Shown here one piece after another: positions 1 through 64,000 of a stretch of DNA of 64,000 nt. The notes beneath the pieces are model-generated. The model ran no database searches. It saw only the letters and a program-made list of their open reading frames with translations, and was not told the DNA's origin. The translations under genes and the position numbers were made by a program. Position 1 is the first letter of the stretch; every line of letters starts with the position of its first letter. The DNA lies in NCBI RefSeq assembly GCF_041415945.1, contig NZ_JBGCUS010000001.1, positions 1,178,001-1,242,000 of the forward strand, given 5' to 3'. This DNA comes from Ancylobacter sp. IITR112. Its GTDB lineage: Bacteria > Pseudomonadota > Alphaproteobacteria > Rhizobiales > Xanthobacteraceae.

Positions 1-503
1 CCATCCTCACCGGCCTCGGCTCGCTGTCCTACGGCGAACTCGCGGGCGAGCGGATGAAGCTCGGCCTCATCCTGCACGATCCCGAAGAGGAGCATGACTG
101 CTTCTCCGACAACACCCACAATTCGCATTATTACGACGAGCTCGGCATCGCCTCGATCTACCGGGCCAAGTACACCCGCGTCGACGGCTCGGTGGTCGAG
201 GGCGCGTCGGTCGCCGCCTATGCCAGCGCCAAGGCGCCGAAGGCCGCCGCCGAGGCCGAGGCCAAGATCGACGCCGCGCTCGCCGCGCTGAAGGCGATCA
301 AGGACGAAGCCGACAGCGGCAAGCAGGCCTATGACCAGATGATCGGCGAGGGCAATGCCGAGGGCAATGCGCTGGTGCAGAAGGGCGTGGATTCCCTCGT
401 CGCCCAGACCCGCGCCATCGAGGGCGTGGTTGGTGCTCTGAAGCTGAAGATCAAGGTCGAAGGCTCCGACAGCCTCGACGACCCCTCCAAGGTCGGCGAG
501 TGA
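1..503 (+). CDS. Imelysin family (peptidase M75) protein, 5'-truncated
   Basis: The frame is open to the left window edge, so only the C-terminal part (about 166 residues) is present. The stretch around DPEEEHDCFSDNTH followed by HYYDELGI is the hallmark of the IrpA-like branch of imelysins, periplasmic iron-regulated proteins whose biochemical role is not settled; the related EfeO binds iron. The family's upstream GxHxxE motif would lie outside the window. The C-terminus is a helical, Ala/Lys/Glu-rich region typical of the second four-helix bundle. The multicopper oxidase begins 7 bases after the stop, which indicates one transcript with the downstream iron/copper genes. The family call is firm; the substrate is inference. 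Confidence 0.9.
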   Translation, partial: ILTGLGSLSYGELAGERMKLGLILHDPEEEHDCFSDNTHNSHYYDELGIASIYRAKYTRVDGSVVEGASVAAYASAKAPKAAAEAEAKIDAALAALKAIKDEADSGKQAYDQMIGEGNAEGNALVQKGVDSLVAQTRAIEGVVGALKLKIKVEGSDSLDDPSKVGE

Positions 504-510
504 TGCGGCC

Positions 511-1980
511 ATGACACGCGGCGGCGCGGGTCTCTCGCGCCGCGCCTTCCTCGGTGCGGGCGCGGCACTCGGCGGATGGGCGCTGCTCGCGCCGACCCGT
601 ACCGGTGCCGCGCGCGCTGGTTTCGATCCGTCATCCTTCACGCCCACCCATGAAGTGACGCTCACCGCCGGTGAGATGGAGCTGAAGCTGCTCGGCCCCC
701 AAGGTCCGGCGACACGCATCCTCGCCTATGACGGCGCCCCGTTCCGCACGCTGCGCCTGCCGCGCGGCACGCGGCTGAAGGCAACCTTCGTCAACGGCAT
801 TGACGAAGGCTCCACGCTGCACTTTCACGGCATCCGCATGCCGAACGAATATGACGGCGTGCCGACCCTGACCCAGCCGCTGGTGCTGCCCGGCAGCCGC
901 TTCGTGCACCTGCTGCCGCTCGACGATCCCGGCACCTTCTTCTTCCATCCCCATTGCGACGAGACCGGGCAGGCCGGCAAGGGCCTCGCCGGCGTGCTGA
1001 TCGTCGAGGATGAGCGCGACCCCGCCTTCGATGCCGAGCATGTGCTTTGCCTGAAGGACTGGCGGCTGAAGGAGGATGGAAGCTATCTTCCGCTCTCCGA
1101 GCCCGACGGTGCGTCCAAGGCCGGCACGTTCGGCGCCACCCGAACCGTGAATGGCGCGGCCTCGGTTGAGCTCAAAGCGCCCGCCGGCGGCCATGCGCGG
1201 CTGCGCATTCTCAACATCGATTCCACCCGCATCATGGATATCGGCGTGGAGGGCGGCGAAGCCTGGCTCATCGCCGTCGACGGCCATGCACTGCCACCGG
1301 TGCGGCTCGATGATCTGCCCGATGGCATCTGGCGCATGGGCCCGGCCCAGCGCATCGACCTCGACATCCGCATGCCGGCGGACGGTTCCCCGGTGACGCT
1401 GGGCGACTACCGCGCCGCCGACATTTATCAGTTCGCCACCCTCACGGCCGCCGGCAAGGCCGCCAAGCCGCGCAAGGGCCCGCTCGCCTTGCCGAAACCC
1501 GCCTTGCCGAAACCGGACATGAAGACGGCGACCCGGCTTTCCTTCACCCTGCAGCAGGCCACCGACCAGGCGGTGAAGGACCTCGCTTTGCCGCCGGACG
1601 ATCCGCTGGCCAAGGCGCTGATCGACAGCCTGTGTGTCGGCTCCACCACCTATTGGGGCATCCAGTCGGAATCCTGGCCCACCGGCACGCGGCGCAACCT
1701 GCCGCCGCCGCTGGCGCGGATGCAGGAAGGCGCCTCCTATGTGGTGGAGATCAAGAACGAGACGCGCTTTCCCCACCCCGTCCATCTGCACGGCCATGCT
1801 TTCGAGGTGATGTCCTCCAGCCTCGGCCGACTGCCTCGCCACTGGGCGGACACCGTGCTGGTCCAGCCGGGCGAGGCGGTGGAGACCGCCTTCGTCGCGG
1901 CGCGCGGCGACTGGGTGTTCCACTGCCACATTCTGGAACACATGGAGACCGGCATGATGGGCTGGTTCCGGGTCGTGTAA
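511..1980 (+). CDS. Tat-exported multicopper oxidase
   Basis: The 489-residue protein starts with a twin-arginine signal (SRRAFLGAGAA, residues 9-19). All four copper motifs of a laccase/CueO-type oxidase are visible: HFHG (H104, H106), HPH (H146, H148), HPVHLHGH (H422-H429) and HCHILEHMETGM (H471, C472, H473, H477, M482 as the probable axial type-1 ligand). A periplasmic four-electron oxidase coupling substrate oxidation to O2 reduction is expected. Sitting between an imelysin and a di-haem protein, a ferroxidase (Fe2+ to Fe3+) or cuprous oxidase role is the likeliest reading, but the sequence alone does not fix the substrate. It overlaps the next gene by one base (TAATG), implying translational coupling. 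Confidence 0.93.
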   Translation: MTRGGAGLSRRAFLGAGAALGGWALLAPTRTGAARAGFDPSSFTPTHEVTLTAGEMELKLLGPQGPATRILAYDGAPFRTLRLPRGTRLKATFVNGIDEGSTLHFHGIRMPNEYDGVPTLTQPLVLPGSRFVHLLPLDDPGTFFFHPHCDETGQAGKGLAGVLIVEDERDPAFDAEHVLCLKDWRLKEDGSYLPLSEPDGASKAGTFGATRTVNGAASVELKAPAGGHARLRILNIDSTRIMDIGVEGGEAWLIAVDGHALPPVRLDDLPDGIWRMGPAQRIDLDIRMPADGSPVTLGDYRAADIYQFATLTAAGKAAKPRKGPLALPKPALPKPDMKTATRLSFTLQQATDQAVKDLALPPDDPLAKALIDSLCVGSTTYWGIQSESWPTGTRRNLPPPLARMQEGASYVVEIKNETRFPHPVHLHGHAFEVMSSSLGRLPRHWADTVLVQPGEAVETAFVAARGDWVFHCHILEHMETGMMGWFRVV

Positions 1981-3260
1981 TGCGCATGCGCTGCCGCTCC
2001 CAGCCATCGCCGTGCCCCGTCCCGCCGATCCCGGATAGGGCGACGATTTCGCGCCGCGGCCTTGTCCGGCAGGCCATGGTTCTGGCCGCCCTGCTGATGC
2101 CGGCTTCCGTTCTGGCCGACGATGCCCGGCTCGATGCCGCCATCGGCAAGGCGCTCTTCGAGCGGCCCTGGGTGCCGGCGCCGAGCTCCACCCGCGCCAA
2201 TGACGGGCTCGGCCCGTTGTTCGATGCGCGCTCCTGCTCGGCCTGCCATCCCGCCGGCGGGGCGGGGGCGACGGCGCTGGACGCGGCCGGGAGGCCGGAG
2301 GCGCTGGGGCTGGTACTTGCGCTGTTCCGCACGGACGGCGGCGGCGATCCCGTCTATGGCCACCGGCTGGAGACAATGACGCTGCCCGGTGTGCCGACTG
2401 AGGGCAGCTTCACGGTGACGGTGGACAAGGGTCGGCGGCTGCCGCAGATCGACTCCCCCGGCTATGGGCCGCTCGACCCCGCCACCCATATGTCGCTGCG
2501 CGCGGCGCCGGATCTGCGCGGGCGCGGCAAGCTGGAACTGGTGGACGATGCGGCGATCCTGGCGCTGCAAGACCCCGAGGACCGTGACGGCGACGGCGTG
2601 CGCGGCCGGGCCCGCCGCTTCCCCACTCCCGAGGGCGGTTCGACAGTCGGCCGCTTCGGCTGGAAGGCGAGCCACCCGACGCTGGCGGGGCAGGCCTCCG
2701 AAGCCTTTGCGCTCGATCTCGGCCTGTCGACGCCGCTGCGCCCCGAGCCGTGGGGCGACTGTACCGAGGCGCAGACCGCCTGCCGCAACGCCCCGCACGG
2801 CCGCGAGGGTGAGGGTGAGCCGGAAATCTCGCAGGCCATAGTCGGCCGCCTCGTCAGCTATTTGCGGGCGCTCAAAGTGCCGGCCGGCGCGGGCGGGGCC
2901 GAGGGCGCGCGGCTGTTCGCCGCCACGGGCTGCGCCGCCTGCCACCGCCCGGCGCTGCAGACCCGCGATGGGGGCACGGTGGCGTTGTTCACCGATGTGC
3001 TGCTGCACGATATGGGCGAGGGGCTCGCCGACCCTTCCGGGGTGCCGGGCGCCGCCGCTGCCGAATGGCGCACCGCGCCGCTGGCGGGAATCTCCTCCAT
3101 GCTGGAACGCGGCACCGGCCTGCTGCATGACGGCCGCGCCGCCGATGTGGCCGAGGCGGTGCGCTGGCATGGCGGCGAGGCATCCGGCGCCCGCGCGCGC
3201 TTCGAGACGCTGGGGGCGGCCGATCGCGCCCGGCTGATCGAGTATGTTTCTTCTCTCTAG
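1980..3260 (+). CDS. Di-haem oxidoreductase (DUF1111, thiol-oxidoreductase-like)
   Basis: The protein is 426 residues from the ATG overlapping the multicopper-oxidase stop. It carries an N-terminal export signal (SRRGLVRQAMVLAALLMPAS), which could be Tat or Sec, and two c-type haem sites: CSACH (C86, C89, H90) and CAACH (C318, C321, H322). The layout matches the DUF1111 family, distant relatives of MauG and cytochrome c peroxidases, which often sits beside imelysins. It probably shuttles electrons in the periplasm for iron or copper redox chemistry; the direct substrate is unknown. A later ATG at 2076 in front of the hydrophobic core is an alternative start. Confidence 0.88.
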   Translation: MRMRCRSQPSPCPVPPIPDRATISRRGLVRQAMVLAALLMPASVLADDARLDAAIGKALFERPWVPAPSSTRANDGLGPLFDARSCSACHPAGGAGATALDAAGRPEALGLVLALFRTDGGGDPVYGHRLETMTLPGVPTEGSFTVTVDKGRRLPQIDSPGYGPLDPATHMSLRAAPDLRGRGKLELVDDAAILALQDPEDRDGDGVRGRARRFPTPEGGSTVGRFGWKASHPTLAGQASEAFALDLGLSTPLRPEPWGDCTEAQTACRNAPHGREGEGEPEISQAIVGRLVSYLRALKVPAGAGGAEGARLFAATGCAACHRPALQTRDGGTVALFTDVLLHDMGEGLADPSGVPGAAAAEWRTAPLAGISSMLERGTGLLHDGRAADVAEAVRWHGGEASGARARFETLGAADRARLIEYVSSL

Positions 3261-3275
3261 AGCGAGGCCCTGCAC

Positions 3276-4400
3276 ATGAGCCGATCCCCCTTCGCCGTGG
3301 CGCTGGCAGTGGCGAGCCAGATCGTGCAGGCCGCGCAGGGCGCGCCGGCCATTGCCGCCGCAGGCACGCTGCTCACCACTTTGTTCATCGGCCGCGCCCA
3401 GGCCGCGCCGGTTTCCGCGCCCGACATCGTCGAGAGCTGGCTGCTGCCGCGCTACGACACGCTGCTCGCCGCCGCCAAGGCGCAGGAGCAGGCATGGGAC
3501 GGCTTCTGCAAGGCGCCGTCCGCCGAAGGGGTGAAAGAGCTGAGGGCCCGCTTTGCCGCGGTTTCCGAAGCCTGGTCGGCGGTGGAGTTCATCACCTTCG
3601 GCCCGGTGATGCTGTCGCTGCGGCCCGATCGCTTCAACCTGTTCCCGGAGCGGCGCAACGCCGTCGGTCGCTCCGTGGCGGAACTCCTCGCCGATCCCAC
3701 CGATGAGCGGCTGCAGCCCAAGCGCTTCTTCCGCCTCAGCGCGGCGGCGCAGGGGCTGCCGGCGCTGGAACGGGTGCTGTATGACGACGGTGCCGAGGCC
3801 GCGCTGGTGGCGGGGCCGGAAGCGGCGCGGCGCTGCGCGCTGGGGCAGGCGGTGGCGCTCAATCTGGCGACCATCGCCGGGGAAATCCGCACCGGCTGGG
3901 GCAGCCGCAGCGAGGGGCTGCTGGCGCAGCTCGTCGCCGGCAAGGCCGATCCGGTCTATTTCCCTGATCCCAACGCCCTGCTCAGCCAGATCGTCACCGA
4001 TCTCGCCGGCGCCTATCAGCGCGTGGTCGACCAGCGGCTGCTGGTCGTCCTCGGCAAGAGTGCCGAAGAGGCCAAGCCGCTGCTTGCCGACCGCCGCCGC
4101 AGCGGGCTGTCGAAGGAGACCATCGTCGCCATCGTGGCGAGCGCGCGGGCGCTGGCCGACGCGCTTGGTGCGGGACTCAATGCGAAGGACCGCGCCAGCC
4201 TCGCCCAGACGGTGCAGGCGGCCGAGGCGGCGGCGCAGGGACTGCCGGAGGATATCGGCGCGGCGGCGACGACCGCGCCGGGCCGCAAGACGCTGGAAGC
4301 GGCGGTGGCCGCCTTCAAGGCGGCGCAGGCCAGCGTCGCCAAGCCGCTGGCGGCCGGCCTTGGCGTGCCGCTCGGCTTCAACGCGCTCGACGGCGACTGA
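3276..4400 (+). CDS. Imelysin family (peptidase M75) protein
   Basis: This is a second imelysin, 374 residues, with a long hydrophobic N-terminus ending near IGRAQA that looks like a signal peptide. Blocks such as ITFGPVMLSLRPDRFNLFPE and QGLPALERVLYDD are typical of the short imelysin usually encoded next to DUF1111 and DUF1513 genes. The C-terminal third is Ala/Gln-rich and helical. The gene lies 15 bases after the di-haem gene and 11 before DUF1513, inside one operon. Two different imelysins in one cluster suggest distinct binding roles rather than simple duplication. A periplasmic iron-binding role is inferred from the family and neighbours. Confidence 0.88.
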   Translation: MSRSPFAVALAVASQIVQAAQGAPAIAAAGTLLTTLFIGRAQAAPVSAPDIVESWLLPRYDTLLAAAKAQEQAWDGFCKAPSAEGVKELRARFAAVSEAWSAVEFITFGPVMLSLRPDRFNLFPERRNAVGRSVAELLADPTDERLQPKRFFRLSAAAQGLPALERVLYDDGAEAALVAGPEAARRCALGQAVALNLATIAGEIRTGWGSRSEGLLAQLVAGKADPVYFPDPNALLSQIVTDLAGAYQRVVDQRLLVVLGKSAEEAKPLLADRRRSGLSKETIVAIVASARALADALGAGLNAKDRASLAQTVQAAEAAAQGLPEDIGAAATTAPGRKTLEAAVAAFKAAQASVAKPLAAGLGVPLGFNALDGD

Positions 4401-4411
4401 AGGAGGCGGGC

Positions 4412-5524
4412 ATGGGCTTTCTCGATCTCACCCGCCGTACGCTCGTCGGTGCCATCGGCGCGGTGGCGGCCGGGCCGCGCGTCTTGTTCGCCAGCGGCGC
4501 CGCGCATGCGCGCGACCATCTGCTGGAGGCGGAATGGCTGGCCACCGCCGGCGTGGACGGCGGTTTCGCCCCCGTCGTCGTCGCCCCGGACTTTGCCGCC
4601 ACGCCGGTCGGGGCGGGGGCGCAGCGCCTGCATTGGGTGGAGCCGAGCCCGGACGGGCGCACCGCCATCGCCGTGGCGCGCCGACCCGGCACCACGGCCG
4701 TGCTGTTCGATCGCCGCGCCGGTACCGTGCTGGCGACGTTCGAGCCGGGCGAGGGGCGGGTGTTCTCCGGCCATGGCCGCTTCATCGACGGCGGGCGGCG
4801 CTTTCTCGCGGTGGAGATCGCACGGGCGGACGGGCAGGGCGTCGTGACCCGCCGCGTGGTGGAGGCGGACTTCGCGGTGGAGGCGGAATGGGCGTCCGCC
4901 GGCATCGGTCCGCACGACATGCTGCCCGCGGGGGGCGCGCTGGTCGTCGCCAATGGCGGCATCGAGCCGCACACGCCGGAAGCGCTCGGCGCCGAGGTCG
5001 CGGGCGCCAGTGTCGCCCTGCTCGACCCTGAGAGCGGCGCGGTGCGCGCGGTGGCAGGATTGAGCGAAGACCTCGCCTCGCTGTCGCTGCGCCATCTCAC
5101 ATCCGGCGCGGACGGCTTCACGGTCGTCGCGGCGCAGGATCTCCTGGCCGACGGGGTCGCCCGCCCGCTGCTCTATGCGGTGGAGGGGGAGGGGCTACGC
5201 GCCTTCGACGCGCCGGACGAGGCATGGCGCGGGCTGCGCACCTATATCGGCTCGGTGGCGCTTGATGCGTCCGGCGCTTTTGTCGCCGCCGCCAGCCCGC
5301 GCGGCAACCGGGTGGCGCTGTGGCGGCGCGACGGGCGCTATATCGGCTCGCTGCCGCTGGTCGATGGCTGCGGCCTCGCCCCGACGCGGCAGGCAGGGCA
5401 GTTTCTCGCCACAAGCGGCCTTGGCGAGACGGTGCTGATCGCCACCGATGGCGAGGGCGTCGGCGTCGTCGCCCGCCGCTCCGGTGGCCCGCGCTACGAC
5501 AACCACGCGGTGCTGGTCGCCTGA
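4412..5524 (+). CDS. DUF1513 family exported protein
   Basis: The protein has 370 residues and a Tat-like leader (TRRTLVGAIGAVAAG). The rest is rich in short beta-strand blocks separated by Gly/Asp turns, with phrases such as SGHGRFIDGGRRFLAVE, PHDMLP and GGIEPHTPE that are characteristic of DUF1513, probably a beta-propeller. No enzymatic motif is evident. Family members are habitually the last gene of imelysin/DUF1111 iron-regulated clusters, as here, so a periplasmic accessory role in iron handling is likely. An SD-like AAGGAGG lies 6 bases before the ATG. Confidence 0.85.
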   Translation: MGFLDLTRRTLVGAIGAVAAGPRVLFASGAAHARDHLLEAEWLATAGVDGGFAPVVVAPDFAATPVGAGAQRLHWVEPSPDGRTAIAVARRPGTTAVLFDRRAGTVLATFEPGEGRVFSGHGRFIDGGRRFLAVEIARADGQGVVTRRVVEADFAVEAEWASAGIGPHDMLPAGGALVVANGGIEPHTPEALGAEVAGASVALLDPESGAVRAVAGLSEDLASLSLRHLTSGADGFTVVAAQDLLADGVARPLLYAVEGEGLRAFDAPDEAWRGLRTYIGSVALDASGAFVAAASPRGNRVALWRRDGRYIGSLPLVDGCGLAPTRQAGQFLATSGLGETVLIATDGEGVGVVARRSGGPRYDNHAVLVA

Positions 5525-5611
5525 GCGGCGCCGCGCCGCATTTTGCGCGTGTCGGACAGGGTGGGAACGGCTAGAAGGCACGTCGCCCTCTCCGTCCCTT
5601 CGGTCCGCGTC

Positions 5612-6763
5612 ATGAACTCCCTCTTCGCCGCCCTGCCGACCACCGTGTTCGAGACCATGTCGGCGCTGGCCCGCCAGCGTGAGGCGGTCAATCTCGGCCA
5701 GGGGTTCCCGGACGATCCCGGCCCGCGCGATGTGCGCGAGAAGGCGGCGCAGGCGGTGCTCGACGGCTGGAACCAGTACCCGCCGATGATGGGCACGCCG
5801 GAGCTGCGCCGCGCCGTTGCCGCGCATTACCGCGACTGGCAGGGCCTCGACCTCGATGCCGAGCGCGAGGTGATGGTCACGTCAGGCGCCACCGAGGCCA
5901 TTGCCGGCGCACTGCTCGCCCTCATCGAGCCGGGCGACGAGGTGGTGCTGTTCCAGCCGCTCTATGACGCCTATCTGCCGCTGGTGCAGCGCGCCGGCGG
6001 CGTGCCGCGCCTCGTCCGCCTCGTGCCGCCGCATTGGCGGCTCACCGAGGACGCGCTGGCCGCCGCCTTCACCGCGCGCACCCGGCTGGTGCTGTTCAAC
6101 AACCCGCACAACCCGACCGGCCGCGTGTTCGACGCCGGGGAACTGGCGCTGCTTGCCCATTTCTGCACCCGCTCCGGCGCGGTGCTGGTGAGCGACGAGG
6201 TGTGGGAGCATGTGATCTTCGATGGCCGCACGCATCAGTCGGTCCTCTCCCTGCCGGGGATGCGCGAGCGCAGCGTGAAGATCGGCTCGGCCGGCAAGAT
6301 CTTCGGCATGACAGGCTGGAAGGTCGGCTTCGTCTGTGCCGCGCCGGAGCTGATGCGGGTGCTGTCCAAGGCGCACCAGTTCCTCACCTTCACGACGCCG
6401 CCGGCACTGCAGAACGCCGTTGCCTATGGGCTGGGCAAGGAGCGGGAGTGGTTTCTCGCCATGCGCGCCGGACTCCAGCGCTCGCGCGACCGGCTGGCGG
6501 AGGGGCTGACGCGAATCGGGCTGAGCGTGCTGCCCTCCGCCGGCACCTATTTCCTCAATGTCGATCTGGCCCCGCTCGCCCGCGACCTCAACGATGAGGC
6601 GTTCTGCCTGTCGCTGGTGGCGCGCGAACGGGTGGCGGCGATCCCCGTCTCCGCTTTCTATGCGGAGGATCCGGTCACGAGCGTGATGCGCCTGTGCTTC
6701 GCCAAGACGGATGCGACGCTCGACCGGGCGCTGGAACGCCTGAGCACGCTCGACCACCGCTGA
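5612..6763 (+). CDS. Pyridoxal-phosphate aminotransferase, class I/II
   Basis: From ATG 5612 the protein has 383 residues. Motifs of fold-type I aminotransferases are plain: NLGQGFPD near the N-terminus, the SGATEAI cofactor-phosphate loop, NNPHNPTGRVF, the VSDEVWEH aspartate block and the PLP lysine in SAGKIFG (K229), followed by GWKVGF. The N-terminal signature resembles YbdL/kynurenine aminotransferase III-like enzymes that transaminate methionine or aromatic amino acids with 2-oxo acids; the actual substrate cannot be read from sequence. It stands between the iron cluster and the urea locus with about 87 bases upstream, so it may have its own promoter. Confidence 0.9.
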   Translation: MNSLFAALPTTVFETMSALARQREAVNLGQGFPDDPGPRDVREKAAQAVLDGWNQYPPMMGTPELRRAVAAHYRDWQGLDLDAEREVMVTSGATEAIAGALLALIEPGDEVVLFQPLYDAYLPLVQRAGGVPRLVRLVPPHWRLTEDALAAAFTARTRLVLFNNPHNPTGRVFDAGELALLAHFCTRSGAVLVSDEVWEHVIFDGRTHQSVLSLPGMRERSVKIGSAGKIFGMTGWKVGFVCAAPELMRVLSKAHQFLTFTTPPALQNAVAYGLGKEREWFLAMRAGLQRSRDRLAEGLTRIGLSVLPSAGTYFLNVDLAPLARDLNDEAFCLSLVARERVAAIPVSAFYAEDPVTSVMRLCFAKTDATLDRALERLSTLDHR

Positions 6764-6878
6764 GAACCGGGCGAGCCACCTCAGGCCGCCAGCCCTGCGT
6801 CCGTCACCGGATCCTGCGCGCCCGGGCAGGTACGACCGCCGCGCGACGGCGGGTGGATCGACGGGCCGATCAACGGAA

Positions 6879-6899
6879 ATTGCATAAAATATAAGCAAT
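6879..6899. promoter_or_regulatory. 21-bp palindrome, possible activator or IHF-region site
   Basis: ATTGC and GCAAT arms enclose an 11-base AT-rich core. It lies about 155 bases upstream of the sigma-54 -24 element, the usual distance for an enhancer-binding protein. It does not match the classic NtrC consensus well, so the bound protein is unknown. Confidence 0.4.
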
Positions 6900-7031
6900 A
6901 TCAGGCCTGTCGTCGACGCGGGTGCAATCGCCTGGCGGATGTGCCTGTATCTTGGGCGTTTTGCCGCTGGATGAAGAGCCGCCGCCCGATGTGCGGATCG
7001 GAAGACCTTTCCAATCGCCCCAATCCCGCCC

Positions 7032-7048
7032 TTGGCACGCGGGTTGCA
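7032..7048 (+). promoter_or_regulatory. Sigma-54 (RpoN) -24/-12 promoter of the urt-ure cluster
   Basis: TTGGCACGCGGGTTGCA matches the RpoN consensus TTGGCACG-N4-TTGCW exactly, with GG at 7034-7035 and GC at 7046-7047 separated by the required 10 bases. Transcription should begin near 7059, about 50 bases before the urtA start. RpoN promoters need an activator; NtrC under nitrogen limitation is the expected one for urea uptake. Confidence 0.88.
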
Positions 7049-7107
7049 AACAATCCCCTCGGCACGCGGACGGGGGTCCTGCGTGTGTACTCCAGAAGGG
7101 AATAAAG

Positions 7108-8415
7108 ATGCTGAACATGTTCACGCATGCCCGGCGCATGGCCGGTCGCGCGCTTGTGGGTGCGGCTGCGCTGGCGCTGGCCGGAGGCGGCGTCGCGAGC
7201 GCCCAGGAGACGATCAAGGTCGGCGTGCTGCACTCTCTGTCCGGCACCATGGCGATCAGCGAGACGACGCTGAAGGACACCGTTCTGTTCATGGTGCAGG
7301 AACAGAACGCGGCCGGCGGCGTGCTCGGCAAGAAGCTGGAAGCCGTGGTGGTCGATCCGGCCTCCAACTGGCCGCTCTTCGCCGAAAAGGCGCGCGAACT
7401 CATCGCCAAGGAGAAGGTCGCGGTCGTGTTCGGCTGCTGGACCTCGGTGTCGCGCAAGTCGGTGCTCCCGGTGTTCAAGGAGCTCAACAGCATTCTGTTC
7501 TACCCGGTCCAGTATGAGGGCGAGGAGAGCGAGCGCAACGTGTTCTACACCGGCGCCGCCCCGAACCAGCAGGCCATTCCTGCGGTCGACTACCTCATGG
7601 AAAACGAGGGCGTGCAGCGCTGGGTGCTGGCCGGCACGGACTATGTCTACCCGCGCACGACCAACAAGATCCTTGAAGCCTATCTGAAGTCGAAGGGCGT
7701 CAAGGAAGAAGACATCATGATCAACTACACGCCCTTCGGTCATTCCGACTGGCAGACCATTGTCGCCGACATCAAGAAGTTCGGTTCGGCTGGCAAGAAG
7801 ACGGCGGTCGTCTCGACCATCAACGGCGATGCCAACGTGCCGTTCTACAAGGAGCTCGGTAACCAGGGCATCAAGGCGACCGACATTCCGGTCGTGGCCT
7901 TCTCGGTCGGTGAAGAAGAACTCGCCGGCATCGACACCAAGCCGCTGGTCGGCCACCTCGCCGCGTGGAACTACTTCCAGTCGGTCGACGTGCCGGAGAA
8001 CGCCGCTTTCATCAAGAAGTGGCAGGCCTTCACCAAGAACGACAAGCGCGTGACCAACGATCCCATGGAAGCGACCGTCATCGGCTTCAACATGTGGGTC
8101 AAGGCGGTCGAGAAGGCCGGCACCACCGATGCCGACGCCGTCATCGACGCGCTGATCGGCGTCACCGTGCCGAACCTGTCGGGCGGCTTCTCCGCCATGA
8201 TGCCGAACCACCACATCACCAAGCCGGTGCTGATCGGCGAGATCAAGGAAGACGGCCAGTTCGACATCGTCGAGCAGACCCCCGGCCTGATCGTCGCCGA
8301 AGAATGGTCCCCCTATCTGGAAGGCTCCAAGGACCTGATCGCCGATTGGCGCAAGCCGCTTTCCTGCGGCAACTTCAACGTCAAGACCGGCAAGTGCGGC
8401 GGCGCCGGGCAGTGA
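7108..8415 (+). CDS. urtA: Urea ABC transporter substrate-binding protein UrtA
   Basis: The 435-residue protein has a signal peptide (residues 1 to about 32, ending VASAQ) followed by ETIKVGVLHSLSGTMAISE, the conserved start of mature UrtA in the LivJ/Peripla_BP_5-like family. It captures urea in the periplasm and delivers it to UrtBC. ATG 7108 was chosen because it is preceded by AGAAGGG at 7094-7100 and starts a clean signal peptide; the open frame extends further upstream but runs through the promoter. Expression should be nitrogen controlled from the sigma-54 promoter at 7032. A hairpin follows the gene before urtB. Confidence 0.97.
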   Translation: MLNMFTHARRMAGRALVGAAALALAGGGVASAQETIKVGVLHSLSGTMAISETTLKDTVLFMVQEQNAAGGVLGKKLEAVVVDPASNWPLFAEKARELIAKEKVAVVFGCWTSVSRKSVLPVFKELNSILFYPVQYEGEESERNVFYTGAAPNQQAIPAVDYLMENEGVQRWVLAGTDYVYPRTTNKILEAYLKSKGVKEEDIMINYTPFGHSDWQTIVADIKKFGSAGKKTAVVSTINGDANVPFYKELGNQGIKATDIPVVAFSVGEEELAGIDTKPLVGHLAAWNYFQSVDVPENAAFIKKWQAFTKNDKRVTNDPMEATVIGFNMWVKAVEKAGTTDADAVIDALIGVTVPNLSGGFSAMMPNHHITKPVLIGEIKEDGQFDIVEQTPGLIVAEEWSPYLEGSKDLIADWRKPLSCGNFNVKTGKCGGAGQ

Positions 8416-8468
8416 GCCCGGACCGCGGGCGAGGGCCTCGCGCTCCCGCCTGACGCGCCCACGAACCT

Positions 8469-8491
8469 CCGGCCGCCCGTGCGGCGGCCGG
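8469..8491 (+). promoter_or_regulatory. Intercistronic hairpin between urtA and urtB
   Basis: Arms CCGGCCGCC and GGCGGCCGG enclose a 5-base loop in the 152-base urtA-urtB gap. There is no T-run after it, so it is more likely an mRNA-stabilising or attenuating element than a full terminator, favouring excess UrtA over the membrane parts. Confidence 0.6.
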
Positions 8492-8567
8492 GATATCTTC
8501 GCCTCCGCGTACCGCCGTCGCCGCCGGAGCACCGCTCCGGCCTTCCCCAGCGCCACATCGACGGACG

Positions 8568-10205
8568 ATGATGACCTCACGCGCTTGCCTTTTCCGCCTT
8601 GCCCGCCTGCTCTGTGCGCTCGCCCTGCTGTGTGCCTCCGTCCCGTTCGGGCGAGCCGCGGCGCAGGAAAGCGGCGCGCCGGACATCAGCGCCCCGTTGG
8701 CACAGCTCACGACCAACAAATATGACGACACCGAAGCCGCGCTGGGTGCGCTGGCGTTAAGTGGCAGCCCGGCCGCCGCCGGCATCGTCGCCGCGCTGGC
8801 CGATGGCAAGCTCGTCTTCGGCGGCACGCCGCCGCGTGTCTTCATCCAGGGCGAGGGCGGTGCGCTGCTCGACCCGCTGACGATGCAGCCCGTCACCGAT
8901 GCGCCGGCGGTCAAGCCGGTGCGGGTCAACAACCGCATCCGCCGCGCCATTGAGGCCGCCAACGGTGCCCTCTCACTGGTGAGCCCGGACCCCGGCACGC
9001 GCCGCGAGGCGGCACTGGCGGTCGGGCGCTCGCGCGACGAGGCGGCGCTGCCGGCGCTGGAGGCGGCGATCGCCAAGGAGACCGACCCGAAGGTGAAGTC
9101 GGCGATGAACCTCGCCCGCGCGTCGATCCTGATCGGCAAGGAGGGCATCACCCCGGCGGAGCGCATCGCCGCCGTCGAACTGGTGGGAGCCGAGGGCAAT
9201 CAGGACGCGCTCGCCATCCTGCGCTCGGTGCCCGAGAGCGCGGCGCCGGAGGTGAAGCAGGCCGCTGCCGCGGCGATTGACGGCATCGAACGCAACCTCG
9301 CGCTGTGGGGCGTGGCGCAGAATGTCTGGTACGGGCTGTCGCTTGGCTCGGTGCTGCTGCTGGCCGCCATCGGCCTCGCCATCACCTTCGGCGTGATGGG
9401 CGTCATCAACATGGCGCATGGCGAAATGGTCATGCTCGGCGCCTACACCACCTTCGTCGTGCAGGAGGTGATCCGCACCTCCTATCCCGGCCTGTTCGAC
9501 GCCTCGCTGCTGATCGCCATTCCGCTCGCCTTCGTCTTCACCGGTCTCATCGGCGTCCTCATCGAACGCACTGTCATCCGCTTTCTCTACGGCCGGGCGC
9601 TGGAGACACTCCTTGCGACATGGGGCATTTCGCTGATCCTGCAGCAGGCGATCCGCACCATTTTCGGCCCCACCAACCGCGAGGTCGGCGCCCCAAGCTG
9701 GATGTCCGGCAGTTTCGAGATTGGCCATTTGTCGATCACCTATGGCCGGCTGTGGATCATCGTCTTCTCATTGCTGGTGTTTTTCGCGTTGCTCGCAACG
9801 CTTCGGCTGACCCGCATCGGCCTGGAAATGCGGGCGGTGACGCAGAATCGCCGCATGGCCGCCTCCATGGGCATCCGCACCAACTGGGTCGACGCGATGA
9901 CCTTCGGCCTCGGCTCCGGCATCGCCGGCATGGCCGGCGTGGCGCTGAGCCAGATCGACAACGTCTCGCCAAACCTCGGGCAGAGCTACATCATCGACAG
10001 CTTCCTGGTGGTTGTGTTCGGCGGCGTGGGCAATCTCTGGGGTACGCTGGTCGGCGCGATGACGCTCGGCGTCGCCAACAAGCTGCTGGAGCCCTATGCC
10101 GGCGCGGTGCTCGGCAAGATCGCGCTGCTGGTCATCGTCATCCTCTTCATCCAGAAGCGCCCAAGAGGCCTCTTCGCCCTCAAGGGAAGGTCGATTGAGG
10201 CATGA
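8568..10205 (+). CDS. urtB: Urea ABC transporter permease UrtB
   Basis: The protein is 545 residues. A signal peptide (about 1-33) precedes a roughly 200-residue soluble, Ala-rich region predicted to be periplasmic, a feature of UrtB that distinguishes it from LivH. The C-terminal 290 residues hold multiple membrane spans of the BPD_transp_2 (LivH-like) permease fold, with MGVINMAHGEMVMLGAY and FGGVGNLWGTLVGA as conserved blocks. It forms the urea channel with UrtC. ATG 8568 is followed at once by a second ATG at 8571; either could be used. Its stop overlaps the urtC start by 4 bases (ATGA), consistent with coupled translation. Confidence 0.96.
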   Translation: MMTSRACLFRLARLLCALALLCASVPFGRAAAQESGAPDISAPLAQLTTNKYDDTEAALGALALSGSPAAAGIVAALADGKLVFGGTPPRVFIQGEGGALLDPLTMQPVTDAPAVKPVRVNNRIRRAIEAANGALSLVSPDPGTRREAALAVGRSRDEAALPALEAAIAKETDPKVKSAMNLARASILIGKEGITPAERIAAVELVGAEGNQDALAILRSVPESAAPEVKQAAAAAIDGIERNLALWGVAQNVWYGLSLGSVLLLAAIGLAITFGVMGVINMAHGEMVMLGAYTTFVVQEVIRTSYPGLFDASLLIAIPLAFVFTGLIGVLIERTVIRFLYGRALETLLATWGISLILQQAIRTIFGPTNREVGAPSWMSGSFEIGHLSITYGRLWIIVFSLLVFFALLATLRLTRIGLEMRAVTQNRRMAASMGIRTNWVDAMTFGLGSGIAGMAGVALSQIDNVSPNLGQSYIIDSFLVVVFGGVGNLWGTLVGAMTLGVANKLLEPYAGAVLGKIALLVIVILFIQKRPRGLFALKGRSIEA

Positions 10206-11365
10206 ATACCAAGAGCTTAGCCATGACCCGTCAGCCGGCCCTCCTGGGCGCAAGCGGCCTCGTCTTCCTCGCGGTCCTCGCCGTCGTGGCGGTGCTGGTA
10301 CCCGTCCTCAACCTCGCCGTCTCGCCGGATTCAGCGGTGCATGTACCGACCTATGTGGTCTCGTTGCTCGGCAAGTACCTCACCTACGCGCTGCTCGCGC
10401 TCTCGGTGGACCTCATCTGGGGCTATGTCGGCATCCTCTCGCTCGGGCAGGGCGCGTTCTTCGCGCTCGGCGGCTACGCGATGGGCATGTACCTGATGCG
10501 CCAGATCGGCACGCGCGGCGTCTATGGCGATCCGGTCCTGCCGGATTTCATGGTGTTCCTCAACTGGAAGGAACTTCCCTGGTTCTGGTACGGCTTCGAT
10601 ATGTTCCCCTTCGCCGCGCTGATGGTGCTGTTGGCGCCGGGACTTCTCGCCCTGGTGTTCGGCTGGTTCGCCTTCCGCTCGCGCGTCACCGGCGTGTATC
10701 TGTCCATCATCACCCAGGCGATGACCTTCGCCCTGCTGCTGGCCTTCTTCCGCAACGATATGGGCTTTGGCGGCAATAACGGCCTGACCGATTTCAAGGA
10801 CATTCTCGGCTTCAACATTCAGGCGGACGGCACGCGGCTGGTGCTGTTCGTGCTGTCGGCGGTGGCGCTGGGGCTTGGCTATGTTCTGTGCCGCTTCCTC
10901 GTCCGCTCGCATTTCGGCAAGGTGCTGGTCGCCATCCGCGATGCGGAAACCCGCGTGCGCTTCACCGGCTACCGGGCGGAGAATTACAAGCTGGTGGCCT
11001 TTGTCGTCTCCGCTATGCTCGCTGGCATCGCCGGCGCGCTCTATGTGCCGCAGGTCGGAATCATCAACCCCTCGGAGTTCTCGCCGGCCAATTCCATCGA
11101 GATCATCGTCTGGGTGGCGGTCGGCGGGCGCGGTACGCTGGTCGGCGCGGCGCTGGGGGCGGTGCTGGTGAACTACGCCAAGACCTATTTCACCTCAGGG
11201 ATCCTCGCCCCGTACTGGCTGTTCATGCTCGGCGGCCTGTTCGTCGCCGTCACCCTGTTCCTGCCCAAGGGCATTGTCGGCACCTATTACGACTGGCGCG
11301 AAAAGCGCCGGCCGCATGACGACATACCGGGCGCACCCGTAGCCGCGCCCGGCCCGGCCGAGTGA
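10202..11365 (+). CDS. urtC: Urea ABC transporter permease UrtC
   Basis: This 387-residue polytopic membrane protein belongs to the LivM-like branch: WGYVGILSLGQGAFFALGGY in the first third, FRSRVTGVYLSIITQAMT in the middle and VAVGGRGTLVGAALGA near the C-terminus are standard UrtC/LivM blocks. It pairs with UrtB in the inner membrane. The start overlaps the urtB stop by 4 bases; an internal ATG at 10223 is a weaker alternative. The tail is short, charged and ends in Ala/Pro-rich residues. Confidence 0.96.
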   Translation: MNTKSLAMTRQPALLGASGLVFLAVLAVVAVLVPVLNLAVSPDSAVHVPTYVVSLLGKYLTYALLALSVDLIWGYVGILSLGQGAFFALGGYAMGMYLMRQIGTRGVYGDPVLPDFMVFLNWKELPWFWYGFDMFPFAALMVLLAPGLLALVFGWFAFRSRVTGVYLSIITQAMTFALLLAFFRNDMGFGGNNGLTDFKDILGFNIQADGTRLVLFVLSAVALGLGYVLCRFLVRSHFGKVLVAIRDAETRVRFTGYRAENYKLVAFVVSAMLAGIAGALYVPQVGIINPSEFSPANSIEIIVWVAVGGRGTLVGAALGAVLVNYAKTYFTSGILAPYWLFMLGGLFVAVTLFLPKGIVGTYYDWREKRRPHDDIPGAPVAAPGPAE

Positions 11366-11376
11366 GGGAGAGCGAC

Positions 11377-12183
11377 ATGACCGATACCGCGACGCTCGAA
11401 CCCATGGCCGAGGCGGCACCTGCCGCGAAGAAGGAACTGACCGAGGCACTGCTCTATCTCGACGCCGTCACCGTCACCTTCGATGGCTTCCGCGCGCTCA
11501 ACGCGCTGTCCTTCACCGTCGATCCCGGCGAGATGCGGGCGGTGATCGGCCCGAACGGCGCCGGCAAGACGACGATGATGGATGTCATCACCGGCAAGAC
11601 CCGTCCCGATCGGGGCGACGTGTACTTCAATGGCGGCACCACCGATCTCACCAAGCTGGACGAGACGCAGATCGCCACGCTGGGCATCGGCCGCAAGTTC
11701 CAGAAGCCGACCGTGTTCGAGAGCCACACGGTGCTCGACAATCTGCGCCTTGCGCTGAAGGGCCAGCGGCGCGCTTTGCCCAACATCTTCCGGCGCGAAA
11801 GCGCGGCCGAGCGCGACCGAATCGACGAGATTTTCGAGACCATCCGTCTCACCGAGCATCGCGACCGCCTCGGCGGGGCGTTGTCTCACGGGCAGAAACA
11901 GTGGCTGGAAATCGGCATGCTGCTGGCGCAGGACCCCAAGCTGCTGCTGGTCGACGAGCCGGTGGCCGGCATGACCGACGCGGAGACCGCCCAGACCGCC
12001 GAATTGCTGCGGGCGATCAACGCCAACGGCCATTCGGTGGTGGTGGTCGAGCACGACATGACCTTCGTGCGCGACCTCGGCGTGCGCGTCATGTGTCTGC
12101 ATGAAGGCTCGGTCCTGGCCGAGGGGACGCTCGATCAGGTGAGCGCCAATGAGCGCGTCATCGAAGTCTATCTGGGGCGCTAG
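11377..12183 (+). CDS. urtD: Urea ABC transporter ATPase UrtD
   Basis: From ATG 11377, preceded by GGGAG at 11366-11370, the protein is 268 residues. Walker A is GPNGAGKTT, the signature region is LSHGQKQWLEIGM (the H replacing G is normal for UrtD/LivG) and Walker B is LLLVDEPVAGMTD, followed by the switch histidine in VVVVEHDMTFV. It energises urea import together with UrtE. A GTG at 11362 overlapping the urtC stop is in frame but has a poorer context. The N-terminal 25 residues are an Ala/Glu-rich extension. Confidence 0.95.
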   Translation: MTDTATLEPMAEAAPAAKKELTEALLYLDAVTVTFDGFRALNALSFTVDPGEMRAVIGPNGAGKTTMMDVITGKTRPDRGDVYFNGGTTDLTKLDETQIATLGIGRKFQKPTVFESHTVLDNLRLALKGQRRALPNIFRRESAAERDRIDEIFETIRLTEHRDRLGGALSHGQKQWLEIGMLLAQDPKLLLVDEPVAGMTDAETAQTAELLRAINANGHSVVVVEHDMTFVRDLGVRVMCLHEGSVLAEGTLDQVSANERVIEVYLGR

Positions 12184-12188
12184 GGCTC

Positions 12189-12884
12189 ATGCTGGAAGTT
12201 CAGGACATCAACCTTTTCTACGGCGCGGCGCAAGCCTTGCGCGGCGTCTCGCTCACCGCAGAGCCCGGCAAGGTCACATGCGTGCTCGGGCGCAACGGCG
12301 TCGGCAAGACCAGCCTGATGCGAGCCATTGTCGGCCAGGCGCCCGTCGCCAAGGGCACGATCCGGTTCAATGGCGAAGACATCACCGCTATGGCGCCGTC
12401 CGAGCGGGCGCGGCGGGGCATCGCCTTCGTGCCGCAGGGGCGCGAGATCTTTCCGCTGCTCACCGTCGCGGAAAACCTGCAGACCGGCTTCGCGCCCCTG
12501 AAGCGGCCCGACCGCTTCATCCCCGACGACGTGTTCTCGCTGTTCCCGGTGCTGGATTCGATGATGCGCCGGCGCGGCGGCGACCTCTCGGGTGGCCAGC
12601 AGCAGCAATTGGCTATCGGCCGAGCGCTGACCATGCGGCCCAAGGTGCTGGTGCTGGACGAGCCGACCGAGGGCATCCAGCCCTCGATCATCAAGGATAT
12701 CGGCAACGCCATCCGCTATCTGCGGTCCAAGGGTGACATGGCCATTGTGCTGGTCGAGCAGTATTTCGACTTCGCCAAGGAACTCGCCGACCATTTCATC
12801 GTAATGGAGCGTGGCGCCGTGGTGATGTCCGGCGATGGTGCTGCGCTTGAGGATCCCGATGTTCGCAACCGCATCGCCGTCTGA
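12189..12884 (+). CDS. urtE: Urea ABC transporter ATPase UrtE
   Basis: This 231-residue LivF-type ATPase has Walker A GRNGVGKTS, signature LSGGQQQQLAIGRAL, Walker B VLVLDEPTEGIQPS and the switch histidine replaced in the usual UrtE/LivF fashion by VLVEQYFDF. It is the second nucleotide-binding subunit of the urea importer. The gene begins 5 bases after urtD and its 3' end overlaps the start of ureD by 26 bases, physically linking import genes to urease genes. Confidence 0.95.
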   Translation: MLEVQDINLFYGAAQALRGVSLTAEPGKVTCVLGRNGVGKTSLMRAIVGQAPVAKGTIRFNGEDITAMAPSERARRGIAFVPQGREIFPLLTVAENLQTGFAPLKRPDRFIPDDVFSLFPVLDSMMRRRGGDLSGGQQQQLAIGRALTMRPKVLVLDEPTEGIQPSIIKDIGNAIRYLRSKGDMAIVLVEQYFDFAKELADHFIVMERGAVVMSGDGAALEDPDVRNRIAV

Positions 12885-13746
12885 ACCCGCCTCCATCCCG
12901 GTCGAGCGGCGCGGGCAGGGGCGGTTGCTGGTCGAGGCGCGGGCGCTGGATGGGCGCACGGTGCGGGGGCGGATCGAGGAGGAGGGTTTCGCGCGCGTGC
13001 GTTTTCCGCGCTCCGGTCGCCGGGGGCGGGCACTGGAAGCGGTCATGATCAACACTGGGGGTGGCCTTGCCGGGGGCGATGCCTCGCAAAGCTGCCTTGT
13101 TGCTGGGCGAGATGCCCAATTGGTGGTCACCACTCAGGCGGCGGAGAAAATCTATCGCTCGGACGGCGCCACCTCGCGCATCGAAGTGGAATTGGTCGCG
13201 GAAGCGTGCGCCAGCCTGCACTGGCTGCCGCAGTCAACCATCGTGTTCGACGGCGCGCGGGTCGAACGCTCCATCGCCGCCGAGGTGGCGCCGGATGCGC
13301 GGCTCCTGCTGGTCGAGCCGGTCATTCTCGGTCGCACTGCGCGGGGTGAGCGTGTCTCCCACGGCAGCCTTGCCGACCGTTGGCGCATCCGCCGCGATGG
13401 GCGTCTCATCTATGCCGACGGGCTGCAGCTCGACGGCGACATCGCCGCCACGCTCGACCGCCGCGCGACCGCCGGTGGCTGGGCTGCTTTCGCCACGCTG
13501 CTGCTGGTGGCACCGGATGCCGAGGCGCGGCTCGAGGCCGCCCGCGGCGCCCTCGGCCTCGACAGTGGCGCGGACGACATTGCTCCCGCCACTTTGCCCG
13601 AGGGGCTCGACGCGGGTGCCAGCTCCTGGGACGGCATGCTGTCCGTCCGCCTGCTCGCCCGCGACGGCGCGCCATTGGAGAGTGCCATACGCCGGGTGCT
13701 CGGCGTGCTCGGAGTGGGCGAAGTGCCGCGCATCTGGCATTCCTGA
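12859..13746 (+). CDS. ureD: Urease accessory protein UreD
   Basis: From ATG 12859 (SD TGAGGA at 12848-12853, spacing 5) the protein has 295 residues. The conserved UreD blocks [21 protein letters not shown] and [17 protein letters not shown] are present. UreD is the scaffold that binds apo-urease and, with UreF and UreG, forms the activation complex with a channel for nickel delivery. The start lies inside the end of urtE, so the two are probably co-translated. An in-frame ATG at 12835 adds eight residues and is a possible alternative. Confidence 0.93.
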
Positions 13747-13804
13747 TGCAAGTATGGCGGACTTTTGCCGCGACAATCACCTTTGCAGAGCCGGAGACGC
13801 CCTA

Positions 13805-14425
13805 ATGAACCTCAGCCCGCGCGAGAAGGACAAGCTGCTTGTCGCCATGGCCGCCCTGGTGGCCCGTCGCCGCCTGGAGCGGGGGGTGAAGCTGAACTAT
13901 CCCGAGGCGGTGGCGCTCATTACCGATGTGGTGGTGGAGGGCGCACGCGACGGCAAGACCGTTGCCGAACTGATGACGCTCGGCACCACAGTGCTGACCG
14001 CCGATCAGGTGATGCCGGGCGTCGCCGAGATGATCGTCGAAATCCAGGTCGAGGCGACCTTTCCGGATGGTACCAAGCTCGTCACCGTGCATGAGCCGAT
14101 CGCCTCCGCTCATTCTGCGGGGGCGCCTGGCGAGATGCTGCTGGAAGAAGGCGAGATCGAATTGCTGGCTGGGCGCGACTTCGTCTCTGTCATCGTCGCC
14201 AATACGGGCGACCGGCCGATTCAGGTCGGCAGCCATTACCACTTTTTCGAAACCAACCCGGCGCTCGCCTTCGAGCGGGAAAAAGCGCGCGGCATGCGGC
14301 TCGCCATTCCCTCCGGAACGGCGGTGCGCTTCGAGCCTGGGCAGAGCCGGGAGGTGACGCTGGTCGCTCTTGCCGGCAAGCGAGAGGTCTACGGCTTCCG
14401 CCAGGACGTGATGGGCAAGCTGTGA
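13805..14425 (+). CDS. ureAB: Urease gamma-beta fusion subunit (UreA-UreB)
   Basis: The 206-residue protein fuses two normally separate subunits. Residues 1-101 are UreA-like ([12 protein letters not shown] at the start, [26 protein letters not shown] at its end); residues from about 108 are UreB-like ([41 protein letters not shown] at the C-terminus). A short linker rich in Ala, Gly and Ser ([10 protein letters not shown]) joins them, with no stop or frameshift. Helicobacter-type ureases are known to be fused this way; most proteobacterial ureases are not. It assembles with UreC into the holoenzyme. The open frame extends upstream into ureD, but ATG 13805 fits UreA exactly. Confidence 0.94.
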
Positions 14426-14482
14426 CACCCGACTGACCCGCCCGCCGCCTCGCCGTCCACCCTGCCGATACGGATTGCCGCC

Positions 14483-16195
<1,713 letters not shown>

Positions 16196-16246
16196 GGGTT
16201 GGGAGAGGACGCCTAAACCGCGCGTCGCACCCACCGGAGTTCTCCC

Positions 16247-17047
16247 ATGATCCGTGCCCGCACTGTGCTCCCCGCCGGCAGCTGGGATGCCGCCACCGCC
16301 GCTGACCGGGTGGTGCTGCCGCATGACGGGCGCTACCGCCGCCGTATCGCCATGCGCGGTGAGGGCGACGTGGCGTTTCTGCTCGACCTTGCCGAGGCGA
16401 CGCGGCTGCGGGACGGCGATGGTCTGAAACTGGATGACGAGCGCATCGTGGCGGTAGTCGCGGCCGAGGAGCCGGTGGCGGAGATCGTCGCGCAGGATGC
16501 GCATCATCTGGCGCGGCTCGCCTGGCATCTGGGCAACCGCCATGTGCCGGCGGAGCTTCTTGCGGATCGCATCCGCATCGCCCGCGACAGCGTGCTGGAG
16601 GAGATGGCGCGCGGCCTTGGCGCCACCGTCGAGGTGGTCGATTCGGCCTTCGAGCCGGAAGGCGGCGCCTATGAAGCCGCCGAGGCGCACGGGCACCACG
16701 CTCACGGCCACGAGCACCATCATGACCACGCTCATGACCACGCTCATGGCGAGGCCTGCGGCTGCGGCCATGATCACCACGACCATGATCACCACGACCA
16801 TGACCACCACGGTCATGATCACCATGAACATGTCCATCATGGCCACTGTCACGCCCCGCATGAACGGGACGTGCTGCATGTCCATGGGCACGAGCACAGC
16901 CACAGCCACGATCACAAGCATGAGCATGCTCACGAGCACGGCCCCGACTGCGGCTGCGGCCATGACCACAAGCATGGCCATGACCACGAACATCATGGCC
17001 ATGATCACGACCATGAACATGGTCACGGCCATAAGCACAGTCACTAG
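16247..17047 (+). CDS. ureE: Urease nickel metallochaperone UreE with very long His-rich tail
   Basis: The first 147 residues are a normal two-domain UreE (peptide-binding beta domain, then the ferredoxin-like metal-binding domain around [18 protein letters not shown]). Residues 148-266 form an extraordinary tail: about 56 histidines in 119 residues, mostly alternating with Asp, Glu, Gly or Ala, interrupted by two CGCGHDH clusters and a short less repetitive segment (RDVLHVHG). UreE passes nickel to UreG/UreD; His tails are known in this family, but Klebsiella's has about ten. The tail probably stores nickel or zinc. At DNA level it is built of CATGACCAC-like 6- to 9-base repeats, so length variation between strains is expected. 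Confidence 0.96.
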
Positions 17048-17056
17048 GGCGCGGCG

Positions 17057-17764
17057 ATGAGCGAGGCACCTGTGGCGCTCCCTGGCGCCTCGCCCGATCT
17101 CCTGGCCTTGTTCGTCTGGCTGTCTCCGGCTTATCCCGTGGGGGCGTTCGCCTATTCGCACGGTCTCGAATGGGCGGTGGAGACGCAGGAAGTCTCCGAT
17201 CTCGCCTCGCTTACGCACTGGGTTGACGATCTGCTGCGCCATGGCGGGCCCTTTGCCGACGCCGTCCTGCTGGCTCACGCCTTTGAAGCGTCGCGGGAGG
17301 GCGACGACGCACGGCTGCGCGAGGTGCTGGAACTCGCCGCCGCCTTCGCCCCCTCGCGCGAACGGCAGATGGAAACGCTGAACCAGGGCGACGCCTTTCT
17401 CGCCGCCACCCGCGCCGCGTGGCCGGCGCCGCTGCTGGAGCGGTTGCCCGCACTCTGGGACGGGCGTGTCGCCTATCCCGCAGCTGTGGGCCTCGCGGCG
17501 GCGGCGCATGGGCTTCCTCTCGCGGCCACGACTTCCGCCTTCCTCAACGCCGTCGCAGCGAACCTCATCTCTGCCGCCGTGAGGCTCGTGCCGCTCGGCC
17601 AGACCGACGGCAACCGGGCGCTGGCGGCGGCGACGCAGACGGTGCGTGAGGTGGCGCCGCTGGTCGACGGAGTGCCGCTCGACCAACTCGGCGGGGCGGC
17701 GCTCAAATCCGATATCGCGTCGATGCGTCACGAGACGCAGTACACGCGGCTGTTCCGAAGTTGA
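17057..17764 (+). CDS. ureF: Urease accessory protein UreF
   Basis: The 235-residue, mainly helical protein contains the UreF blocks [27 protein letters not shown] and the LVPLGQTDG motif near residue 180. It bridges UreD and the GTPase UreG in the urease activation complex. It begins 9 bases after ureE and stops 16 bases before ureG, so the accessory genes are one unit. Residues near the C-terminus ([14 protein letters not shown]) form the tail that contacts UreD in known structures. Confidence 0.94.
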
Positions 17765-17780
17765 AGGCGAGGAGGCATTC

Positions 17781-18437
17781 ATGGCGAGCGACACGAGCGG
17801 CCCGCTGCGGGTCGGCATTGGCGGGCCGGTCGGTTCGGGCAAGACCGCGCTGATGGAAGCGCTGTGCCGGACTTTCCGCGAGCGCTACGACCTCGCTGCC
17901 ATCACCAACGACATCTACACCAAGGAGGATGCGGAAATACTCACCCGCGCCGGCGCGCTTCCCGCCGAGCGCATCATGGGCGTGGAGACGGGCGGCTGCC
18001 CCCACACCGCCATCCGCGAGGATGCCTCCGCGAACCTCGCCGCTATCGCCGAGATGCGGGCGCGCTTCCCTCGGCTCGACCTGATCCTCATCGAATCCGG
18101 TGGCGACAATCTCGCCGCGACCTTTTCGCCTGAACTTGCGGACCTCACCATTTATGTGATCGACGTGTCTGCCGGGGAGAAGATCCCGCGCAAGGGGGGG
18201 CCAGGCATCACCCGTTCTGATCTCCTCGTCATCAACAAGGTGGATCTGGCGCCGCTGGTCGGCGCTTCGCTTGATGTGATGGACCGGGATTCGCGACGCA
18301 TGCGCGGGCGGCGTCCCTTTGTGTTCGCCAATGTGCGCGCCGGTGACGGCGTCGCCGAGGTCGCGCGCTTCATCGAGCAGGCCGGCGGCCTCGTTGCCGC
18401 GGCAACCGGCGCGGCAGGGACTGCTGTGCCAGCCTGA
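17781..18437 (+). CDS. ureG: Urease accessory GTPase UreG
   Basis: From ATG 17781 (SD GAGGAGG at 17769-17775) the protein has 218 residues. The P-loop GPVGSGKT, the metal-binding [13 protein letters not shown] (CPH motif), ESGGDNL switch and NKVDLAP guanine-specificity motif identify UreG. GTP hydrolysis drives nickel transfer into UreC. It is the last urease gene; 99 bases without a clear terminator separate it from the ArnT-like gene. The short Ala-rich C-terminal extension is not conserved in the family. Confidence 0.97.
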
Positions 18438-18536
18438 CGACGCTTTGTCCGCGACTGGCGTGGACGACCGCAGAGCGGGATGCGGCGGACCGGTCCGGTC
18501 TGCTAAGGTTCATCGAGGTGGGAGGGATTCCGGTCG

Positions 18537-20309
18537 ATGAAGTCATTTGCTGCGGGCCGCAAGGCGCGTTCCGCCCCGCTCTATTCCTCGCGCGGACCAC
18601 GCTTTCCGGATCGGATCGTCGCGCTGTTCGCAGCGTGCAGCCGCACGAATCTCCGGGCCTGCCTCTTCCTGACCGGGCTGACGCTGGTGGCGTTGCTTCC
18701 CGGCTTCTTCTCGATTCCGCCCGTGGATCGGGATGGGGCCCGTTATGCACTTGTCAGCCGACACATGGCCGAGACGGGAAATCTGACGGATACGCGCCTC
18801 GGGTGGGAGCCCAAGCGCACTCAGGCGCTGGGACTGCACTGGCTGCAGGCCGGTGTGGTGAGGGCGGCCGAACTGGTCGGTATACCCGAAGCCCCCACCC
18901 GCATCTGGCTGTATCGCATCCCGTCTCTGGCGGCGGCGATCGCTGCGGTGCTGTTGACCTTCTGGGCCGCACTCGCCTTCATCCAGCGCCGCGCCGCCAT
19001 GCTCGCCGGCAGCCTTATCGCGGCCAGCGTCGCGCTCGGCGTCGGGGGGCGGCTCGCCGTGCCGGAAGTGTTTCTCCTCGGCTCGGTGGCGGCAATGATG
19101 GGTGCGATGGCGCGGCTCTATCTGGCCGAGCGCCATGGTGAGGGAGGGGTTGCGTGGCAGCAATCCGCCCACGAGTCCCGTCTGGCGCTTGTGTTCTGGA
19201 CGGCGTTGGCAATGGGGTTGTTCACCAAGGGGCTGGCGACACCGCTTTATGTCGTGTTGCCACTGGCGGCGCTGGTGGCGGTGGACCGCTCGGCGCTGTT
19301 CCTGCGGCGGGCACGCTCTTATGGTGGACTAGCCATTCTCCTTGTCGTGGTTGTGGGCTGGTTCCTTCTACGTCGCTATGGAATGCCGGAGACGCAGGCG
19401 GAGTTTGTCGCCCGCACGCTTCTCGGGCCGGTGGCCCGCGAATATCAGGGTTTCACCGGCCCGCCGGGCGTCTATCTCCTGCTGTTCTTCGTGATCTTCT
19501 GGCCGGCGGCGCCGCTAGCCGTGCTGGCGCTGCCGATCGTCTGGAAAGCGCGTCGCATCGGCACGGTGCGTTTCCTCTTGGCTTGGGTGGTGCCGGTCTG
19601 GTTGCTGTTTGAGATCCTGCCGACCAAGGTGCCCGCCTATGTGGCCCCGACTCTGCCGGCCATCGCCATTCTCATTGCCCTTGCCGTCGAGCGCGGGGCG
19701 CTGGCGCTGGGAAATATGCGGCTGACGCGCGTGCTGTGGCTGTGGCCGCTGATCGGGGCCGTCATCGCTGTCGGCGCGCTGCTTGGCATGGCCGTGTTTG
19801 ACCGCACGACGAGCGTGCTGGCGTGGCCGCTACTGCTCGTCGGGTTCTTTGCCCTCGTCATCGCAGCCGCGTCGGTGCGCGAGTACGGCGTGGAGAAGGC
19901 GGCACTCACCGCCCTCGCCGGTATGCTGATTTCCGGCTTTGGCGTCATGCAACTCGTCCTGCCTAATATTGACAGTTTCTGGCTGGCGCCGCGCGTCGTT
20001 GCGGCCGCCGCGCGCGAGCCGTGCGGTGCCGGGACGGGCCCCATCGAGGTCGGCATCGCCGGCTATAATGAGCCGAGCTTTGCGCTGCTCATGCCGAACG
20101 CGCCCCGCTTCCTGGATGGGGCGGCGGCGGCGGACTTCCTCAAGGCCGGGGGCACCTGCCGGGTCGTCTTTGTCGAGCGACGCCAAGAGCCGCGCTTTGC
20201 CCGCCGAGCGGAAGCGATCGGCCTGCGCATCCAGCGCGGGGCCGATTTGCGCGGGTTCGACTACAACGGCCTGCGGGAAGTCCGGCTGGCCCCCTATCGG
20301 CCGGGCTGA
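18537..20309 (+). CDS. ArnT/PMT-type integral membrane glycosyltransferase
   Basis: The 590-residue polytopic protein has an early periplasmic loop PPVDRDGARYALVSRHMAETG that matches the catalytic acidic motif of the ArnT family (GT83, PMT_2), which transfers lipid-linked sugars such as aminoarabinose to lipid A or other acceptors. About a dozen hydrophobic spans follow, with a soluble C-terminal domain of roughly 110 residues. The start is preceded by a GGGAGG at 18520-18525. The substrate is not evident; no arn operon surrounds it, so another undecaprenyl-phosphate sugar is possible. It follows ureG in the same direction but is functionally unrelated. Confidence 0.8.
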   Translation: MKSFAAGRKARSAPLYSSRGPRFPDRIVALFAACSRTNLRACLFLTGLTLVALLPGFFSIPPVDRDGARYALVSRHMAETGNLTDTRLGWEPKRTQALGLHWLQAGVVRAAELVGIPEAPTRIWLYRIPSLAAAIAAVLLTFWAALAFIQRRAAMLAGSLIAASVALGVGGRLAVPEVFLLGSVAAMMGAMARLYLAERHGEGGVAWQQSAHESRLALVFWTALAMGLFTKGLATPLYVVLPLAALVAVDRSALFLRRARSYGGLAILLVVVVGWFLLRRYGMPETQAEFVARTLLGPVAREYQGFTGPPGVYLLLFFVIFWPAAPLAVLALPIVWKARRIGTVRFLLAWVVPVWLLFEILPTKVPAYVAPTLPAIAILIALAVERGALALGNMRLTRVLWLWPLIGAVIAVGALLGMAVFDRTTSVLAWPLLLVGFFALVIAAASVREYGVEKAALTALAGMLISGFGVMQLVLPNIDSFWLAPRVVAAAAREPCGAGTGPIEVGIAGYNEPSFALLMPNAPRFLDGAAAADFLKAGGTCRVVFVERRQEPRFARRAEAIGLRIQRGADLRGFDYNGLREVRLAPYRPG

Positions 20310-20345
20310 AGCTCCCGCGCCCCGCCACCGCGGGCGGCTGTTCTC

Positions 20346-21536
20346 TCAGAGCGCCGCCGCCAGGGCGCGAAAGCCGCAATCGAGATCGGCAATCAGATCC
20401 GCAGGGTTCTCAAGGCCGATCTGCAGGCGGATCGCCGGGCCGCCCGGTTTCCACGCGGTAGCTGTGCGGTAGGCGCTGCAGTCAAAGGGAATGGCAAGGC
20501 TCTCATAGCCGCCCCAGCTATAGCCGAGGCCGAACAGGGCGAGATTGTCGAGAAAGGCATCCACCGCCGGCTTGGGAGCGGGCTGGAGGATGATGCTGAA
20601 AAGGCCGGAGGCGCCCTTGAAGTCGCGCTTCCACAAGCCATGGCCGGGATGCTCCGGCAGCGCCGGGTGCAGCACCTTCAGCACCTCTGGCCTCTCGGCG
20701 AGCCAGCGTGCCACCGTGAGCGCGGATTGCTGGTGGCGCTCAAGCCGCACCGCCATGGTGCGCAGCCCGCGCGAAGCCAGGAACGCATCCTCCGGCGCGA
20801 CGGTGATGCCGAGGTCGCCATGGGTGACAAGAATTCGGCGGAACGTTTTCTCATTGGCGGAAATCGTACCGATGTTGAGGTCCGAATGGCCGCTCAGATA
20901 TTTCGTGCCAGCCTGAATCGAGACATCCACGCCCAAGTCATGCGGACGCAAAAACAGCGGCGTTGCCCATGTATTGTCCATCAGCGTCGTGATGTTGCGC
21001 GCGGAGGCGGCGGCAACGATGGCGGGAATGTCTTGAATCTCGAAGGATTGCGAGCCGGGCGATTCGAGGAAGATTGCCCGCGTGTTCGGGCGAAGGAGGC
21101 CGGCGATGTCGCCGGCGATGAGCGGATCATAATAAGTGGTCTCGATGCCGTAGCGCGTCAGCACTTCGTCGCAAATCCGGCGTGTCGGCTGGTAGGCGCT
21201 GTCCACCATGAGCAGGTGATCGCCGGCTTTCAGCACGGCGAGCAGGGCGAGGCTTACAGCCGAAAGTCCCGATGGGGTGAGCACGACGCCGGCGCCACCT
21301 TCAAGCTGGGTGAGTGCGGTTTCCAGGCTCTCCACCGTCGGGTTGCCGCGCCGGCCGTAACTGTAGCGGCCGGTATGACCCTCGAGATCAGCGACGCTGG
21401 GAGACAGCACGGTCGATCCCCGGACGATGGGGGTGTTCACGAAGCCGTCATGGCGAAAGGGATCGCGGCCGGCGAGTACCAGTTCGGTTTCCACCGACAG
21501 CTTGCCGGGGAGGGAGGTTTTTGTCTTGTGCGCCAT
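20346..21536 (-). CDS. metC: Cystathionine beta-lyase
   Basis: The 396-residue product (start at 21536, MAHKTKT) is a Cys/Met metabolism PLP enzyme. Seen are RYSYGRRGNPT, LTPSGLSAVSLALLAV, the PLP lysine in QAGTKYLSGHSD and GYSWGGYESLA, the last characteristic of the MetC branch. It should split cystathionine to homocysteine, pyruvate and ammonia in methionine biosynthesis. It is transcribed divergently from aapJ, with 285 bases between starts. A 13-codon upstream extension in the open frame is not supported by an SD. Confidence 0.9.
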   Translation of the reverse strand: MAHKTKTSLPGKLSVETELVLAGRDPFRHDGFVNTPIVRGSTVLSPSVADLEGHTGRYSYGRRGNPTVESLETALTQLEGGAGVVLTPSGLSAVSLALLAVLKAGDHLLMVDSAYQPTRRICDEVLTRYGIETTYYDPLIAGDIAGLLRPNTRAIFLESPGSQSFEIQDIPAIVAAASARNITTLMDNTWATPLFLRPHDLGVDVSIQAGTKYLSGHSDLNIGTISANEKTFRRILVTHGDLGITVAPEDAFLASRGLRTMAVRLERHQQSALTVARWLAERPEVLKVLHPALPEHPGHGLWKRDFKGASGLFSIILQPAPKPAVDAFLDNLALFGLGYSWGGYESLAIPFDCSAYRTATAWKPGGPAIRLQIGLENPADLIADLDCGFRALAAAL

Positions 21537-21821
21537 GGTTGTAGCCTGCTGGAGCCGATTTATCGAAGGTCGCATAGGGAAGGGAGCGCCGTTGCGCCGT
21601 CAAGCGCTTGACCGGGCCCGAATGCGGCGCTCTGATGACGCTGCGTTCGCTGCGGTGGTGCCAGAGGGGGGTCTTCTGGGCACTGTAAGACGAAGGACGC
21701 AGGCATGACAGGTCGCCAGAAACCATCTGCGGCATGCGAATTGCCTTACCGATCGCCCGTGCCGCCCCGCACCGTCGCGGCGGATACGTCAGCTCCAATC
21801 CGAATGAAGAAGGCTGCCACC

Positions 21822-22853
21822 ATGAAACGCCTCCTCTCCACGCTCGCATTTGCCGGTGTGATGGGCCTTTCGGCCGTCGCCGCGCAGGCGCAGACCAAGC
21901 CGTCGAAGCTCGAGCAGGTGAAGTCGAAGGGCTTTGTCCAGTGCGGCGTGAGCCAGGGCCTGCCCGGCTTCTCCAACCCCAATGACAAGGGCGAATGGAG
22001 CGGCCTCGACGTGGAATTCTGCCGCGCCGTCGCGGCTGCCATCTTCGGCGACGCCACCAAGGTGAAGTTCACCCCGCTCTCGGCGAAGGATCGCTTCACC
22101 GCGCTGCAGTCCGGCGATATCGACATCCTGTCGCGCAACACGACATGGACCATCACCCGCGACACGTCGCTGGGGCTGAACTTCACCGGCGTCACCTATT
22201 ATGACGGCCAGGGCTTCATGATCCGCAAGGACAAGAAGGTGAACTCGGCGCTCGAATTGTCCGGCGCCTCCGTCTGCACGCAGACCGGCACCACGACCGA
22301 GCAGAACCTTGCCGACTATTTCCGCGCGAACAACATGACCTATGAGGTCATTGCCTTCGCCACCAATGACGAGGTGGTCAAGGCCTATGACGCCGGTCGC
22401 TGCGACGTGCTCACCACCGATCGCTCGGGCCTTGCCGGTGAACGCCTCAAGCTGACCAACCCTGACGACCACATCGTGCTGCCGGAGATCATCTCCAAGG
22501 AGCCGCTCGGCCCGGTGGTCGCGCATGGCGATGACCAGTGGTTCGATATCGTCAAGTGGGTGCTCTTCGCGCAACTGAACGCGGAAGAGCTCGGCGTCAA
22601 TTCCAAGAACGTCGACGACCAGCTCAAGAACGCCACCAACCCCGAGGTCAAGCGCCTGGTGGGCACCGAAGGCAAGTATGGCGAGGGGCTCGGCCTCGGC
22701 AATGACTGGGGCTACCTGATCATCAAGAACGTCGGCAATTATGGCGAGATGTATGACCGCACGGTTGGTCCCGACACCCCGCTCAAGCTGAGCCGCGGCC
22801 TGAACGCGCTGTGGAACAAGGGCGGCATCCAGTACGCCCCGCCGATCCGCTGA
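21822..22853 (+). CDS. aapJ: General L-amino acid ABC transporter binding protein AapJ
   Basis: From ATG 21822 (SD AAGAAGG, spacing about 9) the protein is 343 residues with a signal peptide ending AAQAQ at about residue 23. The SBP_bac_3 fold is shown by VKSKGFVQCGVSQGLPGFS at the mature N-terminus, GLDVEFCRAVAAA and QTGTTTEQNLADYF. AapJ binds many L-amino acids in the periplasm. Two Cys (CGV, VCTQ) are conserved in the family. A strong hairpin just after the gene separates it from the permease genes and probably raises its relative expression. Confidence 0.95.
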   Translation: MKRLLSTLAFAGVMGLSAVAAQAQTKPSKLEQVKSKGFVQCGVSQGLPGFSNPNDKGEWSGLDVEFCRAVAAAIFGDATKVKFTPLSAKDRFTALQSGDIDILSRNTTWTITRDTSLGLNFTGVTYYDGQGFMIRKDKKVNSALELSGASVCTQTGTTTEQNLADYFRANNMTYEVIAFATNDEVVKAYDAGRCDVLTTDRSGLAGERLKLTNPDDHIVLPEIISKEPLGPVVAHGDDQWFDIVKWVLFAQLNAEELGVNSKNVDDQLKNATNPEVKRLVGTEGKYGEGLGLGNDWGYLIIKNVGNYGEMYDRTVGPDTPLKLSRGLNALWNKGGIQYAPPIR

Positions 22854-22865
22854 CGCAAACACAAT

Positions 22866-22892
22866 GGAGGCTCCCGCACGACGGGAGCCTCC
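22866..22892 (+). promoter_or_regulatory. Intercistronic hairpin between aapJ and aapQ
   Basis: A perfect 11-bp stem (GGAGGCTCCCG / CGGGAGCCTCC) with loop CACGA lies 12 bases after the aapJ stop. It lacks a T-run, so it likely acts as an RNA-stability or partial termination element giving more AapJ than AapQMP. Confidence 0.75.
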
Positions 22893-22963
22893 CCGCTCCG
22901 GCAAAGCTGGCGGCAGTCCGGCGCCGGGGAGATCAGGGGCCTCGATCCGAGGCGAGGGGGACT

Positions 22964-24154
22964 ATGACGGATTTGGCTGGGCCCGTCGGCGGGCACGAGA
23001 AGAGTTCATTCATCAACGATCCGAAGGTCCGCAGCATCGGCCTTCAGCTCATCGCCCTGATCGTGGTCATTTTTCTCGGCTGGAGCTTTGCCGAGAATGC
23101 CCGCGATAATCTGGCGGCGCAGAAGATCGCCACCGGTTTCGGCTTCCTGGACAATACGGCAGGCTTCGGCATCAACCAGACGCTGATCCCCTATTCCGAA
23201 ACGTCGACCTATGGCCGCGCCTTTGTCGTCGGCTTGCTGAACACGATCCTGGTCGCCGTGGTCGGCATCTTCCTCGCAACGATCATCGGCTTCCTTGTTG
23301 GCATCGGGCGCCTGTCGAAGAACTTCATGGTGCGTACTATTTCGACGGTCTATGTCGAGGTGCTGCGCAATCTTCCGCCCCTGTTCCAGATCCTGTTCTG
23401 GTATCTCGCCGTGCTCAGCGCCATGCCGGGGCCACGCAACAGCATCAGCCTGTTCGGCGAGGTCTTCATCTCCAACCGCGGTATCATCATTCCCCGCCCG
23501 CTGTTCGGGGACGGGGCGGGCATCGTGCTGTGGTCGATCGGCTTCGCCCTTCTCGGCAGCATCCTGTTCCGACACTGGGCGGCGAGCCGGCAGGAGGAGA
23601 CGGGCCGCCGGCTTCCGGTGCTGTGGGTGTCGCTCGCGCTGTTCATCGGCCTGCCGCTCGCGGCGATGATTGCGACGGGGTTTCCCATCAGCTTCGAAAC
23701 GCCGGTCCTGAAGGGCTTCAATTTCGCCGGCGGCATCCAGGTCATTCCGGAATTCGTCGCACTGACGGTCGCGCTCGCAACTTATACCGCCGCGTTCATT
23801 GCCGAGAACGTGCGGGCCGGCATCCAGTCCGTCAGCCACGGCCAGACCGAAGCGGCGCATTCGCTCGGACTGCGCAACGGACAGACGCTGCGGCTGGTGG
23901 TCATCCCGCAGGCGATGCGGGTCATCATCCCGCCGCTGACGAGCCAGTATCTCAATCTGACCAAGAACTCCTCGCTCGCGGTCGGCATCGGTTATCCCGA
24001 TCTCGTCGCGGTTTTCGCCGGCACGTCGCTGAACCAGACCGGCCAGGCGATCGAGATCATCGCCATCACCATGGGCGTCTATCTCCTGCTCTCGATCATT
24101 ACAGCGATCATCATGAACGCCTACAACAAGCGCGTCGCGCTGGTGGAACGGTGA
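22964..24154 (+). CDS. aapQ: General L-amino acid ABC transporter permease AapQ
   Basis: ATG 22964 follows GAGGGGG with good spacing and gives 396 residues. It is a HisM/GlnP-type permease with an N-terminal span (LQLIALIVVIFLGWSF), a large insertion carrying extra membrane segments in the middle, as usual in AapQ/BztB, and the EAA loop (TEAAHSLGLRNGQTLRL) contacting the ATPase. It partners AapM. The stop is 7 bases before the aapM start. Confidence 0.94.
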   Translation: MTDLAGPVGGHEKSSFINDPKVRSIGLQLIALIVVIFLGWSFAENARDNLAAQKIATGFGFLDNTAGFGINQTLIPYSETSTYGRAFVVGLLNTILVAVVGIFLATIIGFLVGIGRLSKNFMVRTISTVYVEVLRNLPPLFQILFWYLAVLSAMPGPRNSISLFGEVFISNRGIIIPRPLFGDGAGIVLWSIGFALLGSILFRHWAASRQEETGRRLPVLWVSLALFIGLPLAAMIATGFPISFETPVLKGFNFAGGIQVIPEFVALTVALATYTAAFIAENVRAGIQSVSHGQTEAAHSLGLRNGQTLRLVVIPQAMRVIIPPLTSQYLNLTKNSSLAVGIGYPDLVAVFAGTSLNQTGQAIEIIAITMGVYLLLSIITAIIMNAYNKRVALVER

Positions 24155-24161
24155 GGCGGCC

Positions 24162-25538
24162 ATGAGTCTGACCTTCGACGACGGAACCTTCATCCGCAAC
24201 GAGATGGCCCCGGTGCTGCCACCGCCCAAGCAGCGGATCGGCCCCATTGCCTGGATGCGGGAGAACCTGTTCTCCGGCATCTTCAATACCGTGCTGACCC
24301 TTCTCGGCATTCTGCTCGTGATCTGGGTTGTGCCGCCCTTTGTCCGCTTCATGTTTCTTGACGCGGTCTGGACCGGCGAGAACCGTGAAGCCTGTCTCGG
24401 CCCCCAGGTCGGGGCGTGCTGGCCGTTCATCGAGGCCAAGTTCGGCCAGTTGATCTATGGCTTCTACCCCATCGCCGAGCGTTGGCGGGTCGATATCGTC
24501 TTCGCCGCCGGCGCGCTGTTGCTGGTGCCGCTTCTGGTGCCGAGCTTCCCGTTCAAGCGTGTCGGATCGTTGCTGTTCTTCGTCGTTTATCCCGTGGTCG
24601 CCTTCGTGCTGCTGACCGGCGGCAATATTGACGCCTCCGCCTTCCTGTTGGAGCGCTTCGGGCTGATCGGGCCGCTGGTCGGGGATGTGCAGGTGGCTGG
24701 CATCAACCTCGCCTTCTGGGTCGACTTCGCGCTCACCGCGCTGCTGTTCATGGCCGCCATTGGCGGGCTGATCGCGGTGCTGGGAGGCAATGGCCGCTCC
24801 GCCGCCCGCACCACCCTGTTCGTCTTCCTGGCGCTAGGGGTGGTCATCTTCTGCTGGGACGTGGATGTCGGGCTCGATTATGTCGAGACCCGCCAGTGGG
24901 GCGGTCTCCTGGTGACGCTGGTGATCGCAGTGACCGGTATTGTCGCCTCGCTGCCGCTTGGCATCCTGCTGGCGCTCGGGCGGCGGTCGCAAATGCCGGT
25001 AGTCCGGTTGCTCTCGGTGATCTTCATCGAGTTCTGGCGCGGCGTGCCGCTGATCACGGTGTTGTTCTTCGCCACCTATATGCTGCCGCTGTTCCTGCCG
25101 CAGGGCACCAACCCGGATGCGCTGCTGCGGGCTCTGGTGGGCGTTGCGCTGTTCTCCGCGGCCTACATGGCCGAAGTGGTGCGCGGCGGGCTGCAGGCGA
25201 TCTCCAAGGGGCAGTATGAGGGCGCGATGGCGGTGGGGCTGACCTGGAGCCAGATGATGCGCCTCATCATTCTGCCGCAGGCGCTCACCTTGGTCATTCC
25301 CGGCATCGTCAACAGCTTCATCAGCCTGTTCAAGGACACGACGCTGGTGCTGATCGTTTCGATCTTCGACTTCCTCGGCCAGTTGCGCGCCGCCTTTACC
25401 GACCCCAACTGGGCGACACCGGTCACCCTCTACACCGGCTTCGCCTTTGCCGGCGTGGTCTATTTCTTCTTCTGCTTCGGCATGTCACGCTATTCGCTCT
25501 TCGTCGAGCGGCGGCTCAACACCTCCCACCGGCATTGA
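24162..25538 (+). CDS. aapM: General L-amino acid ABC transporter permease AapM
   Basis: This 458-residue permease contains many hydrophobic spans and the C-terminal HisM-like domain: [34 protein letters not shown] and the EAA loop [16 protein letters not shown]. The N-terminal half has extra spans and a Cys-containing periplasmic loop ([14 protein letters not shown]), typical of AapM/BztC. Together with AapQ it forms the translocation path. The gene sits between aapQ and aapP with gaps of 7 and 16 bases. Confidence 0.94.
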
Positions 25539-25554
25539 GAAACGGAGAACCCAT

Positions 25555-26352
25555 ATGAGCGAGCTGCATTCGACCGTTTCCCCCGAGGCTCTTCACGCCG
25601 TCCACGCAACGCCAGGCCGGGAGGTCGCCGTCGATCTCGTCGGCGTGCACAAATGGTACGGCGAATTCCATGTGCTGAAGGACATCAATCTGAAAGTGCA
25701 TCGCGGCGAGCGCATCGTCATCTGCGGGCCTTCGGGTTCGGGCAAGTCGACCATGATCCGCTGTATCAACCGGCTGGAAGAGCACCAGCAGGGCTCGATC
25801 ATTGTCGATGGCATCGAGCTTACCAACGACCTCAAGCGCATTGACGAGATCCGCCGCGAGGTCGGCATGTGCTTCCAGCATTTCAACCTGTTTCCGCACC
25901 TCACTATTCTGGAAAATCTGACGCTCGCGCCGATCTGGGTCCGCAAGATGCCCAAGAAGGACGCGGACGAACTGGCGATGCACTTTCTCACCAAGGTGAA
26001 GATACCCGAGCAGGCCCACAAATATCCCGGCCAGCTTTCCGGCGGCCAGCAGCAGCGCGTTGCCATCGCCCGCGCCCTGTGCATGAAGCCGAAGATCATG
26101 CTGTTCGACGAACCGACCTCGGCGCTCGATCCAGAAATGGTCAAGGAAGTGCTGGAGACCATGGTGAGCCTGGCGGAAGAGGGCATGACCATGCTGTGCG
26201 TGACCCATGAAATGGGCTTCGCGCGTCAGGTAGCGAACCGGGTGATCTTCATGGATGCCGGGCAGATCATCGAGATGAACGAGCCGGAAGCGTTCTTCTC
26301 CAACCCGCAGCATGAGCGCACCAAGCTGTTCCTCAGCCAGATACTGCACTGA
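25555..26352 (+). CDS. aapP: General L-amino acid ABC transporter ATPase AapP
   Basis: From ATG 25555 (SD GGAGAA) the protein is 265 residues. Walker [10 protein letters not shown], signature [15 protein letters not shown], Walker [15 protein letters not shown] and switch [11 protein letters not shown] are typical of polar amino-acid ATPases. A 20-residue N-terminal extension precedes the ABC domain. It powers AapJQM. A stem-loop with T-rich tail follows, marking the end of the aap operon. Confidence 0.95.
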
Positions 26353-26391
26353 GAACCCGACCTGCACCCAGACATGGATGCGACCGAGTCG

Positions 26392-26432
26392 AACGGCCGG
26401 AGTGTGCACAGCGTTCCGGCCGTTTTCAGTTT
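26392..26432 (+). terminator. Rho-independent terminator of the aap operon
   Basis: Perfect 10-bp arms AACGGCCGGA / TCCGGCCGTT with a 13-base loop are followed by TTCAGTTT, 39 bases after the aapP stop. Confidence 0.8.
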
Positions 26433-26438
26433 GAGATT

Positions 26439-26477
26439 GGGCACGGCTGCGCGTCCGGCCTCAGCGCAGCCGTGCCC
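26439..26477 (-). terminator. Hairpin downstream of the sulfurtransferase gene
   Basis: A 13-bp perfect stem (GGGCACGGCTGCG / CGCAGCCGTGCCC) with a 13-base loop lies 4 bases beyond the minus-strand stop. No T-run follows on the minus strand, so termination may be inefficient or it may protect the transcript's 3' end. Confidence 0.5.
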
Positions 26478-26480
26478 ATA

Positions 26481-27344
26481 TCAGTCTGCCGGGCCCGTCG
26501 CCACGGGCTTGTCTGAGGAACCCCATTCCGTCCAGGAGCCGTCATAGAGGGCGCTGGGCGGGGCGCCGATGGTCTCCAGCGCCAGCCACAGGATGGCAGC
26601 GGTCACACCCGAGCCGCAACTCGTTATGACTGGACGGGACAGGTCGATTCCGGCCGCCGCGACGGCTCGCCGAATGGAGACGGGGTCCGCCAAGCGGCCA
26701 TCCTTCACAACCTCCGAAACCGGCAGGTTGCGGGCGCCGGGAATATGCCCTGGCCGGACGCCGGCCCGTGGTTCCGGTACCTCACCGCGGAAGCGCTCCG
26801 CCGCGCGTGCATCCAGCACCTGGACGCTGCGCGTTGCGAGGCGGTTAGCGACATCCTCGAGCGAGGCTACCCAGTCTCGGTCGAGCCGGGCATCGAAATG
26901 GGCCGGCAGATAGGGCGCCTCACCCGATTCGGTTGGGCGATCTTCCGCCAGCCACTTCGGAAACCCGCCGTCGAGGATCGCGACGTCCACTGCTCCGAAG
27001 GCGCGCAACGTCCACCATACGCGCGGTGCCGAGAACAGCCCCTGGGTGTCGTAAACGACAATTTTCATCTGCCGGCCAATGCCGAGCGATTCCATCGCTG
27101 CCCGAAACAGCGTTTCGGAAGGCAGCATGTGCGGCAACGGGCTCGACAGGTCGGATATGGCGTCAATGTCGAAGAACACGGCACCGGGAATATGCGCCTT
27201 GATATATTCCTCGCGCCCGTTCCGGCCCGTCGCAGGCATATGCCAGGAGCCGTCGACGATGACGAGGTTGGGCGCACCGAGATGAGCCGCCAACCATTCC
27301 GTCGACACGAAGCGGCTAACGTCGGGCAGATCGGTCTCGGGCAT
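26481..27344 (-). CDS. sseA: 3-mercaptopyruvate/thiosulfate sulfurtransferase
   Basis: The 287-residue protein has two rhodanese domains: an inactive N-terminal one (VDGSWHMPATGRNGREEY) and an active C-terminal one with the cysteine loop CGSGVTA (C243), the loop of mercaptopyruvate sulfurtransferases (thiosulfate enzymes have CRKGVTA). It moves sulfane sulfur from mercaptopyruvate to cyanide or thiols. It is the last gene of a minus-strand run after cysK and alaX, 27 bases from alaX, so it is probably co-transcribed with cysteine synthesis. Confidence 0.9.
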   Translation of the reverse strand: MPETDLPDVSRFVSTEWLAAHLGAPNLVIVDGSWHMPATGRNGREEYIKAHIPGAVFFDIDAISDLSSPLPHMLPSETLFRAAMESLGIGRQMKIVVYDTQGLFSAPRVWWTLRAFGAVDVAILDGGFPKWLAEDRPTESGEAPYLPAHFDARLDRDWVASLEDVANRLATRSVQVLDARAAERFRGEVPEPRAGVRPGHIPGARNLPVSEVVKDGRLADPVSIRRAVAAAGIDLSRPVITSCGSGVTAAILWLALETIGAPPSALYDGSWTEWGSSDKPVATGPAD

Positions 27345-27371
27345 GGGGTCCTCCGCAGCCGCGTGCCATAT

Positions 27372-28085
27372 TCATGCCCAGGCCAGCCGCACGCGGCGGT
27401 TCTGCTGGCCCTTCTTTTCGATCTTGGTCACCTGCACCGCGCCGATCTCGTCGAGGCTGCGCACATGGGTTCCGCCGCAGGGCTGCAGGTCGAGCCCCTC
27501 AATCTCGACCAGGCGCACCTTGCCGGTTCCCATGGGAGGCTTGACTGACATCGTCTTGACCAGGCCGGGATTGGCGAGCAGTTCGTCATCGGAAATCCAG
27601 CGTTCCGTCACCCGGCCCCCGGTGGCGATCATGGCGGCGAGCTTGGCCGTGATCGCCTCCTTGTCGAGACCGGCATCTGGAATATCGAAGTCGAGGCGGC
27701 TCTCCTCCTCGCCGATGGATCCACCCGTGACCGGAAAGGGCAGGGCGACAGACAGAAGATGGAGCGCGGTATGCATCCGCATGCGCTTATGACGTGTCGC
27801 CCAGTCCAGCCGCAGAACAACTGCTTCCCCCAATTCAGGAAGTTCTGCACCAGGCGACGGGACATGCACCACATCGACCTTGGAGGGGCCGTAGATCGCC
27901 GTTTCAACGGCAATCTCCCGGCCATCCGCGCGGAGCAGTGTGCCGCGGTCGCCCGGCTGACCGCCGGCGCTGGCATAGAAGACCGTACGATCCACCACGA
28001 TCCCGCCCTCGGGCGTGAGCGCGGTGACGACGGCCGGCGTCTCGGTCCTGTAGGCGTCGTCGCGGAAGAGCAGGAGCGTAGCCAT
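27372..28085 (-). CDS. Alanyl-tRNA editing protein (AlaX type)
   Basis: The 237-residue protein is a free-standing copy of the AlaRS editing domain. Zn-binding motifs are H105-x3-H109 (MHTALHLL) and C203-x3-H207 (CGGTH); the N-terminal beta-barrel contains DRTVFYASAGGQPGD. It should hydrolyse Ser-tRNA(Ala) and/or Gly-tRNA(Ala). The start overlaps the cysK stop by one base (TGATG), so translation is coupled to cysteine synthase. An upstream extension of the frame into cysK is not used. The specificity is not determined by the visible motifs. Confidence 0.9.
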   Translation of the reverse strand: MATLLLFRDDAYRTETPAVVTALTPEGGIVVDRTVFYASAGGQPGDRGTLLRADGREIAVETAIYGPSKVDVVHVPSPGAELPELGEAVVLRLDWATRHKRMRMHTALHLLSVALPFPVTGGSIGEEESRLDFDIPDAGLDKEAITAKLAAMIATGGRVTERWISDDELLANPGLVKTMSVKPPMGTGKVRLVEIEGLDLQPCGGTHVRSLDEIGAVQVTKIEKKGQQNRRVRLAWA

Positions 28086-29116
28086 CACACCAGCACGTTG
28101 GGCACATCCACATGGCGCTCGAGCCACCCCGGAACGGGAAGGCCCTTCTCGCGCAGGAAGGCGGGGTTGAAGAGCTTCGATTGGTAGCGTGTGCCGAAGT
28201 CGCACAGCACCGTAACGATCGTGTGGCCGGGGCCCAGTTCCTTTGCCAGCCGGATCGCACCGGCGATATTGATGCCGGACGAGCCGCCGAGGCACAGTCC
28301 CTCATGTTCCAGCAGGTCGAACACGATCTGCACCGCTTCAGCGTCGGCGATCTGATAGGCGCAGTCGATGGGGGCACCCTCCAGATTGGCGGTAATGCGG
28401 CCCTGGCCGATGCCTTCGGTAATGGACGAGCCTTCGGCCTTGAGCTCGCCGGTGGTGTAGTAACTGTACAATGCGGCGCCGAAGGGGTCGGCGAGGCCGA
28501 TGCGGATGGCAGGATTGCGCGACTTGAGCGCGATGCCCGTGCCCGCCAACGTGCCCCCTGTGCCGACGGCACAGACAAAGCCGTCCACCTTGCCATCGGT
28601 TTGTGCCCAGATCTCGGGTCCCGTCGTCTCGATATGGGCGAGGCGGTTCGCCACATTGTCGAACTGGTTGGCCCAGATGGCGCCGTTCGGCTCCGTCGCG
28701 GCCAGCGCCTCCGCCAGTCGGCCGGAAACCTTCACATAGTTGTTCGGGTTGGCGTAGCCGACCGCCGGCACTTCCACCAAAGTGGCACCGGCGAGGCGCA
28801 GCATGTCCTTCTTTTCCTGGCTCTGCGTCTCGGGGATGACAATCACAGAACGATAGCCGAGCGCATTGCCCACCAGCGCCAGACCGATGCCGGTATTGCC
28901 CGCCGTGCCCTCGACAATGACACCGCCGGGACGAAGCTGGCCGCGCGCCACCGCGTCCTGGATGATGAACAGCGCCGCACGGTCCTTGACCGACTGGCCC
29001 GGATTCAAAAACTCCGCTTTGCCGAGAATGGTGCAGCCCGTCGCCTCGGAGGCTTGCTTGAGCTTGATGAGCGGCGTGTTGCCGATCGCCTCGACGAGGC
29101 CGTTACGGAGTTCCAT
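28085..29116 (-). CDS. cysK: Cysteine synthase (O-acetylserine sulfhydrylase)
   Basis: The 343-residue product from ATG 29116 has the PLP lysine in NPGQSVKDRA (K44), the substrate loop TAGNTG (71-76) and the phosphate-binding GTGGTLAGTG. It makes cysteine from O-acetylserine and sulfide. It is about 30 residues longer at the C-terminus than the classic CysK, with LCDFGTRYQSKLFN followed by an extension (LPVPGWLERHVDVPNVLV), a form common in alphaproteobacteria. A TTG at 29179 is in frame but lies far from any SD. The photolyase stop is 75 bases upstream. Confidence 0.92.
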   Translation of the reverse strand: MELRNGLVEAIGNTPLIKLKQASEATGCTILGKAEFLNPGQSVKDRAALFIIQDAVARGQLRPGGVIVEGTAGNTGIGLALVGNALGYRSVIVIPETQSQEKKDMLRLAGATLVEVPAVGYANPNNYVKVSGRLAEALAATEPNGAIWANQFDNVANRLAHIETTGPEIWAQTDGKVDGFVCAVGTGGTLAGTGIALKSRNPAIRIGLADPFGAALYSYYTTGELKAEGSSITEGIGQGRITANLEGAPIDCAYQIADAEAVQIVFDLLEHEGLCLGGSSGINIAGAIRLAKELGPGHTIVTVLCDFGTRYQSKLFNPAFLREKGLPVPGWLERHVDVPNVLV

Positions 29117-29191
29117 GGACCTGTTTCTTTTGCCTATTCGAAGGTCCACGAAAGTAGTGATCCGTGCCGGGCTCGGCAACCGGCCGTCCGG

Positions 29192-30640
29192 CTAATCCCC
29201 GCGAATGGCCTGAAACCGCTCAAGCGCCCGGTCGCGGGCAAGCGCGTGGTTGACGATGGGGCGGGGATAGGTGTCGCCCAAGCGAACGCCCGCCTGCCGC
29301 AGCACCTCGGGCGTGGCCTCCCATGGGCGGTGAATCGTCTCAGACGGGAGGGCTGCGAGCTCAGGCACGTAGCGCCGGACATAGTCGCCCGATGGATCGA
29401 ACTTCTCGCCCTGTGCGACCGGATTGAAGATGCGGAAATAAGGAGCGGCGTCTGCGCCCGAGCCGGCGACCCATTGCCAACTCGCCGGATTGTTCGCGGG
29501 ATCGGCGTCGACAAGCGTGTCCCAGAACCACGCTTCTCCCCGGCGCCAGTCGGTCAGGCAGTGCTTGATGAGGAATGAGGCAGCCACCATGCGCACCCGA
29601 TTATGCATCCAGCCGGTCTGCCAGAGTTGCCGCATGCCGGCATCGACAATGGGATAGCCGGTCATCCCGCGCTGCCAGGCGCGCAGAAGCGCGGGCGTGT
29701 CCTCCCACGCGAAAGCGTCGAAGCGATTGTTGAAATTGGCAGTGCCAATCTCGGGAAAGTGGAACAGCAGATGATAGCTGAACTCCCGCCAATAGACTTC
29801 GGAGACGAATTTCTCCACGTCGCGCGTCGCGGCGCTGCCGTCCGCTTCGGCGTGTCGCAACGCGGCGAGAACACGATGCGGCGAAATCTCACCAAAGCGC
29901 AGATGCGGAGAAAGGCGGGATGTCGACGGAAGATCCGGCCGGTCGCGCCGCTCCGCATAGCCGGAGATGGCGCCGTCGATGAAGCCGGTAAGCGCCTCCC
30001 GAGCGCCTTCCTCTCCTGGTGTCCAGGCGGCGCGCAGACCACCCGCCCAGTCGGGCGACCTTGGCTCCAGATCCCAGTCCTCCAGCCGCTCGTTGGCGGG
30101 CAGATGACCGAAGCGCCAGTGCGCCCCGGGCCGTGACGGCATGCGGAGCGTCATCATCCGCGCACGGCGATAGAATGGCGTGAACACACGAAAAGGCCCG
30201 CCGGACTGCGTCTCGACCTTCCACGGCTCATGAAGGAGATTGCCGCCGAAGCTCTCCGCGGCGATGCCATTTTGGCAGAGGGTGGACTTCACGGCAGTGT
30301 CGACAGCGATCTCGGCCGCGCCATAGCGCCGGTTCCAATAGACCGTGTGGGCGTTCACCTCTCGCGCCAGACGGGTGAGCGTGTTGAGAGCCGGCCCGCG
30401 CCGCAGGAGCAACTCTCCCCCTTTGGCCATGACCGCGGCTTCCAAAGCCTTGAGCGAACGGCCGAGCCACCAGCGGGCGGCGCCACCGAGCGGGCGCTGC
30501 CCGGAGGTCTCTTCGTCATGAATGAAGACAAGCAGCAATGGACACCCGCTCGCCTGCGCCGCATGGAGCGCCGGATTGTCATCGAGACGCAGATCGTCGC
30601 GAAACCAGACAAGGGCGACGCGGTCGAGGGAGGAGGGCAT
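29192..30640 (-). CDS. phr: Deoxyribodipyrimidine photolyase
   Basis: The 482-residue protein has an N-terminal alpha/beta antenna domain beginning ALVWFRDDLRLDDNPAL and the FAD-binding catalytic domain with EFSYHLLFHFP, MRQLWQTGWMHNRVRM, ASFLIKHCLTDWRRGEAWFW and the conserved NNPASWQWVAGSG. It repairs UV-induced cyclobutane pyrimidine dimers in blue light (class I). It lies upstream of cysK on the same strand, but a 75-base gap and different role make co-transcription uncertain. 236 bases of non-coding DNA separate its start from the tamB stop. Confidence 0.94.
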   Translation of the reverse strand: MPSSLDRVALVWFRDDLRLDDNPALHAAQASGCPLLLVFIHDEETSGQRPLGGAARWWLGRSLKALEAAVMAKGGELLLRRGPALNTLTRLAREVNAHTVYWNRRYGAAEIAVDTAVKSTLCQNGIAAESFGGNLLHEPWKVETQSGGPFRVFTPFYRRARMMTLRMPSRPGAHWRFGHLPANERLEDWDLEPRSPDWAGGLRAAWTPGEEGAREALTGFIDGAISGYAERRDRPDLPSTSRLSPHLRFGEISPHRVLAALRHAEADGSAATRDVEKFVSEVYWREFSYHLLFHFPEIGTANFNNRFDAFAWEDTPALLRAWQRGMTGYPIVDAGMRQLWQTGWMHNRVRMVAASFLIKHCLTDWRRGEAWFWDTLVDADPANNPASWQWVAGSGADAAPYFRIFNPVAQGEKFDPSGDYVRRYVPELAALPSETIHRPWEATPEVLRQAGVRLGDTYPRPIVNHALARDRALERFQAIRGD

Positions 30641-30876
30641 GGAGCATTTCCCGCTGTGTCGGCTTTGTACGCAACCGCACGGGAGGCCGATCAGTCTTTC
30701 GAGTCACATCACCACAAACGTTGCAGATGGCGACCGCAAGGCAGGTGCCGCGCTGGGGACGGGAACTTGGGGGCAGATGAAAAGCCGCTTCGCGCTGCGC
30801 CTCACAGGGCGGGTATTCGCCAGCTTGCCGCGAAACCACAGGCTGTGCGGCCGCGGGGCCGCACCTGCGCGCCGAC

Positions 30877-33800
30877 TCAGTAATCCCACTGGGCGCCGAT
30901 GCCGACCTCGGCGGCACCGTCGGCACCCGTGGCCCCTTGCAGGCGGATGTGCCGGGTCACATCAACATCGACCGTGACCCGGCTCGATCCCGCCGATGTG
31001 CCCTGGCGCACACCGAGATAGATATTGTCGTTGAGCCGGCGGCCGAGGCCGACCTGGCCGCCGGTGCCTTCCGCATTGGTGCCGAGTTCGAGACTGTCGA
31101 CGCCAAGCGAGCGGCGGACATTCTCCAGCACTCCGGCACCACCGGAAAACTGCGCCGCTGCCTGCGCAAGCTGCAGGGCCTGTCCGCTATTGAGCGACCC
31201 GGCGGAACGGCCGAACAGCAGGCGCGAGATCACCTCGTCCTGCGGCAGGGTGGGCGTTGAGGAGAAGCTGACCACCGGCCGGGAGGCCGGTCCCGAGACC
31301 AGAACGCGGGCGGTGATGTCCGTCGTGGTCGTTTCGGCGACGAAATCGAGTTCCGGGTCGGTCGTGCCGGTGAAGGTGATGGTGCCCCGCGTGAAGGTCA
31401 GGCGCCGACCGCCGAAATCGAAGGAGCCACGCCTAAGCTGGAAGGCGCCCAGCGTCACCGGCGCCCGGGTGGTCCCGCTTAGCTTCAGCTCGCCGCCAAG
31501 CTGAGCCTCAATGCCGAGGCCGCGCACGAACACGTTGTTGTTCGGGGCCGACAGCACGAGGTCGAGCGCTACGCCGTCGCGGCTCGGAGCGGGCGCGCCT
31601 TGCTGACGCTGAACGGTGGGACTCTTGCGCTTGAACTCGGCGCCAGCGTTGACATGGCGGACATTCAGATCCTGCACCCCGCCGGGGAAACGGTCCGGCA
31701 CGTTAATGTCGAGGGCGCGGAGCACCAGCCTTCCGGTCAGACGCGGGCCGTTGAGAAACGCGCCCTCAATACCGAGGCGGCCTTCCGCAACCAGTCGCAT
31801 GAGGTCGCTGTTCACCAGCGCGGCGTTGGCGAGATCGAGGTCGATGCGGCCGGGATAGCCGGCGGCCGGATCGAGCGCGACATTGCCGCGACCGGTAATG
31901 CTGCCACCATTCGTGGTCGCAGCGCGGAAGCTGGTGATCGTCACCGAGCGGTCGGTGCCGGTCAGCACGGCATCAATGTTGCTCAGCGCAACGCCATTGA
32001 CGGAGTCATCGAACCGGCCGCCGCTCACCCGCACCGTTCCACCGGCGCGGGGCGCGGACGCCGTGCCGCGCAGCGTCGCGTCGACATTGGCGATGCCGGT
32101 GACGCGCGCGCCGGTAACGGCGAGCATCGGATTGGCGATGGCGAGGTTGATCGCGCCACGCAAGGCAAGGTCCAGCTCGCCCGGGCCCAGGGGAACCGAG
32201 CCGCTGACGACAAAGTTCTGCACGTTCGCGCCGGCAATGGTCGCACGCACCTGCGCGCGGCCATTGCCCAGCGTGCCATTGGCCGTGATATCGAACGGCC
32301 CGGCGCCGGAATTTGCAAGATCCGGGTGGGAGAGGCGGGTTAGGCGGAGGTCGAACGGGCCAGTGGGTGCAGTGAGGGTGCCACCGAGGCGCGCCGTGCC
32401 CGCCAGCGTGCCCGAAAGACTGGTCTGCGGCGCGACGATGTCGAGCAGCGAGAGAGGTAGCGCCCGCAGATCCACCGCGAGGTCGAGCCGCTCCCCGGCG
32501 GTACCCGATACGGTGGCGGAGCCGCCGCCCGCAGTCAGCGCGAAGCGGTCGATCGCCACCGTGCCGCCGGACAGGGTGAAGGTCGCCGGCGCGCTCAGTG
32601 CCGCGTTCAGTCCCGGGCGGGTGGCGGTGAGACGGTCGAGCCGCAGTCGGGCGCCGTCGCCGCGCGGCTCCAGCCGGCCGGCGGCGCGCAGCGTAGTGCC
32701 CTGCGCCAGCGCCTCAACCGAGAGATCGGTGCCCGACGCACCGCCCGCGGCGCGCAGGGTCGCGTTCGCGACGGAAACGCCGGATATGTCAAGAGATTGC
32801 AGGGTCGCGCTGCCATCCAGCAGCGGCACGCCGCGCAGGTCGAGCACACGGCCATCAATGCTGGCGGCGCCGACGCTCTGGCCGAAAGCGCTGAGACGCT
32901 GCGCCTCGGCGCGGATCTCCGCGTTCTGCCGCCCCTCCGCGCTGGTGAGCGTGACATCGGCGTTCAGCGCGCCGGCCATTTCGGTGAGCGTCAGCGCGGC
33001 GATGTCGGCGAGGTCGCCGGCGGCGATGGCGAGGTGCCCGGAAGCGAGGCCCGCCGGGTCCAGCGCGACATCGCCGCGCGCGGTGACAGAGCCGATGGCG
33101 AGATCGAGATTGGAGAGGCGGTGCGTGCCGTCCGGCTGGCTCGCCAGCGTGGCGGTACCGCGCGCCGGCTTGTTGCCAATATCGCCCGTGAGCGAAAAAG
33201 TGCCGCCTGGAGAATGGGTTACATCGGTCGCCGTGATGTCGAGCGTCACGTCGCGCAGCGGGCGACCTTCCGCCGATCCGTCCGGAATCGTCAGTTTCGC
33301 CGTCACGGCGAGGTCGTCGAGCGTACCGGAAAAGGCGGCATCGGCCTGAAGCGCGCCGGCGAGGCGCGGGTCGAGGCGGGCGAGATCGTCCAGGGTGAGG
33401 GTCGCGGTGAGATTAGCGAGATCGGTGGCGAGGCGTCCATTGACGGTGGCTGCGATGCCGTCGCTGTTGATCTTCAGCGTGTCCACGGCGAGCGCATTGG
33501 CACCATCCCGGGCCACCGTGCCGTCAATGCTAACCTCTTGACCGATAAGCGCATCCAGCCGCTCCACGCCCGTTTCCAACCCCCGCGCACGGGCCTTGAT
33601 CGCGGCGCTGGCGCGGGTGAGGTCGGTCGAGGCGGACAGCCGGGCCTCGGCGGTGGCGGAGCCGGCGAGGGTACGGCCGGCGAGAGGGGAGAAGGCGGCA
33701 AGGTTGAGCCGGCTGATGCTGAGATCGCCCTCGATCGCGCGCGGTTCGATGCGACCGATGAAGTGGGCAGTCAGTGCAGTGAGGTCGATGGAGACGACTT

Positions 33801-35139
33801 CAAGCACCGCCTGATGATCCGCCGACAGGGTGCCCTCGGCGGTGAAGCGGCCCTGCGTGCCGAGGGCGGCGGCCACCTGCGGGTCGGGCGCGGCCAGCCC
33901 CTCTGCCGTGCCTTCGACGGCGAAGGCAAGGGCGTCCCCGGCCTCCGGCAGGGTGCGCAGCGTCGCCGTCAGCGTGCGGGCGCTGTAGTCCTGCCCGGCG
34001 AGTGCGGTCGCGTTCAGCCGTGTCGCGAGGGTGGGGGCGCGCAGCGCGCCCTTCAGCGTCCCGTTGAGGCCGATATCGGCCCAGCCAAGGCCCGGCAGCA
34101 GCCCGGCGAAACGCTCCGCCTCGCCCAGTGTCGCGTCAAAGGCGAGGTCGGCGTTGAGGTCGGCCGCCACCGATCCGCTCAGCCGCGCCTGGAAACCTGC
34201 GGTGCGCGCGGAGAACGCCTCAATGGCCAGATTCTGGTTGGAATCCAGCGTTGCGGAGCCGGCTATCTCGCTTCGGCCTTCAAACAGCGGTGCGATGTTT
34301 GCCGGCAAAATATTGGCGATGTCGGCGTCAAGGGCGAGGTTGATCTTATGCCCGCTGGCAAGCGCCCGGATGCCGGCCGCGCCGCTGACTTCCGCCCGGT
34401 CGCCCACCGTGACCCGCACATGGCCGTCCCACGCATCGAGCGGGCCCGCGCCCTTGAGCGACGCGGCGATTTCCGGCAGCCCGTCAAATCCCGCCGCGCG
34501 CGCCATCAGCCCGCCGGCCGGCTCGGTGGCGACGAGGTCGAGGTCGAGGCGGCCGCTCTGCGGCGCATACCCGGCCGAGCCACTGAGCGTGCCTGGCGCA
34601 TCCAGCCGCGCAAGCGTGAAATTGACCGACACGCCCTGTGCCAGCGAGGTGAGATCGGCGGAGGCGTTCAGCGACAGCCGCGCGGCATGGTCGACCACCG
34701 GCTCGGCCAGCTCGATCTCCGGTATGGTGAGTTGCTGCAGTCGCACCGGCAAGGCGAAGGAGCTATCCCCCCGCGTTTCGGCCGGCGAGGGCGGCAGCAC
34801 GGGGCGGCGCTCCAGCGCCACTCGCGCCGCCGAAAGCGCGGTGATGTCAACCCGGCCGGAGAGCAGCGCCAGCGGCCGCCAGTCGAGCCGCGCATCGTCG
34901 ATGCGGGCGAAACGGCCGTCGGCATCGGACAACTCGACGGTCGCGACGCTGATGTCGAACGGCACGAAGCCGCCAATCCCGCGAATGGAGACGGCGAGGC
35001 CGGGCGAGGAGGCGAGGGAGGAGACGAGATTGGCCAGCAGCGCCTTGCCCGGCGGGGTCTGCAGCGCGCCGAAGGCCGCCGCCAGCGCCACCAGTAGCGC
35101 CAGCACGACCGTTCCGAGGAGTTTGAGCGCGCGCGTCAT
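30877..35139 (-). CDS. tamB: TamB, translocation and assembly module inner-membrane protein
   Basis: At 1420 residues this is a typical TamB/DUF490 protein: an N-terminal membrane anchor (LKLLGTVVLALLVALAAAFG), a very long repetitive beta-strand groove rich in Ala, Gly, Leu and Thr, and the conserved C-terminal domain (VLVSGPASRPVVSFSSTP, PQDEVISRLLFGRSAGSL, YLGVRQGTSAGSSRVTVDVD) ending in WDY. It spans the periplasm and works with TamA in outer-membrane protein or phospholipid transport. Its ATG overlaps the tamA stop by one base (TGATG), so the two are translated together. Confidence 0.93.
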   Translation of the reverse strand: MTRALKLLGTVVLALLVALAAAFGALQTPPGKALLANLVSSLASSPGLAVSIRGIGGFVPFDISVATVELSDADGRFARIDDARLDWRPLALLSGRVDITALSAARVALERRPVLPPSPAETRGDSSFALPVRLQQLTIPEIELAEPVVDHAARLSLNASADLTSLAQGVSVNFTLARLDAPGTLSGSAGYAPQSGRLDLDLVATEPAGGLMARAAGFDGLPEIAASLKGAGPLDAWDGHVRVTVGDRAEVSGAAGIRALASGHKINLALDADIANILPANIAPLFEGRSEIAGSATLDSNQNLAIEAFSARTAGFQARLSGSVAADLNADLAFDATLGEAERFAGLLPGLGWADIGLNGTLKGALRAPTLATRLNATALAGQDYSARTLTATLRTLPEAGDALAFAVEGTAEGLAAPDPQVAAALGTQGRFTAEGTLSADHQAVLEVVSIDLTALTAHFIGRIEPRAIEGDLSISRLNLAAFSPLAGRTLAGSATAEARLSASTDLTRASAAIKARARGLETGVERLDALIGQEVSIDGTVARDGANALAVDTLKINSDGIAATVNGRLATDLANLTATLTLDDLARLDPRLAGALQADAAFSGTLDDLAVTAKLTIPDGSAEGRPLRDVTLDITATDVTHSPGGTFSLTGDIGNKPARGTATLASQPDGTHRLSNLDLAIGSVTARGDVALDPAGLASGHLAIAAGDLADIAALTLTEMAGALNADVTLTSAEGRQNAEIRAEAQRLSAFGQSVGAASIDGRVLDLRGVPLLDGSATLQSLDISGVSVANATLRAAGGASGTDLSVEALAQGTTLRAAGRLEPRGDGARLRLDRLTATRPGLNAALSAPATFTLSGGTVAIDRFALTAGGGSATVSGTAGERLDLAVDLRALPLSLLDIVAPQTSLSGTLAGTARLGGTLTAPTGPFDLRLTRLSHPDLANSGAGPFDITANGTLGNGRAQVRATIAGANVQNFVVSGSVPLGPGELDLALRGAINLAIANPMLAVTGARVTGIANVDATLRGTASAPRAGGTVRVSGGRFDDSVNGVALSNIDAVLTGTDRSVTITSFRAATTNGGSITGRGNVALDPAAGYPGRIDLDLANAALVNSDLMRLVAEGRLGIEGAFLNGPRLTGRLVLRALDINVPDRFPGGVQDLNVRHVNAGAEFKRKSPTVQRQQGAPAPSRDGVALDLVLSAPNNNVFVRGLGIEAQLGGELKLSGTTRAPVTLGAFQLRRGSFDFGGRRLTFTRGTITFTGTTDPELDFVAETTTTDITARVLVSGPASRPVVSFSSTPTLPQDEVISRLLFGRSAGSLNSGQALQLAQAAAQFSGGAGVLENVRRSLGVDSLELGTNAEGTGGQVGLGRRLNDNIYLGVRQGTSAGSSRVTVDVDVTRHIRLQGATGADGAAEVGIGAQWDY

Positions 35140-37121
35140 CAGAAGGCCTGCCCCAGGCTGACATAGACGCCGAAATCGCCGTCTTCCGGTCCCGGATTGA
35201 GCGGGAAGGCGAGGTCCACCCGCAGAGGACCGATCGCCGTGTAATAGCGCAGGCCGATGCCCGCCGAATATTTCATGCCGTCAAAGTCCGGCCATTCGGA
35301 GGCGAAGGCCGAACCCATGTCGAAGAAGGGCACGACGCCGATCGTGTCGGTGACGCGCAGGCGCGCCTCCAGCGATGCTTCAAAGAAGCTGCGCCCGCCA
35401 ATGACCACGCCTTCCTCATTGCGCGGGCTGGCGGATTGGTAGTCATAGCCGCGCAGCGAGCCGCCGCCGCCGACATAGAAACGCCGCTGGGGCGGCACGT
35501 CATACAGACCGGCGCCGACAATGCTACCCGCCGCCATGCGGCCGGCGAGGATGAAGCGCTTGTTCTCGTCAAAGGCGTGGTAGGTCGCCACCGAGCCGCG
35601 GAACAGGGTCGGCCCCGCGCCGGCATCGCCGAGATAGGCGAAGGGTTCCACTGTCGCCGTGGCGCGCCAGCCTCGCGAGGGATCGAGCTTGCTGTCAGTG
35701 TTGTCATAGGTGACTTCGATCGGCACGCCGACAATGCCGTAATCATGGGTGCCGGTGGTGTCCTCCACCCGCGATTGTTCGAGATCGAGGCTCACCTGCA
35801 GCGTCAGGTCGTCGCTGTAGCGGTGCCGGATGCCCGCCAGCAGCGTCACCGCCTCGCGCACATAGGCGTTCGTCACCTCGCGCAGCACCGCCGCATTGGC
35901 GACGAGATCGTCCTGCGCCGTGTAGATGCCGGGCTTCACGAAAGTGGCGGCGAGCTTGTAGCCGAACGGATCGGCATCGGGCACCGCCTCGGACTTCTCG
36001 CCGAACCAGGACACCTGCGCGTCCAGTCGCAGCGTCTCGCCGCCGCCGAACAGATTGCGGTGGCCCCAATAGGCGTTGGCGGCCGAGCCTTCCGTCGAGG
36101 AATAGGTGGCGCTGAAGCCGACATAGCGCGGCAGGCGCGGCGACACCTCGATGGTGATCGGCAGGCTGCCATCGGGCGCCAGCGTCTCGGCCTCGCTGAT
36201 GCGCACGCTGGCGATGGCCTCATATTCCAGCAGGCGACGGCGCAGCCGGTCCAGCACCTCGGGCGAATAGGGCGTGCCGGGGGCGATTTCGATGCGGTCT
36301 TCGATGAAGCCGGGGGTGAGGAAATCCGCGCCGGTCACGGTGAAGCGGCCAAAGGTGGCGACGGGACCGGGCGCGACGAAGAAGGTGACATCGACCTTCT
36401 GCGTCTTGTGATCCGCCACCACTTCTTTCTCGGCGACGCGCGCGAAGGGATGGGCGAGGTTACGCCAGTGATCGACGACGGCGCTCTCGGCGCGGACGAT
36501 GGCGGTCGCCAGCGCCGGCTCGCCCGGCTCCAGCCGCAGCCGCGCCAGCGAGGGCGCCTGCGCCAGCGGGCGCTTGGTGGCGGCATCCAGCAGCTCGACG
36601 CGGCCGAAATGGAACAGCGGGCCGGTCTCCACCCGGACCTCGACCGGCACGGGCCCGCGCGCGCGGGCCGCTTCCACCCGCTGGAACACATCTTCCGCAT
36701 CCGGCGGCACGCCGGCGACACGGATGCGGATGATGCCGCCGTAATAGCCGGCGGCATAGAGCGCGGCATTGATGTCGCGCCGGTCCGCCAGCGCGCGGCG
36801 CACCAGCCCGGCCGCGCCGGAAGGGGCGCGGCTGCTGAGCCGCTCGAGATTCGAGGCGGCTTCGATGCGCTCGGTAAGGTCGCTGTCGCCGCCGGCGACG
36901 TTGATCGTGACGGTATAAGGCGTCGCGTCCGGCGCGGGAGGGCCTTCGGCGAGAGGCTTGGGGCTGAACAGATTGATGATCGGCCCGAAGAAGCCGCCCG
37001 ACGTGTCGCTGTCGCCGCTCTGGTCCTGCGGGCCGCCGAAGAGCTGGGCCGCAGCCGGCAGGCACAGCGCCGACAGCAGCAGCGGCACGCTGAGAGCGAG
37101 CACCTGCCAGAACCGCCGCAT
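35139..37121 (-). CDS. tamA: TamA, BamA/Omp85-family outer-membrane protein
   Basis: From ATG 37121 the protein has 660 residues with a signal peptide (MRRFWQVLALSVPLLLSALC, cleavage near PAAAQ). POTRA-like domains occupy roughly residues 60-310 and the C-terminal half is the 16-strand barrel: PRLPRYVGFSATYSSTEG, RRFYVGGGGSLRGYDYQSAS (the lid-lock VRGY-type motif) and the final strand ending in VSLGQAF with the C-terminal Phe. It assembles outer-membrane proteins with TamB. The frame stays open for a further 535 codons upstream, but that extension is low-complexity Arg/Pro/Gly and not credible. Confidence 0.93.
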   Translation of the reverse strand: MRRFWQVLALSVPLLLSALCLPAAAQLFGGPQDQSGDSDTSGGFFGPIINLFSPKPLAEGPPAPDATPYTVTINVAGGDSDLTERIEAASNLERLSSRAPSGAAGLVRRALADRRDINAALYAAGYYGGIIRIRVAGVPPDAEDVFQRVEAARARGPVPVEVRVETGPLFHFGRVELLDAATKRPLAQAPSLARLRLEPGEPALATAIVRAESAVVDHWRNLAHPFARVAEKEVVADHKTQKVDVTFFVAPGPVATFGRFTVTGADFLTPGFIEDRIEIAPGTPYSPEVLDRLRRRLLEYEAIASVRISEAETLAPDGSLPITIEVSPRLPRYVGFSATYSSTEGSAANAYWGHRNLFGGGETLRLDAQVSWFGEKSEAVPDADPFGYKLAATFVKPGIYTAQDDLVANAAVLREVTNAYVREAVTLLAGIRHRYSDDLTLQVSLDLEQSRVEDTTGTHDYGIVGVPIEVTYDNTDSKLDPSRGWRATATVEPFAYLGDAGAGPTLFRGSVATYHAFDENKRFILAGRMAAGSIVGAGLYDVPPQRRFYVGGGGSLRGYDYQSASPRNEEGVVIGGRSFFEASLEARLRVTDTIGVVPFFDMGSAFASEWPDFDGMKYSAGIGLRYYTAIGPLRVDLAFPLNPGPEDGDFGVYVSLGQAF

Positions 37122-38930
37122 CCGCCTTCCAACCGCCAACCTGCTTCCTCCCCCCTCGATCGTCGCCGGGCCCCGGCCGGTGGCGACGCTCTCTGTCGGC
37201 CGCGACCCTAACGCGCCGATCATGAACGCAGGCTTTCCATAGGAGAACCTGCCCCTGATTGCCGTGCCGGGACGGCAAGCGTCAACCTTTCTGGCCGAAG
37301 AATGCAAATTTCCGCGCCGTTCGGACGGCAAAATCCGGCATGACGCAACGGCTTGGCCGTGCGTGCCGGTGCGGGGTACCTCTGGACGCCGCGCCAGCCT
37401 GGCGGGCGGGCGTGGCGGACTGTGCCCGGCGGCGGGACGCCGCCGATGCGACCTGCGGTCCGCTGCCGGCCGGCCGTGAGGCACCGGGGGCCTCGCCAGG
37501 GCGCCCGCTATTGGTGGGTCTCCTCGGGGGCGCCGTGGTGCTGCCGTGGGTGGCGCCGCCCCAGCGGGCCCATCCCCGGCGGCGAGGTGCCGATAGGCCG
37601 CGCGGCCTCCGCCTCTGCCTCCGTTTCTCCCGCGTGGCTCGCTCCCCTTGTCCTTCCGGCAGGCTGGGCCCGCCAATTCAGCTTCCCGGGGCGGCGGCCC
37701 GTCGAGACCCTGTCGCGAAAACTCCTCCCTGCCCCCCGAGGCGGAACCTCGCCAATGGCGGACGCGGCGATTTTCTGCCGGCGCGGCGCGCCCACGAGGT
37801 GACAAGGTGCGGGCATGCGGCCATGGCATGCGGTCACGGCGATCAGCGGCAGAATCCGGCCGAGACGGGGGACGACGACACCTCACTCGCCGCCGGCCTG
37901 CATCACCGCCCGCGCCCGCGGCCGAGCCGACATGGCCGAGTGGTGATCGCCTTGCCGGCGGCGCGTGCCGACACCCCCGGAGACAACCTGGGCGCGCCCG
38001 GCCGGGCAGCCCTGCGCAGGCGGGCGGGCTCCGGTCGGCGGATTTCCACCGGCGGAATCCGACCGGCGCGTTCCGGCCAGCGATATTGCCGGCCGGAGGC
38101 GGGAGGCCGGTGTCCCCCATGATCGAGGGTGAGCGCTTCCCGCAGGAGTGCCGGAAGCGGCGGTGATCGAGACCAAGGAGACGAGCGCCGTGCTTCGCCA
38201 GCCTCTCGCCGATACCAGCGGTCTCCATGATCACGTCGTGTCGCCCCGGCCATGGCCGTCTCGGCCCCGATGCCGGGCGAGGATGGGCCGCCAAGGTCGC
38301 GGCGACGAGGCCATGTCGTCCGACGCGCACGGACGCGCCGACATCGGCGGTTCCTACCATGCCCGTGCTGTGCCGGAACGTGAACGATCTTTGAACTGCC
38401 GGCGGTCCCCGGCCTCGCTCCCGCCAGCCGTCCGTCCTGAGCGTGGCCCCGCCGGCGCCGGTGAGGGGTCCGGCGTCTCCCCGGTGGCGATCACCCTTCC
38501 CGTGGGCGGCAGCGCGCTCGCGCCGTCGCCGTTCCGTCGCCGAGGGCACCCTCACGCCGAACGGGCGACGTGGCGCATCCTGACGGATCGGGCGACGGGG
38601 CATTGGCGGTGATAGGCGGGCGGCCGCGACGCCACCGCCGGCCGCCAGCGGCCCGCCGCACCGCCTTTCCCCCGAAGGCCGCGCGGGCCGGCCGGGATGG
38701 CGCCCGGCAGCGCACCCGTCCGGCATGTGCCGCTTGCGCCGCGCCTGAGAAGGGAAGGCGCCGGAGCCGTCGCGCGGCGTCCAAGCACCCTCGCCCGGCG
38801 CTGGCGCCCGCTCCCTGTCGACCTGCCTGCCGGTGATGGTGCGGCCCGCCGGCGCGCGCGTCCGGTGCGGGGCTCGGCGCCGACAGCAGCGCTTGGTGAC
38901 CGGCCGGCCGCCGATTGCCGCCGCTTAAAG
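37122..38930. other. 1.8-kb GC-rich region without a recognisable gene
   Basis: Between tamA and parA no frame has a recognisable protein, a signal peptide or good SD support. Frames stay open on both strands only because the sequence is very rich in G+C; their translations are Arg/Pro/Gly-rich. A somewhat lower-GC patch at about 37240-37340 near tamA may hold its promoter; a weak TTGACG (-35-like, minus strand) lies at 37280-37285. Short GCCGGCC-type palindromes are scattered through it. I can name no function. Confidence 0.6.
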
Positions 38931-39587
38931 TCAGAGATCCAGGCGCGCCGCCAGCTCGGCGGCGAGCGCGCCGAACTCGGCCGCGCCTTTCGAGCCGGGC
39001 TCGGTCTCCAGCGCCGTCAGGCCCCGGCCCATGCTGGCGGCGAAGCCGACGCGGTTGCCGAGCCGCGTTTGCGCGGCGGGATGGCCGAGTGCCTCGATGG
39101 CCGCCGCCATCTCCTGCGTCAGCGCGGCGCGCGGCTGCGCCCGATTGATCACCAGCAGGCAGGCCGTGCCTTCCTTGCCGATCATCTCCAGCGTGGGACG
39201 GGTGGCCCACAGATCGACGGGCGTCGGCTGAACGGGCACGACGACGAGATCGGCGACCTCGATTGCCGGACGGGATTCCACGTCCGATTTCGGTGGGGTG
39301 TCGATGACGACGATGTCGTGGTCCCGCGTCAGGCTGCGGGCCTCGCGGCGCGCGCCCCAGCCCGAGGCCGTACGGAACGACAATCCGGTGCCCCGTTCGC
39401 CGAGGCTGGCTTCGCGGGCTTCGAACCATTCGCCCAGACTACCCTGGGGGTCGCAATCGAGCAGGGCGATACGGGCCGGCAGCCCCAGAACCATGTGTCG
39501 CGTCAGGGCAACAGCGAGATGGGCCGCCAGCGTCGTCTTGCCCGAACCGCCCTTCTGCTGGGCGATAGTGATAATTCTGCCACTCAT
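38931..39587 (-). CDS. Orphan ParA-family ATPase
   Basis: The 218-residue protein has the deviant Walker A KGGSGKTT (residues 12-19), the switch I-like DCDPQGSLGEW, Walker B VVIDTPPK and ends without an N-terminal DNA-binding extension, so it is a small type Ib-like ParA/MinD relative. No ParB, MinC/E or conjugation gene lies next to it. Similar orphan ParAs position chemoreceptor arrays, carboxysomes or plasmids, or are VirC1-like; none can be assigned here. Two near-identical 19-bp direct repeats lie upstream of its start. It is bordered by the 1.8-kb void downstream. Confidence 0.88.
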   Translation of the reverse strand: MSGRIITIAQQKGGSGKTTLAAHLAVALTRHMVLGLPARIALLDCDPQGSLGEWFEAREASLGERGTGLSFRTASGWGARREARSLTRDHDIVVIDTPPKSDVESRPAIEVADLVVVPVQPTPVDLWATRPTLEMIGKEGTACLLVINRAQPRAALTQEMAAAIEALGHPAAQTRLGNRVGFAASMGRGLTALETEPGSKGAAEFGALAAELAARLDL

Positions 39588-39664
39588 CTCATGACCTCGC
39601 TTTCGACGGCACGTTCAGAGGGTGTCTCAGAAGCAACGACTCGCGGGCGCATCATGCGGGTGGA

Positions 39665-39707
39665 GAGATTGTGGGGACGTCACACCTTGAGATTGTGGAG
39701 CCGTCAC
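39665..39707. repeat. Pair of 19-bp direct repeats upstream of parA
   Basis: GAGATTGTGGGGACGTCAC (39665-39683) and GAGATTGTGGAGCCGTCAC (39689-39707) differ at two positions and start 24 bases apart. They lie 78-120 bases upstream of the parA start and just beyond the L,D-transpeptidase stop. They could be an operator for parA, a partition-like iteron pair, or the end of a lost insertion sequence. Confidence 0.7.
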
Positions 39708-39718
39708 CCGCCGCCGGC

Positions 39719-40417
39719 CTAGGTGCCGGCCGGCGAACCGAGCACGACGACCTTGGTTCCTACTCCCACGCGGCCATAAAGGTCGATGGCGTCCTGGTTG
39801 ATCATGCGAATGCAGCCGGATGAGACATTTGTGCCGATGGTGTCGGGCTCAAGGGTCCCATGGATCCGGTAGAGTGTGTCGCGTCCGTCCTGCCAGAGAT
39901 ACATGGCCCGCGCCCCCAGCGGATTGGAGAGGCCACCAGGTACCCCGTCGCCACCCTGCAGCTTTGTGAGTTGCGCCTGTATGTCGGGGCGACGCTGGAT
40001 CATCTCCTTGGGTGGGTACCAGTCCGGCCATTCCTGCTTGCTGTTGATGGTTGCAACGCCGGACCAACCAAACCCCTCCTTGCCAACACCGACACCATAG
40101 CGGATGGCGCGACCGCCAGGTTGCACCAAATAGAGAAAATGCGCCCGCGGATCGATGACGATGGTGCCCGGTGGGTAGCTGGAGGTATAGGCCACCTCGC
40201 GGCGGAGATAGACAGGGTCGATCTGTGACGTATCAACCGCAGCAATAGGAAATTTATCCGACACCGCTCCATACTGGCCGGGAGGTGCGTATCCTGTGGT
40301 GGCGCCCAGAGAGGTGAGGGGGCTGCTGGTCGCGGTGGTGCGTTTGCATCCGGCCAGGGTTACGGCTGCGCCGACGGCGAACAACCCGAGGAACGAGCGG
40401 CGATGAACGTCAGGCAT
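39719..40417 (-). CDS. L,D-transpeptidase (YkuD) lipoprotein
   Basis: The 232-residue protein begins MPDVHRRSFLGLFAVG with a twin-arginine-like pair and a lipobox LAGC (C24), so it is probably a lipoprotein. The YkuD domain follows (IDPRAHFLYLVQPGGRAIRY) with catalytic YRIHGT and SSGCIRM, the Cys being the nucleophile. Such enzymes form 3-3 peptidoglycan crosslinks or attach outer-membrane proteins to the wall. The gene ends at the GC-rich parA side and starts next to a lower-GC region. An SD (GAAAGG) lies 6-8 bases upstream. Confidence 0.92.
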   Translation of the reverse strand: MPDVHRRSFLGLFAVGAAVTLAGCKRTTATSSPLTSLGATTGYAPPGQYGAVSDKFPIAAVDTSQIDPVYLRREVAYTSSYPPGTIVIDPRAHFLYLVQPGGRAIRYGVGVGKEGFGWSGVATINSKQEWPDWYPPKEMIQRRPDIQAQLTKLQGGDGVPGGLSNPLGARAMYLWQDGRDTLYRIHGTLEPDTIGTNVSSGCIRMINQDAIDLYGRVGVGTKVVVLGSPAGT

Positions 40418-41356
40418 AGAGCAACCTTTCGGGCGTTGTTTGCTGAATCTTAACCTTAGTTTGGTAAACAAATGCTTGCACCGGAAGCGGGTAAGCGGAC
40501 GATTCGGTTGATCCGTGCGGGCAGTCACCCGTTGGCGACTCACGACATGTACTCTGAATATGGGTGCTGATCGGCGCGCCGCGAAGGCACTTAAGCATAA
40601 ATACTAACTATCTCTCCTCATTCAGTCCTGGCCATTTCCCCCAAAGAGTGCATCTATCAACCGCAATCATGTGTCGGATCATTTGTTACGCGATAATAGT
40701 GTTTAAACAATGGGATGGCTGAAAAATCTAATAGATCGAGTGATTGCATTTGGCGGTAACATCACTGCAAACCAACGCCTAGACATATGAAGGCTCAATT
40801 TCATCCAATGGCCTGGTGTCGCTGCGATTTGTGAGGCTACCCAGCGTGAAGTGGGGTTGGCTAAAAGGGCTCCCTGGGTACATCGGCGGATGCGGTGCCG
40901 CGCCGAACTCGACAATCGGGCGGTGCTGCGTCGATGGGGCGCGGGGTGAGGCTCTCGGCTGTTCACGCGCGCGAGTCACGCCGCGTCCAGGCGTGGAGCT
41001 CAGTTAGCAATAGTGTATGAATGCCCGGCTTAGTGTTTCGATTGACATATCCACTGTCTCAGTGACCGATTTCGGGAAATTAGCTGAAGCGAGCGTCATA
41101 AACGGTATAAAAAATGGGGTTATACCAAGTAGTTAAGCGAGAAACATTGAGCGTAAAGTTAGGTCGCGTGCCGGCACGCAGAACTAAAAAGGCAGTGGTA
41201 GAGATAGGTGTGTTGAATGAATATTTATCGCGGCCTAGTAGGGCGAGCGGCTCGTTTGGATGAGGGCATTGCCGGGTGCTGGCCGGGAGGGCGGCTGCCG
41301 CTGATGGCCGGTTCTAGGTGGTGAATCGAGCTTCGGGACGGACTTGAAAGAAACAG

Positions 41357-41365
41357 TGATATAAG
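41357..41365 (+). promoter_or_regulatory. Extended -10 promoter of the DUF7662-PIN pair
   Basis: TGATATAAG fits the extended -10 form TGnTATAAT with one mismatch. A TTGAAA at 41344 is too close to be its -35. Predicted start near 41372, 31 bases before the first gene. Confidence 0.5.
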
Positions 41366-41374
41366 TAGCATCGG

Positions 41375-41389
41375 CATATGATGGATATG
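41375..41389. promoter_or_regulatory. Inverted repeat, possible operator of the DUF7662-PIN pair
   Basis: CATAT-N5-ATATG lies between the predicted transcription start (about 41372) and the Shine-Dalgarno GAAGGG (41391-41396). A bound repressor would block transcription, the usual arrangement in toxin-antitoxin operons. Confidence 0.5.
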
Positions 41390-41402
41390 AGAAGGGTCGG
41401 CC

Positions 41403-41939
41403 ATGTCTAAATACAGTGCCCTTACAACGTTTCTCTCGAGTCGCTCTCAGCCGCGAATATCTATGTCATTCGAGGACATAGAGAGAATCGTTGGATCAAA
41501 ACTTCCGCAATCCGCCTTCAATCACCGGGCCTGGTGGAGCAACAATCCAACCAACAGTGTGATGACAAAAGCCTGGTTGGCTGCGGGCTTCCGATCGGAA
41601 GAGGTGGACATGACCGCGCGCAAGCTGGTGTTCAGTCGCCAGGTGCCACTGCCAAGCACGGCAGGGGCGAACAGGGTTGCGCCTGCGTCGACAGGCTCGC
41701 CGCTTGCTGGATTGTTCGGCGGGCTCAAGGGAACGCTGCACATTGAGGCCGGAACCGATCTGACCCTGCCCAGCACGGCGCCCATCTATCTCTATGGCGG
41801 CAGCGAAGTGGAGGCCCAGATCGAGGGCACCGATCCGCCGTCGCAGCCGCTGTGGCGATCCGATCACACGACCGAACTCGACCTAATGGAACAGGAAAAT
41901 AATCCGTTGTTGCGGCGCAACCTTTCCGGGGAGAATTGA
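41403..41939 (+). CDS. DUF7662-type protein, putative antitoxin
   Basis: The 178-residue protein starts with a segment I recognise as DUF7662-like: FEDIERIVGSKLPQSAF followed by HRAWWSNNP and AWLAAGFRSEEVD (residues about 23-69). The remaining 100 residues are not recognised; they contain a Gly/Ser/Ala-rich stretch and end in an acidic-then-basic tail (ELDLMEQENNPLLRRNL). The gene is separated from the PIN gene by one base, has a good SD (GAAGGG) and a promoter/operator-like upstream. Position before a PIN toxin-like gene suggests an antitoxin that also represses the operon, with DUF7662 perhaps the DNA-binding part. This role is inference. Confidence 0.7.
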   Translation: MSKYSALTTFLSSRSQPRISMSFEDIERIVGSKLPQSAFNHRAWWSNNPTNSVMTKAWLAAGFRSEEVDMTARKLVFSRQVPLPSTAGANRVAPASTGSPLAGLFGGLKGTLHIEAGTDLTLPSTAPIYLYGGSEVEAQIEGTDPPSQPLWRSDHTTELDLMEQENNPLLRRNLSGEN

Positions 41940-41940
41940 G

Positions 41941-42357
41941 ATGGGCATGCCGCTTCTCCTGGATACTTGCGCAGCGCTTTGGGTGGCGCAGGGTGCGCCT
42001 ATTGCCGACGAGGCGCGGGGCACGCTGATCGAGGCCCGCCTGCGCGGCGCGCCGATCTCTCTTTCGCCGATGACCGCCTGGGAACTGGGTCGCCTGGTCG
42101 AACAGGGGCGGGTGCGCCTTGCGATGGAGCCGGCGAAGTGGTTCGCCGCCCTTGCCGGCCTGCCAGGCATGAGCATCGCCCTGATGACGCCGGAGACATT
42201 GATTGCCTCCTCCTTCCTGCCCGGCCTGCCGCCGTTGGACCCGGTCGACCGGGTGCTGATCGCGACGGCGCGCGACCAGGGCTACCGGCTGATGACGCGG
42301 GATCGGGTTATTCTGGACTACGCCGCAACCGGCTATGTTCAGGCGGTTGCCTGCTAG
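41941..42357 (+). CDS. PIN-domain protein, VapC-like putative toxin
   Basis: The 138-residue protein has the PIN acidic set: D8 (LLLDTCAALW), E48 (SPMTAWELGRL), D100 and D103 (LDPVDRVLIATAR) and D121 (MTRDRVILDY), as in VapC RNases of the Sll0205/YP_-type group, which cleave tRNA or rRNA when free of antitoxin. It begins one base after the DUF7662 stop. The usual VapC partners (AbrB, Phd, VapB) are absent. The C-terminal strand ends YVQAVAC. No gene follows in the same direction within the operon. Confidence 0.88.
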   Translation: MGMPLLLDTCAALWVAQGAPIADEARGTLIEARLRGAPISLSPMTAWELGRLVEQGRVRLAMEPAKWFAALAGLPGMSIALMTPETLIASSFLPGLPPLDPVDRVLIATARDQGYRLMTRDRVILDYAATGYVQAVAC

Positions 42358-42447
42358 GGACGGTTCTTGGGCTGTCGCGGGCGAGGGCGGCCGACGTCCC
42401 TGTGGCGCGCAGGACACGCACGGACGGGCGCCGCTGCGTGCCATAGG

Positions 42448-43047
42448 TCAGCGGGGGCGTGGCAGCGGGGTCACAGCCTCGACCCAGGCATAGTCGAGAT
42501 ACCCGGCGCGGGAGAGAGGCTGCAACCTCTCGATGCATACCCTGCCGGCATCGAGGAAGCGGTCGTCAATATGGATCCCGACGATCTCGCCATAGGTAAC
42601 GTGTGAGCCGGTCGCGCGGCCGAAGCGGTCGACCATCTGGACTGTGTCGATCCAGACACATTCGAGCGCGCAGGGCGCTTCGGCCACACGTGGCGGCGAA
42701 ACCACATGGCAGGGCGCCCGGGCCAGCCCGGCGAGGTCAAATTCGCTCTCGCCCGGCGGCAGCGGCGTGGAGGTGAGATTGACCGCCTCCATCAGAGCGC
42801 GGGTGGCGAGATTGCAGACGAAGGCTCCGGTGGCGCGCGCGTGGCGGGCCGTGTCCTTCAGCCCGCTGCTGGAGAACATGACGATGGCCGGATTTTCGCT
42901 GACAAGATTGAAGAAGGAATAGGGGGCGAGATTGGCCACCCCCTGCTCGGAGAGGGTCGAGATCCAGCCGATCGGGCGCGGCGCCACGATGGCCTTGAGC
43001 GGATTGTGCGGCAGGCCGTGATTATTGAGGCCGGGTTCGTAGAACAT
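42448..43047 (-). CDS. Flavin reductase family protein (FMN-binding)
   Basis: The 199-residue protein shows the flavin-reductase-like split-barrel signature: IVAPRPIGWISTLSEQG, NLAPYSFFN and PAIVMFSSSG near the start, then NLTSTPLPPGESEFDLAG. These proteins bind FMN and reduce flavin with NAD(P)H, often supplying a partner oxygenase. The closest flavour is the DIM6/NTAB type. It starts 3 bases after the nitroreductase stop, so both are co-transcribed; partner and substrate are not known. Confidence 0.88.
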   Translation of the reverse strand: MFYEPGLNNHGLPHNPLKAIVAPRPIGWISTLSEQGVANLAPYSFFNLVSENPAIVMFSSSGLKDTARHARATGAFVCNLATRALMEAVNLTSTPLPPGESEFDLAGLARAPCHVVSPPRVAEAPCALECVWIDTVQMVDRFGRATGSHVTYGEIVGIHIDDRFLDAGRVCIERLQPLSRAGYLDYAWVEAVTPLPRPR

Positions 43048-43050
43048 GGC

Positions 43051-43623
43051 TCAGTACCGGGTGACGAGGTCGGCGAGGGCAGGGCGGGGGCGGTCATCCT
43101 GCGGCCGGGCCAGGCTGCCGATATGCACGAAGCCGATGATGCGCTCCTCCGTCGACAGGCCCAGTGCTGCCCGCACGCGCGGATCGTAGCTGTACCATTC
43201 GGTCAGCCAGGTTCCGGCATAGCCATGCGCGTGCGCGGCGAGCAGCAGCAATGTGCAGGCCGCCGCGCCGGAGAGCGTCTGCTCCCATTCGGGGATCTTG
43301 GCGTGCGGGGCTGCCCGGGAGACCACCGCGATCACCAGCGGGGCGCGCGACAGGCGGGTGCGTTCGAGCGCGACCCGCTCGGCATCGGCCGCCGGATTGT
43401 CGGCGACGAAGACGGCGGCAATAGCCTCGCCCGCGCACTCGCGCGCCTCGCCCTCGAAGACGACGAAGCGCCAGGGGGCGAGCTTGCCGTGATCGGGCAC
43501 GCGCGAGGCGATGGCCAGCATCGAGTCGCACTCGGCCGCATCCGGCGCGGGGAAGGTGAGGTCGAAAACCTTGGGGCTCTTGCGGGTGCGAAGCAGTTCG
43601 AGGGCAGGGTCGGCGGAGCTCAT
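43051..43623 (-). CDS. Nitroreductase family protein
   Basis: From ATG 43623 the protein is 190 residues. The FMN-binding RKSPKVFDLTFPAP, RVPDHGKLAPWRFVVFEG and the later GTWLTEWYSYDPRVRAALGL are nitroreductase (YdjA-like) features. It should be a dimeric FMN enzyme using NAD(P)H on nitro or quinone compounds. It is followed by the flavin reductase 3 bases downstream. The frame is open well upstream, but that part is GC-rich and without SD. Confidence 0.88.
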   Translation of the reverse strand: MSSADPALELLRTRKSPKVFDLTFPAPDAAECDSMLAIASRVPDHGKLAPWRFVVFEGEARECAGEAIAAVFVADNPAADAERVALERTRLSRAPLVIAVVSRAAPHAKIPEWEQTLSGAAACTLLLLAAHAHGYAGTWLTEWYSYDPRVRAALGLSTEERIIGFVHIGSLARPQDDRPRPALADLVTRY

Positions 43624-44805
43624 GGGCGCGTTCCACGGTGAATTCGGAAGGCGATCGTGCCGACCGGTGCGGGAGCCGCCACGGGGCGGCGGGAAGCGGA
43701 TCACCCCAAACACGGCTGCTACCGGCCGCCGCGGCGCCGGGGGAATCACCCCTGCAGTATAATAAGGAGTCGCCGCCGCCCCGAGCCCGCAGAGCCGAGG
43801 TCGCGGGGAGGCAGGCGGCCGGAAAGGTGGCCGGGCTGGCAGGAGCCATGCGTGTCTCGGCTGGGTCGTGCGCGGCCGGACCACGCGAGGCCGGGCGGCT
43901 GGACGGGGGGCGGCGCGCGGTGCTTTTCGGGACGGCGCCCGCGGGGGTAAGGGGCGCTCGGCTTCCTGCAGGGAGTGCCGGAAAGGGCCGGGGCCAGGCG
44001 GCGCCGGCAGCGGGCCCGGTGTGGGGCCGGAGGTTTCCTCTCCCATGGGTGACAGAACCGCGGAGACACAACCCGGGAGTGGGGGCATCGCGCCGGGCAT
44101 CTCAGCGGGGCGGTGCACGCTGCTGCTGTTGATCCGCCCCAGGGACAGAGCTGATCCGCGCCGGCTCGGCATCGCCGGCTGCAGATGCGGGCGACGGGGC
44201 ACGAGCTTCGGGCTGCCGTGCCTCGCTCCGCCGAATGCGGGCCGGCGTGCCGTGGTGCCGGAAGGCAGGAGCGCTCCTTTGCCCGTGTCGCTCCACCGCG
44301 ACCCGTACCCGATGAGCTTCGCGCCGCCGGGCTATCGGCTGTGTTCCTTGTCCGGGCGCGGGCGGGGCGATGGTGCTGCAAGAGTGCGTCCCGGGGGGCG
44401 GAGGAGAGTCGCGCCGACTCCCCGTCACCCGGCTGAGAGGACGCGCAACGCCTTGAGCCTCGCTCCGCCGAACGCTCGCCGCACGGCGCGACCCGGACGA
44501 GGAGCGGGAGGTGATGTGCCCTTGCGCCTGCCGGGCTGCGACAGGGGCCGTCGATCCTCACGCCGTGGGGCGCGGCCCCGCCGCGCCGGCAGCCCTCGCG
44601 CTGCAAGGCGGGCGGTTGCTTTCCTTCCCGATTTCTGCCCGTGCCCGTGTTCGCCCGTGCCGGTGCCTGTCGCTGGCGGCGGTTCTCGCCAATGGCGGCT
44701 CTCGCCAATGGCCGGGGGCGTCTTATCGGGTGGAGGGCTCGCGGCCCGTCCGCGCGCGAAGAGCTGACTTGAATTCGCCTCTGTTTGGAGGCACGAACGG
44801 CGGCG
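43624..44805. other. 1.2-kb GC-rich region without a recognisable gene
   Basis: Between divergent nitroreductase and exported-protein genes. Frames on both strands are open through high GC and translate to Arg/Pro/Ala-rich text. No SD-supported gene, RNA gene or repeat was recognised. A locally AT-richer spot at about 43755-43770 (CAGTATAATAAGG) contains a TATAAT on the plus strand with no clear -35. Confidence 0.55.
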
Positions 44806-46056
44806 ATGTCCCAACGTGTGCACTCCCCTGATCGCCGGTGTCCTGCCCCTGTTCGGCCGACGCAGAAGCGCGGCTATGCCGCCGCCGCGGCGGTGCGCCG
44901 AGCGGCAGCGCTTCTGTGCGCGCTGGCGTTTGCAAGCGGGGCCATGGTTCAGCAGGCGGCGGCGCAGCCGACGATGACGCAGATGGCCGGGGCGCCGATT
45001 GCCGCCGGGCTCGCGGCGAATGCGGGCGCGGACGGGGAGCGGCTGGCGCAGCTTGCGCCGTTCCAGTCGCCGACGCCCTCGCCCTTCAACCCGCCGCAGA
45101 TCCAGCCCTCCCGCGCGCTGCCCTTTGTCGGCGCGCCGCCGCCGGCGCCCCCGCCGTCCGGCAGCGCCGGGCCCTCGGCCCGGATTCCTGCCACCGGGCG
45201 GGCGGAGGGCGGCGATCCGCACACCATCCTGCCGCAGCCACCGGCCGGCAAGGTGGCGATCGGCATGAGCGCGCGTTTCGGCGAAAAGGAAGGGCTGATT
45301 GCGCGCGGCCTCATCTGGCGTGTCTTTGCCGATCGGCCGGAAGCGTCGGGTGCCTATCCGCTGGTGGCGGAGGCGGCCGATCCCGCCCCGGTGTTCTTCC
45401 TCTCGCCCGGCGGCTATGTCGTGCATGTCGCCTATGGCCTTGCCAGCGTGGCGCGGCGCATCGTGGTCGGCGAGGAATCGCGGCGCGAGCAACTGGTCGT
45501 CCCCGCCGGCGCCGTCACCCTGCACAGCGATGTCGGCGACAAGCCGGTGCCGCCGGAAAAGGTGACCTATGATCTGTTCGAAGGCAGCTTCCTGCAGGGG
45601 CGGGCGTCGAGCCGGCCCTATTATCGCGGGGCCAATGCCGGCGATCTCATCATCCTGCCGGCCGGCGACTATTATGTCGTCTCCACCTATGGCGACGGCA
45701 ATGCGGTGATTCAGGCCGATCTCGCCGTGGCCCCGGGCAAGGTGACGGACGCCACGCTGCACCACCGCGCGGGCGAGGTGACCTTGCGTCTGGTGAAGGT
45801 GGCCGGAGGCGATCCGCTGCCGGAGGCGCAATGGTCGATCAGCACGCCGGGCGGCGACAGCGTCAAGGAATCGATCAATGCCGAGCCGACCTTCGCCCTC
45901 GCCGAAGGCGAATATACCGCGCTGGCGCGCTTCGAGGGTAAGACCTACAGCAAGGTGTTCACGGTCGAGACCGGCAAGAACGAGCAGGTCGAGGTGCTTG
46001 TCGGCGAACAGGTGACGCCGGGCGCGCTCGACGGGCAGGACGGCAGCGGCGATTGA
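44806..46056 (+). CDS. Exported protein of unknown function
   Basis: From ATG 44806 (416 residues) the protein has a late hydrophobic signal segment (AAALLCALAFASGAM, cleavage near QQAAAQ), then a Pro-rich linker of about 100 residues (SPTPSPFNPPQIQPS). The remainder looks all-beta with two related halves: KVAIGMSARFGEKEG...LSPGGYVVHVAYGLAS and VTLRLVKVAGGDPLPEAQW...LAEGEYTALARFEGK, perhaps transthyretin- or Cna-B-like repeats. I do not recognise the family by name, though similar sequences occur in Hyphomicrobiales. An in-frame TTG at 44785 is a possible alternative start. Likely periplasmic or surface. Confidence 0.7.
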   Translation: MSQRVHSPDRRCPAPVRPTQKRGYAAAAAVRRAAALLCALAFASGAMVQQAAAQPTMTQMAGAPIAAGLAANAGADGERLAQLAPFQSPTPSPFNPPQIQPSRALPFVGAPPPAPPPSGSAGPSARIPATGRAEGGDPHTILPQPPAGKVAIGMSARFGEKEGLIARGLIWRVFADRPEASGAYPLVAEAADPAPVFFLSPGGYVVHVAYGLASVARRIVVGEESRREQLVVPAGAVTLHSDVGDKPVPPEKVTYDLFEGSFLQGRASSRPYYRGANAGDLIILPAGDYYVVSTYGDGNAVIQADLAVAPGKVTDATLHHRAGEVTLRLVKVAGGDPLPEAQWSISTPGGDSVKESINAEPTFALAEGEYTALARFEGKTYSKVFTVETGKNEQVEVLVGEQVTPGALDGQDGSGD

Positions 46057-46149
46057 TCGTCCCGTCATCGCGGCCCGCTATGGTCAACGCTTTCTTAAGC
46101 CGGGTGCGCGCATCATCGCTGCCGAGTTGAACCGGGCCGGGAGTGCGCC

Positions 46150-47280
46150 ATGATCGTGCGTCAGTTTCTCGATTGGGCGCGGACCGCCCCGGAGGATGCG
46201 CGGGCCAAGGCGGTCGCCGCGCTCGCCCGCGCCTATGTCCGCCCGGAACTCGGCGCGGCCGAGCGCGCCGAGATCGACGAGGCGCTGCCGGCGCTGGTGG
46301 CCGATCCCTCGCCGCGCGTGCAGGGAGAGCTCGCCGCCGCGCTCTGCCGCCACCCGCTGGTGCCGGCCGATATCGCGCTGCGGCTGGCGCGGCTTCCCGG
46401 CGAGGCCGGCGAACAGATGCTGCAGCATTCCCCCGTTCTCAACATGCGCGAACTGATTGCGCTGTCCGCCAGCGGCGACGCGCTGCGGCAGGAAGCCATC
46501 GCCCGGCGCGAGGGCCTGCCGGCGCCGGTGGCGGCGCTGCTGGCCGAGATCGGCGATGTCGGCGTGGTGCTGGCGCTGGTAAGCAACCCCACGGCGGATG
46601 TGCCCGGCTTCGCTCTCGGCCATATCGTCTCGCGCTTCGGCCGCGTGCCGGAACTGCGCGAGGCGCTGCTGAGCCGGCCCGACCTGCCGGCGGCGGCGCA
46701 TCAGGCGCTGATCCGGGTGGTGGCCGGCGCGCTCTCGGCCTTCATCGAGGAGCGCCAGTGGCTCTCGCCGCCCGAGGCGGCGCGGCTGGCGCGCGAAGCC
46801 TGCGACCAGGCGACGGTGACCCAGGCCGCCGCCGCGGATTTCTCGCAGACCCGCGCGCTGGTTCAGGGCCTGCAGGCGAGGGGGGAACTGACCTCGGCGC
46901 TGGTGCTGCGCTCGCTGCTCTCCGGCCAGATGCGGCTGTTTCTGGAAGCGGTCTCGGTGCTGTCGGGCATCGCCGTCGACCACGTCGCCGCGCTCGCCGC
47001 CGACCGTTCGGGCGACGCCTTCAGGGTGCTCTATGACCGGCTGGGACTGCCGCCGGGCGCCTATATCGCCTTCCGCACCGCGCTTGGCGTCGTGCAGTGC
47101 GAAGCCTATGTCGACGATCTCGACGAGGAGCCGGGGCTGCGGCTGCGCATTCTCGACGAGGTGCTCGCCGCTTATGAGGAAGCGGGCGAGAGCGCGCAGG
47201 GCAACCGCATCGTCGGCATGCTGCACCGCTGGCAGACGGAAGCGCGCGAGCGGTCGGAGCGGCAGAGCCTCGCCGCGTGA
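46150..47280 (+). CDS. DUF2336 domain protein
   Basis: The 376-residue protein is Ala/Leu/Arg-rich and helical, with a HEAT-like start (LPALVADPSPRVQGELAAAL, followed by PADIALRLARLPGEAGEQML) that is typical of the DUF2336 family, common in alphaproteobacteria and of unknown function. No signal peptide or membrane span. It stands alone between an exported protein and nadK, which runs on the opposite strand 7 bases downstream. Confidence 0.8.
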   Translation: MIVRQFLDWARTAPEDARAKAVAALARAYVRPELGAAERAEIDEALPALVADPSPRVQGELAAALCRHPLVPADIALRLARLPGEAGEQMLQHSPVLNMRELIALSASGDALRQEAIARREGLPAPVAALLAEIGDVGVVLALVSNPTADVPGFALGHIVSRFGRVPELREALLSRPDLPAAAHQALIRVVAGALSAFIEERQWLSPPEAARLAREACDQATVTQAAAADFSQTRALVQGLQARGELTSALVLRSLLSGQMRLFLEAVSVLSGIAVDHVAALAADRSGDAFRVLYDRLGLPPGAYIAFRTALGVVQCEAYVDDLDEEPGLRLRILDEVLAAYEEAGESAQGNRIVGMLHRWQTEARERSERQSLAA

Positions 47281-47287
47281 GGGCGAC

Positions 47288-48121
47288 TCAGCCGAACTGC
47301 TCGGCCAGAATGCGCTCCTCGATCGAGTGATCGCGGTCGACCAGCATGGTCATGGAGGAGTTGGGGTCGAGCCGGGCGCGCACAGCGACCACGTCGCGCA
47401 CCTCGAAATGATCCGCCGTGGCGTTCACCGGGCGCTTCTCGAACTCCATCACCGCAATGTCGACGCGGGCGCGGTCGGGCACCAGCGCCCCACGCCAGCG
47501 GCGCGGGCGGAAGGCGGAAATCGGCGTGACCGCCAGTAGCGGCGTGCCGATGGGCAGGATCGGGCCCTGGGCGGAGAGATTATAGGCGGTGGAGCCGGCG
47601 GGCGTCGCCACCAGCACGCCGTCGCAGATCAGTTCCTCCATGCGCACCTTGCCGTCAATGGCGATGCGCAGCTTCGCCGCCTGGTAGGACTGGCGGATCA
47701 GCGACACTTCGTTGATGGCCCAGGCGCGATGCTGGCGCCCCTTCACATCGGTGGCTTCCATCATCAGCGGGTGGATGACCACGCGCTGCGACGCGGCGAG
47801 GCGGGCGGGCAGATCCTCCTCGCGAAAGCTGTTCATGAGGAAGCCGACCGAGCCGCGATTCATGCCATAGATCGGCCGGTCGGTGTCGCGGAAGCGGTGC
47901 AGGGTCTGCAGCATGAAGCCGTCGCCGCCGAGCGCGACGATGACATCAGCATCCTCAGCCGCCACCGCGCCGTAGCGCGCGTTCAGGCGGGCCTGCGCCT
48001 GCTGCGCATCCGGCGCCTCGCTGGCGACGAAGGCGATGCGGCCGAATCCAGGCGCAGCCTCGGCCCCGGCGGGGCTCGAAGCGGCGGGGCTGGAAACGGC
48101 AGGGCGTGCGATGTCGTTCAT
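47288..48121 (-). CDS. nadK: NAD kinase
   Basis: The 277-residue protein has the ATP-NAD kinase motifs: [18 protein letters not shown] (GGDG), [13 protein letters not shown] (NxGxxGFL), the second NE ([10 protein letters not shown]) and [20 protein letters not shown] (TPxGSTAY). It phosphorylates NAD to NADP. An N-terminal Ser/Ala/Pro-rich extension of about 25 residues is longer than in many homologues. It is convergent with the DUF2336 gene, 7 bases apart. Confidence 0.95.
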
Positions 48122-48210
48122 GCGGGCAGCCCGGTGTGGAGTGCGGTGACAGGCCCGACGGGGCCGCCTGCGTGTGATCTATACGCCGTAACGGCGGGCC
48201 GTCGAGCCGC

Positions 48211-48456
48211 TCATTCACCCGGCGTGCGCAGATAGGGCTCGACCGGCCCGACCAGCTTCACCGTCATCGGGTTGCCGGCACGGTCCCGCGCCTTGCCGAC
48301 GGAGACGCGAATCCAGCCTTCGCTGACGCAATATTCCTCGACATTGGTCTTTTCCACGCCCTTGAAGCGGATGCCGATGCCGCGCTCCAGCAGTTCCGCG
48401 TCGTGGAACGGGCTGTTCGGATCGCTCGACAGGCGGTCGGGAAGGGTGTCGGACAT
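48211..48456 (-). CDS. DUF3297 small protein
   Basis: The 81-residue protein contains PDRLSSDPNSPFHDAELLER and IGIRFKGVEKTNVEEYC, the conserved core of the DUF3297 family (small glutathione-peroxidase-associated alphaproteobacterial and betaproteobacterial proteins of unknown function). It is cytosolic with no membrane span. It lies between nadK and a metallo-hydrolase, with a 12-bp tandem repeat array about 60 bases upstream. Confidence 0.9.
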   Translation of the reverse strand: MSDTLPDRLSSDPNSPFHDAELLERGIGIRFKGVEKTNVEEYCVSEGWIRVSVGKARDRAGNPMTVKLVGPVEPYLRTPGE

Positions 48457-48516
48457 GGCGAGGCCTCAGCTTGCAAAACAGATGGGGCGAGACATAGCCC
48501 CGCCCCGCCGCTTTTG

Positions 48517-48588
48517 CCAAGTCGCGCGCCAAGGGGCGCGCCAAGGGGCGCGCCACGTCGCGCGCCAAGGGGCGCGTCAGGTCGCGCA
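48517..48588. repeat. Six-unit 12-bp tandem repeat array
   Basis: Six consecutive 12-base units: CCAAGTCGCGCG, CCAAGGGGCGCG twice, CCACGTCGCGCG, CCAAGGGGCGCG, TCAGGTCGCGCA. Two unit types alternate (AAGGGG and A/C-GTCG). GGCGCGCC palindromes form at unit junctions. It lies between the MBL-fold gene and DUF3297, within the minus-strand leader of the latter. Confidence 0.9.
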
Positions 48589-48609
48589 CCCCGCGTCGCG
48601 CCGGCGCCG

Positions 48610-49614
48610 TCAGAGCACCGGGCGCCAGAGTACCGGTACCACGGCGTAGCCCTCGCCTTCCTTGCGGATGAAGCCGGTGGCCGGGAAAGGGTAGTGATAG
48701 CCGGTGAGCTGCAGCCGCTCCGCCGCCACCATGTCGTAGATGCGGCGGCGGGTCTCCACCGCCTTGGCGCCGTCCATGTCGAACTGCACCTGCCACTCCG
48801 GATTCGGCGCGAACAGGATCGGCGTGTTGGTGGTATCGGACTGGATGAACAGGCGCTCATTGCCGGAGGCGAAGATGAACGCCGTGTGGCCCGGCGTGTG
48901 GCCGGCGGCATTGACGCTGGTCAGGCCGGGGGCGATCTCCTTGTCCCAGCCATAGCGGTTGACCTTGCTGTCAATATCCTTGAACACCCTGCGGACATTG
49001 GCGAAATTGGCCTTCAGCGCCTCGGGCGCCCGGCTCATCTCACCCTCATCCATCCAGAACGCCCATTCGGCCTCCGGCACCAGGATTTCCGCATTGGGGA
49101 AGGCTAGCCCGCCATCGGGAGTGCGCAGGCCGTTAATGTGGTCGCCGTGGAAATGCGAGATCACCACCGTCTCGATATCGGCGGGCTTGACCCCGGCCCA
49201 GGCGAGATTGGCCTGCAGCCGCCCGACCGGCGCATTGCCCGGTTGTGGGCCATTGCCGGTGTCGATCAGGGTGAGTTTGCCGCCATTATTGATCAGCAGC
49301 GGGTTGAACGGGATCGACATCGTGTCCTTCGGCAGGAAGGCCCGTTCGAGCGCCGCGTTCACCTCCTCGCGCGTGGCATTGCGGACGAAGCCATCCGGCA
49401 GCGGGAAGGTGCGCATGCCGTCATTCACTGCCGTCATCTCCGCCGAGCCGACGCGGTAGCGGTACAGCCCCGGCACCTGCTGTCCGGACCCGGTCTGCGC
49501 CGCCGCCGGCGAGGGAGCCGCGGCCAGCAGCGGCAGGGCGGCCGGCAGCGCGGCCAGGCTGGCGGCGCCGGCGAGCGCATGGCGGCGAGACATCGGGCTC
49601 ATGGCGGTCTCCAT
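48610..49614 (-). CDS. Exported metallo-beta-lactamase-fold hydrolase
   Basis: The 334-residue protein has a twin-arginine leader (SRRHALAGAASLAALPA) and the metal motif HFHGDH (in VISHFHGDHINGL), followed by HTPGHTAFIF and D in SDTTNTPILF, so it is a class B-like MBL fold enzyme in the periplasm. Homologues include lactonases and quorum-quenching enzymes; substrate is not readable here. The start ATG 49614 is followed by other Mets (49602, 49593) that still give the Tat motif. It may share a transcript with DUF3297, which lies downstream after 153 bases. Confidence 0.9.
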   Translation of the reverse strand: METAMSPMSRRHALAGAASLAALPAALPLLAAAPSPAAAQTGSGQQVPGLYRYRVGSAEMTAVNDGMRTFPLPDGFVRNATREEVNAALERAFLPKDTMSIPFNPLLINNGGKLTLIDTGNGPQPGNAPVGRLQANLAWAGVKPADIETVVISHFHGDHINGLRTPDGGLAFPNAEILVPEAEWAFWMDEGEMSRAPEALKANFANVRRVFKDIDSKVNRYGWDKEIAPGLTSVNAAGHTPGHTAFIFASGNERLFIQSDTTNTPILFAPNPEWQVQFDMDGAKAVETRRRIYDMVAAERLQLTGYHYPFPATGFIRKEGEGYAVVPVLWRPVL

Positions 49615-49706
49615 TGTGTGACGTGCGTCGAGGGCTAGCGCACGCTAGTGCGACCGCGCCGGGCGGTCACGACCGCAGGCATCACGTTCGGGTGAAGATA
49701 GCCGGC

Positions 49707-50297
49707 TTAGAATTTCTGCTTGAAGCCCAGTTCGATGCCGTCATAGGCGGGACGGCCATCGGTCCAGTCGCGTTCGACCACGAGGGTTATGGCGGTGTGT
49801 TCGCTCACCCAATAGCTGATGCCGGTGGCGACTTCGGGCGTGTTGTAATTGTTGCTGTTGTCGAAAGCGTTGCGGTAGCGCAGCTTCACTGCTGTCCAGG
49901 TAAGCTGCGGCGTGATGGGAATGTCGAGGCTGCCGGTGAAGAAGTAATAGGGAAAGTTCTCCGGCCGGCGGGATTCGATGAAATGCTGGCCGGCGCCGGC
50001 CATGAATGTCAGCGCGAAGGCACCGAAATTATGGGTGTAGCCCAGCGAGCCGTCGACATTGATCCTGTAGTCCGTGGTTCGCGCGGTGTCATAATATTTG
50101 CCGGCTAATGCTACCACGACATTGTTGTCGAAGGTGTGGGTGAGGCCGAGGCCCCAATCGGTGCCGGTGGTGTCGCTGAAATCGTCCGCCCGGCGCTCGG
50201 TGGTGACATTGCCATAAAGCGTGGTGCTGCCGGCAAGGGCGGGCGTGAGCGGGCCGGCGAGCAGGAGGCCGGCGGCGAGAAGCGGTACGGCGCGCAT
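49707..50297 (-). CDS. Small outer-membrane beta-barrel protein
   Basis: From ATG 50297 the protein has 196 residues with a signal peptide (MRAVPLLAAGLLLAG, cleavage near ALAGS). The mature part is built of alternating hydrophobic/hydrophilic strands rich in aromatic residues (WGLGLTHTFDNNVVVALAG, SLGYTHNFGAFALTFMAGA) and ends FKQKF with a C-terminal Phe, the hallmark of BAM-assembled barrels; 8 strands are likely. The family is not recognised by name. It lies between the MBL hydrolase and the polyamine-type permease genes. Confidence 0.75.
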   Translation of the reverse strand: MRAVPLLAAGLLLAGPLTPALAGSTTLYGNVTTERRADDFSDTTGTDWGLGLTHTFDNNVVVALAGKYYDTARTTDYRINVDGSLGYTHNFGAFALTFMAGAGQHFIESRRPENFPYYFFTGSLDIPITPQLTWTAVKLRYRNAFDNSNNYNTPEVATGISYWVSEHTAITLVVERDWTDGRPAYDGIELGFKQKF

Positions 50298-50359
50298 GAG
50301 CGTCCCCGGAAGTGAGGTGCGGAGCAGGGGCAATAGCGGCAGGCGGGCGCCCGGCGCGG

Positions 50360-51157
50360 CTACGCCTGCGGCCTCTTCTTCAGCGCGACATAGGCGACGG
50401 CGGCAATGAGCGTCAGGCCGACAAAGATCACACCGACCACATTGATGACCGGCGAGAGCCCGAAGCGCAGCCGCGAGGCGATCTCGGTAACGAGCGTCCA
50501 CTCGCCGCCAATGGCGAACACCGTGGTGTTGTAGTTCTCGAATGATTGCAGGAACGCGACAACGGCAGCGGTGAAGCAGGTGGGCGCGAGAAAGGGCAGG
50601 GTGATGCGCCGGAACACCAGCGTGTGGCTGGCGCCGAGGTCCAGCGCCGCCTCTTCCAGCGTGCGGTCCTGCCGCTGCAGCCGGGCGAGGAACAGCAGCA
50701 TCGCGTAGGAGGCGATGAAGCTCGACTGCGCCATGACGGCGACGAACAGCCCTCCGGGTACGCCGAATTCGCGCCAGAAGATCAGGCTGGAAATGCCGAG
50801 AATGATGCCGGGCGTCAGCACCGGTGAGACCAGCACCGAATAGAGCACGGTGCCGGAGCGCTGGCCGAGCCGGGTGAGGATCAGCGCCCCCGCGAGGCCG
50901 GCGGGGATCGACACGGCGATCACGCCGAGCGCCACCAGCACCGAATTCACCAGCCCCTGCAGCAGCCGCTGGTCATGGGCGAGGGCGACGAACCATTTCA
51001 GCGTGAAGCCGTGCCACTGGGTGACGGAGGGATAATCGAACGAATTGAACGCCGCCGCCGACATCACCGCCAGCGGCAGGAACAGGTAGAGCACGAACAG
51101 GCCGATATAGATGTTCAGCACCAGCCGCGCGCCGGCGCTCTCGGTCGCGGCGCTCAT
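50360..51157 (-). CDS. Polyamine-type ABC transporter permease (PotC/PotI-like)
   Basis: The 265-residue permease has six hydrophobic spans and the EAA loop EEAALDLGASHTLVFRRITLP. It matches PotC/PotI, one of two inner-membrane subunits of spermidine/putrescine importers. The start overlaps the other permease stop by 4 bases (ATGA). It is the last gene of a minus-strand operon with periplasmic protein, ATPase and two permeases, in the order binding protein, ATPase, PotB-like, PotC-like. Confidence 0.92.
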   Translation of the reverse strand: MSAATESAGARLVLNIYIGLFVLYLFLPLAVMSAAAFNSFDYPSVTQWHGFTLKWFVALAHDQRLLQGLVNSVLVALGVIAVSIPAGLAGALILTRLGQRSGTVLYSVLVSPVLTPGIILGISSLIFWREFGVPGGLFVAVMAQSSFIASYAMLLFLARLQRQDRTLEEAALDLGASHTLVFRRITLPFLAPTCFTAAVVAFLQSFENYNTTVFAIGGEWTLVTEIASRLRFGLSPVINVVGVIFVGLTLIAAVAYVALKKRPQA

Positions 51158-52191
51158 TTGGCGATATCCCTCAGCCCGACGCCGAACAGGCGCATCATCA
51201 GAAGAATGAAGGCGGTGCAAACGACGAGCAGCGACACGGCATAGGCCGAGCCCATGTTCCAGTTGTTCGCCTCATAGAACTGCCGGTAGACGAGCTGGCT
51301 GAACCAGTCGCCGCCCTGTCCGCGCGTCATGATCGCCGGCACGGAATAGGAGCCGGCGGACAACATGAAGGTCATGATGCAGCCCACTGCGATGCCCGGC
51401 TTGGCATGGGGAATGATGACGCGGCGATGGATGCGCAGAGTGGAGGCGCCGAGATCGCGCGCCGCCTCGATCTGGTTGCGGTCCAGCGTCTCCAGCGTGT
51501 TCACCATCGGGAACACCATGAACAGCACATAGGTGTAGATCATCGCCAGGAAGACGGCGGAGGGGTTTTCCAGGAAGGGTATCCACTCGCGTGCGTCGAG
51601 ATTGAGGAAACCCATCCACTGCAGCAGCCCATTGATGACGCCGCGATAGTCGAGGATCATCAGCCAGGCATAGACGCGCAGCAGCTCGTTGATGGCATAG
51701 GGCACGATCAGCGCGACCATCAGGATGATCGCCTTGCGCGGCCCGCTCGCCAGCGCCACCACATAGGCGACGGGGTAGCAGACGATCAGCGCCAGCGCCG
51801 TGACCATCAGCGCGTAGAGGATGGTGCGCACGAAGATGTAGAAATGCAGCCCGCTCATGCGGGTGAAATTGGCGAGGCCGTAGCTCTTCGGCGGGTCTTT
51901 TTCCTGCGCCTCCAGCGTGGCGATTTCGGCCTGCTTCTGCGCCAGGCTCTGGTCGAAGGCCGCCTTCTTCGCCGGATCGGTCTCGGCCTGCCGATCGAGT
52001 TCGATCAGCGAGATGTCGTTATAGAGCCGGTCGATGGTGAGCGAGACATCGCCCTTGGATTCGCGCCACCACAGTGACTGCTCCACCATCGCCCCGAGCG
52101 GGACGAGAATGAGCACCAGCACCCAGGCGACGGCGATGCCGATGATGACGGCGGCGAGCGGCCGGCCATAGGCGCGCGACAGGCTACCCAT
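51154..52191 (-). CDS. Polyamine-type ABC transporter permease (PotB/PotH-like)
   Basis: The 345-residue protein starts at ATG 52191 (MGSLSRAYGRPLAAV). After the first span lies a long periplasmic segment with a charged helix (LAQKQAEIATLEAQEKD), probably coiled coil, before FTRMSGLHFYIFVRTILYA and the usual five spans with EAA loop ARDLGASTLRIHRRVIIPHA. PotB/PotH normally lack so long an insertion. It pairs with the PotC-like subunit. The upstream ATPase stop overlaps the start by a few bases. Confidence 0.92.
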   Translation of the reverse strand: MGSLSRAYGRPLAAVIIGIAVAWVLVLILVPLGAMVEQSLWWRESKGDVSLTIDRLYNDISLIELDRQAETDPAKKAAFDQSLAQKQAEIATLEAQEKDPPKSYGLANFTRMSGLHFYIFVRTILYALMVTALALIVCYPVAYVVALASGPRKAIILMVALIVPYAINELLRVYAWLMILDYRGVINGLLQWMGFLNLDAREWIPFLENPSAVFLAMIYTYVLFMVFPMVNTLETLDRNQIEAARDLGASTLRIHRRVIIPHAKPGIAVGCIMTFMLSAGSYSVPAIMTRGQGGDWFSQLVYRQFYEANNWNMGSAYAVSLLVVCTAFILLMMRLFGVGLRDIAK

Positions 52192-53287
52192 GGGCGAGCG
52201 CTCCCGGCGGATAGACGAGCGCGTCATCAATACCGAAGGAGAGGGTCAATTCGTCCGGCAGCGCACGCACCGCCGGGCCGTTCGGCACGGTGACGGTCAG
52301 CGTCTGGCCGGCGGCGGCGCATTGCAGATGCACCGAGGCGCCCTCAAGGCTGCGGGCGGCGAGACGGACCGGAACCGTGTTGGCCGTGGCGGCGTCGCCG
52401 CTGCCGAGCGCGATGCGTTCCGGCCGCACCAGCAGCAGCGCCTCCTCGCCGACGCGCAGCGGACCCTTCACGCGCCCTTCGAGCCGGCCGATCGACGTGT
52501 CGACCAGCGCCTGCGTGTCGGCCATGCTGGCGACCGTGCCGCGCAGCACATTCTGCTCGCCGACGAAGCTGGCCACGAACGGCGTGGCAGGGTCGGCATA
52601 AAGCGTGTCCGCGTCGGCGACCTGTTCCAGCCGGCCGCGGCTCATCACCGCCACGCGGTCGGACATGGCCAGCGCCTCGCCCTGGTCGTGGGTGATGTAG
52701 ATGAAGGTGATGCCCACCCGCTTCTGGATGGCGCGCAATTCGCTGCGCATATGCTGGCGCAGCTTTAGGTCGAGGGCGGAGAGCGGCTCGTCCAGCAGCA
52801 GCACGGCCGGCTCCACCGCCAGCGCCCGGGCGATGGCGACGCGCTGGCGCTGCCCGCCGGACAGATCGGCCGGCTTCTTGTCGCCATAGCCGCCGAGCGC
52901 CACGAGTTCGAGCAGTTCCTGCGCGCGCTTCAGCCGCTCGGCCTTGCGCACGCCGCGCGCCTCCAGCCCGAAGGCGACATTCTCGGCGACGCTCATCAGC
53001 GGGAACAGCGCGAGATTCTGGAAGATCAGCGCGGTGGGGCGCTCATTCGGGCCCTTGCCCGCCATGTCCTCGCCGCCGATCAGCACCCGGCCGGCGCTCG
53101 GCTCGATGAAGCCGGAAATGGTGCGCAGCAGCGTGGTCTTGCCGCAGCCGGAGGGGCCGAGGATGGAGAAGAACTCGCCGGCGTGAATGGACAGGTCGGT
53201 GGGCTGCACGGCGGTGGAATCGCCGAAGCGGATCGACACCTGGTCGAGACGCACATCTTTGCCGCGCAGGGAGCTTGCTTCAGCCAT
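52184..53287 (-). CDS. Polyamine-type ABC transporter ATPase (PotA/PotG-like)
   Basis: From ATG 53287 the protein is 367 residues. Walker A GPSGCGKTT, signature [15 protein letters not shown], Walker B VLLLDEPLSALD and switch ITHDQGEAL are present; a C-terminal TOBE domain (QNVLRGTVAS to VRPERIALGSGDA) completes it. It energises the importer. It is 121 bases downstream of the binding-protein gene and overlaps the start of the PotB-like permease by 8 bases, so the transporter is one operon. Confidence 0.93.
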   Translation of the reverse strand: MAEASSLRGKDVRLDQVSIRFGDSTAVQPTDLSIHAGEFFSILGPSGCGKTTLLRTISGFIEPSAGRVLIGGEDMAGKGPNERPTALIFQNLALFPLMSVAENVAFGLEARGVRKAERLKRAQELLELVALGGYGDKKPADLSGGQRQRVAIARALAVEPAVLLLDEPLSALDLKLRQHMRSELRAIQKRVGITFIYITHDQGEALAMSDRVAVMSRGRLEQVADADTLYADPATPFVASFVGEQNVLRGTVASMADTQALVDTSIGRLEGRVKGPLRVGEEALLLVRPERIALGSGDAATANTVPVRLAARSLEGASVHLQCAAAGQTLTVTVPNGPAVRALPDELTLSFGIDDALVYPPGALAHG

Positions 53288-53408
53288 GGTGGGGTCTGTC
53301 CTCGCCGGCGTGTCCGGCCGTCCATGTCGTCGGGGCCGTGCCCGGCGGGCGGCAGGCATCCCCGGAGCGTGCCCCGGGGATGCGGTGGTGTCGGTCGCGG
53401 CCGGTCGA

Positions 53409-54536
53409 TCAGCTATTGGTCAGCTTCTCGACATACTCGCCGCGCAGCTTGGCGTAGAAATCGGTCTGCATCGGCCACCAGAACAGGTTGTCGATGGTGC
53501 CGGCCGGATAGGCCGCATCGAACGCCGCCCGGGCTTCCTCGGAGAGGAACTGCTGGGCGCCGGCGGCGCAGCTGTTGTAGCCGGTGGTGTTGGCGAAGCG
53601 GGCGCCGACTTCCGGCTGGTAGATGAAATTGGCGAAGGCGTAGGCCTGTTCGACATTTTCCGCGCCCGAGGGGATGCCGAGCGTGTCGGTCCAGGCGAGA
53701 CCGCCTTCCTTCGGCATGCCGTAGCTCCACTTCTTGTCGGTGTTGCGGTGGAGCAGGATGCCGGTCGTGTCCCAGGTCTGGCCGATGGAGCAGCCGGCGT
53801 CCGTGAAGGCGGCGGTCGCCTCGGTGGCGTTGTTCCAGTAGGCGCCGATATTGCCCTTATGGGCGAGGATGTATTTGAGCACGCCCTCAAACACGCGGCG
53901 CGACTCGGCCTCCGACTTGTAGAGGTCCATGCCACGGTCCGACTTCAGCTCGCCGGTGGCGTCGAGATAGAGCGCGACGCCGTTGAACACCGACTTCTGG
54001 CGGATGGCGGTCTGCTTGGGATGGTCGGCGAGCCACATGTCGCCATAGGAAATCTCGCCGGACTTCTTGCCGGGGAACTTGGTCGAATCCCAGGTGATGC
54101 CCTCGGTGCCCCAGTCGAAGGGCACGAGATAGCGCTTGCCGCGATAGGCGGCGCCGAGCTTCAGCGAGTTGCGGTAGATCGAGGGGATGATGAGGTTCGA
54201 CTGGAACTTCGCCTCGTCGATCGGCTGGAGCAGGTTGTCCTTGTAGTAATTCGGGCCGGTGTCGACCGACGGGAAGATGATGTCGAAGCCCTTGCCGCCC
54301 GCCGCGCGCAGCTTGTTCTCGCACTCTTCATTCGAGCCATAGGTCGACAGGTTCACCTTGACGCCGGTGGCGTTGGTGAAGTCGGCCAGCAGGGTGTTCT
54401 TGTCGAAATAATCGCCCCAGGCATAGACGTTGAGCGAGCCGGAGGTGGCAAGCGCGTCGTGCGCGCGCAGCACGACCGGCGCGGCAAGCGCGAAGGCGCC
54501 GGCCTTCATCAGGTCACGACGGGAAAAGCGGGTCAT
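53409..54536 (-). CDS. Polyamine-type ABC transporter substrate-binding protein (PotD/PotF-like)
   Basis: The 375-residue protein opens with a twin-arginine signal (FSRRDLMKAGAFALAAP), unusual for a binding protein and implying folding before export. The mature part (LNVYAWGDYFDKNTLLADF, GFDIIFPSVDTGPNY) is an SBP_bac_8/PotD fold. Spermidine or putrescine is the usual ligand of this group; other cationic ligands are possible. It leads the minus-strand operon, with 121 bases before the ATPase gene. Confidence 0.91.
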   Translation of the reverse strand: MTRFSRRDLMKAGAFALAAPVVLRAHDALATSGSLNVYAWGDYFDKNTLLADFTNATGVKVNLSTYGSNEECENKLRAAGGKGFDIIFPSVDTGPNYYKDNLLQPIDEAKFQSNLIIPSIYRNSLKLGAAYRGKRYLVPFDWGTEGITWDSTKFPGKKSGEISYGDMWLADHPKQTAIRQKSVFNGVALYLDATGELKSDRGMDLYKSEAESRRVFEGVLKYILAHKGNIGAYWNNATEATAAFTDAGCSIGQTWDTTGILLHRNTDKKWSYGMPKEGGLAWTDTLGIPSGAENVEQAYAFANFIYQPEVGARFANTTGYNSCAAGAQQFLSEEARAAFDAAYPAGTIDNLFWWPMQTDFYAKLRGEYVEKLTNS

Positions 54537-54984
54537 AGGTACCTCCCATTGCCCCCGGAGGGCGAAACGGCGTCCGCTCTAGTTCGGGGCGATGAATGGA
54601 CGATGACACGGCCTCGGTGCGCGCGAAAGCGGCTGTCGCGCGGCGGCAGCCGCCGCTGGGATTTGTCCAGCGCTTCAACCGGAGAGGGCCTTGCCGCTGC
54701 GGCACATCCTTGCCGGGGGTGCGACAATCTGTCATGCACAGACAGGATGGCTTTGACCCGCACCTGCCTTACCTTCTCACGACCCGTTGATCCGGGCCCC
54801 TCTGACGCGAGCCGCCGGCGTTCGCGTGATGTCGGATCGCTTCCGATGTCGCGCCGGCAGGACTGTGTCGCAATGATCCTTTTACCCTTAGCCGCCGCAT
54901 CCGCATGTCCGCTTCGTGCGTTGACGCACCGTGGGGGCGGCCGCGCCTTCCGCCATGTCTTGGCCAAGTCTGGGGAGTGATCCG
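54537..54984. other. Divergent intergenic region between pot-like operon and terC
   Basis: 448 bases carry the promoters of two divergent transcripts. No stable frame with SD was seen. A TTGACGC sequence at about 54919 may be part of a promoter for terC. I looked for a yybP-ykoY manganese riboswitch, often before terC genes, and found no convincing match. Confidence 0.6.
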
Positions 54985-55794
54985 GTGGAATATTTGATGG
55001 AACTTGCCGCCAGCCCGGCGGCCTGGGCGGCTCTGGTGACGCTGGTCGCGATGGAAGTCGTGCTCGGCATCGACAACCTGCTGTTCATTTCGATCCTGAC
55101 CAACAAACTGCCCGAGGATATTCGCCCGCGCGCGCGCCGCATCGGCATCGGGCTGGCGTTGGTGATGCGTCTCGGTCTGCTCAGCACCATCGCCATCATC
55201 GTCACGCTGGTGGAGCCGGTATTCTCGGTGTTCGGCCATGCCTTTTCCTGGCGCGACATCATCCTGATCGCCGGCGGCCTGTTCCTGGTGTGGAAGGCGA
55301 CCAAGGAAATCCACCACAGCATGGCCCCGCATGACGAGCAGGAAGCCTCGCTCGGCGGCACGCTGCAGGTGAGCTTCGGCGCCGCCATCGTGCAGATCCT
55401 GATCCTCGACCTCGTCTTCTCCGTCGACAGCATCATCACCGCCGTCGGCATGACCGAGCACATCCCGATCATGGTGATCGCGGTCGTGTTCGCCGTGCTC
55501 ACCATGCTGTTCGCCGCCGGCCCGCTGGCGAACTTCATCAACCGCAACCCGTCCATCGTGATGCTGGCGCTCGGCTTCCTGCTGCTGATCGGCACCACGC
55601 TGATCGCGGAAGGCTTCGGCGCCCATGTCTCGAAGGGGTATATTTACACCGCCATGGCGTTCTCGGCTGGCGTCGAGGGGCTGAACATGCTGCAGCGCAA
55701 GCGCCGGCCGACCGCGGCCGGGCAGGCGGCGGCCGGGCATCCTCACCCCGCGCCGGACGCCGCGCCGGCGGATTCCAGCCGGCTCAGCGCCTGA
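54985..55794 (+). CDS. TerC family integral membrane protein
   Basis: Starting at GTG 54985 (SD GGGGAG at 54972-54977) the protein is 269 residues. Conserved blocks [36 protein letters not shown] and [17 protein letters not shown] with their membrane-embedded Asp residues identify TerC/Alx. These proteins are linked to Mn2+ efflux or metalation of exported proteins and to tellurite resistance. The alternative ATG 54997 shortens it by 4. The C-terminal tail is Ala/Pro/His-rich. Confidence 0.93.
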
Positions 55795-55884
55795 ATGTGA
55801 CGGCCGGCGACGTGGGAAAGCAAAAGCCCGCGCCGCCGGACAATGATAGGATCGGGCTCTTTCTCCACTGAAGGAGCCCGGCCC

Positions 55885-56583
55885 ATGACGGATCCCGAAG
55901 GCCCGCACCACCCCGCGGAGGACGGCGGCGTTCTTCCTCCCGACAGCAAGCTCACCCGCACCAAGCGCGCCTGGGCGCAGGCCGGCAAATTCCTCACCGG
56001 CCGCGTCACCCGCCCGGAAGAGGACCGCCTTCCGCCCGGCCAGCATCTGGTGCGCGACTGGCCGGTGCTTGATCTCGGCATGCAGCCGCGCATCGCACCG
56101 GACCGCTGGCGGCTCGATGTGACCGGCGAGGTGGAAAACCCGGTCTCCTGGGACTGGCCGACCTTCCGCGCGCAGAAGCAGACGGCGGAAACCACCGATA
56201 TTCACTGCGTCACCACCTGGTCGCGCTACGATAATCGCTGGGAGGGGCTCGCCACGCGCGATCTGCTCGATGTGGTGATGCCGCGCGAGGGCGCGCGCTT
56301 CGTGCTGCTGCACGCCTATGACGGCTACATCACCAATCTTGCGCTGGAAGACTTCGCGGCGGAAGACGCGCTGATCGTCCATAGCTGGGAGGGCAAGCCG
56401 CTCACCACGGAGCATGGCGGCCCGGCGCGGCTGGTGGTGCCGCATCTCTACTTCTGGAAAAGCGCGAAATGGCTGAAGAAGATCGAGTTTGTCGTCGCCG
56501 ACAAACGCGGCTTCTGGGAGGAGAACGGCTACCACAACCACGCCGACCCGTGGAAGGAAGAGCGCTATTCCGACGAGGAGTGA
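55885..56583 (+). CDS. Sulfite-oxidase-like molybdopterin oxidoreductase
   Basis: From ATG 55885 (SD AAGGAG at 55871-55876) the protein has 232 residues. The DIHCVTTWSRYDNRWEG motif carries the molybdenum cysteine (C108). Further blocks RLVVPHLYFWKSAKWLKKIEF and FVLLHAYDGYITNL are typical of the soluble YuiH/YedY-like branch lacking the sulfite-oxidase dimerisation domain. No Tat or Sec signal is visible, so it is probably cytosolic. Substrate unknown. Confidence 0.9.
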   Translation: MTDPEGPHHPAEDGGVLPPDSKLTRTKRAWAQAGKFLTGRVTRPEEDRLPPGQHLVRDWPVLDLGMQPRIAPDRWRLDVTGEVENPVSWDWPTFRAQKQTAETTDIHCVTTWSRYDNRWEGLATRDLLDVVMPREGARFVLLHAYDGYITNLALEDFAAEDALIVHSWEGKPLTTEHGGPARLVVPHLYFWKSAKWLKKIEFVVADKRGFWEENGYHNHADPWKEERYSDEE

Positions 56584-56635
56584 GAGGCGCCCCGCCTGGC
56601 CCGGCGGCTTCGTCCGTTCGGGCCGGCGGGGAAAA

Positions 56636-56710
<75 letters not shown>

Positions 56711-56752
56711 CCGCCGGCGGGCGCCGGGGCTCGCCGGAGCGGCGAGGAGGGT

Positions 56753-56781
56753 TTCTTCGCCGATGGCCGCCGCCCGGTCAA
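56753..56781 (-). promoter_or_regulatory. Possible promoter of tRNA-Thr
   Basis: TTGACC (minus strand, 56781-56776) stands 17 bases before GAAGAA (56758-56753), about 43 bases before the tRNA 5' end. The -35 is good; the -10 is poor. Confidence 0.3.
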
Positions 56782-56814
56782 GTCGGGCGCGCGGCGCGTG
56801 TGTCGGCGCGGGGC

Positions 56815-57345
56815 TTATTTCGGCCCGCTGAAGCTTATCATCCTGCCGCCGCGGAACCGGCATTCGACATTCCAGAAGCCGGGCTTTCCACCGGGCTTGA
56901 TGACGTTGAACGAGAGCTTCGCCACCTTCTCGCGGCCGGGCAGCACGACCTTGGCGGCGAGCTTGACGATCGGGTAGGCCGGCGCGGCGATGGCCGCCTT
57001 CTCGCAGTAGCTGATGGCGTCCTTGTCGGAAATCTCCACCGGCATCGGGCCCGGACCCGGTCCCGGACCCGGTCCCCATGGGCCGGGCGGGTTTGGATAG
57101 GGGGGGGTGGGGTAGGGCGGGTTTGGATAGGGAGGCGGGGGTGGCCGGTTGCGGTCGAGCGTGATGCGGCAGTCGGAATAGGCCCGCGTGCCCGGTACCA
57201 GGCCCCAGGAGCGGCATTTGGCATCGTCCGCCTGATCCGGCGTCGGGTAGGGCGGCGGATAGGGCGGGGGCGGCGGGTAATACTGCGCGAGTGCGGGTGC
57301 GCTCGTGACCAGCACCACCGCGACGGCTGAAAGCAGCTTTTTCAA
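56815..57345 (-). CDS. Proline-rich exported protein of unknown function
   Basis: A TTG at 57345 (SD GGGGGA, 57356-57361) starts a 176-residue protein with a signal peptide (LKKLLSAVAVVLVTSAPALAQ). Two Pro/Tyr-rich segments (YYPPPPPYPPPYPTP and PPPPPYPNPPYPTPPYPNPP) plus PGPGPGPGP flank a two-Cys region (KCRSWGLVPG, YSDCRITL), followed by a folded-looking C-terminal domain (AISYCEKAAIAAPAYPIVKL, FWNVECRFRGGRM). The family is not recognised. The Pro codons produce G-rich runs on the plus strand. It is probably periplasmic or surface bound. Confidence 0.75.
   Translation of the reverse strand: MKKLLSAVAVVLVTSAPALAQYYPPPPPYPPPYPTPDQADDAKCRSWGLVPGTRAYSDCRITLDRNRPPPPPYPNPPYPTPPYPNPPGPWGPGPGPGPGPMPVEISDKDAISYCEKAAIAAPAYPIVKLAAKVVLPGREKVAKLSFNVIKPGGKPGFWNVECRFRGGRMISFSGPK
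57100..57121 (+). other. G-quadruplex-forming motif inside the Pro-rich gene
   Basis: The plus strand carries four G-runs of 8, 4, 3 and 3 with loops of 1, 2 and 1 bases, a strong quadruplex pattern. It lies on the template strand of the proline-rich gene, within its PPYPTPP codons. Confidence 0.75.
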
Positions 57346-57703
57346 GATCGTGGTTCCCCCGTGAGACGCCCTTTGCCTGAGGCGGCGCGGCGGGGCTGTC
57401 AAGCACGGGATGGCGGGGGCGCTGCCGGCGAGTGATGGCCCCGCCGGGGCGACCGCCGGGCGGACGGGCAGGCCGCGGGCGCGTCGCGGCGCCGGTAGGT
57501 GGGTCCGTCGCGGCCGGTAAAGCCGCGTGAGAGCGCCTCCATCCCTCAAATACCGGCCGTGACGCGCAAATCGTGCAAAATACGCCATTGCGCCGAGCGC
57601 GGCCTTCTGCGAGACGAATCCGTGGGAAGTCGTTCGCAACGGCGCGTGCCGAATCCCCCCGGGGTGAGGATCACCACGGGCACGCCATTTGGGAGGCTGG
57701 ACT
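57346..57703. other. Divergent intergenic region
   Basis: 358 bases between the Pro-rich gene and the Cys-rich repeat gene. A lower-GC stretch around 57560-57590 (CAAATCGTGCAAAATACG) may hold a promoter. No open frame with SD and no RNA gene was recognised. Confidence 0.6.
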
Positions 57704-58126
57704 ATGAAGCGATTTTTGTTCGGACTGGCGGCGCTGCTGCTGGCCGGCATGGCCGGCAGCGCGTCGGCCCAGACCATGAGCTATGCGGAAGCCGGGGCGC
57801 TGATCGCCAAGAGCTGCGGGCCTTCCATCGAGAAGTTCTGCGCCAAGGACAATCTCGGCACGGGCGAGGTTCGTAACTGCCTGATGGCGCATCAGGACCA
57901 GGTGCCGCAGCAGTGCTTCGACGATTACGCGGCCGCCCGCGCCTCCATCTCCAAGCGCATTGCCGCGCAGAGCGACGCCTGGAACGTGTGCAACGCCAAT
58001 ATCCGCCAGGCCTGCGCCGGCGTTCAGCCGGGCGACGCCAACATCCTCAACTGCCTGATCGACGCCAGCAAGGTGATCCGGCCGGCCTGCAAGTCCATTC
58101 TGGTCGATGCCGGCTGGTGGCAGTGA
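57704..58126 (+). CDS. Exported cysteine-rich repeat protein
   Basis: From ATG 57704 (SD GGGAGG) the protein has 140 residues with a signal peptide (MKRFLFGLAALLLAGMAGSA, cleavage near ASAQ). The mature part has two Cys repeats, each with a CxxxxxxxC-x(n)-C-LxxxxxxV-xxxC pattern (CGPSIEKFC..NCL..QQC, and VCNANIRQAC..NCL..PAC), matching the GLG1-type cysteine-rich repeat family. Four Cys per repeat suggests disulfides formed in the periplasm. Its function is unknown. It lies directly upstream of an OmpA-domain gene (34 bases), likely the same transcript. Confidence 0.82.
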   Translation: MKRFLFGLAALLLAGMAGSASAQTMSYAEAGALIAKSCGPSIEKFCAKDNLGTGEVRNCLMAHQDQVPQQCFDDYAAARASISKRIAAQSDAWNVCNANIRQACAGVQPGDANILNCLIDASKVIRPACKSILVDAGWWQ

Positions 58127-58160
58127 CGAAACGGCGAAACGCTAGGGAAAGAGACAGATC

Positions 58161-58790
58161 ATGACCCGTATCACCCGTTTCGTCGGCGGGCTCGCCCTCG
58201 CCGCCGCGCTCGCCGCGCCGCTCGCCGGCACCGCGACCGCGCAGACCGCTGACTCCGACGCGCAGATCATGCAGGGCCTGTCGCAGGCCACCATGTTCGA
58301 CCCGTCGCTCACCGCCCAGGTGCTGCGCCAGATGGCGCAGGACGCCGTGGCGCAGAACGCCCCGCTGACGCTCGACAAGTCCGAGATCGCCAAGCGGCTC
58401 GACAAGCTGGCGCAGATCACCGTGCAGATCCAGTTCGCGCTGGGTTCGGACATCATCCGCCCGGAATCCTACCGGACGCTGGGGTCGATCGCTGACGCCA
58501 TGCACCACCCGATCCTGGCGAACTACAAGTTCATCGTCGTCGGCAACACCGACACGACCGGCACCCGCGCCTTCAACCTCAAGCTCAGCCAGGAGCGCGC
58601 CAACGCCATCGTGCAGGCTCTGGTGGTCGTGTTCGGCGTTTCGCCTGACCGCCTGGAGGCTGTCGGCCTCGGCCAGGAGGCGCTGCAGGTGCCGTCCAAG
58701 CCGACCGACCCGATCAACCGCCGGGTGCAGATCTTCACCATCGGCACGGTCGGCCCGATGGGCAAGCCGGTCCCGACCAGCGCCCCCTGA
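58161..58790 (+). CDS. OmpA-domain exported protein
   Basis: The 209-residue protein has a signal peptide (cleavage after TATAQ) and a C-terminal OmpA-like peptidoglycan-binding domain: VVGNTDTTGTRAFNLKLSQE, RANAIVQALVV, DRLEAVGLGQEALQVP and NRRVQIFTIG. The stretch before it (residues 27-90) is helical. No lipobox or barrel is visible, so it is a free periplasmic protein or attached through a partner. It follows the Cys-rich repeat gene. A strong terminator lies just beyond its stop. Confidence 0.88.
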   Translation: MTRITRFVGGLALAAALAAPLAGTATAQTADSDAQIMQGLSQATMFDPSLTAQVLRQMAQDAVAQNAPLTLDKSEIAKRLDKLAQITVQIQFALGSDIIRPESYRTLGSIADAMHHPILANYKFIVVGNTDTTGTRAFNLKLSQERANAIVQALVVVFGVSPDRLEAVGLGQEALQVPSKPTDPINRRVQIFTIGTVGPMGKPVPTSAP

Positions 58791-58820
58791 GCGGGACGCC
58801 CGCCTTTTCCTGTGATAGGA

Positions 58821-58860
58821 AGCCGGCCGGTGCCTGTGCGCACCGGCCGGCTTTGTTTTG
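58821..58860 (+). terminator. Rho-independent terminator after the OmpA-domain gene
   Basis: A 13-bp perfect stem (AGCCGGCCGGTGC with GCACCGGCCGGCT, 58821-58833 and 58840-58852) has a 6-base loop and is followed by TTGTTTTG. Confidence 0.88.
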
Positions 58861-58897
58861 GCCGCCCCGTTTTCCGTCACATCCAGAGTTTCAGCAG

Positions 58898-59239
58898 ATG
58901 AGCATCACCCGAATCGAAGTCGGTCCGCGCATGAGCGAGGCCGTGGTCCATGGATCGGTCGCGTATCTCGCCGGGCAGGTCGCCAAGGGCGACAGTGTGA
59001 CGGCGCAGACCCAGGCCGTGCTCGGCCAGATCGACGCGCTGCTGGCCAAGGCCGGCACCGACAAGAGCCGGCTGCTGACCGCCACCATCTATCTCGCCGA
59101 CATCGCCACCTTCGCGGAGATGAACGCGGTGTGGGATGCCTGGGTGGCCGCCGGCAACACGCCGGCCCGCGCCACGGTCGAGGCGGCGCTGGCGACGCCG
59201 GACTACAAGGTCGAGATCGTCGTCACCGCGGCGGTCTGA
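58898..59239 (+). CDS. ridA: RidA family (YjgF/YER057c/UK114) protein
   Basis: From ATG 58898 the protein has 113 residues. VVHGSVAYLAGQVA, LTATIYLADIATFAEMNAVW and NTPARATVEAALA are the conserved Rid blocks; the Arg in PARATVE is the catalytic residue of deaminase-active RidA. It would hydrolyse reactive enamine/imine intermediates from PLP enzymes. The protein is about 15 residues shorter than E. coli RidA and belongs to a Rid1/2-like subgroup. It lies between two terminators, so it may have its own promoter. Confidence 0.86.
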   Translation: MSITRIEVGPRMSEAVVHGSVAYLAGQVAKGDSVTAQTQAVLGQIDALLAKAGTDKSRLLTATIYLADIATFAEMNAVWDAWVAAGNTPARATVEAALATPDYKVEIVVTAAV

Positions 59240-59273
59240 GACGCGGCCGGCTCCTGCCGCCGGCACGGCGCAT

Positions 59274-59308
59274 AAAAAAGGCCCCGGCATTGCCGGGGCC
59301 TTTCCTTT
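59274..59308. terminator. Bidirectional terminator between ridA and the MHS transporter
   Basis: 9-bp arms GGCCCCGGC / GCCGGGGCC around an ATT loop are preceded by AAAAAA and followed by TTTCCTTT, so it can end the plus-strand ridA transcript and the minus-strand transporter transcript. Confidence 0.9.
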
Positions 59309-59342
59309 GTCAGCTCCGCACAGGGCGGAGCGAGGGCACGCC

Positions 59343-61013
59343 TCAGTGCCAGTTTTCGAGGTCGCGGTCCTTGGTCTCCGGCAGCAGCAGCAGGCCGATG
59401 ATCGCGGTCATCACCGCAATGATGATCGGGTACCAGAGGCCGGAGAAGATGTTGCCGGTCGCCGCCACGATGGCGAAGGCGGTGGGCGGCAGGAAGCCTC
59501 CGAACCAGCCATTGCCGATGTGGTAGGGCAGCGACATGCCGGTGTAGCGGATGCGGGTCGGGAACAGTTCGACCAGCAGGGCGGCAATCGGGCCGTACAC
59601 CATCGTCACATAGAAGACGAGGATGAACAGCAGTCCGATCAGCGACAGGGTACGACCGTCCGAGATGACGCCGCCAATCGTCGGCTGCTTCACGATGGTC
59701 GGGTCGCCGACGGTCGGATAACCCGCAGCCTGCGCCGCCGCCACGATCGCCGCTCCGGTCTTGTCGGTCTCCGGAACCACGACAGGCGTGCCGTTGACGG
59801 TGACGGAGACTGCCGAGCCGGCCGCGCCGGGCAGCAACGTGTAGTGCATCGAGTTGGTCGCCAGCGTGCGGCGATAGACATCGCAGGGGCGGGTGAAGAC
59901 TCGTACGCCCACGGGATCAAACAGCGTGCCGCAGGTCGCCGGGTCGGCCGTGATGTCGATCTTCACCGACTCGGTGGCCGCGATCAGCTTCGGATTGGCG
60001 ATGCGGGCGATGTTCTCGAACAGCGGGAAGTAGGTCGCCGCGGCGATGAGGCAGCCCGCGATCAGGATCGGCTTGCGGCCGATCTTGTCCGAGAACCAGC
60101 CGAAGAAGATGAAGAAGGGCGTGCCGATCAGCAGGCTGAAGGCGATCAGCAGGTTTGCCGTCGTCCCGTCCACCTTCAGCGTCTGGGTGAGGAAGAACAG
60201 CGCGTAGAACTGGCCGCAATACCAGACCACGGCCTGGCCGGCGGTGCCGCCGAACAGCGCGATCAGCGCGATCTTGGCGTTCGACCAGCGGCCGAAAGCC
60301 TCGGTGAGCGGGGCCTTCGAGCGGCTGCCCTCTTCCTTCATCTTCTGGAAGGCGGGCGACTCGTTCAGCGACAGCCGGATCCAGATCGAGAAGCCGAGCA
60401 GGATGATCGACAGCAGGAACGGAATGCGCCAGCCCCACTCACGGAAATCCTCCGGCGACATGGAAAGACGCAGGGTGAGGATCACCAGCAGCGACAGGAA
60501 CAGGCCCACCGTGGCGGTGGTCTGGATCCACGAGGTGTAGAAGCCGCGGCGTCCATGCGGCGCGTGTTCGGCGACATAGGTGGCGGCGCCACCATATTCG
60601 CCGCCGAGCGCAAGGCCCTGGAGCAGGCGGCAGACGATGAAGATCACCGGCGCGGCATAGCCGATCGATTCGTAGCTGGGTAGCACGCCGACAAGGAAGG
60701 TGGCGATGCCCATGAGCGTCATGGTGACGAGGAAGGTGTATTTGCGGCCGATCAGGTCGCCGAGGCGGCCGAACACCAGCGCGCCGAACGGGCGTACCGC
60801 GAAGCCGGCGGCAAAGCCGAAGAGAACGAAGATGAACTTCGCCGTATCGTTGGTGCCGGGAACGAAGGTGGCGGCGATGTTCGCCGCCAGCGAGCCGGCA
60901 AGATAGAAGTCGTACCATTCGAACACGGTGCCGGCGGAAGAGGCGATAATCACCTTCTTCTCTTCCCGGGTCATCGGCGCCGCCTTGCCGGCGGGCGCGG
61001 TGGTTACGCTCAT
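59343..61013 (-). CDS. MHS-family (MFS) transporter with large extra loop
   Basis: From ATG 61013 the protein is 556 residues. SSAGTVFEWYDFYLAGS, the loop GRLGDLIGRKYTF and ALGGEYGGAATYVAEH identify the metabolite:H+ symporter (MHS/ShiA-ProP) group. About residues 337-450 form a non-membrane insertion with two Cys (PATCGTLFDPVG, TRPCDVYRR), absent in classic ProP or ShiA. It may bind substrate or a partner on the periplasmic side. The substrate cannot be named. The start is preceded by a region with no neighbouring genes on its strand until rlmB 359 bases upstream. Confidence 0.9.
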   Translation of the reverse strand: MSVTTAPAGKAAPMTREEKKVIIASSAGTVFEWYDFYLAGSLAANIAATFVPGTNDTAKFIFVLFGFAAGFAVRPFGALVFGRLGDLIGRKYTFLVTMTLMGIATFLVGVLPSYESIGYAAPVIFIVCRLLQGLALGGEYGGAATYVAEHAPHGRRGFYTSWIQTTATVGLFLSLLVILTLRLSMSPEDFREWGWRIPFLLSIILLGFSIWIRLSLNESPAFQKMKEEGSRSKAPLTEAFGRWSNAKIALIALFGGTAGQAVVWYCGQFYALFFLTQTLKVDGTTANLLIAFSLLIGTPFFIFFGWFSDKIGRKPILIAGCLIAAATYFPLFENIARIANPKLIAATESVKIDITADPATCGTLFDPVGVRVFTRPCDVYRRTLATNSMHYTLLPGAAGSAVSVTVNGTPVVVPETDKTGAAIVAAAQAAGYPTVGDPTIVKQPTIGGVISDGRTLSLIGLLFILVFYVTMVYGPIAALLVELFPTRIRYTGMSLPYHIGNGWFGGFLPPTAFAIVAATGNIFSGLWYPIIIAVMTAIIGLLLLPETKDRDLENWH

Positions 61014-61372
61014 GTGTTTCCCTTCCCCAAAGTTAGGTCGCGCCAAAGCAGTGGCGTGCGAGGCCGCTCGCACGCGCGATAGAGCCAGCTCGCGAGAGCC
61101 GCAGTTGTGATGGCCGAGTTTGGGAGTCCCCGCGGGGGGCGCCTTACGCTCGGGCTGTCTCCTCCCGGAGACGGCCCGCCGCGATGGGTGCGGTGCCTCT
61201 CCCCGGTGTTTTGGCGCGCGGAATTCTCCGATTCCGTCGCGTGCCTCAGGGGAGAGTGGCGAAAGAGGGGCGGTTTGACGATTGGCAATTGGTCGTAAAC
61301 TGCCGCACATGTTGCATTGCGGCAGAAAAACCGGTCATGGCGAAGTAAAGCCGGTGCGAATAACCGCCCGGA
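61014..61372. other. Intergenic region between rlmB and the MHS transporter
   Basis: 359 bases hold the leader of the transporter gene and the 3' region of rlmB, both on the minus strand. A CTGCCGCA/TGCGGCAG hairpin (61300-61325) may end the rlmB transcript. No gene was recognised. Confidence 0.6.
61300..61325 (-). terminator. Hairpin, possible rlmB terminator
   Basis: An 8-bp stem with a 10-base loop is followed on the minus strand by TTTACG, a weak T-run. A, likely partial, terminator 48 bases beyond the rlmB stop. Confidence 0.45.
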
Positions 61373-62194
61373 TCAGGCCGGGGCGCCGATGGCGCGCCGG
61401 GCGATATAGAGGGCGAGCGCGGCGGCGTTCGACACGTTCAGGCTGACAATGGCACCGGGAAGGTCGATGCGGGCGAGCGTGTCGCAGGTCTGCCGCGTCA
61501 ACTGGCGCAGCCCCTTGCCCTCCGCCCCCAGCACCAGTGCCACCGGGGCGGCGAGCGGGGTGTCGACCAGATCGGCCGGCCCTTCGCTGTCGAGTCCGAC
61601 GACCTGCACGCCGTTCTGCTTCAATTCGTCCAGCGCCCGCGCCAGATTGCCGACAAAGCAGAACGGCACATGCTCCAGCCCGCCGCTGGCGCTCTTGGCC
61701 AGCACGCCGGTGGCGGCCGGGCTATGGCGCGCGGTGGTGACGATGGCGCCGACCTTCAGCGCCGCCGCCGAGCGCACGATGGCGCCGACATTGTGCGGGT
61801 CGGTGATCTGGTCGAGCACGAGGATGAGATCGCAGGCCGCCGCCTTCGCCAGGGTGAGGGAGGGCAGGGGATCGCATTCGGCGAGCATGCCCTGATGCAC
61901 CGCGTCGGGATCCAGCAGACGGTCGATCTCACCGGGCCGGACGATCTCGGGATCGAGGCGCAGCGGAATGGACTCTTCCTGAAGCCGGCGCGCGGCGTTC
62001 TCGGTGAGCATCAGCCGACGCAGCTTGCGGCGCGGGTTGCGCAGCGCCTCGACCACGCTGTGCCAGCCATAGAGAATCGCCACATCGTCCGGCCATGCGC
62101 CGAAAGGCCGCCCCGCCGGGCGCGGGCGCGGCGAGCGGGAGCGGCCGGCGGAAGGTTTGGAGCGGCCGGGCGGACGGCTGGGGCGATCATTCAT
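61373..62194 (-). CDS. rlmB: 23S rRNA 2'-O-methyltransferase (SpoU/TrmH family)
   Basis: The 273-residue protein contains the SPOUT motifs: LILVLDQITDPHNVGAIVRS, VALVLGAEGKGLRQLTRQT and VSLNVSNAAALALYI, with the N-terminal L30e-like substrate domain (ILYGWHSVVEALRNPRRK). It methylates 23S rRNA G2251 ribose in the peptidyl transferase P-loop region. The N-terminus has a basic Ser/Arg/Pro-rich extension of about 30 residues. It is divergent from the tRNA-Tyr/tuf block. Confidence 0.92.
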   Translation of the reverse strand: MNDRPSRPPGRSKPSAGRSRSPRPRPAGRPFGAWPDDVAILYGWHSVVEALRNPRRKLRRLMLTENAARRLQEESIPLRLDPEIVRPGEIDRLLDPDAVHQGMLAECDPLPSLTLAKAAACDLILVLDQITDPHNVGAIVRSAAALKVGAIVTTARHSPAATGVLAKSASGGLEHVPFCFVGNLARALDELKQNGVQVVGLDSEGPADLVDTPLAAPVALVLGAEGKGLRQLTRQTCDTLARIDLPGAIVSLNVSNAAALALYIARRAIGAPA

Positions 62195-62528
62195 CCGCGC
62201 CTTCTGTCATGGCGCGCGTGCGTTGGCAATTTGCGGCGCGGGCGCGGCTGAGCAATTTTCCCCGCGCGCGTCGCGCGGCGTGGGTTCGGCGGCGGGCAGG
62301 ACGGGATTTGTGGCTGCGATTCGGCGCCGCTGCGGCCAGTGCCGGCAGCGCCGCAGGCGGGGAAAGGGCGCGCGATCCACAGCCTGCGGCGGCTATATGT
62401 GTACCGGGGTTGACAGCGAAGGGGCACCTCACCATAAAGCCGGCCGCACGGGAGCCGCGCATCGCGCCGGTTTCCGGTCGGGTCGACAGAGGGGCATTTG
62501 CCTGTCCCGCAGATCGGCCGACGTGCGA
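62195..62528. other. Intergenic region between rlmB and tRNA-Tyr
   Basis: 334 bases hold the promoters of the divergent rlmB and tRNA transcripts, including a TTGACA/CATAAA pair at 62410-62438. No gene was recognised. Confidence 0.7.
62410..62438 (+). promoter_or_regulatory. Sigma-70 promoter of the tRNA-Tyr/tRNA-Gly/tuf transcript
   Basis: TTGACA (62410-62415) is a perfect -35; CATAAA (62433-62438) is a 4-of-6 -10 at the ideal 17-base spacing. It lies 91 bases before the tRNA-Tyr 5' end. Confidence 0.72.
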
Positions 62529-62613
62529 GGGGGAGTGTCCCGAGCGGCAAAGGGGGCGGACTGTAAATCCGCTGGCTATGCCTTCGTAGGTTCGAGTCCT
62601 ACCTCCCCCACCA
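62529..62613 (+). tRNA. tRNA-Tyr (anticodon GTA)
   Basis: An 85-nt class II tRNA with a long variable arm: acceptor GGGGGAG/CTCCCCC, anticodon loop CTGTAAA with anticodon GTA, T-arm GTAGGTTCGAGTCCTAC and encoded CCA. First of two tRNA genes before tuf. Confidence 0.97.
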
Positions 62614-62644
62614 CGTCGCCTTCCGTTAGACTACGCCGACCCTC

Positions 62645-62718
62645 GCGGGTGTAGCTCAATGGTAGAGCAACAGCCTTCCAAGCTGATGACGAGGGTTCGA
62701 TTCCCTTCACCCGCTCCA
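62645..62718 (+). tRNA. tRNA-Gly (anticodon TCC)
   Basis: A 74-nt cloverleaf: acceptor GCGGGTG/CACCCGC, anticodon loop CTTCCAA with TCC, T-arm GAGGGTTCGATTCCCTT and encoded CCA. It lies 31 bases after tRNA-Tyr and 179 before tuf. Confidence 0.97.
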
Positions 62719-62897
62719 CTTTTCACCGCAGCCCCTATATGAGGCGGCGGCGCGGGTCCGCGCCGACAAGCCCCGAGGGCGGCGCGATTCCCAACTTCCG
62801 CAGGCGCGGTGCAACGCGGCACTTGCGGAACGCCGGGAAACCGCCTATCCCACGGCCCGATTTTTCGCGGCCCGAATGCCGCTGAAGGAAACGAGTT

Positions 62898-64000
<1,103 letters not shown>

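Follow-up and report, generated by a model that had tools for sequence, protein, structure and literature searches.

The gene pair described here, from Ancylobacter sp. IITR112, probably constitutes a VapBC-like type II toxin-antitoxin operon in which the usual DNA-binding half of the antitoxin is replaced by a DUF7662 domain. In the proposed mechanism, ORF2 would act as a PIN RNase toxin and ORF1 as its antitoxin. The DUF7662 winged helix of ORF1 would bind the operon's own promoter and repress it, and the disordered residues 98-126 would fold onto the PIN domain and block its acidic site. The Phd DNA-binding half carried by the partners of sister PINs would have been swapped for DUF7662, with the toxin-binding tail being kept. 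An earlier, sequence-only reading had proposed a new toxin-antitoxin pair at this place; the candidate type II pair stands, with an antitoxin type that has no match in NCBIfam or PADLOC, whereas the inverted-repeat operator and the 100-residue neutraliser of that proposal do not.

Organization of the gene pair

The window, which is the whole 64,000-nucleotide stretch of DNA that was analysed, contains the pair and an adjoining stretch:

41403-41939, plus strand: ORF1, 178 aa, DUF7662 plus tail
41941-42357, plus strand: ORF2, 138 aa, PIN domain protein, predicted VapC-type RNase toxin
40544-41402, no strand: YkuD-to-pair stretch of 859 bases, AT-richer (GC 52% against 67% for the window)

ORF1 sits directly upstream of ORF2 on the same strand with a gap of 1 base and both frames intact, in line with the two genes one base apart of the sequence-only reading. 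Residues 4-79 of ORF1 match Pfam DUF7662 (PF24698) with an E-value of 9.3e-20 and 70.7 bits over a cut-off of 26, which agrees with the earlier assignment of the first protein, and ORF2 matches the Pfam PIN domain (PF01850; E 1.5e-8). Up to E 1, the Pfam scan of ORF1 returned PF24698 only, with no Phd/YefM domain (PF02604), and the NCBIfam and PADLOC models gave zero matches for ORF1 or ORF2. A search of 40400-42600 against Rfam at the gathering threshold gave no match. In the window, the AT-richer stretch makes up part of the distance between YkuD and the flavin reductase gene. A gene for a ParA/MipZ-like ATPase lies near the pair, at 38931-39587 of the window.

ORF2 is predicted to be a VapC-type RNase toxin

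The acidic residues D8, E48, D100, D103 and D121, listed for the PIN protein in the earlier reading, are all present, and an alignment of ORF2 with 44 relatives (45 sequences) shows no variation at any of them. The predicted fold of ORF2 is VapC-like with a complete acidic set, and ORF2 is predicted to be a VapC-type RNase that would cleave RNA and be toxic. Sequence search of the solved structures with the PIN profile yielded nothing usable, and the same kind of search with the Phd partner at locus L164 found none. With ORF2 itself as query, TALE proteins and one carboxylase came up at E 0.08 or worse and were taken as chance matches.

ORF1 combines a DUF7662 domain with a tail resembling the Phd type

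ORF1 comprises four parts, listed with their pN/pS (mean pN over mean pS), which is to be read as ranks because synonymous differences are high (pS 0.49-0.67):

41403-41642, plus strand: residues 1-80, DUF7662, predicted winged helix (Pfam, AlphaFold2, pN/pS 0.088)
41643-41693, plus strand: residues 81-97, linker (low pLDDT, pN/pS 0.52)
41694-41780, plus strand: residues 98-126, tail around LFGGLKGTLHIEAGTDLTLP, predicted PIN-neutralising peptide (conservation, Phd-type likeness, pN/pS 0.145)
41781-41936, plus strand: residues 127-178, C-terminal extension, weakly constrained (pN/pS 0.69)

The AlphaFold2 model of the DUF7662 part has a pLDDT of 90-97 per block. Compared with solved structures, it matches RepE best and CtsR next, both weakly, and on this model the DUF7662 of ORF1 is probably a DNA-binding winged helix. 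Sequence search of the solved structures with ORF1 or its profile gave nothing usable (for ORF1, one chance row at E 1.8).

The tail is conserved at residues ~104-124, where 112 aligned sequences retain G106 in 110, G110 in 110, D119 in 111, L120 in 111, T121 in 107 and P123 in 111. A profile of 100 ORF1-type tails was run on 23 hand-picked antitoxins of sister PINs, a choice that left out, among others, L171, L186, L188 and the Phd-like genes of L068-L077 and L079. Twelve of the 23 score higher than any of 11,500 shuffled sequences (maximum 7.2 bits), eight of the 23 have an E-value below 1e-4, and the C-terminal parts align to the profile, for example IFGCMKGTVRTVGDIVSPVDVEWEAD of L173; the other 11, including the Phd antitoxin L078 from the same genome, did not rise above the shuffles. 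A protein search with the tail alone, superseded by this profile comparison, had returned three proteins, all of them DUF7662. We take the tail (residues 98-126) to be homologous to the toxin-binding tail of Phd-type antitoxins, with the DNA-binding half exchanged, and we infer that the exchange ran from Phd to DUF7662. A grafted Phd C-terminal region neutralises its toxin in the case of a Doc toxin, as described in PMC10440598; the tail of ORF1 would neutralise the PIN domain.

In ten Ancylobacter copies, pN/pS read as ranks increases from the winged helix (0.088) through the PIN (0.142), the tail (0.145), the neighbouring flavin reductase (0.274) and the linker (0.52) to the extension 127-178 (0.69, 28 pairs). 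The winged helix, the tail and the PIN are under strong purifying selection. The extension is carried by eight of the ten copies and is missing from L004 and L005. Thus, the 100 C-terminal residues that had been proposed to neutralise the toxin reduce to ~29 residues (98-126) that look neutralising by their sequence, followed by a nearly unconstrained stretch. The earlier reading set the first protein apart from AbrB, Phd and VapB; Pfam finds only DUF7662 in it, but its tail resembles that of the Phd type.

The pair recurs as a co-inherited unit

A protein search with ORF1 brought up 342 related proteins, of which 120 were listed. An alignment of ORF1 with 17 of these served to scan named genomes; it yielded 153 relatives, and the 80 that scored best were retained. 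In 78 of these 80 best-scoring relatives, a set biased to tail-bearing proteins, a PIN of the same family lies directly downstream, with its profile match starting at offsets of -23 to +30 bases relative to the stop codon of ORF1. The two others are L094, where the PIN is there and both frames are disturbed, and L155, which has a different PIN (PF01850, E 4.7e-10). This adjacency is far beyond chance. By their record titles the best 80 are mostly Alphaproteobacteria, along with a few MAGs bearing the unchecked labels Nitrospinota, Acidobacteria and Aminicenantes. On one contig (MPNJ01000011.1) of a MAG labelled Nitrospinae, two DUF7662-PIN pairs (L104 and L126) lie ~10 kb apart.

In 199 genomes of the order, ORF2 as query hit 35 places, and 30 of these were fetched. 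All of the 17 best loci (L050-L066) have an upstream gene matching the ORF1 profile at E <=6e-18; in L065 this gene has the tail and Pfam finds no DUF7662. The remaining 13 fetched loci lack an ORF1-profile gene (best E 0.024): L078 has a Phd antitoxin (PF02604), ten have Phd-like ones by eye, and L072 and L076 are the rest. L078 (G000:C1:656155-656553), a related PIN with a Phd/YefM antitoxin, resides in the same genome as the studied pair, and cross-talk between the two is possible. A wider PIN search in 289 genomes of the class covered 29 loci (L160-L188; L183 and L184 were left out of the partner analysis). Its two strongest new loci, L160 and L161, have an ORF1-like gene, and the next tier has mostly Phd-like antitoxins as judged by eye; the partner at L174 is PSK_trans_fac-like (E 0.017, below the cut-off), and that at L177 is like it by eye. 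Over 50 pairs recognised by motif search (five of the 50 have a tail that escaped the motif), PIN distances correlate with those of the domain at a Mantel r of 0.83 and with those of the tail at 0.42. The members of the pair are co-inherited.

Among mobile elements, 15 stretches of viral contigs match a pattern and none is a relative. Fourteen plasmid records match, none of them over 80% of ORF1, and none of the four examined has a listed PIN neighbour in a gene table that is incomplete. Six Streptococcus phage records match in the DUF7662 domain only. In phage Javan575 (L223), a DUF7662-like stretch ends a protein annotated RloF, and in a plasmid of Thermococcus barophilus (L221) such a stretch lies inside a protein adjoining a gene annotated ribonuclease J.

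The tail as a mark of the proposed antitoxin form of DUF7662

A search by the domain alone located DUF7662 in 24 of 101 relatives and in 22 of 398 genomes of the phylum. The 49 distinct DUF7662 loci fall into 23 where tail and this PIN occur together, 25 that show neither by the criterion applied, and one (L012, scored as tail-bearing by a loose motif) with another PIN. One of the 25, L030, carries a C-terminus of another kind beside a PIN that scores below the Pfam cut-off; the other 24 are tail-less. Pfam found no PIN in 22 downstream ORFs (>=80 aa) from 18 of these 24 loci, and the remaining six have no downstream ORF of 80 aa. The statement that DUF7662 genes normally stand alone, raised in the sequence-only reading as an argument against itself, is therefore half true: some PIN lies beside 25 of the 49 loci, and none was found at 24, all tail-less, with the PIN-family profile and Pfam. 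Since tail and PIN co-occur in this set, DUF7662 alone is not a mark of an antitoxin and the tail is. Judged from these sequences, DUF7662 is a domain with several uses, and the tail marks its antitoxin form. A second, tail-less DUF7662 gene of the same genome (L026; G000:C1:2351308-2351541) is followed by a DUF805 protein (PF05656), and the same order is seen in another genome of the genus (L025).

At L012, L155 and L030, DUF7662 is fused to other C-termini beside other PINs. On a broader reading, which we consider possible and hold tentatively, DUF7662 would be a general antitoxin scaffold with at least three neutralising tails, each with its own type of PIN, and one Phd-type tail would occur on three N-terminal domains. 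The tails would be Phd-type (the window locus), ribbon-helix-helix-like (L012, L155) and VapB-like (L030), the last two assigned by eye; Pfam gave nothing convincing on the C-termini of these three loci. The N-terminal carriers of the Phd-type tail would be Phd, PSK_trans_fac-like and DUF7662. If so, tail and DNA-binding half would be cassettes that are swapped freely in evolution, and DUF7662 may come with a trigger of its own, because it also ends a phage RloF-annotated protein.

Comparison with known antitoxins

VapBC antitoxins of the ribbon-helix-helix or AbrB type are known from structures such as those of Shigella, Rickettsia felis and FitAB. Unlike these, ORF1 has only DUF7662 by Pfam. 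VapBC systems with Phd/YefM antitoxins resemble the pair in having a small antitoxin gene followed by a PIN of the same wider family, and in a similar C-terminal tail for 12 of the 23 antitoxins tested, but differ in the N-terminal domain, which in ORF1 is DUF7662 and not Phd.

Makarova et al. (2009) predicted the PIN-associated antitoxin families DUF433, COG2886, DUF104, COG1753 and truncated MerR (PMC2701414). These are likewise new, mostly DNA-binding-like partners of PINs; in the part of that paper covered here none is described in terms that fit DUF7662, a separation drawn from descriptions rather than sequences. The Panacea and other modular NetFlax antitoxins (PMC10440598) also carry a linear neutralising segment on an exchangeable folded domain, but the folded domain here is DUF7662, a distinction by name, and NetFlax may list it under another.

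Our searches found no literature on VapC in Ancylobacter and none on DUF7662 or PF24698; the Pfam name is recent, and an older paper could treat the family under a different one. Altogether, the system type is well known, and DUF7662 as its predicted DNA-binding half is new as far as these searches reach. The pair suggests a likely function for one form of a domain of unknown function, and adds an antitoxin type that NCBIfam and PADLOC miss. It also offers a natural experiment in antitoxin modularity, where a similar short tail is joined to different DNA-binding domains and the closest relatives of the PIN toxins change partner accordingly.

Promoter and candidate operators

The region upstream of ORF1 contains the following elements:

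41344-41371, plus strand: candidate promoter TTGAAA-N16-TAGCAT (consensus scan, 9/12 matches; 1 found against 0.3 expected)
41357-41365, plus strand: extended -10 TGATATAAG, in the spacer of TTGAAA-N16-TAGCAT
41351-41367, plus strand: promoter stretch AAACAGTGATATAAGTA, like ACACTGACATA.GTA in several congeners (10 upstreams aligned, by eye)
41375-41389, no strand: inverted repeat CATAT-N5-ATATG, CATATGATGGATATG
41390-41395, plus strand: AGAAGG, Shine-Dalgarno-like, for ORF1, 7 bases before the ATG at 41403

All three upstream elements named in the earlier reading (extended -10, inverted repeat, Shine-Dalgarno sequence) are in the sequence, but the repeat does not bear out its interpretation as a site expected for autorepression. 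It is the best repeat of the window in the 90 bases before the start, about one third of shuffles equal it (p 0.36), and among 10 congeneric upstreams only the window's own has it (0/9 other congeners). As an operator it is unsupported, being neither conserved in congeners nor above chance; the exact string occurs once in 64 kb against 0.01 expected, which speaks for that one string only. The stretch 41351-41367 is likelier as the operator region than the inverted repeat, but a weak candidate, because a -10 element would be conserved too.

For the promoter survey, 78 upstream stretches of ORF1 relatives were used, after dropping those with no start codon at the aligned place, short ones, duplicates and L155. 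The best inverted repeat beats shuffles at p<=0.05 in 20 of the 78, compared to 5/78 random windows from the same loci and 3/23 upstreams of tail-less DUF7662 genes, and the 8-mer ATAGTTAC/GTAACTAT occurs in 16 of the 78 against 0.28 expected, with no 8-mer above 5 in 40 shuffled sets, both counts being inflated by related species. The upstream of L107 has a strong repeat, AATAGTTAC-N3-GTAACTATT, and at several Bradyrhizobium loci ACACTTATAAAGCTTTAATAGTGT overlaps TTGACA. A search for DUF7662 residues that track the operator type gave D25, N48 and S37 as best columns, with relatedness uncontrolled, and was set aside.

These upstream repeats bear on an unlikely alternative, namely a type II pair in which DUF7662 is not a repressor and instead senses a trigger, or only tethers or dimerises the antitoxin. 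Such a role would suit DUF7662 away from PINs, where it forms a short lone gene, precedes DUF805 genes (L025, L026) or a protein weakly like DUF5655 (L016, below the cut-off), or ends the phage RloF-annotated protein; a sensory role has also been proposed for Panacea, another antitoxin domain (PMC10440598). Against this, the enrichment of inverted repeats before the paired genes and their common half-sites fit an autoregulator, as does the predicted winged helix, and we favour a DUF7662 antitoxin that would repress its own operon.

Distribution of the pair in Ancylobacter

The flavin reductase gene is present in all 30 Ancylobacter genomes, with the pair beside it in 10 and absent in 20. Nine further pair-bearing congeners were compared, and in each the YkuD stretch flanks the pair on its far side, the arrangement found in the window. 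In the 20 pair-less congeners YkuD lies on that side of the flavin reductase gene, within ~250 bases in 19; in the remaining one, L209, it is farther off, with a flavodoxin-like gene (PF02525, L209:2110-2748) between. The DUF7662 search lists no match for the 20 pair-less genomes. A single change on the flavin reductase gene tree accounts for the presence and absence of the pair (support 85/79; 84% of bootstrap trees). A single junction and a single change indicate an accessory unit that was gained or lost as a block and is kept in one species group.

Found at one place in a group of 10 Ancylobacter species, and with one change to be placed on the tree, the pair behaves there as a stable chromosomal gene, as it would if the PIN were an RNase with a housekeeping or regulatory task, ORF1 acted as its transcription factor, and neither addiction nor toxicity were involved. 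This is quite improbable given the 20 of 30 congeners that have no pair at that place and no listed DUF7662 match, together with the tail common to Phd-type antitoxins of sister PINs and the predicted VapC-like fold. Chance neighbours or a decayed locus, a state seen in one of the 80 relatives (L094, both frames disturbed), are refuted for practical purposes by the 78/80 adjacency, the intact frames of the window and the strong purifying selection. The YkuD/flavin reductase junction may itself be a small insertion hot spot, given the flavodoxin-like gene at this place in L209.
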